DNA of 47,901 bases from Gemmatimonadaceae bacterium (GTDB taxonomy: Bacteria; Gemmatimonadota; Gemmatimonadetes; Gemmatimonadales; Gemmatimonadaceae), in contig JAIEMN010000031.1 in assembly GCA_019752115.1 (NCBI GenBank), positions 1 through 47,901 of the forward strand. Reading direction: 5' to 3'. A program made the translations under genes and the position numbers. The notes beneath the pieces are model-generated. The model had not been told where the DNA came from. It did not search any database and worked only from the letters and a program-made list of their open reading frames with translations. Each line of letters opens with the position of its first letter. The first letter of the stretch is position 1. Of the stretch, positions 1-47,901 are shown in pieces.

Positions 1-1329
1 GGCGGCACACCCGCCGGCACGACGGCCGCAGCGGCCGCTGGCGGCCGCGCTGCGCCACGATCGGCGGCCAGGGGCACCATCGCCCTCCCCCCACGGCCAA
101 CGACGGCCTACGGGGCGCGTGGCCGCCCGATGGCGCCGCCGGTGCCGGCGTGGGTGACCAAGGCCATGGCCGGGACACTGCTGCTCATGGCGCTCGGGGT
201 GGTCGGGCGCGTCGCGTTCTTCTCCACCCCGGTGGGTGCCGAAGCCGCGCCGGGCGCTGATGCGTTCGTGGCCGCGGGCGAAGCACCGGCGCGCCCCGCA
301 CCGTCGCCGCGCTCGTCGCTCGATTCGGCGCTCGCGGCGAGCCGCGGCGTCACGACCCCGCCGATCTCCCCGGTGGCGCAGGCGATGCGCACCCCGGTCG
401 CGCGCCCGGCCGATCCGTCGGTGGCTCCCGCGGCCGTTCCCGGCGTGGTGGCCCCGCCGCCAGCGGGCACGATGTCGCCGGGCAGCTTTGCGGTCCCCGT
501 CGCGCCCAGCGCGATGGCACCGCTCAAGCCCGGGCAGCTGGTGAGCCCCACACTGACCGGCGGCGTCGCGGTCGTGGCCACCGAGAAGCCGGGGGTCCCG
601 GCGATTACCAAGGCCGCGCTGCCGACCGCGGCGGATTCGGCGCGCATGATTTTCGTGCAGCCGGCGCGCCGCGCGGCGGGCGAATCCCGCGTGGTCACGC
701 CGGCGCCCGGGCGCGCACCGCTCACCTACGATGAACTGCGCCTGCGCAACGGGCAGGTCATGCGCGGGCGGGTGGATGTGGTGCAATCGGGGAGCGTGAT
801 CTTCCGCGACCAGAAGACCGGCCTGCGCTACGACATCCGCAAAGACGACATCGACGAGATCATCAGCGAGTTCGGCACGCCGGTGCGCTTCCGCGCGGCC
901 GGCGCCAGCACGACGCCCGAAGCCGCGAGCGTACGCCACAAGGGCGTGGGGGGCCGCTATCGCGTGCGCTACGCCGCCGCGACGGCGGTGGGGTCTCCCG
1001 AATGCGTCTCGGTGTGGACGCGCCCGCCCAACGCCGAAGACATCGCGCTGGTGAAGCATCGCCCCGGCGCCGACACGTTGAGCATCGCCTTCGAAGGCGG
1101 CGACAACTTCCCGAGCAACATCGATGGCGAGGGATGGTTCGCGAGCACCTTCCGCATCGTCCCCGATCAGGCGCGCACGATGACCGCGCTCACCACCCGA
1201 CTGAACGGTCGCTTCCTGGCGAATGGGTCCCTGCAGTTCGCGGTGAATATCGTGTTCTTCCGGCGGATGCGGACGGGAGCGGATGTGACGTGTAATGTCA
1301 CGGTGAACGCGGAGGGGAAGCGGGAGTGA
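1..1329 (+). CDS. Membrane-anchored protein with long Ala/Pro-rich stretch, probably 5'-truncated
   Basis: I do not recognise the family. The frame is open from base 1, so the true start may lie outside the window; the first in-frame ATG is at 130 and gives 399 residues. Counted from that ATG, residues about 10-31 form one hydrophobic helix, about 32-195 are Ala/Pro/Val-rich low complexity, and about 196-250 form a compact segment rich in short alternating strands (LRNGQVMRGRVDVVQSG onward). The remaining C-terminal part contains two cysteines. An Ala/Pro-rich region followed by one helix and an extracytoplasmic domain resembles the C-terminal half of bacterial membrane Ser/Thr kinases, but no kinase motif is in the window, so that idea is only a guess. 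Confidence 0.6.
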   Translation, partial: GGTPAGTTAAAAAGGRAAPRSAARGTIALPPRPTTAYGARGRPMAPPVPAWVTKAMAGTLLLMALGVVGRVAFFSTPVGAEAAPGADAFVAAGEAPARPAPSPRSSLDSALAASRGVTTPPISPVAQAMRTPVARPADPSVAPAAVPGVVAPPPAGTMSPGSFAVPVAPSAMAPLKPGQLVSPTLTGGVAVVATEKPGVPAITKAALPTAADSARMIFVQPARRAAGESRVVTPAPGRAPLTYDELRLRNGQVMRGRVDVVQSGSVIFRDQKTGLRYDIRKDDIDEIISEFGTPVRFRAAGASTTPEAASVRHKGVGGRYRVRYAAATAVGSPECVSVWTRPPNAEDIALVKHRPGADTLSIAFEGGDNFPSNIDGEGWFASTFRIVPDQARTMTALTTRLNGRFLANGSLQFAVNIVFFRRMRTGADVTCNVTVNAEGKRE

Positions 1330-1356
1330 GATCGGGGATGTGAGACCTGGGACTCA

Positions 1357-1420
1357 CCCCCGAGAGCTCAGGGGGCAGAACGTCAGGGGGGAGAGTTCAG
1401 GACCGCGAGTGCTGTCCTGA
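1357..1420. repeat. Repeat family A, copy 1
   Basis: This 64-base block matches 4599-4662 with only a few substitutions. It is built from variants of a CTCAGG-containing unit (GAGAGCTCAGGGGG, then AACGTCAGGGGGG). Its 3' end can fold into a 7-bp hairpin (TCAGGAC/GTCCTGA, 10-base loop). The second arm that makes copy 2 a long palindrome is missing here. The rest of the 1330-1692 gap shows no gene; the only other feature is a GGAGG ribosome-binding site just before 1693. Confidence 0.8.
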
Positions 1421-1692
1421 TGCCCACTCCCTTTGGTCCTCCCCACTGATGCCTAAGGGGCTCCTCACCACGCCCCAAACTGGTACCGCACTCCCCCTGC
1501 TATATGTGCGTAAGGCGACGCCTCACGCGCCGGCAGCCGATGCCTGACACACCGTCACGCCGGATGTCGTAGCTATCAGGCGCACTTCACGCACCGATCG
1601 CGTCCGACGGAGGACGTCGTTCCTGTGCCACTCGCGCCTCTGCGAGCGCGCTCCCCCGCCAACGCGGCGGAGCTACGCGGAGGACGAGGCCT

Positions 1693-4578
1693 ATGTTCCG
1701 CACGCGCATGGCCGCGGTGTTCGCGGCCCCGAGCCTGACCGCCTGTGGTTCCGGTGGCGGCGGCGACACCAGCGGCGGCGGCGGCGGTATCACGCCACCA
1801 CCACCGAACCCGGTGGTTACCACAGTGGAGGTCACCCCCGGGAGCAGCACCCTGCTCGCACCGGCCACGGTGCAGCTCACCGCGACCGCGCGTGACGCGA
1901 GTGGGGCCACTCTTGCGCGCACCTTCACCTGGACCTCCTCCGCGCCGAGCATCGCCTCGGTCTCATCGGGTGGCCTTGTGACGGCCGTCAGCGCCGGCGC
2001 GGCGACCATCACCGCTGCCACGGACGGCAAGCAGGGCGCGGCGGCGATCACCGTCGTCGCGAGTGCGGACGGTCCGGTGGTCGCGCGCGGTGATGTCGGG
2101 CCGGCAGGAGGGACCGTCGGCACGACCGAGATCGCGGTGACGATTCCGTCGGGCGCGTTGGCCACGACGGCCGCGTTGACGCTGGTACGGGATACCGTGC
2201 ACATCCCGGAGTACACCGAAGGCACGGCGACCGCCAACTACACGCTCGAGGGGCTGCCGAGTGATCGCGTGGTCCCGGTTCGCGTGCGCATCCGGCCCAC
2301 GACCACGCTGAGCGGCACGCTGGCGATTGCCGTGACGCGCCCCACGCTCGCGTTTTCCGACAGTACCGATGAGCTGGTGCTCGGCACGACGCTCGTCGCC
2401 GCCCAGGATTCGGCGGGATACATCCAGGCCACGGTCCCGCTCCGCGGCCGACCGAGCGCCTGGACCACGTCGCTTACGGTCCCGCCGGGGAGCGGCTTCC
2501 GCAGCGCCGTGCGCGCCAATGTGAAGAGCCAGAATCCTCAGGATCTCAAGGCGGCGGCGGAGCTGTCCGGCCTCATGCAACTCACGCGGGTGGTGTCGCC
2601 GAAGGGCGCGTTCGAGGTCTGGGGCTTCGGCAACAATCCGACGCTGCTCGCCAAGGTCACCAAGGTGGCGCGGCTCATGGACGAGGCGCGTGATCAGATC
2701 CTGAGCATGGGCTATTCGTGGGAGCATCGCACGACCTGGCCGATGCAGGCGTACCTCGCCAGCGGCAGCTGGAATGGCGTGTACTACAGCGTGGCGCCGG
2801 ATCCATTCGATCCGAACCTCGGCTATGTCGCCTACAATGTCGCGCGCGTGGATCTGGGCTGGTTCCCCGGCACGGTGATTCACGAACTCTTCCACTTCAC
2901 GCAGACCTCGTTCACGCGGCAGATGACGTGGTCGGAGCCGCTCTGGCGCACGCAGTGGCTGAACGAGGTGTTCTCGACATGGATCGCCGAGAAGCACCCG
3001 TCGGTGGCGAAGCCGTTCAACCATCCGACGCCGCTGTCATGGGCCGATTCGCTCTGGTCCGGGATCGGTCGCGACCTGGTGGCCAACTCGGGCTATGGCA
3101 AGGCGCCGCTGGGAAAGTGGCTGGCCGATACGTACGGTGACGCCAAGGTGCGCCAGATGTACGCGGACGTCGCCAATGGAGTGACCCCCATCTCGGCGTT
3201 CCTGATGGCCTTTCCCGGTGAGCGGGAAGTGTGGTATCCGCAGTTCCTGAAGGCGCAGCTGGAAGGCAAGATCTGGCCGTACTGGCCGTTCAATGCCCTC
3301 TGGCCGAGGAGCTTCACGTACAGCGATACGGCCACCGCGGGCGTGCGTGGCACCCTCACCGAGAAACTCCTCGGACTCGCGACGGAGGGCGTCCTGCTCA
3401 CGCACGACCCGGCGCGATTCGGGCCCGACTACACCCTGCCAGTCTCGCTCGATGCCGTCTCGGCGAAGGCCGCGACGTTGACGGCGTTCCGGCACGCGCC
3501 GGGCGCGGCGACGTGGACGTATGTCGGCACTGGCGACACGGTGCGATTCCCCCCCAGCATGCTGCGCAGCACCGACGATCTGCTCGTGCTGATCACCAAC
3601 ACCGATCTCAAGGCGCCGTACAACCTCGCCTGGACGCTGCGGTACCTGATCGATCAGCCGCTCCCCGAGGGCGACCTGCACATGACCTCGGTGAGTGGAT
3701 TGAACAACGGTATCCGGTTCGTGTGTGATCGTCCTGGGGACTCCATCAGCTTCGATCCGGCCGAGAACGCCACCGATGTGTGGAGCTTCCTGTCCAACGC
3801 CGGGAAATGGACGAAGACGCAGGAGGACACCGCGAGACTGGCCGTCCTGCAGGCGACGTACACGTGGGCCGCGTACCCGGCGGTGCAGGACTCCCTGCGT
3901 GCGTACGGACTCACGCTCGAGTCCAGCATGCAGTTGCTGCGCCGGGACACCGTGCGGGTGCAGGGTCGTCTCAAGTGGACGATCGGCGGGTCGAGCCTGC
4001 GCCTGGGCGGCGCCGGTGGGACGCTTGGCCGCGACACGGGCTCGCGCGGCGGTCTGCCGATCCCGTGGTGGACCGTGGCGGTTGCGGCAGTCGGCGCGCC
4101 TCTCCTGCTCCGACGGACGCGGCCGCGGCCGCGGCGCATCCTGCCCATCCTCGCCAGCGGCGCGCTCCTGCTCGTGGTCGGCTGCACCATCGGCCTCATC
4201 TCGATCACGATGGATGAGACGTTCGACTACACGTTCCACAAGCCGGCCTACATGTCCAACCTGCCGAACGCGAAGACGGCACTGGTCGAGCTTCGCAACG
4301 GCAGCGGAAAGACCACGATCAACAACTATCGGGTCGAGCACTGGGTGTACTTCACCACCGCTGGCAAGCCGGATTCGGTGAAGAGCACCTGCACCGGCAG
4401 CGGGAGCGCGTCCTACACGGTGGGTGGTGCGATCTACGCCGATAGCATCAAACCGGCGTCCGCCATCACGCTCACGCCCGAAGCGCGTCTCACGCGACTG
4501 GGCAAGGCGTTGGGGCTCGATCTGCGGCGGATGTCACCGGCAATTGGAGAGAAGGTGATGGCGTTGCCGATGCGATAG
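1693..4578 (+). CDS. Lipoprotein with bacterial Ig-like domain and gluzincin-type HEXXH peptidase motif
   Basis: The 961-residue product starts with a short hydrophobic segment and a lipobox (LTAC, cysteine at residue 18) followed by a Gly-rich linker, so it is probably a lipid-anchored envelope protein. Residues about 40-125 look like a BIG2-type Ig fold, followed by a segment with a GPAGGTVG start. HELFH at 397-401 and a downstream NEVFSTW segment match the two zinc-ligand motifs of gluzincin metallopeptidases. Near residues 788-831 there are two hydrophobic stretches separated by an Arg-rich patch, the second ending in VVGC like another lipobox, so the C-terminal 130 residues may be a fused second lipoprotein. 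A GGAGG sits upstream of the ATG. Substrate unknown; peptidase activity is inferred from motifs only. Confidence 0.7.
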   Translation: MFRTRMAAVFAAPSLTACGSGGGGDTSGGGGGITPPPPNPVVTTVEVTPGSSTLLAPATVQLTATARDASGATLARTFTWTSSAPSIASVSSGGLVTAVSAGAATITAATDGKQGAAAITVVASADGPVVARGDVGPAGGTVGTTEIAVTIPSGALATTAALTLVRDTVHIPEYTEGTATANYTLEGLPSDRVVPVRVRIRPTTTLSGTLAIAVTRPTLAFSDSTDELVLGTTLVAAQDSAGYIQATVPLRGRPSAWTTSLTVPPGSGFRSAVRANVKSQNPQDLKAAAELSGLMQLTRVVSPKGAFEVWGFGNNPTLLAKVTKVARLMDEARDQILSMGYSWEHRTTWPMQAYLASGSWNGVYYSVAPDPFDPNLGYVAYNVARVDLGWFPGTVIHELFHFTQTSFTRQMTWSEPLWRTQWLNEVFSTWIAEKHPSVAKPFNHPTPLSWADSLWSGIGRDLVANSGYGKAPLGKWLADTYGDAKVRQMYADVANGVTPISAFLMAFPGEREVWYPQFLKAQLEGKIWPYWPFNALWPRSFTYSDTATAGVRGTLTEKLLGLATEGVLLTHDPARFGPDYTLPVSLDAVSAKAATLTAFRHAPGAATWTYVGTGDTVRFPPSMLRSTDDLLVLITNTDLKAPYNLAWTLRYLIDQPLPEGDLHMTSVSGLNNGIRFVCDRPGDSISFDPAENATDVWSFLSNAGKWTKTQEDTARLAVLQATYTWAAYPAVQDSLRAYGLTLESSMQLLRRDTVRVQGRLKWTIGGSSLRLGGAGGTLGRDTGSRGGLPIPWWTVAVAAVGAPLLLRRTRPRPRRILPILASGALLLVVGCTIGLISITMDETFDYTFHKPAYMSNLPNAKTALVELRNGSGKTTINNYRVEHWVYFTTAGKPDSVKSTCTGSGSASYTVGGAIYADSIKPASAITLTPEARLTRLGKALGLDLRRMSPAIGEKVMALPMR

Positions 4579-4598
4579 TGGGGGTGAGGTGTGAGGCC

Positions 4599-4702
4599 CC
4601 CCCGAGAGCTCAGGGGGCAGAACGTCAGGGGGGAGAGCTCAGGACCGCGGTTGCTGTCCTGAGCTCTCCCCCCTGACGTTCTACACCCTGAACTCTCAGG
4701 GG
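4599..4702. repeat. Repeat family A, copy 2: long palindrome between convergent genes
   Basis: Bases 4619-4645 and 4656-4682 are a perfect 27-bp inverted repeat with a 10-base loop. Outside it, 4601-4617 and about 4685-4702 continue the symmetry imperfectly, giving a stem of roughly 45 bp. It lies between the lipoprotein gene (+) and puhC (-), which converge here, and may stop transcription from both sides. A seven-A run at 4704-4710 lies on the puhC side, so for puhC transcripts the U tract comes before the hairpin and this is not a classical intrinsic terminator. The left half duplicates 1357-1420. Confidence 0.85.
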
Positions 4703-4721
4703 TAAAAAAACCGTCCGCCCG

Positions 4722-5246
4722 CTACTGAATGGGAATAAACGGCGCCCCATTCTTCGGCCCCGGCCCCGGATGAGCCTTGAGCAGATTGTCGAAGCTTTCG
4801 ATCTGCGTGGGCCCGAAGCTCGTGATCGTGATGTGCTGCGTCGTGCTCGGGTCGTGCAGCACGAGGCGGCCATCGGTGTAGCGCACGAGACGGAACGGCG
4901 CATCCGCGCCGACGCCATAGGCGCGGCGGGTGCGGGTCAGGGAGCGCAGGGCGCCGCGCAGGAAGCCGTTGCTGTTCGGCGGCAGGTCCACGGCGATCGT
5001 GTTGGTGCTGGCATCGATGACGCGAATGCCGTGATCGGGGGCGTCGGCGAAGCGGAGCGAGCGTTCGATGAGCACGGTGGACGGCGTTTCCCGATCCGCG
5101 CCGATCCCGAAGACGCGCGCCGAGATGGCGAGCGCGAACGTCGTGGCGACGAGGAACCCCGCCATGTACAGCGCCGGGCGCGGGACCTTGAGCGTATGCT
5201 CATCCCCCCGGGCGCCCGGTTCCTGCTCGAAGACGATCTCACTCAT
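4722..5246 (-). CDS. puhC: Photosynthetic complex assembly protein PuhC
   Basis: The 174-residue product has one N-terminal membrane helix (residues about 28-48) and a periplasmic domain. It is the last gene of the puhABC order, 17 bases after puhB. PuhC is known from purple bacteria as an accessory protein for reaction centre and LH1 assembly. Length, topology and the central segment with FADAPDHGIRV and VDLPPNSNGFLRG fit the family. Assignment rests on family resemblance plus position; there is no catalytic motif to check. Confidence 0.88.
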   Translation of the reverse strand: MSEIVFEQEPGARGDEHTLKVPRPALYMAGFLVATTFALAISARVFGIGADRETPSTVLIERSLRFADAPDHGIRVIDASTNTIAVDLPPNSNGFLRGALRSLTRTRRAYGVGADAPFRLVRYTDGRLVLHDPSTTQHITITSFGPTQIESFDNLLKAHPGPGPKNGAPFIPIQ

Positions 5247-5263
5247 GTCGTACGCTCCAGGTA

Positions 5264-5935
5264 TTACGCGCCTGCGGGCTGCGGGACGGCGTGCCGGTCG
5301 ACCACGCGCGACGATTCACCGCCGCGCTCGACGCGCGACGCGGCATCATTCGCCGACGACGCCACAACGGCGTCGGCCAGGATGCGACCGACTTCCTCGG
5401 CGTTGGGCAACCCGCGCAACACCGGCTCCGGCTGATTGAGGCGGAACACGCGGCAGTGCGGCCAGAGCGCGCTGTACGCCAGGCGATGGCCCTTGGCCAG
5501 CGAGAGCGTGACCTGCCCCGAGCCATCCTTGAAGCGCCCGACACCCGCCGACACGAGGAGCTTGAACGGGATGTTGATCGACACCGAGAACACCATGCCG
5601 ATGCGCAACACGACGCGCTGCGACGTGATGGCGTACCACGTGGTGCTGGCCACCGCCTTGGCGAGGCCGAAGGCGAGTCCGAGCACGAAGGCCGACAGGC
5701 TCACGCGCACGAACAGGCTCGACACCCACACATCGCCGCCCACGGGCTCCGGCGTGGACGCCAGCCACCAGCCCAGCATGATGGCGAAATACGTCGCGAT
5801 CACCCGCCAGTGAAAGACGTGCGTCGCGAGGAGGCGCATCTGCGGCGCGCCCTCCCACAGCAACCGCTCGCCGATCGGCAGCGGATGCGGCACGCCACGA
5901 ATGTACTCGGGCGTGCCGCTCTCTCCGTGGCTCAT
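5264..5935 (-). CDS. puhB: Photosynthetic complex PH-domain protein PuhB
   Basis: The 223-residue product begins MSHGESGTPEY and has a LLWEGAP segment followed by three to four hydrophobic helices, then a PH-like (YdbS-type) domain with TSQRVVLRIG. PuhB in purple bacteria is a membrane protein that helps assemble the reaction centre, acting around the H subunit. I chose the ATG at 5935 because it overlaps the puhA stop as ATGA, indicating translational coupling. An upstream in-frame ATG at 6121 would only add residues encoded inside puhA. Confidence 0.9.
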   Translation of the reverse strand: MSHGESGTPEYIRGVPHPLPIGERLLWEGAPQMRLLATHVFHWRVIATYFAIMLGWWLASTPEPVGGDVWVSSLFVRVSLSAFVLGLAFGLAKAVASTTWYAITSQRVVLRIGMVFSVSINIPFKLLVSAGVGRFKDGSGQVTLSLAKGHRLAYSALWPHCRVFRLNQPEPVLRGLPNAEEVGRILADAVVASSANDAASRVERGGESSRVVDRHAVPQPAGA

Positions 5936-6477
5936 ATGATCGGCTGTGCGCGCTCGGGCTTCGCGTACAGATGCCCACCGGCGTAGTACGCCCCGATCTT
6001 GTCTTCTTCGAGCAGCGTGATCTGGTCGTCGCGCTTGGTGGTCGGCACGTTCGCGAACTGCGCGGCCGTGATGCTCTTCACCAGGAGCTTGTCGTTGCCC
6101 CAGAGGCCGAGGTTCGGCCACTGCACGAAGCCCACGGGGAGAAGCCGACGCTCCTCGCTGCCGGTGAGCTGCACTTCGTAGTACGAGACCTGCGGCTCGG
6201 ACCGGTTCACCCAGATCTCGACCACCGTGCCGGCGACCTGCTTGTCGGCAGCGATGACCGGGAGGCCGCGCGGATCCGGATCGCCCTTGGCGACCGAGAA
6301 GGCGGGATCGATGCGCATCGGCACGATCTTGGCCGCGCCATGGAACGTGAGATCGGGCTCGTCACGACGCGCGGCGTTGTACGACGCCGGGCCGACGCCA
6401 TCGATCATCGGATTGCCGGTCGGGACGATCGGCGAGCCGTTGTAGTTGTCCGCGGGAACGAACTTCACGCTGGTCAT
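5932..6477 (-). CDS. puhA: Reaction-centre H subunit, cytoplasmic domain as a separate polypeptide
   Basis: The 181-residue product matches the extramembrane part of PuhA: PTGNPMIDGVGPAS, ARRDEPDL, GLPVIAADKQVAGTVVEIWV, and TLLEEDKIGAYYAGGHLYA near the end. In purple bacteria this domain caps the cytoplasmic face of the L/M core and shapes proton delivery to QB. It lacks the N-terminal membrane helix, which is encoded by the preceding gene. Its ATG overlaps that gene's TGA by one base (TGATG), so the two pieces are probably made in a coupled way. The frame is intact with no sign of decay, which suggests a functional two-piece H subunit. Confidence 0.93.
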   Translation of the reverse strand: MTSVKFVPADNYNGSPIVPTGNPMIDGVGPASYNAARRDEPDLTFHGAAKIVPMRIDPAFSVAKGDPDPRGLPVIAADKQVAGTVVEIWVNRSEPQVSYYEVQLTGSEERRLLPVGFVQWPNLGLWGNDKLLVKSITAAQFANVPTTKRDDQITLLEEDKIGAYYAGGHLYAKPERAQPII

Positions 6478-6680
6478 CAGTGCGTGCCCTCGCCGTCGTG
6501 ATTGCGGTGGATGTACGTCTTCTTGGCGCCCGGCTTCGGCCAGCCTTCACGCGGTCCCTGCGGCGACTCGAGCGGATACCCCTCGCGCTTGTCCTCGCGG
6601 CGGAGGTAGATGATCAACCCGGCGAAGAAGAGCCAGAACGCATACAACGCGATCTGGGCACCATCGATTTTCTCCATCAT
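6477..6680 (-). CDS. puhA: Reaction-centre H subunit, membrane-helix segment as a separate polypeptide
   Basis: The 67-residue product contains [20 protein letters not shown], matching the single helix of purple-bacterial PuhA, then REGYPLE and a KPGAKKTYI stretch that aligns with the PKPKTFIL region just after the helix in Rhodobacter H. The protein ends there with TGA, and the cytoplasmic domain restarts in a different frame at the overlapping TGATG. A GGAG precedes the tandem ATG-ATG start. In other purple bacteria both parts form one protein of about 255-260 residues. The helix should anchor the separate cytoplasmic piece to the reaction centre. Confidence 0.92.
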
Positions 6681-6710
6681 GGAGGATGCTCCGGAGCGTG
6701 AAGGGACCGG

Positions 6711-8159
6711 TCAGGCGGGAATATCCGCGAGCCCGAATGGACGAGACGAATCTACAGCATCCTGGGCCGTCGCGTGACGGGCACTCAGGAGGTACAACGG
6801 GAGCAGCGTGGCGATCAGCACCACGATCTCCGTGACATACACGGCGGTATATGGAACCGCCGGGTGGTTCAACACGGGACTCAGCTCATTCCGCGCCACC
6901 AGGTGCGACAACCAGTCCTTGGTCACACCGCTGACGGCAAACGAGAGCCCCTCGGCGGTCGCAAAGACGGCCCCCCAGGCGCCCAGCGCGATCCCGTGCT
7001 GCGAGGCGTCGCGGATGCCCATGGCATAGGACAGCGTCCCCACCCCGAAGAGCCCCTCGCCAAACCCGATGAGCATCACGCCCACCCGGAAGAAGAAGGC
7101 CGAGGAGTAGACGCTCGCGAGGGAGACGAGGGCGAAGCCCAGCACCCCCCAGAGCACCCCCTGCTTGGCCAGGCGGATGGGGTCGTTATGGAGCCGCAGG
7201 AGCGTGGCAGCCACGATGAACGAGACCACCGCCCCGAACGCCATGATGGCGGTCAGCGCCGTGGTCTCAGCCACGGTGAAGTGCAGGATCTCCCCGCCGT
7301 ACGGCTCGAGGAGCACGTCCTGGAGGTTGAACGCAAAGAAGCCCAGCCCCACCGCCATGAGGAGACGGACCGCCTGTCCCCCCTCGGAGAAGGTGCGCCA
7401 GGCGTCGCGGAAGAGTGGGCGCCGTTCGCCCTTCTGGTACTCCACCACCCCGCGGACCCGCACTTCCTGCTTCCAGAGCGACACCGCGTTGCAGATCACC
7501 GTGAACACCGCCGTCCCCTGAATCACCTGGATGAGCTTCATGGGCGTGAAGCCCTGCAGCAGCCGCTCGAGCACGAGCGCACTCACCAGGGTGCCCATGA
7601 GCATCATGAGATACATCAGGGCGATGACGCGCGGCCGCTTGTCTTCCTCGACGATGTCGGTGGCGAGTGCCAGACCGGCCGTCTGCGTGGTGTGCGCCCC
7701 GGCCCCCACGAGCAGGAACGCGAGCCCGGTCCCCGCATACGCGACCCAGAGCGGCGCCCGCCCGCCATGCTCGGAGAGCACCAGCAGCGCGAAGGGCATG
7801 ATGGCCAGCCCGCCGAACTGCATCTGCGTGCCCAGCCAGAGATACGGGACACGCTTCCACCCCAGGATGCTCTTGTGCGTATCGGACTTGAAGCCGACGA
7901 GCGCGCGGAACGGCGCGACGAGCAGCGGGATGGCGAGCATGATCGCCACCAGCGACGCCGGCACCTTGAGCTCCAGGATCATCACGCGGTTGAGCGTGCC
8001 CACGAACAGCGTCTGCACCATCCCCACCGACAGCTGAAACAGCGTCAGGCGGAAGAGGCGCGACAGCGGCACATCATCACTCGCGACGTCGGCGAACGGC
8101 AACCAGTCGGTGTTGACGTTGCGCCAATAGTTGACGAGCCGATCGGACGGGGAAGCCAT
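6711..8159 (-). CDS. lhaA: Light-harvesting 1 assembly factor LhaA (PucC-type MFS family)
   Basis: The 482-residue product has about 12 membrane helices and the PucC-family opening (RLFRLTLFQLSVGMVQTLFVGTLNRVMILEL). Family members in purple bacteria help insert bacteriochlorophyll-binding antenna peptides. It lies directly upstream of puhA, the usual place for lhaA. I start at the ATG at 8159, which has CGGAG a few bases upstream; 20 further in-frame upstream codons would overlap the acsF end. A second PucC-like protein (bch2) is encoded in the other operon. Confidence 0.93.
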   Translation of the reverse strand: MASPSDRLVNYWRNVNTDWLPFADVASDDVPLSRLFRLTLFQLSVGMVQTLFVGTLNRVMILELKVPASLVAIMLAIPLLVAPFRALVGFKSDTHKSILGWKRVPYLWLGTQMQFGGLAIMPFALLVLSEHGGRAPLWVAYAGTGLAFLLVGAGAHTTQTAGLALATDIVEEDKRPRVIALMYLMMLMGTLVSALVLERLLQGFTPMKLIQVIQGTAVFTVICNAVSLWKQEVRVRGVVEYQKGERRPLFRDAWRTFSEGGQAVRLLMAVGLGFFAFNLQDVLLEPYGGEILHFTVAETTALTAIMAFGAVVSFIVAATLLRLHNDPIRLAKQGVLWGVLGFALVSLASVYSSAFFFRVGVMLIGFGEGLFGVGTLSYAMGIRDASQHGIALGAWGAVFATAEGLSFAVSGVTKDWLSHLVARNELSPVLNHPAVPYTAVYVTEIVVLIATLLPLYLLSARHATAQDAVDSSRPFGLADIPA

Positions 8160-8193
8160 CACGTACTCCGAAAAGAACCGGTCACTAGCAGGC

Positions 8194-9279
8194 TTACCAG
8201 ACGGGCTGCATGCGCACATCGGCCGGCAGCGGCTGCCGGTGCGGGGTGCGGAGGAACAGCCGCAGGAAGATGAACGCGTTGGAGGCCTTCAGGAGTGCCA
8301 CGCGGGCCTTGGCCAGCAGCCCCCCGGAGGCTTCGATCTTCCGCATCTCGTCGGTATTGCGCCACATCTTGTCCATGAGCCCCCAGAACTCCGCGCTCTC
8401 GGTGTCGATCGTCTCGGGGAAGACCTGGCGGCTGATGAGATTCGTCAGCTTGATCACCTCGCGATCGTACTGATCGACGTCGATGCCCATGAAGTCGAAG
8501 AACGCCTTCCGGCTGTGGTCGCGCACGTACATGGTGCAGAACACCGCGAGCAGGAAGAAGCGGATCCAGAGCTTGTTCGTCCCCTCGAGGAACTGCGGGT
8601 TCGAGCGCATCAGCACCGCGAACGCTTCGCCATGACGGAACTCGTCGAGGCACCAGTTCTCGAACCACTTGAAGATCGGGTGGAACCGCTTCTCCGGCTG
8701 CTTCTCGAAGTTGCGGTAGATCGTCACGTAGCGCGCGTAGCCGATCTTTTCGGACAGATACGTCGCGTAGTAGATGAACTTCGGCTGGAAGTACGTGTAC
8801 TTCTTGGCCTTCGTGAGGAAGCTCAGGTCCACCGCCACGTTGAAATCGTTCAGCGTGTGGTTAATGAACCCGGCGTGGCGCCCTTCATCGCGGCTCATGA
8901 AGCCGAAGAGTTCGCGCACGTCGGGGTTCTTGATGCGCTTCTTGATCTCGGCGTACAGAATGCACCCCGAGAATTCGGCCGTCACGGAACTGGTCAGGAA
9001 CTCGACGAACTGCTCGCGCAGCGCCGGGTCCATCGTGGAGAAGTCGGCGTCGAATTCTTCGTTGCGCTTGAAGTGATCCTTGTTCGGATCGCGCCGGAAC
9101 TCGGCCAGGATCTCGTCCCACATCCGGCGGTTCTCGGGCGTGATCTTGAGCGCGTCGATCTCGGCGAAGTTGGTCGTGTAGAAGCGCGGATTCAGGATCG
9201 CATCCTGCTGCGCCGCCTTCGTCGTCTCGTTCACCGGCTTCATCGCCCGCACCGGCACATCGGTCGTCGTGTCATACAT
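8194..9279 (-). CDS. acsF: Aerobic Mg-protoporphyrin IX monomethyl ester cyclase AcsF
   Basis: The 361-residue product belongs to the diiron oxidative cyclase family, which forms the isocyclic fifth ring of (bacterio)chlorophyll using O2. Two ExxH iron-binding motifs are visible: EGRH at 132-135 and EFRH at 213-216, with additional Glu residues before each. Length is normal for AcsF. No anaerobic bchE is in the window, so this stage appears to depend on oxygen unless bchE is elsewhere. Placement between lhaA and the gene after bchM differs from Rhodobacter, where acsF follows the puh genes. Confidence 0.96.
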   Translation of the reverse strand: MYDTTTDVPVRAMKPVNETTKAAQQDAILNPRFYTTNFAEIDALKITPENRRMWDEILAEFRRDPNKDHFKRNEEFDADFSTMDPALREQFVEFLTSSVTAEFSGCILYAEIKKRIKNPDVRELFGFMSRDEGRHAGFINHTLNDFNVAVDLSFLTKAKKYTYFQPKFIYYATYLSEKIGYARYVTIYRNFEKQPEKRFHPIFKWFENWCLDEFRHGEAFAVLMRSNPQFLEGTNKLWIRFFLLAVFCTMYVRDHSRKAFFDFMGIDVDQYDREVIKLTNLISRQVFPETIDTESAEFWGLMDKMWRNTDEMRKIEASGGLLAKARVALLKASNAFIFLRLFLRTPHRQPLPADVRMQPVW

Positions 9280-9303
9280 GGGGAGTGGTCTCGTCGTGCG
9301 CGG

Positions 9304-9648
9304 TCAGCCTTCGAAGCCGACTTCGTAGAGTTCGTGGATTTCGGTCCCGCCGGTGAGCTTCACGATCTGGCGCTTGAGCCAGCTCGCACGCTTCACCTCG
9401 GCGCTCGATTCGAACGTCTGGGTCGTCCCGAACGCGATGCGGCTCGGCGCATTGCGCACCAGCACCTCATCGCCCGGGTCCACCTCGACGCCTTTGAGAT
9501 CCACATGCGCGTGGAAGTGGTCGTGCGTGGCCTCGAGGTCCACGGTGCACGGCACCTCGGTCCGGCGCGACATCACGTACCACACGGCCAGCACCAGCCC
9601 CGCCCCGGCGACCAGCGGCCATCCCATCAGGGACTCCATCAGTTCCAT
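9304..9648 (-). CDS. Small membrane-anchored protein inside the photosynthesis operon, family not recognised
   Basis: The 114-residue product has one N-terminal membrane helix (about residues 8-26, MGWPLVAGAGLVLAVWYVMS), then a soluble part of about 85 residues with a His-rich THDHFHAH segment and an acidic VEVDPGDEVLV segment. It sits 32 bases after bchM and 24 bases before acsF in the same operon, so it is almost certainly co-expressed with the bacteriochlorophyll and reaction-centre genes. A role in pigment synthesis, complex assembly or as a small subunit is inference from location. The histidines could bind metal or pigment, but no known motif is evident. Confidence 0.75.
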   Translation of the reverse strand: MELMESLMGWPLVAGAGLVLAVWYVMSRRTEVPCTVDLEATHDHFHAHVDLKGVEVDPGDEVLVRNAPSRIAFGTTQTFESSAEVKRASWLKRQIVKLTGGTEIHELYEVGFEG

Positions 9649-9680
9649 CCTGCGTCCTCCCGAAATAGCGACATCGCCGT

Positions 9681-10480
9681 TCAGCGCTTCACGGCGCCAT
9701 GGCCATCCATGCTCGCGTTCTGCAACGCGATGGCCATCGAACGATAAAACCCGCTTTCCACCAGTCTGGTGCCCACCATGCCCCAGCTTTCCAGGGCCGG
9801 CTGCTGCACGAAGGCGTCGCGGAACTCCCGCTCCGAAACCGGCACGATGGACGGCGACCGGTCGCCCTTGGGGAACAGCTTGCCCACCGCCCGCATGACC
9901 GTGAGCATCGGGGTGCGCGGGGCCACGGTGATCACCATCCGCTCCCGCACCCGGGGGGCGAGGGCCGCGAGGGCGATGACCATGTCATGGACCTCGTAGT
10001 GGATGATCGAGTCCATCGCGACCACATAATCGAACGTGCCCAGCGAAGGGTCGAGCATGTCGCCGGCCCGGAAATCGATGTCATCGACCCCGAGCGCCTC
10101 GGCCCGCTCCTGCGCATGCTGCACCAGCGTGGGCGACAGGTCGATGGCCACCACCTCGGCGCCGCGCTGCGCGAGTTCGATGGAGGCCGTGCCCGTCCCG
10201 CAGCCGGCGTCCAGCACCCGCTTGCCATGGAGCTCCGGCGGCAGCCACGACATCAGCGTGGACCGCATCCGGTCACGGCCAGCCCGCACCGAGGCGCGCA
10301 CGCGCGATACGGGCGCATCGGAGGTGAGCGCCTTCCAGGCATCGGCCGCGGTGCGGTCGAAGTACTCCCCGATCCAGGCCCGCCGCTCGCGATACGTCAC
10401 CGATGCGGCGTGCGAACCCCCAGGCAACGTGCCGTCGAACGACGGACCTGGAGTCGGGGAGAGCTCAGGCGTGCTGGCCA

Positions 10481-10481
<1 letters not shown>
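9681..10481 (-). CDS. bchM: Mg-protoporphyrin IX O-methyltransferase BchM
   Basis: The 266-residue product transfers a methyl group from S-adenosylmethionine to the C13 propionate of Mg-protoporphyrin IX, the step before AcsF. The Rossmann-type SAM motif VLDAGCGTG is at 89-97, followed by VVAIDLS and the HYEVHDM region seen in BchM proteins. The first 25 residues are Pro/Ser-rich and poorly conserved. Its ATG overlaps the bchL TGA by one base (TGATG), so translation is coupled. Confidence 0.95.
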
Positions 10482-15187
<4,706 letters not shown>

Positions 15188-15198
<11 letters not shown>

Positions 15199-16951
15199 AG
15201 TACGCCTTCGCATCGTAGAGCGTGTCCACGGTGATCTCGCTGATGCCGTGGTCCATCGCGTACCGCTCGGTGTTCCGGCGTGCCTTGCCACGCACGAAGA
15301 AGGGAATCTTCTTCAACTCGGCCTCTGCTGGTCCAAGCCAGGTGACGACAGTGACGGGAGTGCGCACCGCGCTGACCGGGCGGCTCTCCTCTTCTTCTTC
15401 CGTAAGTCCAACCGCGCTCGCGGCCTCGGGCGCCACCGGCTCGTGCGCGTCGATCGGCGTCGGAGTGGGCGAGTTCGCAAACGTCCGCGGCGTGGCCAGC
15501 GTTCCGAGCCGATCACTGCTCGGCGCCTGCGCCTGCGCCGGCGCCACCGCCGCCGCCGAGGCGTGCAGATGCGACGGCGACGCGCCATCGCCGAATTCGA
15601 AGTCGTCGCGGAACATGTGCAGCAGATGTTCCTCGAGCCCCATCATGAGCGGGTGCACCCACGTGTCGAAAATGACGTTGGCGCCTTCGAACCCCATCTG
15701 CGGCGAGTGCCGCGCCGGCACATCCTGCACGTGAATGGGCGCCGAGATCACCGCGCACGGCACGCCGAGCCGCTTGGCGATGTGACGCTCCATCTGCGTG
15801 CCGAGCACGAGTTCGGGCGCGAGTTCGGAGACTTTCGCTTCGACCGCGAGATAATCGTCGGAGATGAGCGCGTCGACCCCGATGCTCGCCGCGTATTCGC
15901 GCACCGCGCGCGCGAAGGCCCGATCGTACGTACCGATCCCCACCACGTTGAATCCCAACTCGTCCTTCGCGATGCGCGCGGCGGCCAGCACGTGCGTGGC
16001 ATCGCCGAACACGAAGACGCGCTTGCCGGTCAGGTACGTCGAGTCCACCGACCGCGAGTACCACGGGAGCATGGAGCGGCTGGCATCGGCCTGCGCCGTG
16101 CCGGCGCGCTCGCGCTCCAACACCGGCGTCACATCGACGCCGGTCACACGCCCGATTTCTTCGATGAACTCGCGGGTCGCGAGCACCCCGATCGGCACCG
16201 TCTTCACGATCGGCATGCCGAACGCCTTCTGCAGCCAGCGCGCGGCGGTGTCGGCCACTTCCGGATAGAGTACGACGTTGGCGTCGGCCTCCGGGAGGCG
16301 GCGGATATCGGCGACGGTCGCGTTGAGCGGTGCGCAGACATGAATGTCCACGCCCAGATCCTGCAGCAGCCGCGTGACTTCGCGCACGTCATCGCGATTG
16401 CGGAAGCCCAGGGCGGTGGCACCGAGCAGGTTGACGCGCGGGCGGCGCCCTTCACGGGCGATGACCGCGGGCACCGGCTCGCGCGACGCGGTGCCCGGGG
16501 CGGGCTGCATCGGCAGGAGCAGCGTGCGCACCAGGTGATAGAACGTTTCGCTCGCGCCCCAGTTCTCCTTCTTGGAGTAGGCGGGAAGCTCGAGCGGCAC
16601 GATCGGCACCGGCAGGTTCATCCCCTGCGCCAGCGAGCCCGGCTGGTCCTGAATGAGCTCGGCCGTGCAGGACTCGCCCACGAGCATCGCGTCGGGCTTG
16701 AAGCGCTCGTAGGCATCGCGCACCGACTGCTTCACCAGTTCCGCCGTGTCACCGCCCAGGTCACGCGCCTGGAACGTGGTGTACGTGACCGGCGGACGCT
16801 GGTCGCGCCGTTCGATCATGGTGAAGAGCAGATCGGCGTAGGTATCGCCCTGCGGGGCGTGCAGCACGTAGTGCAGCCCCTTCATGGAGGTGGCAATGCG
16901 CATCGCGCCGACGTGCGGCGGGCCTTCGTAGGTCCAGAGCGTGAGTTCCAT
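15188..16951 (-). CDS. bchB: Dark-operative protochlorophyllide reductase subunit BchB, with extended linker
   Basis: The 587-residue product pairs with BchN to form the NifDK-like catalytic core. Asp36 (QGDTYAD), the unusual non-cysteine ligand of the 4Fe-4S cluster in this family, is in place. Residues about 457-522 are a Pro/Ala/Ser-rich linker ending in an acidic EEEEE run, then the small C-terminal PCP_red domain ([18 protein letters not shown]). Known BchB proteins are about 510-540 residues, so the linker accounts for the extra length. It begins 5 bases after bchN. Confidence 0.96.
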
Positions 16952-16956
16952 GCGCG

Positions 16957-18776
<1,820 letters not shown>

Positions 18777-18818
18777 CTAGCCGTCTCTTCCGGGGGTTCG
18801 CTGACCCAGATGGGCTCG

Positions 18819-18847
18819 ATGCTACGATTGGACCGAGCGGTTGTCAA
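18819..18847 (-). promoter_or_regulatory. Sigma70-type promoter for the bchF-puhC operon
   Basis: On the minus strand TTGACA occupies 18847-18842 and TAGCAT occupies 18824-18819, with a 17-base spacer. The expected start of transcription is near 18812, giving a leader of about 35 bases before the bchF ATG. The -35 box lies inside an operator-like palindrome (18842-18859), so repressor binding would block RNA polymerase. Confidence 0.6.
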
Positions 18848-18859
18848 GCATTATTGACG
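18842..18859. promoter_or_regulatory. Candidate PpsR/CrtJ operator over the bchF -35 box
   Basis: TGTCAAGCATTATTGACG fits the established PpsR/CrtJ pattern TGTcN10gACA at seven of eight positions (last base G instead of A). It covers the bchF -35 hexamer. The ppsR gene is 1.1 kb away and transcribed divergently, so this is a plausible direct target. Binding is inferred from sequence only. Confidence 0.5.
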
Positions 18860-18869
18860 TACACTTTTC

Positions 18870-18898
18870 TTGACAACTGGACTGGCCGGTACCATACT
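18870..18898 (+). promoter_or_regulatory. Sigma70-type promoter for the aerR-hemY operon
   Basis: TTGACA at 18870-18875 is followed after 17 bases by CATACT at 18893-18898 (four of six match to TATAAT). Expected transcription start is near 18905, leaving a leader of about 190 bases before the aerR ATG at 19094. The two -35 boxes sit in an 8-bp inverted repeat (TTGTCAAG 18841-18848, CTTGACAA 18869-18876), so the divergent promoters face away from a shared 28-bp-spaced control element. Confidence 0.5.
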
Positions 18899-18951
18899 CG
18901 GCAATCCCCAGTCCGTGGCGGGCCCTGCCCGGGTCCGTCACGCGTAGAGTG

Positions 18952-18969
18952 TGTGCTGTCACCCGGACA
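18952..18969. promoter_or_regulatory. Second candidate PpsR/CrtJ operator in the aerR leader
   Basis: TGTGCTGTCACCCGGACA has the TGT-N12-ACA spacing, with the inner positions only partly matching the c/g preferences. It lies about 50 bases downstream of the predicted aerR start point. PpsR-type repressors often bind two sites, so this could act with the site at 18842-18859, but a single degenerate match in an untested leader is weak evidence. Confidence 0.35.
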
Positions 18970-19093
18970 CCGGTTCACCTCGCCTTTGCGTCACGTACCT
19001 GTTTCGGCGAAGTTCGGCGGCGGTTTTGTGCCGTCTGGCCCTCGTACGGCCAGTGAACTCGCATCAACCGGCACGGGCCACAGCCCTGTAGGC

Positions 19094-19969
19094 ATGGATA
19101 CCGCCCCCTCCCCGCGGCCCAGCGATCGACTGGAGCGCCTTGAGCGCACCATCCAAAACGAGATTGTCCCCCGGCTGCTGACCAGCCACCGGGTGGGTCC
19201 CGTTTCTCCTGCCATGGCCAACGCCGTGGCCCGCACGCTCTCCGACGACGACGTGCAGACGTTCGTCCGCGCCGTGCGCAGCGCCGATGACCAGCGCGCC
19301 GTGCAGTTCGTGCGCCGGGTCATCGCCGAGGGCGCATCTATAGAGGCGGTCTATCTGGACCTCCTGGCCCCGTCGGCGCGCCGCCTGGGCGAGATGTGGG
19401 ACGAGGATGAGTGCGACTTCGTAGAAGTCACCGTCCCGCTCGGGCGCATGCAGCGGCTACTGCGCGACCTCTCGCAGGTCTTCCTCGCCGACGCCGGCCA
19501 GGCGGAGCCGGTGGGCAGCGTCCTCCTCACCTGTGTCCCGGGCGAGCAGCACACGCTGGGCATCATCATGGTGGGCGAGTTCCTGCTGCGCGACGGCTGG
19601 CGGGTGCTGGTCGGCGCCCCGTGGACCGATGGCGATCTGCTGGCGATGGTCGGGACCGAGTGGTACGACGTCATTGGTTTCTCGGTGGGCTGCGAAGCTC
19701 GCCTGAGCTCCCTCCGTCGCGACATCCGGCGCCTGCGCAGCGCGTCACGGAACCCGAACGTGCAGATCATGGTGGGCGGTCCGGTCTTTGCTGAAGACCC
19801 GTCGCTCGCCGAGCAGGTGGGCGCCCACGCCATTGCGGCGTCCGCCCGTGAAGCGCCGCATGTGGCGCGCGCCCTCCTCCCCGAGGCGCGGGCCTTTGCC
19901 CCCGATGGATTGCCGCCGAATTCGGCAGGCGAGCATGGCCAGTCCGGTGATCCCCAGCGAAGGGCTTAA
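19094..19969 (+). CDS. aerR: Cobalamin-binding antirepressor AerR/PpaA
   Basis: The 291-residue product has an N-terminal helical region and a C-terminal B12-binding Rossmann domain with ExHxxG (E151-Q-H153-T-L-G156), the usual cobalamin-ligand motif, followed by FSVGCEA and IMVGGPVF. In Rhodobacter, AerR/PpaA binds cobalamin and modulates CrtJ/PpsR in response to light. It lies immediately upstream of and overlaps ppsR, the conserved order. I chose the ATG at 19094; the same frame is open back to 18854, including a GTG at 18953, so a longer isoform is possible. The C-terminal 20 residues are low complexity. Confidence 0.9.
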   Translation: MDTAPSPRPSDRLERLERTIQNEIVPRLLTSHRVGPVSPAMANAVARTLSDDDVQTFVRAVRSADDQRAVQFVRRVIAEGASIEAVYLDLLAPSARRLGEMWDEDECDFVEVTVPLGRMQRLLRDLSQVFLADAGQAEPVGSVLLTCVPGEQHTLGIIMVGEFLLRDGWRVLVGAPWTDGDLLAMVGTEWYDVIGFSVGCEARLSSLRRDIRRLRSASRNPNVQIMVGGPVFAEDPSLAEQVGAHAIAASAREAPHVARALLPEARAFAPDGLPPNSAGEHGQSGDPQRRA

Positions 19970-21365
19970 CTCCGCCTTTGGCGAACTCGATGCCAAGGCC
20001 GCTGCGGCGTTGCTTGCCGTAGCGGGAGATGTGGCATTGGTGATGGACGGCGCCGGCGTGATCCGCCATGTGTCGCTGAGCGGGAGCGAGACGCAGTTCG
20101 ACAACTCCCAGAGCTGGGTCGGGCGGCCGTGGACCGAGACGGTCGCCCCCGACTCCCGCTCGAAGATCGAGACCCTGGTGAAGGAAGCCACCATTCAGGG
20201 GATCTCGAAGCGTCGCCAGGTGAACCACGTGCTGGGTGAGGCGGCCGATGTGCCCGTCGCCTACACGGCGCTTCGCCTCGGGCGCGACGGCAGCCTCGTG
20301 GCCGTTGGCCGCGACATGCGCCACGTGTCCGCGCTGCAGCAGCGGCTCGTGGAAGCGCAGCAGGCGATGGAGCGCGATTACTGGCGCCTGCGCCATGTCG
20401 AGACGCGCTATCGCCTGCTCTTCCAGCTCGCGAGCGACGGCATTCTCGTGCTCGATGCCACGTCGCTCAAGGTGCTCGACGCCAACAGCGCCGCCGGGCA
20501 GATCTTCGCCGAATCGCCCGACCGCCTCATTGGCCGCACCTTCCCGTTCCAGACGGATGCGGCGGCGTCGCGCGTGCTCGAAGATCTGATCTCGCAGGCG
20601 CGCAGTGCCGGTCGCGCCGGAGACGTCGCGCTGGCGCTGCAGGACGGGCGCAACTTCTCCGCGTCGGCCAGCTGCTTCCGCCAGGAGAGCTCCACGCTGC
20701 TCTTGGTCCGCTTCTCGCCGACCGATGCACCGGCGCCCGCGGGCGCGTCGGGCTCAAGCCGTCTGGTGGACCTGCTCGAGCGTTCGCCCGATGCGTTCGT
20801 GCTGACCGACCTCGATGGGTTCATTCTCACCGCGAACCGCGCGTTCCTCGACATCACCGAACTGGCGAGCGAAGAACAGATCCGCGGCACCGCGCTGAGC
20901 ACGTACATCGGCCGCCCCGGCGCCGACTTCCCGGTGTTCACCAGCATGCTGCGGCGCAACGGCGTCGTGCGCCTGATGGCCACCGCAGCGCGCGGCACGC
21001 ACGGGCATCAGAGTGAAGTGGAGGTCTCGGCGGTCTGGTCGCCCGAAGGCGAGGAGCCGTGCATCGGCTTCATCATCCGCGACATCGGCCGCCGCCTGGC
21101 GAGTGGCCCGCAAGGCGCCCGCGACCTCACGCGCGCCGTCGAAGAGCTGACCGGACTGGTGGGACGGGTGTCGCTGCGCGATCTGGTGCGCGATACCGTA
21201 GACCTGGTCGAGCGGCACTTCATCGAAGCGGCGCTCGAACTGACGAATGACAACCGCACGTCGGCCGCCGAGGTGCTGGGTGTGAGCCGCCAGAGCCTCT
21301 ACGTGAAGCTCCGGCGGCATCGCCTGGTCACGCCCGGGACCGAGCGGGAAGAGGAAGAGGAGTAA
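19935..21365 (+). CDS. ppsR: Photosynthesis-gene repressor PpsR/CrtJ
   Basis: The 476-residue product has an N-terminal PAS-like region (about 25-130), a coiled Q-linker (about 131-157), two PAS domains (about 160-260 and 275-385) and a C-terminal Fis-type helix-turn-helix (about 430-463, TSAAEVLGVSRQSLYVKLRR). Only two cysteines exist, Cys247 and Cys376; none is in the DNA-binding segment, where the redox-active cysteine of Rhodobacter PpsR/CrtJ lies. I start at ATG 19935, preceded by GGCGAG, overlapping aerR by 35 bases. It likely represses bch, puh and its own operon under oxygen or light. Confidence 0.92.
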   Translation: MASPVIPSEGLNSAFGELDAKAAAALLAVAGDVALVMDGAGVIRHVSLSGSETQFDNSQSWVGRPWTETVAPDSRSKIETLVKEATIQGISKRRQVNHVLGEAADVPVAYTALRLGRDGSLVAVGRDMRHVSALQQRLVEAQQAMERDYWRLRHVETRYRLLFQLASDGILVLDATSLKVLDANSAAGQIFAESPDRLIGRTFPFQTDAAASRVLEDLISQARSAGRAGDVALALQDGRNFSASASCFRQESSTLLLVRFSPTDAPAPAGASGSSRLVDLLERSPDAFVLTDLDGFILTANRAFLDITELASEEQIRGTALSTYIGRPGADFPVFTSMLRRNGVVRLMATAARGTHGHQSEVEVSAVWSPEGEEPCIGFIIRDIGRRLASGPQGARDLTRAVEELTGLVGRVSLRDLVRDTVDLVERHFIEAALELTNDNRTSAAEVLGVSRQSLYVKLRRHRLVTPGTEREEEEE

Positions 21366-21439
21366 GTGGACGTGATCCTCCGGAATTGGAACCCGTCCCC
21401 GTGGCTGTGGCTTGGTACTGTCAACCAGACGAGACAGTC

Positions 21440-22372
21440 ATGACCGTCAGCTACCAGGCACGCACTGCGGCCACCCGCCCGGATCCGCGGGCGGTCCTCA
21501 CCCTCCTCAAGCCGGTCACGTGGTTCCCCCCGATGTGGGCGTTCACGTGCGGCGTCATTTCCGCCGGCGTGCCGTTGCACAGCGAGCGTCTCTGGACGCT
21601 GGCGCTGGGGATCGGGCTCACCGGCCCGCTGGTGTGTGCGTCGAGTCAGGCGGTGAACGACTGGTTCGACCGGCACGTCGATGCCATCAATGAGCCGAAC
21701 CGCCCGATTCCGTCGGGGCGCATCCCGGGCACCTGGGGGCTCTACATCGCGATCTTCTGGAGCGCGCTCTGCGTGCTCGCCGCGCTGCCGCTCGGCACGT
21801 TCGGTCTGGGCGCCGTCGCCATTGCGCTGGCCTTCTCGTGGGCCTACAGCGCACCGCCATTCCGCTTCAAGCGCAACGGCTGGCTCGGGAACGCCGCCGT
21901 GGGCTTCACCTATGAAGGGCTCGCGTGGGTGACCGGCGCCGGCATCATGCTTGGTAACGTCGTGCCGCCGGCGCCGCTCCTGACGCTCGCGGTGCTGTAC
22001 AGCATTGGTGCGCACGGCATCATGACGCTGAACGATTTCAAGGCGATCGAGGGCGACCGCACCATGGGCGTGAACTCGCTGCCCGTGCTCCTCGGCCCGC
22101 TCAATGCGGGTCGCGTCGCGTCCGCCGTCATGCTCCTCGCGCAGGCGGTCGTCATCAGCCTCCTCGTGTCGTGGGGGCGCCCGTGGCATGCGCTGGCGAT
22201 TGGCGTGCTGGCGTGCGTGCAGGGCGGCATCATGGTGTGGTTCCTCAAGAAGCCGGTCGAGCGCGCGCTCTATCTCAGCGCGTTCGGCGTGCCGTTCTAC
22301 GTGAGCGGGATGATGATCGCGGCGTTCGCGGTGCGTGTGCTGCCCCTCGTGACGGAGGCGTCGCGCGGATGA
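21440..22372 (+). CDS. bchG: Bacteriochlorophyll synthase BchG
   Basis: The 310-residue UbiA-type prenyltransferase attaches geranylgeranyl (or phytyl) diphosphate to bacteriochlorophyllide a. It has about eight membrane helices; the first Asp-rich motif NDWFDRHVDAINEPNRPIPSG and the second DFKAIEGDRTMG are intact. I start at ATG 21440 (MTVSYQART); an upstream in-frame ATG at 21386 would add 18 residues that do not resemble the family. It follows ppsR and overlaps bch2 as ATGA. Confidence 0.95.
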   Translation: MTVSYQARTAATRPDPRAVLTLLKPVTWFPPMWAFTCGVISAGVPLHSERLWTLALGIGLTGPLVCASSQAVNDWFDRHVDAINEPNRPIPSGRIPGTWGLYIAIFWSALCVLAALPLGTFGLGAVAIALAFSWAYSAPPFRFKRNGWLGNAAVGFTYEGLAWVTGAGIMLGNVVPPAPLLTLAVLYSIGAHGIMTLNDFKAIEGDRTMGVNSLPVLLGPLNAGRVASAVMLLAQAVVISLLVSWGRPWHALAIGVLACVQGGIMVWFLKKPVERALYLSAFGVPFYVSGMMIAAFAVRVLPLVTEASRG

Positions 22373-23760
22373 CGAGTGCCGTGGCTCCCGTGCGCGCGCG
22401 CGCGTCCACGACGGTCGAGGTCGCGGCGCGTGCGTCGACGGCGACCCTCAGCTGGTGGCAGCTCACGCGTCTGGGGCTGGTTCAGGCGGCGATCGGCGCG
22501 GTGGTGGTGCTCCTCACCACGACGATCAATCGCGTCATCGTGGTGGAGCTGGGGTTGCCGGCGAGCGTGCCGGGGTTTCTGGTGGCGCTGCACTTTGGCG
22601 TGCAGCTGATCCTGCGGCCGCGGCTTGGCCATGCGAGTGATCGCATCGGCTCCCGCACCGCCTGGATTCGCGGCGGGCTGCTGGTGTGCGCGGTGGGCGG
22701 CGTGGCCGTGGCGGCGTCGCTGCCGGTGATGCGCACACAGCCGGCGCTCGGCATCGCCCTCGCGGCGCTGGCGAGTGTGCTGCTCGGCGCCGGTGTGAGT
22801 GCGGCCGGCACGCCGCTGCTCGCCCTCATGAGCGAACGGTCCTCCACATCGCAGCGCGCCGGCGCGGCCGCGATCACGTGGATCCTGATGATCGTTGGCA
22901 TCATCATCACCAGCGTGACTTCGGGACAGCTGCTCGATCCCTTCTCGTTCGATCGCCTGATTGCGGTGGCCGGCGGCGTGGGCGTCGTCGGCTTTGTCGT
23001 TTCCCTCGTGGCGACGCTGGGCGTCGAACGCGGCCCGCGGCCCACACCGGCTGCCGACGCGCGCGAAACCACGGGCGGCTTCGGCGAGGGGCTGCGCACC
23101 GTGCTCGCCGAACCGGCAGCGCGTCTCTTCGCCGGCTTCGTGTTTCTGGCGATGTTCGCGTACAGCGCGCAGGATCTCATTCTCGAACCGTTTGCCGGCA
23201 TCGCCTTCGGGATGACGCCGGGCGAGAGCACCTCGCTGTCGGGGGCGCATCACGGGGGCGTGCTGGTGGGGATGATCGTGGCGGCGCTTATCGCGACGCG
23301 CCGCGGGCAGCTGCGTCACTGGGCCGCGCTCGGGTGCCTGGCCTCGGCGCTCACCTATGTGGCGCTCGCGTTCGCGCCGGCCATCAACGATGTGCGCATC
23401 TTCCGCGCGATCGTGATGCTGCTCGGTCTCTCGAATGGTGTCTTCGCCATCGGTGCCATCGGGTCGATGATGGCCCTCACCGGCGACCGGACGGATGGAC
23501 GCGCCGGGCTGCGCCTCGGCGTGTTCGGCGCCGCGCAGGCGCTGGCCTACGCGATCGGGACGCTTTCCGGCGCTGCCGGTGTGGATGCGGCCCGCGCGCT
23601 GCTCGATTCCCCGCTGCGAGGCTATCTCGCGGTGTTCGCGGTGCAGGCAGTCCTGTTTGCGGCGTCGGCGGTGCTCGCGCTGCGGAGCGCCTCGCGCGAC
23701 CACGCGACCTCGGTCTTCCAGAGCAAAGGGGAGATGCTCCCCGCGGTGCTGCAGTCATGA
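22369..23760 (+). CDS. bch2: PucC-like MFS protein of the bchG-bchP cluster (Bch2/Orf428 family)
   Basis: The 463-residue product has about 12 membrane helices and the PucC-family signature region (TTTINRVIVVELGLPASVPG, DRIGSRTAWI). Its place between bchG and bchP is the conserved position of Orf428/Bch2 in purple bacteria. These proteins are thought to help deliver bacteriochlorophyll to nascent pigment proteins. Start overlaps the bchG stop as ATGA, and its stop overlaps the bchP ATG in the same way, so the three genes are translationally coupled. It is a diverged paralogue of lhaA in this window. Confidence 0.9.
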   Translation: MTSAVAPVRARASTTVEVAARASTATLSWWQLTRLGLVQAAIGAVVVLLTTTINRVIVVELGLPASVPGFLVALHFGVQLILRPRLGHASDRIGSRTAWIRGGLLVCAVGGVAVAASLPVMRTQPALGIALAALASVLLGAGVSAAGTPLLALMSERSSTSQRAGAAAITWILMIVGIIITSVTSGQLLDPFSFDRLIAVAGGVGVVGFVVSLVATLGVERGPRPTPAADARETTGGFGEGLRTVLAEPAARLFAGFVFLAMFAYSAQDLILEPFAGIAFGMTPGESTSLSGAHHGGVLVGMIVAALIATRRGQLRHWAALGCLASALTYVALAFAPAINDVRIFRAIVMLLGLSNGVFAIGAIGSMMALTGDRTDGRAGLRLGVFGAAQALAYAIGTLSGAAGVDAARALLDSPLRGYLAVFAVQAVLFAASAVLALRSASRDHATSVFQSKGEMLPAVLQS

Positions 23761-24968
23761 GCGAAATCGGTCAGATGGACACGGAACTCTTTGACGTGGT
23801 GGTGGTGGGAGGTGGCCCCGCCGGCGCCACGGCGGCGCACGAGATGGCCTGTGCCGGCCGCAAGGTGCTGCTGCTTGATCGTGCCGGTCGCACCAAGCCG
23901 TGCGGTGGCGCCGTGCCGCCGCAGCTGCTCCGCGATTTCAAGATCCCGCAGTCGCTGCTGGTGGCCCACATCAACACCGCGCGGGTGATTTCGCCGACGG
24001 CGTCCAAGGCGGACATGGACGTTGGGAACGGCTACGTGGGCATGGTTGACCGCGACGTGTTCGACGAGTTCCTGCGCGAGCGGGCCGCCCAGGCGGGCGC
24101 CGAGCGGCGTGTCGGGACCTTCACGCAGTTTTCGCGTGACGCCGAGGGGGTCGCCACCCTGACCTACACCGAAGGACGCAGCCGGCATGGCGCGCTCCGG
24201 ACGGTCAAGGCGCGCTACGTGGTCGGAGCCGACGGGGCCCTGTCCCCCGTGGCTCGCCAGTGCATCAAGGGGGCCCACCGGGCCAAGCACGTCTTTGCCT
24301 ACCATGAGATCGTGAAATCCCCGACTGTGGACAGCGAGACGTTCGGGCATGATCGGGTGGACGTGTACTACACCGCCCCCCTCTCCCCCGACTTCTACGC
24401 CTGGGTGTTCCCGCATGGCCCGACGACCTCGATCGGGACCGGGACGTTCCAGCGGGGCTTCGGGCTCAAGGAGGCGGTGGCCAAGCTTCGCGCCGATACG
24501 GGAATGGATGCCCTGGAAACCATTCGCCGCGAAGGCGCCCCGATTCCCCTCAAGCCGTTGCCCCGCTGGGACAACGGCCGCGATGTCGTCTTGGCCGGCG
24601 ATGCGGCCGGGGTAGTGGCGCCCGCGTCCGGAGAAGGCATCTTTTACGCGATGACGGGAGGCCGTCTGGCCGCCGAGGCCGTGGACCGGGCGCTGTTGAC
24701 CGGTAACGCCAAGGCGCTCCGGCTGGCCCGTCGGCGGTTCATGCGCCTCCACGGCGTGGTCTTTCTGGTGCTGGATATCATGCAGCGCTTCTGGTATAAC
24801 ACGGACAGTCGGCGGGAGGGCTTTGTGGCCATCTGTCGCGACCGTGACGTTCAACAGCTCGTTTTCGACGGGTACATGCAAAAGCGCTTGGTCATGGCCA
24901 AGCCGTCCGCGCACGTACGGATTTTCTTCAAGAACCTGGCGCACCTTGCCGGTCTCGCGACCGCCTGA
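23757..24968 (+). CDS. bchP: Geranylgeranyl reductase BchP
   Basis: The 403-residue flavoprotein reduces the geranylgeranyl tail of bacteriochlorophyll to phytyl. The FAD dinucleotide motif VVVGGGPAGATAAHEMA is near residues 15-31, PCGGAVPP follows near 50, and the second FAD motif DVVLAGDAAGVVAPASGEGI is near 278-297. Start overlaps the bch2 stop as ATGA. Only 24 bases separate it from hemA, with no terminator, so the hem genes appear to be in the same transcription unit. Confidence 0.95.
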   Translation: MSEIGQMDTELFDVVVVGGGPAGATAAHEMACAGRKVLLLDRAGRTKPCGGAVPPQLLRDFKIPQSLLVAHINTARVISPTASKADMDVGNGYVGMVDRDVFDEFLRERAAQAGAERRVGTFTQFSRDAEGVATLTYTEGRSRHGALRTVKARYVVGADGALSPVARQCIKGAHRAKHVFAYHEIVKSPTVDSETFGHDRVDVYYTAPLSPDFYAWVFPHGPTTSIGTGTFQRGFGLKEAVAKLRADTGMDALETIRREGAPIPLKPLPRWDNGRDVVLAGDAAGVVAPASGEGIFYAMTGGRLAAEAVDRALLTGNAKALRLARRRFMRLHGVVFLVLDIMQRFWYNTDSRREGFVAICRDRDVQQLVFDGYMQKRLVMAKPSAHVRIFFKNLAHLAGLATA

Positions 24969-24992
24969 GCCGAGCTTCGATCCCCTCCCCCG

Positions 24993-26435
24993 ATGCTGAT
25001 CTCGATCGCCATCGATTTTCGTCACGCTGACGTCGCTACGCGCGAGCGCTTCCATCTGTCCGAGGAGCGGCTCACGCAGCTCTATCGCACGGCGCGGACC
25101 GACGTCATCACCGAATCGGCCCTCATCGCCACGTGCAATCGCACGGAGCTGTATGCGTGGGTCGACAGCGACAACCGCGACGATATCGAACAAGCTGTGC
25201 AGTTGCTGGCCCGCCGCTGGATGCGCACGCGCGCCGACGGTGAGCAGCTCCTGCAGACCGCGACGCGCCGCGAAGGCCACGAGGCCGCGAGCCATGTGAT
25301 CCGCATCGCGTCCGGGCTCGAATCGCAGGTCCTCGGCGACGGGCAGATCCTGGGTCAGCTCAAGGCGGCGTACAAGCGGGCCTCGCGCGGTGACGCGGCG
25401 GGTCCGGTGCTCCATCGGCTGTTCGAAACCGCGCTGCGCGCCGGCAAGCGTGTGCAGACGGAAACGTCGCTCACGGCCGGCCGGAACTCGGTGGGCGCGG
25501 AAGCCGCCATCACGGCGTCGCTCCGCTTCGGAAATCTCGAGAACGCGCGCTGCGTGGTGATCGGGGCCGGCAAGACCGGCGCGCGCGCGGCGAAGCAGCT
25601 GCACAAGCTGGGCGCGCGCGACATCGTGGTCATCAACCGTACGCCCACGAAGGCACAGGAGCTCGCCGGCATGGTGCACGGCCGCGCTGCCGCGTGGGAT
25701 ACGATGCACGTGGAAGCGGCGATGGCCGATGTGGTGATCGTGGCGACCGGCAGCGAAGTGCCGGTGATCACGGCGCCGGCGCTGGCCCGTGCGCGCGAGG
25801 CGTGCGCGTCGTCGGGCTATGCGCTGCTGCTGATGGACCTCTCGATGCCGCGCAACATCGATCCGGCCGTCATCGAGCAGGCCGGGGTGACGCTCGTCGA
25901 CCTCGACACGCTGCACCAGCCCGTGCTCGACGCCGAGACGATGCGTCGCGAGGCGGTGCCGCAGGCCGAAGCGATTTGCCACGAGGAGACGCAGGCGTTC
26001 ATGGAGTGGGTCGCCACGATGCCCGCGCGTGATGCCATCCGTCCGTTGCGCGAGGCGCTCGAGGATGTGGCGCGCCGCGAAGTGGCCTTCCATGCGAAGG
26101 ACGAGAGCGTGGCCGAGAAGGCGGCCAGCCGCATCGTCGCCAAGCTCCTGGCCGGCCCGATGGCGGCCCTCCGCCGCTCGCTGCAGCGCGGCGAGGATCT
26201 CGATGCCCAGGCGATGATGCTGCTCGAGATGTTCGCCCCGCCGGCGGGGTCGGCGCCCAAGTCGCTCCGGACCACCGGCGAGCGCGCCATTCCGACGCCC
26301 GAGCGCGCGATGCCAACGCCGACGAGTTCGTCGGCCGTACCGGACGATGCCGCGGCGCCCAAGCCGGCCGACCGAAACGCGGTCCCGGACGTACGTTCCA
26401 GAAGCCTGGCCTTCACGCCAGAGCAGGTTTCCTGA
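24993..26435 (+). CDS. hemA: Glutamyl-tRNA reductase
   Basis: The 480-residue product catalyses the first step of the C5 route to 5-aminolevulinate, reducing Glu-tRNA(Glu) to glutamate-1-semialdehyde. The nucleophile Cys48 lies in TCNRTELY; LESQVLGDGQILGQLK and a GAGKTG nucleotide-binding loop follow. The last about 65 residues are Pro/Ala/Ser-rich and probably a disordered tail beyond the dimerisation helix. Presence here shows a C5 pathway, not the glycine-succinyl-CoA route of most alphaproteobacterial phototrophs. Confidence 0.97.
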   Translation: MLISIAIDFRHADVATRERFHLSEERLTQLYRTARTDVITESALIATCNRTELYAWVDSDNRDDIEQAVQLLARRWMRTRADGEQLLQTATRREGHEAASHVIRIASGLESQVLGDGQILGQLKAAYKRASRGDAAGPVLHRLFETALRAGKRVQTETSLTAGRNSVGAEAAITASLRFGNLENARCVVIGAGKTGARAAKQLHKLGARDIVVINRTPTKAQELAGMVHGRAAAWDTMHVEAAMADVVIVATGSEVPVITAPALARAREACASSGYALLLMDLSMPRNIDPAVIEQAGVTLVDLDTLHQPVLDAETMRREAVPQAEAICHEETQAFMEWVATMPARDAIRPLREALEDVARREVAFHAKDESVAEKAASRIVAKLLAGPMAALRRSLQRGEDLDAQAMMLLEMFAPPAGSAPKSLRTTGERAIPTPERAMPTPTSSSAVPDDAAAPKPADRNAVPDVRSRSLAFTPEQVS

Positions 26436-26439
26436 GGTC

Positions 26440-26470
26440 ATCGCCGCGCGCCAAGTCGGGCGCCGGCGAT
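26440..26470 (+). promoter_or_regulatory. Stable hairpin in the hemA-hemE gap
   Basis: Bases 26440-26446 pair with 26464-26470 (ATCGCCG/CGGCGAT). After a one-base bulge, 26448-26452 pair with 26459-26463, leaving a six-base loop. No U tract follows, so this is not a complete intrinsic terminator. It occupies half of the 63-base hemA-hemE gap, the longest spacer after bchP, and could reduce read-through or protect the upstream mRNA end. Confidence 0.5.
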
Positions 26471-26498
26471 CCTCTTCCGCCGTTAGCGCCCGTTTGAC

Positions 26499-27581
26499 AT
26501 GAACGACCTGTTGTTGCGCGCCCTGCGCCGCGAGGCTGTGGACCGTCCGCCCGTGTGGATGATGCGCCAAGCCGGCCGCTACCTGCCCGAATACCGGGCC
26601 GTGCGCGCCAAGTCCGACTTCCTCACGATGTGCCGCACGCCGGAACTCGCCACGGAAGTCACCCTCCAGCCGATCGATCTCGTCGGCGTCGATGCCGCGA
26701 TCATCTTCAGCGACATCCTCGTGATTCCCGAAGCGATGGGGATGCATCTCACGCTCGATGAAGGCGTGGGACCGCAGTTCTCGTCGCCGATCCGGCGCCC
26801 TGAGGATCTGGCGCGTCTGGCCCCGGTGGAGCCGGAAGACCAGCTCAAGTACATGCTCGACGCCGTGCGCATGACCAAGCGCGAGCTCAACGGCCGCGTG
26901 CCGCTGATCGGCTTTGCTGGCGCGCCGTGGACGCTGGCCGCGTACATGGTGGAGGGCAAAGGCACGAAGCAGTTCGCCGTCGCCAAGAAGATGCTCTTCG
27001 AGCAGCCGGCGCTGGCGCATGCGCTGCTCGACAAGCTCGCCACGGCCGTGGGTGACTTCCTCGTGGCGCAGGTCGCCGCGGGTGCGCAGGTGGTGCAGCT
27101 GTTCGAGTCGTGGGCCGGGGCGCTCGGTCCGCAGGAGTTCCGCACCTTTGCCCTGCCCTACCTGGCGAAGGCCGCGCAGCGGGCGCGTGAGGCCGGCGTG
27201 CCGGTGATCGTGTTTGCGCCGGGTGGTGGCTGGGCGCTCAGCGAGATTGCCGCGGCGACGCACGCCGATGCGATCGGCGTGGACTGGCACACGGCGCCGC
27301 AGGACGCGCGCCGCATGCTCGATCCGTTCAACGTGGCGCTGCAGGGGAATCTCGATCCGTGCGCGCTCTACGCGCCGACCGACGAGATCCGCGCCCGCAC
27401 GCACGCGATGATCGAAGCGTTCGGGCCGCGTGGCCACGTCGCCAATCTCGGCCACGGCATTCTCCCCGACATGAAGCCCGATCACGTGCGGGCCTTCATC
27501 GACGCGGTGAAGGAATGGCAGTGGACGGAGGAGCGCATCGCGCGCTTCGCCTCGGCGCAGTCGCTGGTGGGCGCGGCGTGA
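26499..27581 (+). CDS. hemE: Uroporphyrinogen III decarboxylase
   Basis: The 360-residue product decarboxylates the four acetate side chains of uroporphyrinogen III to give coproporphyrinogen III. The N-terminal signature PPVWMMRQAGRYLPEYR and the GFAGAPWTLAAYMVEG segment are characteristic; length is normal. It follows hemA in the plus-strand operon and overlaps hemF by GTGA at its end. Confidence 0.97.
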   Translation: MNDLLLRALRREAVDRPPVWMMRQAGRYLPEYRAVRAKSDFLTMCRTPELATEVTLQPIDLVGVDAAIIFSDILVIPEAMGMHLTLDEGVGPQFSSPIRRPEDLARLAPVEPEDQLKYMLDAVRMTKRELNGRVPLIGFAGAPWTLAAYMVEGKGTKQFAVAKKMLFEQPALAHALLDKLATAVGDFLVAQVAAGAQVVQLFESWAGALGPQEFRTFALPYLAKAAQRAREAGVPVIVFAPGGGWALSEIAAATHADAIGVDWHTAPQDARRMLDPFNVALQGNLDPCALYAPTDEIRARTHAMIEAFGPRGHVANLGHGILPDMKPDHVRAFIDAVKEWQWTEERIARFASAQSLVGAA

Positions 27582-28561
27582 GTGGCGGCACGAGTGTGAC
27601 CGCCGCGCCGACGAGCCGTCGGGCCGAAGCCACGCGCTGGATCGCGGGGCTGCACGATGAGCTCACGTCGTTCTTCGGCCGGCTCGATCGCGGCGGCACG
27701 TTCACCGAGGATCGGTGGGAGCGTCCGGGCGGTGGGGGTGGCGTGGCGCGCGTGATGACCGATGGCGTGACGTTCGAGAAGGCCGGCATCAATCGCTCGG
27801 CGGTGATGGGCGAGTTGCCGGCCTCGGCGGCGAAGCGCCTGGGTGGCCAGGGCGCGGCTAACGGTACCACGCACTTTTTCGCCACCGGCGTGAGCCTGGT
27901 GGTGCATCCGCGCAGCCCGAAGGTGCCGACGGTGCACCTCAACGTGCGCTACTTCGAGCTCACGGATGAGCACGGTGAGCTGAGGGACAGCTGGTACGGC
28001 GGCGGCACCGACCTCACGCCGTTCTACCCGCACGCCGAGGATGCCCGACAGTTCCACTCGGCGCTCAAGGCGATGGCGGACCGGCATCACCCAGCGTTCT
28101 ATCCCACGCATAAAAAGTGGTGCGACGAATACTTCGTCAACACGCACCGTGAGCACGAAGCCCGCGGCGTCGGTGGGATCTTTTTTGACCACCTCCGCGC
28201 TGATGATGCGTCGCATGGCCTCGACTTCGAGACCCTCGGCGCGTACGTCACGGATGTGGCACGCGTGCTGCGACAGGCGTACGAACCCATCGTCGATCGG
28301 CGTCGCGATGAGCCGTTCAGCGAGGCGGAGCGCGAGTTCCAGCTCGTGCGCCGCGGGCGTTATGTGGAGTTCAATCTCGTGCACGACCGTGGCACGATCT
28401 TCGGCCTCCAGACCAACGCCCGGGTGGAAAGCGTGCTGATGAGCCTTCCACCGCTCGCGATGTGGCAGTACGCCCCGCGTTATTCGCCGGATTCCTTCGA
28501 GGCGCGCCTCCTCGAGATGCTCAAGCCTCGCGAGTGGGCCACGGACGCTGCTGGAGTGTGA
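27578..28561 (+). CDS. hemF: Oxygen-dependent coproporphyrinogen III oxidase
   Basis: The 327-residue product converts coproporphyrinogen III to protoporphyrinogen IX using O2. Family signatures include FATGVSLVVHPRSPKVPTVH, WYGGGTDLTPFYP and EFNLVHDRGTIFGLQT. No ATG exists before the conserved N-terminal region, so I choose the GTG at 27578, which overlaps the hemE stop as GTGA. Another GTG at 27596 is possible. The aerobic enzyme fits with AcsF and HemY: all oxidative steps visible here are oxygen-dependent types. Confidence 0.95.
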   Translation: MSGGTSVTAAPTSRRAEATRWIAGLHDELTSFFGRLDRGGTFTEDRWERPGGGGGVARVMTDGVTFEKAGINRSAVMGELPASAAKRLGGQGAANGTTHFFATGVSLVVHPRSPKVPTVHLNVRYFELTDEHGELRDSWYGGGTDLTPFYPHAEDARQFHSALKAMADRHHPAFYPTHKKWCDEYFVNTHREHEARGVGGIFFDHLRADDASHGLDFETLGAYVTDVARVLRQAYEPIVDRRRDEPFSEAEREFQLVRRGRYVEFNLVHDRGTIFGLQTNARVESVLMSLPPLAMWQYAPRYSPDSFEARLLEMLKPREWATDAAGV

Positions 28562-28564
28562 ACC

Positions 28565-30037
28565 ATGCGTGCGATCGCTGACATGATCGGCAATGCCACC
28601 CCTTCGCCTTCGGATGCCGGCGATCATCGCTCGGTTGCCGTCGTGGGTGCGGGCATCACCGGGCTGGTCGCGGCTTACGAGCTGCGCCGCCGTGGTGTGA
28701 ATGTCACGCTCTACGAAGCCAGCCCCATTTCGGGTGGCTCGATCCGGACGTCGCACGCCGATGGCTTTCTCGCCGAGCACGGGCCGAACTCGTTCGTGAC
28801 GTCAGCGCCGGTGGATGCGCTGCTGCAGCAGCTCCGCCTGCAGGATGACGTCGTGGAAGCGAATCCGGGGGCGAACCGTCGTTATCTCGTGCGCGATGGC
28901 GCGCTGCTCCCCTTCCCGATGACGCCGCCGGCGATGCTCTCCACGCGGTTGCTCAGCGTCAAGGCGAAGCTGCGCATTCTGCTCGAGCCGCTGGTGAAGG
29001 CGCGCCGCGATGTCGGCGATGAATCGGTCGCGAGCTTCGTGCGCCGCCGCATGGGTCACGAAGTCCTCGACTACACGGTCGATCCGTTCATCTCCGGCAT
29101 CTTTGCCGGTGATCCGGAGACGCTGAGCATGGCGCACGCGTTTCCGCGCGTGCTCGAGCTCGAGCGCCAGTACGGGTCGCTGTCCAAGGGGCTGATGGCG
29201 CAGCGCAAGCAGCCGGTGGTGGAAGATGTTGCGCCGGCCGTCCACGACGGCCCGGTGAGCGCCTCGCCGCCGCCGCGTGCGCGCCTGATTTCGTTCATCG
29301 ATGGCATGCAGACGCTCACCGACACGCTGGAAGCGTCGCTCGGCAGCACGGTGCGCCTGGGCTGCCCGGTGAGCCTGGTGCACCGCGAAGAGTCGCGGTG
29401 GGTGGTGGATGCCGGCGCCGATGGCGCCGAGCAGACCCGCCGCGTGGACGCGGTGGTCATGGCGACGCCGGCGCACATTCTCGCCGCGATGGAACTGCCG
29501 GCCGCGCTGCGCAAGTTCTCGGCGGCGATCGAGCGCGTGGAGTACCCGCCGGTGAGCACGGTGACGCTCGGCTTCCGCCGAGCCGATGTCGCACACCCGC
29601 TCGATGGCTTTGGTGTGCTCATCCCCGCCGTGGAGCGCCGCAACATTCTCGGCGTGCTCTTCAACTCGTCGCTCTTCCCGAGCCGCGCGCCGGATGGCTA
29701 CGTCGCCCTCACCTGCTTCGTGGGCGGGGCCCGCATGCCGGAGCGCGCGCGTGAAGACACCGACCTGCTGCTCGAGCGCGTGCTGCTCGACCTGCGCCAG
29801 CTGCTCGGCGTGCGCGGCGAGCCGGTGTTTGCGAAGCACGTGTACTGGCCGCGCGCGATCCCGCAGTACACGGTCGGCTACCAGGCCGTGAAGGACGCCG
29901 CCGATTCGACCGAACGGCAGAACCCCGGGTTGTATCTGGCGGGGAACTACCGCAACGGCGTGTCCGTGGGCGACTGCGTGGCGAGCGGGATGCAGGTGGC
30001 GGAGCGGGTGGCGGCGTATTTGACGAGGGCGGGCTGA
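28565..30037 (+). CDS. hemY: Protoporphyrinogen IX oxidase, HemY type
   Basis: The 490-residue flavoprotein makes protoporphyrin IX, the branch point between haem and bacteriochlorophyll. The FAD-binding motif VVGAGITGLVAAYELRRRG is near residue 27, GGSIRTSHADGFLAEHGPNSF follows, and the C-terminal PGLYLAGNYRNGVSVGDCVASG is the second FAD site. It begins 3 bases after hemF. An alternative start seven codons later (MIGNATP) cannot be excluded. It is the last gene before the terminator at 30115-30140. Confidence 0.95.
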   Translation: MRAIADMIGNATPSPSDAGDHRSVAVVGAGITGLVAAYELRRRGVNVTLYEASPISGGSIRTSHADGFLAEHGPNSFVTSAPVDALLQQLRLQDDVVEANPGANRRYLVRDGALLPFPMTPPAMLSTRLLSVKAKLRILLEPLVKARRDVGDESVASFVRRRMGHEVLDYTVDPFISGIFAGDPETLSMAHAFPRVLELERQYGSLSKGLMAQRKQPVVEDVAPAVHDGPVSASPPPRARLISFIDGMQTLTDTLEASLGSTVRLGCPVSLVHREESRWVVDAGADGAEQTRRVDAVVMATPAHILAAMELPAALRKFSAAIERVEYPPVSTVTLGFRRADVAHPLDGFGVLIPAVERRNILGVLFNSSLFPSRAPDGYVALTCFVGGARMPERAREDTDLLLERVLLDLRQLLGVRGEPVFAKHVYWPRAIPQYTVGYQAVKDAADSTERQNPGLYLAGNYRNGVSVGDCVASGMQVAERVAAYLTRAG

Positions 30038-30052
30038 CGGGACCGTTGAGGA

Positions 30053-30216
30053 GACGGCGGAAGCCTGTACGGCGGAAGCTGGACCGCGGAAGCTGGACTA
30101 CGAAACCTCATCGGATGGCGGCGCTATGCGCCGCCATTTTCCGTTTACGTCCCGGTGTTCAGCTTCCGCCGTCTAGCTTCCGTCGTCCAGCTTCCGCCGT
30201 ACAGGCTTCCGCCGTC
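30053..30216. repeat. Repeat family B, copy 1: nested long inverted repeat
   Basis: Bases 30053-30084 and 30185-30216 are a perfect 32-bp inverted repeat, and the symmetry continues imperfectly inward. Each arm is made of iterated CGGAAGCTGGAC-like units. The terminator hairpin at 30115-30140 sits in the centre. A related palindrome is on the other side of bshB1 at 30972-31096. Confidence 0.85.
30115..30140 (+). terminator. Intrinsic terminator of the aerR-hemY operon
   Basis: ATGGCGGCGC (30115-30124), a TAT loop and GCGCCGCCAT (30128-30137) form a perfect 10-bp stem followed by TTT. It is 77 bases after the hemY stop and is nested in the centre of the larger family B inverted repeat. Confidence 0.8.
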
Positions 30217-30240
30217 CCAATACGCGCGCCACCTTCCGTC

Positions 30241-30960
30241 ATGACTCTCGATCTTCTAGCCGTCGCTCCCCACCGCGACGACGCCGAGCTCACCTGCGGT
30301 GGCACGCTCATCAAGGCGGTTGACGCCGGCAAGCGGGTGGGGATTCTGGATCTGACGCAGGGCGAGATGGGCACGCGCGGCTCGGCCGCGCTGCGCGAAT
30401 CCGAGGCGGCCAATGCCTCGCGACTGATGGGCCTCGTGGTGCGCGAGAACCTCGGGCTCCCCGACGCGGGGATTCGCAATGATGACGACACGCGCGCCAG
30501 ACTCGTGCAGCGCATTCGCGCGCTCCGCCCGCGCGTGGTGATCGCGCCAGCACTCAACGGTCGGCACCCCGATCATCGACGCACCACCGAGCTCGTGCGC
30601 GACGCCTGCTTCCTCGCCGGGCTCGCCAAGTACGCGCCGGGGGAGCATCCCGCCTTCCGCCCGTTCAAGCTGCTGCACGTGCTGACGTACCGCGAGGACG
30701 CCGTGAAGCCCACCTTCGTGGTGGACATCACCGCGCAGTTCGAACGGAAGCTGGCCGCGGTGCAGTGCTACGGATCGCAGTTCGACGGCGCGATCCAGGC
30801 CGGCGAAGTCTACCCGAACGGCGAACCCCTCTACGACATCGTCCGCCATCAGGCGGCGCGGTATGGATCGCTCATCCGCGTGCAGTACGGCGAGCCGTTT
30901 TATACGGAGGAAACGATGGCGGTGGAGGAGGTGACGGGGTTGGGGGTGTCGACGTTTTAG
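30241..30960 (+). CDS. bshB1: N-acetylglucosaminyl-malate deacetylase, BshB1-like
   Basis: The 239-residue LmbE/PIG-L family protein has the zinc motif PHRDDAE (His11, Asp14) and HPDH at 109-112. BshB1 removes the acetyl group from GlcNAc-malate in bacillithiol synthesis; bshA and bshC are not in the window, so the exact substrate is inferred. I start at ATG 30241 (MTLDLLAVAPH); the frame runs open further upstream through the repeat, but those codons are repeat sequence. The gene is isolated between two family B palindromes. Confidence 0.82.
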   Translation: MTLDLLAVAPHRDDAELTCGGTLIKAVDAGKRVGILDLTQGEMGTRGSAALRESEAANASRLMGLVVRENLGLPDAGIRNDDDTRARLVQRIRALRPRVVIAPALNGRHPDHRRTTELVRDACFLAGLAKYAPGEHPAFRPFKLLHVLTYREDAVKPTFVVDITAQFERKLAAVQCYGSQFDGAIQAGEVYPNGEPLYDIVRHQAARYGSLIRVQYGEPFYTEETMAVEEVTGLGVSTF

Positions 30961-30971
30961 GCAGGTGGACT

Positions 30972-31096
30972 GCGGATACAGCGGAAGCCTGTGCGGCGGA
31001 AGCTGGACTGCGGAAGCTGGACAACGAGAACCGCGGTTACCCGATGTCCAGCTCCCGCAGTCCAGCTTCCGCCGTGCGGGCTTCCGTAGTATCCGC
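30972..31096. repeat. Repeat family B, copy 2: 52-bp near-perfect hairpin
   Basis: Bases 30972-31023 pair with 31045-31096 with about six or seven mismatches over 52 bp and a 21-base loop. The arms carry the same GCGGAAGCTGGACT-type units as 30053-30216. It fills most of the gap between bshB1 and kynA and could stop bshB1 transcripts. Confidence 0.85.
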
Positions 31097-31138
31097 GGTT
31101 CATAGCCATCCAGCGCCCCCACCCGTAACTTCGTCGCC

Positions 31139-31882
31139 ATGACCGACATCGACTACGGTTCCTATCTCCGTCTCAACGAACTGCTGGCGCTGCAGACGCC
31201 GCAGTCGAGCCCGGAGCATCCGGACGAGCTGCTGTTCATCGTGGTGCATCAGGCGAGCGAGCTGTGGTTCAAGGTGCTGCGCCATGAGATGGACACGCTC
31301 ATCACCGCGCTGGAGGGGTTCGATACCATGCGCGCGCTGCTGGCGGTGCAGCGGGTGAACGTGCTCACCGAGATCGTGGCGCAGCAGCTCTCGTCGCTCG
31401 ATACGCTGCCACCGCAGCGGTTCGCGCAGTTTCGTGGCTATCTCGGCTCGAGCAGCGGCTCGCAGAGCAATCAGTTCCGGGCCATCGAGGCCACGGCGGG
31501 GCTGCGCGATCCGCACTTCATGCAGGCGATCAGCGATCATGGCGATCCGCCGCCCGAAGTCGTGGCCGCATTGGCGCGCCCCACGCTGCAGTCGCTCGTA
31601 CTGGCGCTCATCGCACACGAAGGGGTGCAGCTCGAGGATCTCTATCTCGGGCCCAGCCCCACCCCGCTCTTCCTGTTGGTCGAGGGGCTGCTGGAGTTCG
31701 AGCAGCGCTTCGCGCGGTGGCGTTTTGGCCACGTGCAGCTGGTCGAGCGCATCATCGGCATCGGCACCGGGGGCACCGGGGGCACGCTTGGCGCGAAGTA
31801 CCTGTCGCGCACGGTCTCGCAGAAGTTCTTCCCCGAGCTCTGGGCCGTCCGCACGAAGTTCTATGGCAAGCCCTCTGCGTGA
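31139..31882 (+). CDS. kynA: Tryptophan 2,3-dioxygenase
   Basis: The 247-residue haem enzyme opens the indole ring of tryptophan to N-formylkynurenine. Family segments DYGSYLRLNELLALQ, DELLFIVVHQASELWFK and RGYLGSSSGSQSNQFR are clear, and the length is slightly short of the usual 260-280. It overlaps kynB by 20 bases, so the first two steps of tryptophan breakdown are coupled. No kynurenine-using gene (kynU, kmo) is nearby. Confidence 0.93.
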   Translation: MTDIDYGSYLRLNELLALQTPQSSPEHPDELLFIVVHQASELWFKVLRHEMDTLITALEGFDTMRALLAVQRVNVLTEIVAQQLSSLDTLPPQRFAQFRGYLGSSSGSQSNQFRAIEATAGLRDPHFMQAISDHGDPPPEVVAALARPTLQSLVLALIAHEGVQLEDLYLGPSPTPLFLLVEGLLEFEQRFARWRFGHVQLVERIIGIGTGGTGGTLGAKYLSRTVSQKFFPELWAVRTKFYGKPSA

Positions 31883-32507
31883 CATCTCGATTCCGCTGAG
31901 CGCGGCAACCCCGGAGTGGCCGGGGGATCAGCCGTTCTCGTGTGGGTGGACGCTGCGGCGTGAGGGCGGCGAGAGTGTCAATCTCGCGGCCGTGACCACC
32001 AGTCTGCACGTGGGGACGCACGCCGATGCGCCGCTGCACGTGGAGAGCGCCTGGGGGGCGTCGGAGGCCTTGGATGTGCGCGCCTTTGTGGGGCCGTGCG
32101 TCGTGATTGAGGTCCCGGTGTCGCACAACATCCACGCGGATCTCGACGTGAGCACGATCGCGTCGCTCGTCGGTGAGACGCCGGTGCCTCGCGTGCTCCT
32201 GCGCACCGGGCACACCATCGCCCACGGCGCCTTCCCCGACGATTGGCCGTGTCTCACGCCCGACGCGGCCAGTTGGCTCGTGGCGCACGGCGTGTGCCTG
32301 TGGGGCGTGGATGCGCCCAGCGTAGACCGACGGCACAGCAAGACGCTCGAGGTGCATCATGCGCTGCTGGGGGCCGGTGCGTTCGTCCTCGAGAATCTCG
32401 ATCTGCGCGGCGTACCGGTCGGGCGCTACGAACTCATCGCGCCGCCGCTCGCGGTGCACGGCGCCGACGCGGCGCCGGTGCGAGCGTTACTCCGCCCGCT
32501 CGCGTAG
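31863..32507 (+). CDS. kynB: Kynurenine formamidase, cyclase family
   Basis: The 214-residue product carries the metal-binding motif H49-x-G-T-H-A-D-A-P-L-H59 of the KynB/cyclase family and would hydrolyse N-formylkynurenine to kynurenine. I start at ATG 31863 (MASPLRDISIPL), inside the end of kynA. Its 3' end overlaps the convergent minus-strand gene by 21 bases. Confidence 0.92.
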   Translation: MASPLRDISIPLSAATPEWPGDQPFSCGWTLRREGGESVNLAAVTTSLHVGTHADAPLHVESAWGASEALDVRAFVGPCVVIEVPVSHNIHADLDVSTIASLVGETPVPRVLLRTGHTIAHGAFPDDWPCLTPDAASWLVAHGVCLWGVDAPSVDRRHSKTLEVHHALLGAGAFVLENLDLRGVPVGRYELIAPPLAVHGADAAPVRALLRPLA

Positions 32508-33575
32508 CGCGGCGACCTTCGCGTCGATCGCCGGCGGAATCGCCAGGGTATCGGCGATGGCGGCGATGCCCTCGGCTTCGGCCCACGCGCGCTCCAATTC
32601 GGCCAGTTCCCCCTCAAGCGCCCGACGTTCGGCATCTTCATGCAGCGCCATTTCCAGCGCCAGTCGCGCCGGTGCCGGAATGAAGTTGATGTCGCCCATG
32701 TCGCCCCACGTCGCTTGCGCGGACCAGGTGCGACGCATGCTCGTGGCCCAGCGGGGAAAGTCTTCGACCGTGCGCACCTGCTCCAGCATCTGCACCGCTT
32801 CGCTGACGCGCGCCGGTGAGGCGCCGGCGCGGTTGATGCGCGGCAGATACTCCCGAAGCACGGGCAGCGCGTCCCGCTCGTACAGCTGCAGCACGCCTTG
32901 CTGGTTCTTCCCTTCGCCGAAGACCGACCAGCGCACGGGCCCCCGCGCGTCACCCGCGGCGCGCTTCATGGCGTAGCCGATCTCGATCCCCCAGCGGCCG
33001 CTCCCCGACTCGATGAGCCGCGGCTGACCGAAGGGAATGAACCGCCCGCCATCGGGGAGCGGCCGCTCGTGGCCCGGGCGCCCGACATTGTTCAGGATCG
33101 TGATCATGTTGACCATGTGGATGATCGGCATCACCAGGCTCACCCCCGCTCCCAGCGCGGCACCACCGGCGATCGCGGCCCCTGCTCCCACCGCGATCCC
33201 AGCGCCGGTCAGGATCGTCTTGGTGCGTCGCCGTCCGAACTGATCGCCATAGCGCCACGCGGCAAACTCCGGACGGAGCGGTTCCCCAATGCGCACCAAC
33301 TCAGTGCCGTCACGCAAACGCGCGAGGCCGATCTGATCTGTACTGGCCCGCACGCGCGTGTCGCGAAAGAGTCGCTCGGCCTGTTCGATCGCCTCCCATC
33401 GGGCATCGAACGGCGTGAGATTCCAACGCTCACAGTCCCGGCACACGACCCACAGGCGACCGCGCTTGGCGTCGAACGCGACGCGCCGACCGATGGGCAG
33501 CGCTTCCAACGCCTCGTTCCCAGGGAGCTTGGCTCGGCAGTGAATGCACGAGCGATACATGACGACATCGCTCAC
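32487..33575 (-). CDS. Zinc-ribbon, glycine-rich membrane protein, paralogue 2
   Basis: I do not recognise this 362-residue family. CxxC pairs at the N-terminus (CIHC near 10-13 and CRDC near 45-48) suggest a small zinc ribbon. Residues about 90-135 hold GEPLRPEFAAWRYGDQFGRRR, then a Gly/Ala-rich hydrophobic stretch (about 122-150) able to form one or two membrane helices. The C-terminal 100 residues are helical and Glu/Arg-rich. It is 35-40% similar by eye to its upstream neighbour with the same domain order. Start is GTG at 33575 overlapping the neighbour's stop as GTGA; ATG at 33560 is an alternative. Confidence 0.72.
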   Translation of the reverse strand: MSDVVMYRSCIHCRAKLPGNEALEALPIGRRVAFDAKRGRLWVVCRDCERWNLTPFDARWEAIEQAERLFRDTRVRASTDQIGLARLRDGTELVRIGEPLRPEFAAWRYGDQFGRRRTKTILTGAGIAVGAGAAIAGGAALGAGVSLVMPIIHMVNMITILNNVGRPGHERPLPDGGRFIPFGQPRLIESGSGRWGIEIGYAMKRAAGDARGPVRWSVFGEGKNQQGVLQLYERDALPVLREYLPRINRAGASPARVSEAVQMLEQVRTVEDFPRWATSMRRTWSAQATWGDMGDINFIPAPARLALEMALHEDAERRALEGELAELERAWAEAEGIAAIADTLAIPPAIDAKVAALRERAE

Positions 33576-34660
33576 CCGCGCGCCTCGCGATCGCCGGCAC
33601 CGATGCGCAGTTCGCTCAATCGTGATTCGATCTGCGCCGGCGTGAACAGGTTGTCGGCGATCTTGGCGATCTCCTCGGCTTCACGCCACGCCGCTTCGAG
33701 CGAGGCGAGCTCGCCCTCCATCGCGCGCCGCTCCTGTTCTTCGTGCAGTGCCATCTCGATGGCGAGGCGTTCGCGCACGTCGAGCGTATGCAGCGAGCCG
33801 CGGAGCTTCTTCACCACCGAGCGCTTGTTGTTGCCCCAACCGCTGCCGTGTCCCCAGATCTCGTCGCCCGACACCCAGCCGTGGCGCTGCTGCACCTTCC
33901 AGAGCACCTGATACGGGTCACCCGCTTCCTCCAACAGCCCCACGGCGTCCTGCACCTTCTCGCGCGAGCCACCAAAGCGATTCACCGTGGGCATGATGCG
34001 CGCGGCGATACGCATCGCCTCCTCGCCGGTCACCAACGTCGAACCATCGACATGTTCGAGGCGCAGCTGCAGCGGCCCCTCCGGCGCCGAACGCACCAGG
34101 GTGCTCATGCGCGCGTGGCGGCGCTGCACGTCGACGAGCTTGCCGTCAGGGAGCCGAACGTGCCCGATGGACTTGCCGGGGCGCCCGTTGATGAGCGAGT
34201 CCCAGATCATCCCGTTCGAGTACACGCCCGCGAACGACCCGATCTGCACCCCGATCGCCACCATGCCGCCCAGAATGGCGGCGGCGCTGCCCACCACGGC
34301 TCCGGTCACCAGCATCTGCCGTTTCCGGCGCCGCCCGAACTGGTCGCCGTACCGCCACGCCGCCATCTCGGGGCGTTGCGGCTCGCCGATCCGGATGAGG
34401 TCCACCCCCTCCTTGAGGCGCGCCAGGCCCACGTTATCGGTGCTGACCCGCAGGCGGGTATCCCGGAACCGCCGTTCCATGGCTTCGATGGCCTCCCAGC
34501 GCTCGTCGAGCGGGGAGAGGTTCCAGCGGTCACAGGCCCGGCAAATCACCCACAGGCGCCCCAGGCGGCCGTCAAACGCCAGGCGGGACCCCACCGGGAA
34601 CGTTTCGAAGGCTTCATTGGCGCCGAGGGGCGCCGTGCAATGGATGCAGGTGGTGAACAT
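33572..34660 (-). CDS. Zinc-ribbon, glycine-rich membrane protein, paralogue 1
   Basis: Also 362 residues, with CIHC near 5-8 and CRAC near 40-43, the shared WNLSPLDERWEAIE and GEPQRPEMAAWRYGDQFGRRR segments, a Gly-rich hydrophobic stretch (about 113-140) and a helical Glu/Arg-rich C-terminus (LAIEMALHEEQERRAMEGEL). The middle (about 160-290) differs most from its partner. Same length, order and translational coupling suggest a gene duplication giving a two-component membrane assembly; function unknown. Only 28 bases separate it from the divergent cysteine desulfurase gene. Confidence 0.72.
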   Translation of the reverse strand: MFTTCIHCTAPLGANEAFETFPVGSRLAFDGRLGRLWVICRACDRWNLSPLDERWEAIEAMERRFRDTRLRVSTDNVGLARLKEGVDLIRIGEPQRPEMAAWRYGDQFGRRRKRQMLVTGAVVGSAAAILGGMVAIGVQIGSFAGVYSNGMIWDSLINGRPGKSIGHVRLPDGKLVDVQRRHARMSTLVRSAPEGPLQLRLEHVDGSTLVTGEEAMRIAARIMPTVNRFGGSREKVQDAVGLLEEAGDPYQVLWKVQQRHGWVSGDEIWGHGSGWGNNKRSVVKKLRGSLHTLDVRERLAIEMALHEEQERRAMEGELASLEAAWREAEEIAKIADNLFTPAQIESRLSELRIGAGDREARG

Positions 34661-34688
34661 GAGCGGGGGTCTTCGCTAATTTTAAGGG

Positions 34689-35885
34689 ATGACCACCACG
34701 GCCGCGCCCCAGCCCATCTACCTCGATCACGCCGCCACCACGCCCATCCGGGACGAGGTGCTGGCGGCCATGACGCCCTTCTTTGGCGCCCGGTTCGGCA
34801 ACCCTAGCAGTGTGCACCGCTGGGGGCGGGATGCCCGGGTGGCGCTCGACGAAGCCCGCGAACGCGTGGCGGCCTGCCTGGGCGCGAACGCCGACGAGAT
34901 CTGCTTTACCTCGGGAGGCACCGAGGGCGACAACTTTGCCGTTCTTGGCGTCTGTCGCACGCTGCGCGCGACTGGCCGCACGGCAGCCATCACGACGCCC
35001 ATCGAGCACAAGGCGGTGCTCGCCGCGGTGCATCAGGCGGCGCATGAAGGCGGCGAAGAGCGACTCGTGCGCGTCGATGCCAACGGGCTGGTGGACGCGG
35101 CGCACTATGCCGCACTGCTCGACCACCGGGTGGCGATCGCCAGCATCATGTGGGTGAACAACGAAGTCGGCGTGGTGCAGGACGTCCCCGCGCTCGCCGC
35201 GCAGGCCAAGGCCGCTGGCGCCGTGTTCCACACCGATGCGGTGCAGGCGTTCGGCAAGGTGAACGTGGACGCGCGCGCCGTGCCCTTCGACCTCGCGACC
35301 ATTTCCGGCCACAAGCTCGGGGCGCCGAAGGGCATTGGCGCGCTCTACATCCGCCGCAACACGCCGCTCGAGCCGATGTTCCATGGTGGCTCGCAGGATC
35401 GCGGTCGTCGCCCGGGCACCGAGAACGTGGCGTTTGCGGTGGGGCTCGCCACCGCGTGTGAGCTGACGCTCGCCGAGCACGCCGCTGAGCACGCGCGCCT
35501 GTCGCAGCTGCGCGACTCGTTCGAGGCGATGCTGCGCGCGCGGGTGCCCGATGCGGTCTTCCACGCGAGCGGTGTCGCGCGCGCCCCGCATGTGTCGAAC
35601 GTGTCGATTCCGGGCACCAACAGCGAATCGATGCTCATGGCGCTCGACCTGCGCGGCATTGCCTGCAGCGCGGGCTCGGCGTGTCAGAGCGGCAGTGTGT
35701 CGGCGTCGCATGTGCTGTCGGCCATGGGCGTCTCCGACGAACTCGCCAATGCGGCGCTGCGCCTGTCGTTCGGCGCGCTCAGCACCGAGGCCGAACTGCC
35801 ACGTATCGTGGACACACTCGCGATGCTCGCCGAGAAGGCGCGGGCCCCCAAGGCGGCGCCGGTCTTCGAGACGGTGGAGTTCTAG
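34689..35885 (+). CDS. Cysteine desulfurase (IscS/NifS family)
   Basis: The 398-residue PLP enzyme takes sulfur from cysteine as an enzyme persulfide. The PLP lysine is Lys209 (SGHK), HTDAVQAFG precedes it, and the catalytic Cys332 is in SAGSACQSGS. It starts with YLDHAATTP. Six bases separate it from mnmA, so its main job here is probably sulfur supply for tRNA 2-thiouridine; it may also serve Fe-S clusters, needed for BchLNB. AAGGG precedes the ATG. Confidence 0.94.
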   Translation: MTTTAAPQPIYLDHAATTPIRDEVLAAMTPFFGARFGNPSSVHRWGRDARVALDEARERVAACLGANADEICFTSGGTEGDNFAVLGVCRTLRATGRTAAITTPIEHKAVLAAVHQAAHEGGEERLVRVDANGLVDAAHYAALLDHRVAIASIMWVNNEVGVVQDVPALAAQAKAAGAVFHTDAVQAFGKVNVDARAVPFDLATISGHKLGAPKGIGALYIRRNTPLEPMFHGGSQDRGRRPGTENVAFAVGLATACELTLAEHAAEHARLSQLRDSFEAMLRARVPDAVFHASGVARAPHVSNVSIPGTNSESMLMALDLRGIACSAGSACQSGSVSASHVLSAMGVSDELANAALRLSFGALSTEAELPRIVDTLAMLAEKARAPKAAPVFETVEF

Positions 35886-35891
35886 CACCGC

Positions 35892-37031
35892 ATGGCCGCG
35901 ACCCTGATGCCCCCCAAGGGGGCGCGCGTGCTCGTGGCCATGAGCGGCGGTGTGGACTCCTCCGTCGCCGCTGCCCTGCTGGTGGAGCACGGCTGCGAGG
36001 TGGTCGGCGTCACCATGAAGCTGCACGGCGATGGCGCCGAGGTGCCCGACCGCCCCTGCTGCTCGCTCGATGCCACCAGCGACGCGCGTCGCGTCTGCGA
36101 GAAGCTCGGCATTCCGCACTACGTGACCAATCTGGTGGACCACTTTGGCCACGACGTGCTCGCCGACTTCGTGAACGAGTACGCCCGCGGCCGCACGCCC
36201 ATTCCCTGCGTGCGCTGCAACACGTTCACGAAGTTTCGCGACCTGCTCGCCAAGGCCGATGCGATCGACGCGCCGTACATGGCCACCGGTCACTACGCGC
36301 GCATCGCGCGCGCGGATGGTCAGGCGGTCCTGTTGCGCGGCGAAGATGACAGCAAGGACCAGAGCTACTTCCTCTGGGGCATCGACCGCCACGTCCTCGA
36401 CCGGCTCGTGCTCCCCATCGGCACGCAGACCAAGGCCGAGACGCGCGAGATCGCGCGCCGGTTCGGGCTGCGGACCGCCGAGAAGATCGAAAGCCAGGAC
36501 ATCTGCTTCGTGCCCGATGGCGATCATGTGCGCGTGATTGCCGAACAGCTCGGTGCCGACGCGCCGGCGCTGCAGCGCGGGCCGATTCGTCTCGAGAACG
36601 GCGACGTGATCGGCGAGCACGAGGGCTTTGCCCGCTTCACGATCGGTCAGCGGAAGGGGCTGCCCGGCGGCTTTGCTGCGCCGATGTTCGTCGTGGCCAT
36701 TCACCCCGAGGAGCGCGCCGTGGTCATCGGCCCGCGTGACGCGCTGCTGGGACGTGGGCTTGAGGCGCGCGAACTGAACTGGCTCTACGAGCGCCCCAAG
36801 GTTGGCGACGCCGTGCGCGTGCAGGTGCGCAATCGTGCGAAGCCGTCACCGGCCACCATCGTGGCCATCGACGACGCCCATGTGGAGCTCGCGCTCGAGG
36901 AGCCGATCCAGGCCATCTCGCCCGGGCAGAGCCTCGTGCTCTACGACGGTCCGGTGGTCCTCGGCGGCGGGGTGATCGAGCGCGGGATGCGCGAGAAGCC
37001 GGGTCGGCGCCTGCCGATTCTGGCGGCTTAA
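35892..37031 (+). CDS. mnmA: tRNA-specific 2-thiouridylase MnmA
   Basis: The 379-residue product thiolates U34 of tRNAs for Lys, Glu and Gln. The ATP-pyrophosphatase loop SGGVDSS is at 18-24. The catalytic cysteines are Cys109 (CVRCN) and Cys205 (SQDICFVP). GKAD-type tRNA contacts and FTIGQRKGL follow. The last codon TAA lies in a TTAA palindrome shared with the convergent symporter gene. Confidence 0.96.
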   Translation: MAATLMPPKGARVLVAMSGGVDSSVAAALLVEHGCEVVGVTMKLHGDGAEVPDRPCCSLDATSDARRVCEKLGIPHYVTNLVDHFGHDVLADFVNEYARGRTPIPCVRCNTFTKFRDLLAKADAIDAPYMATGHYARIARADGQAVLLRGEDDSKDQSYFLWGIDRHVLDRLVLPIGTQTKAETREIARRFGLRTAEKIESQDICFVPDGDHVRVIAEQLGADAPALQRGPIRLENGDVIGEHEGFARFTIGQRKGLPGGFAAPMFVVAIHPEERAVVIGPRDALLGRGLEARELNWLYERPKVGDAVRVQVRNRAKPSPATIVAIDDAHVELALEEPIQAISPGQSLVLYDGPVVLGGGVIERGMREKPGRRLPILAA

Positions 37032-38308
37032 GCGGCGCCTGGCTGTTCGGCCGGTGGCGAGGTCATCACCGCCACCACCATATCGCTCGTGACGTTCAAG
37101 AGTGTCTTGAACATGTCGGGGAGCGTATCGAGTGCGATCATGATGCCGACCGCTTCCACCGGCAGCCCGATGGCCGTGTACACCGGCACCTGCAACAGCT
37201 GGCCGCCACTCGGAATACCGGGCGTGCTGAAGCTCAGCACCACGCCCGCGAGCGCCACGATGGCCAACTGCCCTTCACTGAGCGGCAGCCCGTACAACTT
37301 GGACGTGAAGTACGCGCCCACCGCCCAGTAGATCCCGCTGTTCAGCTTGAACACCGACGCGCACAGCGGCAGGACAAAGCCGGTGGCCGTGGCGGGCAGC
37401 TTGAGTACATCAGTCGCTCCCTTCACCATGGCCGGCAGGGCGGCGAGCGAGCTGCGCGAACCCACCCCCACCATTTGTGCCGGCAGCGCCGCGCGAGCGA
37501 AGCGTGCGAGTGGCACCCGCCGCGTCACCGCGATCACACCGTAGCACGCGATCACCGGTACCACGAGCAGCGTGATCAGCGTCAGGAAGTAGAAGCCGAT
37601 CGCGCCGAGCGCCGCGGTGCCGAGCTTTTCGCCGAGCACCAGCGCGAGGCAGAAGATGCCGATGCCGGCGAGTGCGAGCAGCCAGCGCACCACGATGAGC
37701 ATGGTGTCGGCCATGCCACGAAAGAACGCCAGCTGCGCCTTCTTGGGCTCGGCGTTGACGCGCGACAGGGCGAACGCATACAGCAGCGTGAAGAGCACCA
37801 CCGGCAGCAGCGTCCCGTCGGCGGCGGCCTTCACGGGATTGAGCGGAATGAGCGACAGGAACCACGTGCGCGCCGAGAGCGCGTCGCCGGCGGGGACATC
37901 GATGTGCGCACTCGCCCTGAGCCGCTCGGACGCCGCCGGGTCCACGGTGAAACCGCCCCACCACAGTTTGGCCGCGAGCGCCGAAAAGATGGCGCACGCG
38001 ACCAACATGCCAAGCATCCAGGCAAAGGCGCGCGCGCCGACGCGCCCGGTGGTCCGCGCGTCGTCACCACCGGCGACGCCCACGATGAGCAGCGGCACCA
38101 CCAGTGGAATGACCGTCATCCGCACGGCGTTGATCCACGCTGTGCCGATGGTGTCGAGCACGGCGACCACCGACTTCACCGCCGCCGAAGGATCGGTATC
38201 GCGCGACAGCGCCATACCGATGGCGAGGCCGGCGACCAGCCCCATCGACACCTGGACTCCCTGGGATCTGACGGCGGCGCGCACGGCGCCCGGGGCGGGT
38301 TGCGACAT
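37028..38308 (-). CDS. Sodium/proton:dicarboxylate symporter (DAACS family)
   Basis: The 426-residue product has about eight to ten membrane helices and the family's MTVIPLVVPLLIVG near residue 70, a Ser-rich re-entrant region (GVGSRSSLAALPAM) and a STPGIPSGG segment near residue 365. It likely imports glutamate, aspartate or C4 acids. I start at ATG 38308 (MSQPAPG); a GTG eight codons earlier is possible. Substrate is not resolved by sequence. It converges with mnmA, sharing 4 bases. Confidence 0.9.
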   Translation of the reverse strand: MSQPAPGAVRAAVRSQGVQVSMGLVAGLAIGMALSRDTDPSAAVKSVVAVLDTIGTAWINAVRMTVIPLVVPLLIVGVAGGDDARTTGRVGARAFAWMLGMLVACAIFSALAAKLWWGGFTVDPAASERLRASAHIDVPAGDALSARTWFLSLIPLNPVKAAADGTLLPVVLFTLLYAFALSRVNAEPKKAQLAFFRGMADTMLIVVRWLLALAGIGIFCLALVLGEKLGTAALGAIGFYFLTLITLLVVPVIACYGVIAVTRRVPLARFARAALPAQMVGVGSRSSLAALPAMVKGATDVLKLPATATGFVLPLCASVFKLNSGIYWAVGAYFTSKLYGLPLSEGQLAIVALAGVVLSFSTPGIPSGGQLLQVPVYTAIGLPVEAVGIMIALDTLPDMFKTLLNVTSDMVVAVMTSPPAEQPGAA

Positions 38309-38341
38309 GGCGGCGAAGCTACGCCGCCGCACGGCCGGTCG

Positions 38342-38761
38342 CTACTTGGCGGCCTCGCCCTCGACGGTCGGCCGGTAGCTCCCGAAATGCCACTCGTGCC
38401 CCTCGGGATCGCGCACACTCCACTCACGGGCGCCGTAGCTGGTGTCGTAGGGCGCGCGGACCACCGTCGCCCCGGCCGCCACCGCCCGCTCGAACGCGGC
38501 GTCGATGTCCCCAGTGACGCCGTAGCAGAGCGTCGCATTGCGCGCCGGCAGGTCCAGCGGGCTCACCCAGCCGAGTTCGGGCTTGCTGTTCCCGAGCATC
38601 AGGATCTCGCTGCCGAGCGCGAGCTCGACATGCTGCGGGATGCCGTGCTCGTCCCGATAGACCACGTGCTCGGTGAAGCCGAACGCCCGCCCGAGAAACG
38701 CAATGGCGGCGTCGGCGTCGCGGTACGACAGACAGGGATAACACTTGTAGGCGTGCAGCAT
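38342..38761 (-). CDS. VOC-superfamily (glyoxalase/PhnB-like) protein
   Basis: The 139-residue product has the paired beta-alpha-beta-beta-beta layout of glyoxalase/bleomycin-resistance proteins: YRDADAAIAFLGRAFGF at the start of module 1 and DIDAAFERAVAAGATVVRAP then WSVRDPEGHEWHFG in module 2. The metal site and substrate cannot be told from sequence. AGAGGAG precedes the ATG. Confidence 0.88.
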   Translation of the reverse strand: MLHAYKCYPCLSYRDADAAIAFLGRAFGFTEHVVYRDEHGIPQHVELALGSEILMLGNSKPELGWVSPLDLPARNATLCYGVTGDIDAAFERAVAAGATVVRAPYDTSYGAREWSVRDPEGHEWHFGSYRPTVEGEAAK

Positions 38762-38850
38762 GCGGGCTCCTCTCGTGACGGTGGTGTTCCTCGGAGGGTA
38801 GTCGCTAGATGGTCACCCGACTTGAACGTTTTTTCGTCGGATACATCGAT

Positions 38851-38954
38851 GGGCCTGCCCTGCGGAGCTACGGAGTTCCGGTGCAACGGAGGCGTCAGGT
38901 ATCGATGCCACGTCCCCGCCCCTCCGCTTCGCCGCCCCTCCGCAGGTCAGGCCC
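38851..38954. repeat. Repeat family C, gene-less element
   Basis: GGGCCTGCCCTGCGGAG at 38851-38867 and CTCCGCAGGTCAGGCCC at 38938-38954 are inverted repeats with one mismatch over 17 bp. The left arm is identical to the outer end of the unit carrying the GxxExxY gene (43454-43470). The 70 bases between the arms contain no gene. It is the main content of the 211-base gap 38762-38972. Confidence 0.8.
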
Positions 38955-38972
38955 GGCTGATCCGCTCACGCG

Positions 38973-39815
38973 CTATCGCTCGGCGTTCGGCAACGCGATC
39001 GACACCCGCCGCGCCCACGTTGACGGCGCCTCACCGGCATAGCGGTGGAACGCGCGGGTGAGATGCGCATGATCGGCATACCCACACGCCGCTGCGATGT
39101 GGCTCCACGACGGCGCGCCCGGACGTCGTGCCAATTGCACGGCGTGCTCGAAGCGCAGAATGCCCGCCAATCGCTTGGGGGTGAATCCGGTGGCCTCGCG
39201 CATGGCGGCCCCGAGCCGCGCGGCGCTCCAGCCGGTGTCGTGCTGCAGCTGCTCGATACGGACCTGGCCACGCGTCTCGACCAGCGTGCGATACGCCTGC
39301 TGCACCGCGCGCGCGGTGACCGGCGTGCGTGCGAGACGCGCGAGGAGAAAGGCGTCGATCAGGCGCACGCGTTCGGCGAAGGTGGCGGCGTTGCCCAGAT
39401 GCTCGGTGAACGCCCGTCCGCTCGCGCCGAGCGCGTCGTCGATCCCGCACGATTGGTTGGCGAGCCGCGCCATCGGGATGCCCAGCACGCGTTGCGCCGC
39501 GAGCGGCGTGAGATTCACCTGGACCGCGTCGGCGCTCGTGGCGCCGGTGACGTCCACCCACGTGTCGTAGACGCCCGCCGTGAACGACGCGCGCTGCGCC
39601 GTCGGGTGCGCGGGGGAGGCGATGGTGTACGCGGCGTCGAAGTTCACGATGAGCGGCACGATCGCGGCCGCGCATTCTCGGCGCACGGTGGGGGCGACGC
39701 TCTGCTCGCGCCACGCGACATACGCGCCCACGACATGCTCGCGCAGACGCGCGTCGGGGAGTGCCTGCTCCACCTCCCACCAGCCGCCATCCCACTGCTG
39801 CCGGTGGACCGCCAC
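38973..39815 (-). CDS. AraC-family transcription regulator
   Basis: The 280-residue product has a C-terminal double helix-turn-helix of the AraC/XylS type (about 175-270), including AARLGAAMREATGFTPKRLAGILRFEHAVQLAR and a SHIAAACGYADHAHLTRAFHRYAG recognition segment. The N-terminal about 150 residues are a sensor domain of unknown ligand. The start is a GTG at 39815, three bases after the stop of the preceding gene. Confidence 0.87.
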   Translation of the reverse strand: MAVHRQQWDGGWWEVEQALPDARLREHVVGAYVAWREQSVAPTVRRECAAAIVPLIVNFDAAYTIASPAHPTAQRASFTAGVYDTWVDVTGATSADAVQVNLTPLAAQRVLGIPMARLANQSCGIDDALGASGRAFTEHLGNAATFAERVRLIDAFLLARLARTPVTARAVQQAYRTLVETRGQVRIEQLQHDTGWSAARLGAAMREATGFTPKRLAGILRFEHAVQLARRPGAPSWSHIAAACGYADHAHLTRAFHRYAGEAPSTWARRVSIALPNAER

Positions 39816-39818
39816 GGA

Positions 39819-40343
39819 CTAGAACCCGAAGCCGGTGGACCAGGTGATGATGCGGCGGCTGCTCTTGAGCCCCACCGGATCGGCACCGACCCGTGTGTAC
39901 AACCCCAGTTCCCCACCGAGGCCAAGGATGGGCCACACATGGAGCGAGCCACCCACGTACGTGCGCTTCGCGCTCGCCTTGAGCGGATCGTCGAAGGTGC
40001 GCAGGACGCCCGCGGTGAGCGAGGCCCCGCTGCCGAAGTGGCCCAGTGAATTCGCCACGCCCACGTTGAAGCCGGCACCGCCCAGCCCGACCTTGGCCGC
40101 GCCCAGAATGCACCAGTCACTCGTGGCGGACTCGCGCACGTACCCCATGCCGTAGGCGAGCGCCCACTTGAGCGGCGCCCCATACGTGAGCCCGCCCATG
40201 CACTGATCGAACTCCCACGTCACGGTGGGAGTGCGCGCGCTGTCGCTCGCCGCCCGACGCGGCAGGACCTGCGCCCCGAGCGCCTGGCTCGAGACACTCA
40301 AGGCCATACCGAACGCGGCCGCGAACGTACGCGCGTGCGCCAT
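39819..40343 (-). CDS. Small secreted, probably outer-membrane protein
   Basis: The 174-residue product starts with a signal peptide cut near ALGAQ (about residue 24), then has alternating Gly/aromatic strands and a terminal GFGF, consistent with a small outer-membrane beta barrel. I do not recognise a family. Its ATG overlaps the dnaJ TGA by one base (TGATG) and the AraC gene follows closely, so the three may be cotranscribed. Confidence 0.65.
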   Translation of the reverse strand: MAHARTFAAAFGMALSVSSQALGAQVLPRRAASDSARTPTVTWEFDQCMGGLTYGAPLKWALAYGMGYVRESATSDWCILGAAKVGLGGAGFNVGVANSLGHFGSGASLTAGVLRTFDDPLKASAKRTYVGGSLHVWPILGLGGELGLYTRVGADPVGLKSSRRIITWSTGFGF

Positions 40344-41488
40344 CAGTACTTCAACCCGCTCGCTTCCGCGAAATCCCGCATCGCCTTCTCCTGCGCTTCG
40401 CTGAGCGTCTCCGGAACGGTGATGGTGATCTCCACGAGGAGATCGCCCTTGCTGCCGTCTTTCTCGATGCCCTGCCCTGCGACCTTGAACCGCTTGCCGG
40501 CACTCGTGCCCGGCGGAATGCGCAACGCGACCTTCTTGCCATCGAGCGTCTTCACGCTGATGCGGGATCCCAGCGTGGCCTGCGCGATGTTGATCGGCAC
40601 CGTGGCGATGAGATCGAGGCCGTCGCGCTTGTAGAAGCGGTCGGGCTGTACGGCAAAGGTGATGATCAGATCGCCGGGCTGTCCACCGGCAGCGCCCTTG
40701 CCTCCCTGACCCCGCAGCCGAACCTTGGTTCCCGTTTCGGCGCCGGCGGGCACCGTGATCAGGACCGTCCGGCGGGCGCGGGCCTCACCGGTCCCACGGC
40801 AGGTGGGGCACCGTTCCGAGGGGACGCTCCCGCGCCCCATGCACACCGGGCACGGGCGATTGACGGCAAAGCTCCCCTGCCCGAACGAGATCACCCCGCG
40901 GCCCGCACACTCGCCGCACGGCTTGACCTGGGCGCCCGGGGCCGCGCCGGTGCCCCGGCACATCCCGCACTCTTCGTTCACATCGATCTCGACCGGCACC
41001 TTGCCGCCCGTCGCGGCGATGCGGAACGGGACTTCGACGGTCTGTTCAACCGACTGTCCCTTCTCCGGCCCCTTCTGTCGCGCCCGCGCGCCGGCACCGC
41101 CGGCCGCGCCGCCGAACATCGAGGAGAAGAGATCGCCCAGCCCGCCGATGCCACCGATGTCGAAATCGGTGAAGGTGCCGGCGCCCGCCTGCCCCGGTCC
41201 CGGGCGCGTGCTGGCGCCGGGGCGCGACGCGCGCGCGCCACCAAAGCCGCCGACGCCACCGAAGGCGCCGAGGCGACGCATGTCGTCGTACTGCTTTCGC
41301 TTCTCGGCGTCGCCGAGGACGTTGTACGCCTCGGAGATCTCCTTGAAGCGTTCGGCGGCCTTGGGATCGTTCTGGTTCGCGTCGGGATGGTACTGCTTCG
41401 CCAGACGGCGATACTGCTTCTTGATCTCGTCGGCCGTCGCCGACGACGAGACCCCGAGGACCGCGTAGAAATCGGTGCCGTTGGCCAT
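40343..41488 (-). CDS. dnaJ: Chaperone DnaJ
   Basis: The 381-residue product has a J domain (1-70) with HPD in YHPDANQND, a Gly-rich linker (about 75-125), four CxxCxGxG zinc repeats (CGMCRGTG, CGECAGRG, CPVCMGRG, CPTCRGTG; about 170-235) and a C-terminal substrate domain. It stimulates DnaK ATPase. It follows grpE by 22 bases; dnaK is not in the window. Confidence 0.97.
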   Translation of the reverse strand: MANGTDFYAVLGVSSSATADEIKKQYRRLAKQYHPDANQNDPKAAERFKEISEAYNVLGDAEKRKQYDDMRRLGAFGGVGGFGGARASRPGASTRPGPGQAGAGTFTDFDIGGIGGLGDLFSSMFGGAAGGAGARARQKGPEKGQSVEQTVEVPFRIAATGGKVPVEIDVNEECGMCRGTGAAPGAQVKPCGECAGRGVISFGQGSFAVNRPCPVCMGRGSVPSERCPTCRGTGEARARRTVLITVPAGAETGTKVRLRGQGGKGAAGGQPGDLIITFAVQPDRFYKRDGLDLIATVPINIAQATLGSRISVKTLDGKKVALRIPPGTSAGKRFKVAGQGIEKDGSKGDLLVEITITVPETLSEAQEKAMRDFAEASGLKY

Positions 41489-41510
41489 GATGAGGGGTGG
41501 CCCTGCTCGC

Positions 41511-42062
41511 TCAGTTGCCTGTGAACTGCTTCACGACCACGCGCGCAGGACGCAGCACGTGGCCATTGATCACATACCCCGCCTGGAAGCAGACGGCCAC
41601 GACACCATCCTGTTCGGCGCTTTCCGCCGGCGCCGTGGTGACCGCTTCGTGCAGGTTCGGATTGAAGGGATGCCCGGTCGGGTCGACGACTTCGAAGCCG
41701 TGCCCCGCGAGCGACTTGAAGAGCTTCTTCTCCACCATCGCCACCCCATCCACGACGGTCTTGGCATCGACCGTGGTGGGATCGACGTGGGCGAAGCGGG
41801 TGATGTCATCGAGCGCATCGAGGAGGCCGCGCACGAGGTCCCCCTGCGCCCGCCAGCCGGCTTCCTGTCGCTCCTTGGTGGCGCGGCGGCGGAAGTTCTC
41901 GAATTCGGCCGCCAGGCGGAGGTACTTGTCCTTGGACGCCTCGAGCTCGGCGGCCAGCCCGCTGTCGGGGGCGGCGCCGTCAGCCTGCGGCTGGGCCTGG
42001 GTCTCGGGGGCATCGACCGCGCTGGTCGGGTCGAGCGGTTCGCTGGTCGTGGGATCAGTCAT
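41511..42062 (-). CDS. grpE: Nucleotide exchange factor GrpE
   Basis: The 183-residue product has an N-terminal Ala/Gln-rich region, a long helix with DKYLRLAAEFENFRRRATKER (about 50-70) and a C-terminal beta domain with GFEVVDPTGHPFNPNLHEAV. GrpE releases ADP from DnaK. The grpE-dnaJ order is common. Confidence 0.96.
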   Translation of the reverse strand: MTDPTTSEPLDPTSAVDAPETQAQPQADGAAPDSGLAAELEASKDKYLRLAAEFENFRRRATKERQEAGWRAQGDLVRGLLDALDDITRFAHVDPTTVDAKTVVDGVAMVEKKLFKSLAGHGFEVVDPTGHPFNPNLHEAVTTAPAESAEQDGVVAVCFQAGYVINGHVLRPARVVVKQFTGN

Positions 42063-42140
42063 ATGGCAGAGCGTACGTGAGGTCGAGCCGGAAAGTTCGG
42101 GACTAACCGGGGCCGGCTCAAGGCATGGCGGGGGCGGAGC

Positions 42141-43421
42141 TCAGCCCCGGGAGGTCCAGCCGGTGGCGTCGGGATCGCGTTCGAAGGCGCGTCGGAGGCG
42201 GTCGAGCCCCAGCTGGGCCGCCCGGTAGCGGATCTCGTTCCGATCGCCGGGGAGCACGGCCCGTACCGCATGGACCTCGCCAGCCACGTCCACGGCCACC
42301 CACACGGTGCCGACGGGCTTCTCGGGGGTGCCGCCGTCGGGGCCGGCGATTCCGGTGATGCCGATGCCCACGGTGCTGCCAAAGCGGAGGCGCACGCCGG
42401 TGGCCATGGCCCGCGCGACGGGCTCGCTGACCGCGCCTTCGGCAGCAATCACCTCGGCCGGGACCCCCAGCTCGCGTGTCTTGACCTCGTTGGCGTAGGC
42501 GATGATCCCGCCGAGCATCACGGCACTCGATCCGGGGATCGCGGTGAGTCGCTCGCCAAGCATCCCGCCCGTGCAGCTCTCGGCCACCGCGATGGTGGCG
42601 CTGCGCGCGCGACACTCGAGGAGCATCAGCGCCGCGAGATCGTCGGCGTTCTCGCCGTAGACGAACGTGCCGACCTTCTCACGCAGCTGATTGGCCGCGT
42701 CACGCAGTGCCTTCTCGGCCTCACGCGCGGGCAGGCTCCAACTGGTGAGTCGCAGATCGACACCGTCATTGCCCGGCAGATACGCGAGCGACAGTCCGTT
42801 GATGCCGCGCGCGAGTTCGCCGAGCCGATCGGCCACGGCGGATTCCGCGATGTTCGCGGTGCGCAACGTGAGCGAACGAATGACCGGCCCATCGGTGGCC
42901 ATGCGATCACGCAGAAACGGAATCAGCGTATCACCGAGCATCCCGCGCATTTCACGCGGCACCCCCGGCAGCATCGCCACCCACCGCTGCTGCGCATCTT
43001 CGAGATAGATGCCGGGCGCGGAGCCGTGCCGATTAGGCAGAATGATCGCGCCCTCGGGGACCATCGCCTGCTGCTTGTTGCTCTCGGGGATCTCGGTATT
43101 GAAGCGCTTGCGCCAGCGCTCCTGGAGATTGGTGAGGATCTGCTCGTCCATCACCATGCCCTTGCCGAAGATGCTGGCGATCGCCGGCTTCGTCATGTCA
43201 TCGGCGGTGGGGCCAAGACCGCCAGTGGTAATGACGGCACCGGTCCGCTCCAGTGCCTGCTGCACCGCGTCGCGAATGGACGTCGCCTCATCGCCGCAGG
43301 TGGTGCGTCGCACGATGCGCACGCCAAGCGCCGCGAATTCCCGCGCGAGATGCGCGGCGTTGGTATCGATGGTGAAGCCGAGCAGGAGCTCGTCGCCGAT
43401 GGTGACGATTTCGAGGTTCAT
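42141..43421 (-). CDS. cinA: CinA-family nicotinamide-nucleotide amidase
   Basis: The 426-residue product has an N-terminal MoaB/MogA-like domain (EIVTIGDELLLGFTIDTNAAHLARE, then TTGGLGPTADDMT) and a C-terminal PncC-type amidase domain (AESCTGGMLGERLTAIPGSS, then GITGIAGPDGGTPEKPVGTV). It recycles pyridine nucleotides; the competence link of the name is not general. Both domains appear intact. Confidence 0.95.
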   Translation of the reverse strand: MNLEIVTIGDELLLGFTIDTNAAHLAREFAALGVRIVRRTTCGDEATSIRDAVQQALERTGAVITTGGLGPTADDMTKPAIASIFGKGMVMDEQILTNLQERWRKRFNTEIPESNKQQAMVPEGAIILPNRHGSAPGIYLEDAQQRWVAMLPGVPREMRGMLGDTLIPFLRDRMATDGPVIRSLTLRTANIAESAVADRLGELARGINGLSLAYLPGNDGVDLRLTSWSLPAREAEKALRDAANQLREKVGTFVYGENADDLAALMLLECRARSATIAVAESCTGGMLGERLTAIPGSSAVMLGGIIAYANEVKTRELGVPAEVIAAEGAVSEPVARAMATGVRLRFGSTVGIGITGIAGPDGGTPEKPVGTVWVAVDVAGEVHAVRAVLPGDRNEIRYRAAQLGLDRLRRAFERDPDATGWTSRG

Positions 43422-43453
43422 GCTCTGAATCTAGCGCATGGCCGCATCACACT

Positions 43454-43499
43454 GGGCCTGCCCTGCGGAGGAGCGGAGGGGTGGGGCAGCGGAGGGCCT
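43454..43499. repeat. Repeat family C, left inverted end of the GxxExxY unit
   Basis: Bases 43456-43495 match the reverse complement of 43951-43990 at 34 of 40 positions: 15 perfect at the outer end, 9 of 15 in the middle, 10 perfect at the inner end. The outer 17 bases (43454-43470) are identical to 38851-38867. Confidence 0.85.
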
Positions 43500-43544
43500 G
43501 CGGCGCGATGACGCCTCGGTGACGAAAGCTCGTATTGGTCAGCG

Positions 43545-43946
43545 ATGGCACTTATCCCTCTTCACGAGGCTATCACCGGCGACGTCGTGGACGCGAGCAT
43601 CGCGATTCACCGTGACTTGGGGCCGGGGCTCTTTGAATCAGTATACGAAGTGCTGCTCTCGGACGAGCTGATTGCTCGCGGGCACCGGGTCGCCCGACAG
43701 GTCGAAGTTCCGCTTCGCTACCGAGGGCGTGAGATCGCGCATGCCTTCCGTCTGGACCTACTTGTCGACGACGTGGTTGTCGTAGAGATCAAGGCTACCG
43801 ACCGGTCGTCGCCGGTGCACGCGCGCCAGCTCCTGACGTATCTGAGAGTCATGCAACTGCCGATCGGGCTTGTCGTCAACTTCGGCATGCCGAGGATGAT
43901 CGACGGGATTACGCGGGTCACCACTACCCGCTTCATCCCCCGTTGA
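43545..43946 (+). CDS. GxxExxY protein with PD-(D/E)XK nuclease-like core
   Basis: The 133-residue product has the name-giving motif G28-L-F-E31-S-V-Y34 and, further on, Asp71, then Glu81-x-Lys83 (VVVVEIKA) and Gln95 (RQLLTYL). That spacing is typical of PD-(D/E)XK nuclease folds; GxxExxY proteins (Pfam PDDEXK_3) have no established role. The gene lies on the opposite strand to its neighbours and is enclosed by 40-bp inverted repeats whose right end begins 5 bases after the stop. This layout suggests a small mobile or accessory unit. Confidence 0.9.
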   Translation: MALIPLHEAITGDVVDASIAIHRDLGPGLFESVYEVLLSDELIARGHRVARQVEVPLRYRGREIAHAFRLDLLVDDVVVVEIKATDRSSPVHARQLLTYLRVMQLPIGLVVNFGMPRMIDGITRVTTTRFIPR

Positions 43947-43992
43947 AAGGCCTCCGCTGCTCTCACGCTCCGCCCCTCCGCAGGGCAGGCAC
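43947..43992. repeat. Repeat family C, right inverted end of the GxxExxY unit
   Basis: The reverse complement of 43951-43990 matches the left end at 34 of 40 positions. An ACTG follows at 43991-43994 and another precedes the left end at 43451-43454, a possible 4-base target duplication, though this short match could be chance. Confidence 0.8.
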
Positions 43993-44021
43993 TGCCCAAC
44001 CTACCGGCGAGCCGACCTCAG

Positions 44022-44696
44022 TCAGGCCAGCCGCACCACCTGGCGGCCGTAGCGGCGCAGGTAGAGCCACAGCGAATACACCGTGAGCGCCACGGCACCG
44101 ATCATCGACGCGACGCCGACGAAGCCGTTGAAGAGGGCGAAGGCGCGCCAGGCGGAGTCGTCGAGCCAGCCGCGGTGGGTGGCGAAGGTGATCGCGAAGA
44201 ACCAGAAATACGCTGCGCCGAGCCAGACGCTCTGGAAGGCCGTCTTCCACTTGGCCGGGCCGATGGCGGCGATGACGAGGCCGCGGCGGGCGGCGACCTG
44301 ACGGAAGATCGTCATGAAGGCCTCGCGGCCGAGCACGACGATCACGATCCAGAGCGGGAGCGAGACCTTGCCGAACGGCGTCGCGAAGAGGAACGGCGAC
44401 GGCGACGGCGTCGCGCCATCCGGGACGAGCAGCGCGTAGTGCTTCTGCAGGATGTACATCGGCACCAGCGTCGCCAGCAGGAGCAGCTTGTCGGCGAGGG
44501 GATCGAGCAACCGGCCGAGGTCGGTCACCAGATTGCGCTCACGCGCCAGGTGGCCGTCCCAGTAGTCGGTGACGGCGGCGATCACGAAGAGCATGAACGC
44601 GATGAGGCGTGCGCTCCACGTGGTCGTGAACGGCAGCCACGCAATCAGCGGCGTCAGGGCAATGCGGCCAACAGTGATTGCGTTCGGCAGGTTCAC
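44022..44696 (-). CDS. pgsA: CDP-alcohol phosphatidyltransferase, probably phosphatidylglycerophosphate synthase
   Basis: The 224-residue membrane protein carries the family signature DYWDGHLARERNLVTDLGRL followed by LDPLAD, matching D-x2-DG-x2-AR-x8-G-x3-D-x3-D with all catalytic Asp residues. It opens with MNLPNAITVGRI, typical of PgsA, which makes phosphatidylglycerophosphate from CDP-diacylglycerol and glycerol 3-phosphate. Substrate choice within the family is inferred. Confidence 0.9.
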   Translation of the reverse strand: MNLPNAITVGRIALTPLIAWLPFTTTWSARLIAFMLFVIAAVTDYWDGHLARERNLVTDLGRLLDPLADKLLLLATLVPMYILQKHYALLVPDGATPSPSPFLFATPFGKVSLPLWIVIVVLGREAFMTIFRQVAARRGLVIAAIGPAKWKTAFQSVWLGAAYFWFFAITFATHRGWLDDSAWRAFALFNGFVGVASMIGAVALTVYSLWLYLRRYGRQVVRLA

Positions 44697-44729
44697 GCAG
44701 GGTCCTTGGGGCGAGCGGCGAAGCCGGGG

Positions 44730-45407
44730 CTAGGCGAGCGTCTTGAGCACCAGCTTGGACACCGCCTTCAACGTATCGAAGACGCCATCACCGGTCACGG
44801 CCACCGCCTCGAAGTACGGCACCCGTTCCACCCACTCGCCGGTGGGGAGCTGGCTCACTAAAAACTCACCCGGACGGAAGGGATCCGCCAGCGGTCGCAT
44901 CCGCGTGGGGTCGGTGACTTCCCATCCCGGATTGAGCATCGACTGCAATTCGGCCAGCGAGGCGGAATTCGGCAGGTCGCGCTTGTTGTACTGGATGACG
45001 AAGGGCATGCGCGTCAGGTCGTAGCCGTACGCCGCCATGTTGTCATACAGGTTCTGCATCGACTCGAGGTTGGCCTCGGCTCGCTCGACCTGCGAGTCGG
45101 CGACGAACACCACCCCGTCCACGCCCTTCAGGATGAGCTTCCGGCTGGCGTTGTAGTACACCTGACCGGGCACCGTGTAGAGGTGGAACCGCGTGCGGAA
45201 GCCGCGGATCGTGCCCAGGTCCACCGGGAGGAAATCGAAAAAGAGCGTGCGCTCGGTTTCGGTGGCCAGGGAAATGAGCTTCCCGCGCGTGGACGGCGAG
45301 ACCTTGCCGTACACGTACTCCAAGTTCGTGGTCTTGCCGCCGAGCCCGGGGCCGTAGAACACGATTTTGCAGTTGATTTCGCGGGACGCGTAATTGATCA
45401 TCGACAT
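44730..45407 (-). CDS. mglA: Ras-like small GTPase MglA
   Basis: The 225-residue product has the MglA-type P-loop GPGLGGKT (residues 19-26), TVPGQ as the G3 motif and NKRD as the G4 specificity motif. MglA sets cell polarity and motility in Myxococcus and is found widely in bacteria. It follows mglB by 12 bases. An extended C-terminus beyond about residue 195 matches longer MglA proteins. Confidence 0.95.
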
Positions 45408-45419
45408 GCGCGCGCGTCC

Positions 45420-45908
45420 TTACTGAAAGAGCCGGTCGATCTCGTCCTCGGCACCGGCGAGGAATCCGGGCGGCGTCGACGACGCGCTTTCGCCCCGCGC
45501 GAAGACGGCCTCGAAAATCTTCGAGAGCTCGTCCACGGCGGACTTCATGCGCAGTCGCACGAGCCCGAGCGTGGTGCGGTTGTCGAACAGCACCACGAGG
45601 ATGACCCGGCGCGCGATGTCGGCCAGGTACATCGATTCGCGTTCACCCTGGTGAAACAGCACGTTGAAGTCGCTCTCGCCGATCAGGCGCGCGAGCTGAT
45701 CATTCGCGCTGAAGTCGGCCGCCGTGAGCGTGGCGAACGCCGTCGCATCGAAGTGCGGCGGCTCGCCGACGGTGGCCACGAGCTGCCCACTGCGATCGAC
45801 GAGCAGCGCACAGCGCGCCTTGGCGTCGTACAGAAACCGCTGCAGGGTGATCGTAATGGCCCCGAAGTCATCCTCGGTGAACGACCAGGTGGCAGCGCCA
45901 ATGGGCAT
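45420..45908 (-). CDS. mglB: Roadblock/LC7 protein MglB, GTPase-activating partner of MglA
   Basis: The 162-residue product has a single roadblock/LC7 fold (about 10-125: CALLVDRSGQLVATVGE, SDFNVLFHQGERESMYLADIARRVILVVLFD). MglB proteins stimulate GTP hydrolysis by MglA. The mglB-mglA order and close spacing support the pairing. The last about 25 residues are a variable tail. Confidence 0.93.
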   Translation of the reverse strand: MPIGAATWSFTEDDFGAITITLQRFLYDAKARCALLVDRSGQLVATVGEPPHFDATAFATLTAADFSANDQLARLIGESDFNVLFHQGERESMYLADIARRVILVVLFDNRTTLGLVRLRMKSAVDELSKIFEAVFARGESASSTPPGFLAGAEDEIDRLFQ

Positions 45909-45997
45909 GAACGGATGGGCGAAGGGCTCGGGCTCCCCCGCCGGCGATACGCGACACTCGTCACGCGGCCGGCATGGCGGAGGGACAACGGGCGACG

Positions 45998-46297
45998 CTA
46001 CGAACGTAACAACCGTTCCGTCCGGCGCAGAACCCCTCGAGCCCGCCGGCGTAGCAACGGGTGAGGTTCCCAGGCCAGATAGTCCCGCAGGAGCCGCGCA
46101 CTATCAACGCTTGGATGCGCCCGAAGGTAACCGAGCGCGGCCAGCCGCCGGAGGGGTTCGGAATGAAAGAGGGCACGACGGTGACGGCGCTGCTGGGCGC
46201 TCCACGCCACCATGCCGGCGGCGACCCCCACGAGCAGCCCCAATCCCAGCCAGCTGCGGTCTGAAAGCCCCCCGGACTGCCGAATCACGCGCCGCAT
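45998..46297 (-). CDS. Small Arg-rich membrane protein, unknown
   Basis: The 99-residue product has one N-terminal membrane helix (about residues 16-33, LGLGLLVGVAAGMVAW) and an Arg-rich C-terminal region of two or three helices (RRLAALGYLRAHPSVDSARLLRDYLAWEPHPLLRRRARGVLRR in form), resembling a single HEAT-like repeat. No family recognised. It lies between recR and mglB on the same strand. Confidence 0.6.
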   Translation of the reverse strand: MRRVIRQSGGLSDRSWLGLGLLVGVAAGMVAWSAQQRRHRRALFHSEPLRRLAALGYLRAHPSVDSARLLRDYLAWEPHPLLRRRARGVLRRTERLLRS

Positions 46298-46323
46298 GCC
46301 CTGCCCCCTCCCTTCACGGTCTG

Positions 46324-46364
46324 CCGGCCCGGCCGGCGGACCCCGGGTGGGTCGGCCCGGCCGG
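46324..46364 (-). terminator. GC-rich hairpin after recR
   Basis: CCGGCCCGGCCG at 46324-46335 and CGGCCCGGCCGG at 46353-46364 can pair with one mismatch around a 17-base loop, just downstream of the recR stop on the minus strand. No U tract follows, so termination is only suggested. Confidence 0.4.
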
Positions 46365-46368
46365 TCGG

Positions 46369-46959
46369 TTACGGCATATCCCGCCGTGCGGCGAGCGCCT
46401 GGGCGATCGTAACCCCGTCGGCATACTCGAGGTCCCCACCGACCGGCAGGCCGCGCGCGATGCGGGTGACCCGTACCCCATGCGAGACGAGCTGTCGCTG
46501 TACATACAGCGCCGTCGCCTCCCCCTCGAGCGAGGGATTGGTGGCCAGGATGACCTCCTGCACCCCCTCGGGGCCGATCCGGGACAGGAGCCCCCCGATG
46601 GTGAGATCGTCGGGCCCCACGCCATCCAGCGGCGACAGGCGCCCCCCAAGGACGTGGTAGAGCCCGCGATATTCGCCGGCCCGCTCGATGGAGGCGATAT
46701 CGCTGGCCTCCTCCACCACGCAGATGATGGCGGCATCACGCCGGGGGTCAGCGCACAGCGCGCACAGCGGGGCTTCGGTGAGGTTGTGGCAGCGGTCGCA
46801 GGGGCGCACGCGCTCGGTAAGCTGCACCAGCGCCTCCGCCAGCCGCCGGCTCTGCCCGGCCGGTTGCCGGAGGAGATGATAGGTCAGCCGCAGCGCCGTC
46901 TTCCGCCCGATCCCGGGGAGACGCGCCAGCTCGCTGGTGAGATCGTCGATGGCCGACAC
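46369..46959 (-). CDS. recR: Recombination mediator RecR
   Basis: The 196-residue product has the N-terminal helix-hairpin-helix (LPGIGRKTALRLTYHLL), a zinc finger with four cysteines (CDRCHNLTEAPLCALC, about 54-69) and a Toprim domain (VVEEASDIASIERAGEYRGLYHVLGGRLSPLDG). RecR works with RecF/RecO to load RecA. It is the last gene of the conserved dnaX-ybaB-recR order, 13 bases after ybaB. Confidence 0.97.
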   Translation of the reverse strand: MSAIDDLTSELARLPGIGRKTALRLTYHLLRQPAGQSRRLAEALVQLTERVRPCDRCHNLTEAPLCALCADPRRDAAIICVVEEASDIASIERAGEYRGLYHVLGGRLSPLDGVGPDDLTIGGLLSRIGPEGVQEVILATNPSLEGEATALYVQRQLVSHGVRVTRIARGLPVGGDLEYADGVTIAQALAARRDMP

Positions 46960-46972
46960 GTGCGCCGAAAAC

Positions 46973-47287
46973 TCAGAACGGCAGCTTGAACGGCAGATCG
47001 ATGCCGCCGGTGACCTTCTGCAGCTCCATCTGCATCGCTTCGGCCGCCTTCTTCTGCGCTTCGGCCACCGCGACCACGATCAGATCTTCGAGCATCTCGA
47101 TGTCGTTCGCATTCACGACCGACGGTTCGAGCTTGATGCGCTTGAGCTGCATCTTCCCATCCACTTCGGCGACGACCATGCCGCCGCCGGCAAGTGCGGA
47201 GAACGTGCGGTTGCCCATCTCTTCCTGCATCGACTGCATGCGGGCCTGCATGTCCTTCACTTGGCCCATCATCTTGAATAAGTCCAT
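46973..47287 (-). CDS. ybaB: YbaB/EbfC nucleoid-associated protein
   Basis: The 104-residue product (MDLFKMMGQVKDMQARMQ onward) is a small DNA-binding protein of the YbaB/EbfC family, with the usual N-terminal coiled helix and a central VEVxGxG-like beta region. I start at the ATG at 47287; the frame is open upstream only through the repeat at 47321-47348 and into dnaX antisense-free sequence. Confidence 0.95.
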   Translation of the reverse strand: MDLFKMMGQVKDMQARMQSMQEEMGNRTFSALAGGGMVVAEVDGKMQLKRIKLEPSVVNANDIEMLEDLIVVAVAEAQKKAAEAMQMELQKVTGGIDLPFKLPF

Positions 47288-47320
47288 CGTGTCGTCCAGC
47301 CCTCGTTGTGAACTGATCAG

Positions 47321-47348
47321 TTTGGGGTTTGGAGTTTGAGGTTTGGGG
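47321..47348. repeat. Four tandem TTTGGGG-like heptamers
   Basis: TTTGGGG, TTTGGAG, TTTGAGG and TTTGGGG follow each other without spacers, with a degenerate fifth unit after them. They fill the gap between the dnaX stop (47368) and ybaB. On the transcribed strand they read as CCCCAAA-type units. Confidence 0.75.
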
Positions 47349-47367
47349 TTGTGAGTTTCCACTCGCC

Positions 47368-47901
47368 CTAGTCCAACAACTCCAGCTCCAGCGCCTTCAC
47401 GGCGGCTTCCAGTAATGGATCCTTGCTCGCCATCTGTTCCGTGCGTTGCTGCTGCACGTCGTGCGCGGTGAGGCGCTTGGTGGGCCGCGGCGCGGCCGGC
47501 GCGGCGGGGGCCACGCCGTGTGACGTGAGATTGAACGTGGTGAGGCCGGGGAGCACCTGCCGCAGCGCGGCGAGTACGTCGGCGCGGGCGTTCTCGGCCA
47601 TCGTGGCCCACGTGTCGTCGCTCAGCTCATACCCGATGCTGAGCGCGCCGGTGCCGTTCACGGCGAGGGGCTTGAGCCGCTGCACGGCTTCGGCCACCAT
47701 GCCGCGCCCCTTGGCGCGCAGCGCATCGGCTACGGCACTCCAGCGCTGCTGCACCTGCCCGAGTTCGGGTGCCGGCGCGGGCTCGGCTGGCGTGCTGGGT
47801 ATCCGACGTGGCGGTGGCGCGGTCTGCGCCGCCGCGGCGGCCGCGGCGACCTGCTGCGTCGCCGGCCGAGGCGTGGGCGGCGGGGGGGCGTAGCTCACCG
47901 G
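47368..47901 (-). CDS. dnaX: DNA polymerase III subunit gamma/tau, C-terminal part (runs off the window)
   Basis: Only the last about 177 codons are visible and the frame stays open to the window edge. The visible part is a Pro/Ala-rich linker then a domain with VQQRWSAVADALRAKGRGMVAEAVQRLKPLAV, typical of the variable tau C-terminus. The AAA+ clamp-loader domain would lie beyond the window. Assignment depends on its place upstream of ybaB and recR. Confidence 0.85.
   Translation of the reverse strand, partial: PVSYAPPPPTPRPATQQVAAAAAAAQTAPPPRRIPSTPAEPAPAPELGQVQQRWSAVADALRAKGRGMVAEAVQRLKPLAVNGTGALSIGYELSDDTWATMAENARADVLAALRQVLPGLTTFNLTSHGVAPAAPAAPRPTKRLTAHDVQQQRTEQMASKDPLLEAAVKALELELLD

Follow-up and report, generated by a model that had tools for sequence, protein, structure and literature searches.

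Does a small gene that is enclosed by inverted repeats belong together with those repeats, and is the whole a mobile unit? The question was raised by a locus in contig JAIEMN010000031.1 of a Gemmatimonadaceae bacterium, of which a stretch of 47,901 nucleotides was analysed (referred to as the window). A first-pass annotation had read this locus as a mobile unit consisting of a repeat and a GxxExxY protein.

The window unit and its protein

The unit is located between cinA (42141-43421, minus strand), the start of which marks the occupied or empty junction, and pgsA (44022-44696, minus strand), which was used to locate orthologous junctions. The sole gene between its arms encodes a GxxExxY protein of 133 aa (43545-43946, plus strand) and was confirmed to lie on the strand opposite to both neighbours. 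The left (43456-43495, plus strand) and right (43951-43990, minus strand) inverted arms are 40 nt each and 34/40 (85%) complementary, in agreement with the annotated 34 identical bases. These 40-bp ends are real; their octamer make-up and outer extension had been overlooked. The left arm is composed of an outer GCCTGCC and four octamers at 43463-43494 (plus strand; CTGCGGAG GAGCGGAG GGGTGGGG CAGCGGAG), and the right arm likewise has an outer GCCTGCC and the same four-octamer plan (CTGCGGAG GGGCGGAG CGTGAGAG CAGCGGAG). The gene-less element that had been reported to share these ends was also recovered. It is an intergenic palindrome (solo copy; 38853-38952, no strand) with octamer units in the four-octamer plan of the window arms, and its outer 16-mers are one mismatch away from the ends of the window unit.

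ACTG is present on both sides of the unit as annotated (43451-43454 and 43991-43994, no strand). It is probably not a target duplication, as the motif falls in the arm's own outer extension; beyond the right arm it corresponds to the outer extension (CACAGC-like) of gene-less copies. The outer edges of gene-less copies were inverted, not direct. Eight of nine such copies were without a direct repeat of at least 3 bp at their edges and one had a direct repeat of 4 bp, so that the target-site duplication at both ends expected of an insertion sequence or MITE was not found.

The protein matched PF13366 (E 1.2e-34, 119.6 bits, cut-off 22) and TIGR04256 GxxExxY (E 7e-35, 119.9 bits, cut-off 35) and was assigned to the GxxExxY/PDDEXK_3 family. 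No other Pfam family exceeded its cut-off in the unit, PDDEXK_3 being the only gene. In an alignment of 61 diverse homologues, residues E31, Y34, D71, K83, Y99 and R124 were invariant and E81 and Q95 nearly so. The annotated nuclease-like core (D71, E81-x-K83, Q95) was thereby borne out, with D71, E81-x-K83 and Q95xxxY99 invariant or at least 90% conserved. An AF2 model (pLDDT 95.5) had the helix-strand order of the PD-(D/E)XK fold; core fold, D...(D/E)xK and QxxxY motifs were those of the RecB/Cas4-like branch of these nucleases. The nearest structural neighbour was SSO0001 (Cas4 family, Z 9.2), followed by restriction-endonuclease-like folds and Hjc resolvases. Because the best Foldseek E was just 2.3e-3, this is a fold match at superfamily level and not a match to a close relative; no solved structure was found by sequence at E<=1. 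Assignment to Cas4 itself was rejected (PF01930 16.2 bits, below the cut-off of 22.7; zero cysteines versus the Fe-S cluster cysteines of Cas4). The modelled fold and the conservation of the active site thus mark GxxExxY as a small predicted nuclease of the Cas4/RecB-like PD-(D/E)XK type. The family (TIGR04256) is widespread and without known function, and only a passing mention of it was found in the literature searched.

Bracketing of GxxExxY genes and the repeat unit

For the detection of arms, the upstream flank of a gene was locally aligned with its reverse-complemented downstream flank, and scores of at least 18 were counted as arms. Loci were identified with an HMM and comprised 74 GxxExxY copies from the window's genus, 68 from its phylum and 76 from a wider set. 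Cross-paired flanks and other ORFs of 90-200 aa from the same loci, mechanically defined, were used as controls. Arms were detected around 15/74 genes of the genus, 31/68 of the phylum and 38/76 of the wider set, the last of which was retrieved with a query built in part from bracketed genes. The query for the phylum set was not built in this way, and that set gives 46%. The respective control ORFs yielded 0/236, 0/175 and 0.3% of 1,276, and GxxExxY genes are thus preferentially bracketed by inverted arms. Cross-paired flanks reached the threshold in 0.6% (genus), 1.3% (phylum) and 3.6% (wider set) of cases, a rate inflated by the unit that unrelated copies have in common. The wider set spans relatives of Sphingomonas and Geobacter, Verrucomicrobia, Planctomycetes, Cyanobacteria, Bacteroidetes, Chloroflexi and the methanogenic archaeon Methanothrix. 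The window arms scored 25.5 and are more than chance, considering the genus values of both controls and the folding z of -6.8 for the 544-nt unit.

Many GxxExxY genes without repeats would speak against a link between the two, and here the outcome was mixed: arms went undetected around roughly half of the copies in the phylum and beyond it, and around some 80% of those in the genus. On the gene tree the bracket state changed 51 times, compared with 64.6 changes for shuffled labels, and therefore follows the protein phylogeny weakly. The bracket was rejected as a clade trait; with 51 flips it is a recurrent, decaying feature. In the GxxExxY unit of genome G014 (L065), inverted arms of about 310 nt with many tandem CACGGAG-type units form an expanded array around one gene.

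The consensus unit of GxxExxY arms is CRCVRAG, with core spacings of 8 nt in 127 and 9 nt in 81 cases. Upstream of the 69 phylum genes the unit was on the sense strand in 36 and antisense in 7; downstream it was antisense in 24 and sense in 9. Such a one-way orientation fits single arms and would not be produced by paired gene-less palindromes. The octamer strings of these arms did not occur in the literature searched.

The window assembly (5.17 Mb, 83 contigs) contains eight GxxExxY genes. Long inverted arms surround three of them and differ in sequence from one gene to the next. Two other units of this genome (L011 and L013) have arms of 67 and 81-84 nt with terminator-like hairpins followed by T-rich stretches, which places the gene between two facing hairpins. 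The window variant CTGCGGAGGGGCGGAG (at most one mismatch) had 29 matches in the window genome and 0-3 per genome in 16 other sampled genomes of the genus, with a reversed-pattern control near zero; it is almost private to the window genome. Ten pairs of facing arms were present in the window genome loci fetched, at end-to-end distances of 64-96 bp. Two near species (G247 and G260) carry dozens of palindromes with the core arm sequence of the local bracketed GxxExxY gene; other species of their genus have few such palindromes or none. In the family-1 palindromes of these two genomes (L310-L322, ~165 bp), an octamer palindrome is enclosed by the outer inverted pair TGATACCGT...ACGGTATCA. Their design resembles a MITE with a nested palindrome, and some copies are without one outer part.

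Across 295 phylum genomes, GxxExxY was present in 41/49 octamer-rich genomes versus 62/246 others (Fisher 1.6e-14, with relatedness among genomes only partly removed), and the window's own family shows this co-occurrence too (P 0.002). The octamer-count control was the pattern read backwards; as three-unit arrays match it too, the octamer enrichment is understated. In eight octamer-rich genomes (G062, G068, G074, G136, G141, G192, G216, G224), some of them incomplete assemblies, no GxxExxY gene was detected. These cases may reflect loss of the gene, gaps in the assembly or a different cognate gene. S23-family genes were observed in seven of the eight.

The S23/IVS four-helix-bundle family (TIGR02436) was run as a comparison in the window's phylum only. 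At the same threshold 46/67 S23 genes were bracketed, as opposed to 0/190 control ORFs. Their arms are heptamer arrays, e.g. GGAGTCA, CGGGTGT and AGTGCCC (loci L324-L393). The dominant arm period was 7 nt in 30 and 8 nt in 6 S23 loci versus 7 nt in none and 8-10 nt in 45 GxxExxY loci (Fisher 1.4e-16), and the octamer motif was upstream of 2/28 S23 genes versus 36/69 GxxExxY genes.

Two alternatives bear on these arrays. The arms might pair in a transcript, as they do in 23S rRNA intervening sequences, and RNase III-type processing would remove or regulate the unit, which would for that reason be tolerated; the protein would act on RNA or be a passenger. The S23 architecture would suit such a scheme, as would the fixed position of the arms relative to gene sense, and in the Coxiella IVS, which is excised by RNase III, tandem heptamers (GACAGAT) precede the S23p ORF (PMC4990558). 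The window unit, however, is intergenic and opposite in strand to both neighbours and hence outside any host transcript, no Rfam family was matched in 38500-44300, and the closest fold matches of GxxExxY are DNA nucleases. Processing at the RNA level is therefore regarded as unlikely.

The other alternative dispenses with a partnership: slippage and template switching would grow and homogenise the octamers, which would merely mark gene-poor spots where small selfish genes persist. Short tandem units do slip, and orphan heptamer arrays without a linked protein have been described in Xanthomonas (GGGAATC) and Nostoc (GGGGATT) (PMC4692102). Slippage alone, however, does not predict that each protein family has its own unit length, that repeat-rich genomes tend to carry GxxExxY, or that genus and phylum control ORFs lack arms, neighbouring ORFs being bracketed less than GxxExxY. 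We give this explanation little credence.

Orthologous sites and mobility

A GxxExxY gene was located between cinA and pgsA in six genomes of the window's genus. Ten other genomes of the genus had an empty junction of 48-89 bp, and none of these contained a palindrome; the empty sites sought by comparison of orthologous junctions were thus found. In G025 and G019 (L123, L126) the junction is occupied by a gene-less palindrome of ~295 bp with unrelated arms (GGGGGGCTGGTCCGGCGGTC...). Inverted arms were present at five of the six gene-occupied sites, and their sequence varies by genome. Scores between the left and right arm within one locus were 14.5-30, compared with 6-17.5 for the same arm between two loci. 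Four loci from different genera at a syntenic site in Sphingomonadaceae carry CACTAAGA, CACGAAGA and CGCAAAGA units. Here, within-locus scores were 18-28.5 versus 7-20 between loci, with slightly overlapping distributions. The arms thus turn over in concert while the genes stay at orthologous sites. Concerted arms could also arise by protein-free template switching at quasi-palindromes.

GxxExxY paralogues within one genome are diverged and located at old orthologous sites. A dN/dS ratio was defined for seven ortholog pairs and was 0.06-0.15 in six of them; the seventh, a very close pair, gave 0.41. GxxExxY genes are chromosomal and under purifying selection (dN/dS about 0.1). Carriage by plasmids or phages was rejected: GxxExxY had no match among 50,697 phage records and was found in only 7 of 72,556 plasmid records, all 7 of which were predicted to be non-mobilizable.

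No clean excision was seen. Clean empty sites for dispersed copies were not obtained from G247 and G260 either: one palindrome was missing from the corresponding site of the other species, where the edges were blurred, and another was present in both, which is too few to define insertion edges. The designation as a mobile unit can therefore be kept in part. It agrees with the empty cinA-pgsA junctions and with the gene-less palindrome that a near relative lacks at the corresponding position. It disagrees with units at orthologous sites across genera, old paralogues, the phage and plasmid counts and the lack of a target duplication.

A homing-type element would account for some of these observations. 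The gene-less palindrome would be the target, and the gene of a GxxExxY homing nuclease would be copied into its spacer via matching arms. The gene does sit in the loop of a palindrome that is also found gene-less, the protein has a PD-(D/E)XK fold, the arms would provide homology for recombination, and occupied and empty junctions occur within one genus. Against this, the ten empty junctions are without any palindrome, the 295-bp palindrome of two further genomes has unrelated arms, and recent homing is not visible, since paralogues of one genome are diverged at old orthologous sites. Homing appears improbable on balance.

A probable nuclease-repeat partnership and related systems

Sequence comparison strongly supports a partnership of the GxxExxY protein with the repeat. 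Recurrence across phyla, a fixed orientation, a common unit and the enrichment of the gene in repeat-rich genomes all bear out the annotated view that the two belong together. Because the gene is frequently enclosed by a repeat that is also scattered gene-less, protein and repeat are probably partners, and the repeats would be spread or maintained through this association. The suggestion, made with reservation, that the protein recognises or processes the repeat is a plausible conjecture.

We consider it moderately likely that this partnership is REPIN/RAYT-like, with a Cas4/RecB-like nuclease acting on dispersed octamer palindromes and thereby leading to their copying and homogenisation. In a repeat family that otherwise consists of gene-less octamer palindromes, the window unit would be the 'autonomous' copy that bears the gene. 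GxxExxY would recognise its cognate octamer array, most likely as the hairpin or cruciform of head-to-head arrays, and would cut or process it. Cutting may in rare cases lead to the copying of palindromes to other genomic positions, and the repair that follows may homogenise the arms that flank the GxxExxY gene. A gene that is stable and inherited vertically would thus act in trans on dispersed, species-specific repeats in RAYT/REPIN fashion. We infer binding of the octamers by the protein, a substrate of DNA and not RNA, with the repeat propagated as DNA, and copying that is driven by cutting.

In REPIN/RAYT systems a stable chromosomal gene is flanked by its cognate repeat and accompanied by genome-specific gene-less palindromes (PMC8049555). 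The GxxExxY system shares dispersed short palindromes, one or a few chromosomal genes that are stable, have the cognate repeat on their flanks and hardly ever occur on plasmids or phages, genome-specific variants, and a gene whose presence tracks the abundance of the flanking palindrome. It differs in that GxxExxY is a PD-(D/E)XK protein and not a HUH/Y1 transposase (TnpA-REP), the only gene beside the repeat being PDDEXK_3. Its arms are tandem octamers, in contrast to REP hairpins with GTAG/CGTC tags, and copying of its palindromes is putative. As the protein is unrelated to RAYTs, membership fails and the analogy holds. If the nuclease propagates its array, a second and unrelated kind of protein would have taken on the role that RAYTs have for REPINs. 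In many phyla, the evidence ties a family without known function to a particular dispersed repeat.

MITEs of classical insertion sequences resemble the system in having gene-less copies with the ends of a gene-bearing copy. GxxExxY units differ from them by the lack of target duplications and of a DDE transposase, and by arms that change in sequence at the same orthologous site.

In the 23S rRNA IVS with S23p, too, the loop between two inverted arms holds a single small gene, and many chromosomal S23-family genes of the window's phylum are bracketed in the same way. The arms are heptamers there and octamers here, the protein families are unrelated, and GxxExxY units are outside rRNA; the window unit, being intergenic between cinA and pgsA, is not a 23S rRNA IVS. 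Genome-specific tandem short units are also known from Xanthomonas, Nostoc and Beggiatoaceae (TAACTGA), with 70-75 convergent inverted pairs in Xanthomonas (PMC4692102, PMC4679880). They resemble the octamers and were described without a cognate gene; by the unit lengths observed here, their seven-base units would pair with S23 and not with GxxExxY. A link between IVS heptamers, orphan arrays and GxxExxY octamers was not found in the literature searched; the S23 heptamer parallel connects orphan short-unit arrays, rRNA intervening-sequence proteins and GxxExxY. Tentatively, and with some doubt, these may form a general class in which a small gene lies in the loop of inverted arrays, the unit is specific to the protein family (CRCVRAG octamers for GxxExxY, heptamers for S23), and the protein maintains and spreads its own dispersed palindromes. 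Such a class, if true, would provide orphan heptamer arrays with a cognate protein and two widespread uncharacterised families of small proteins with a function.
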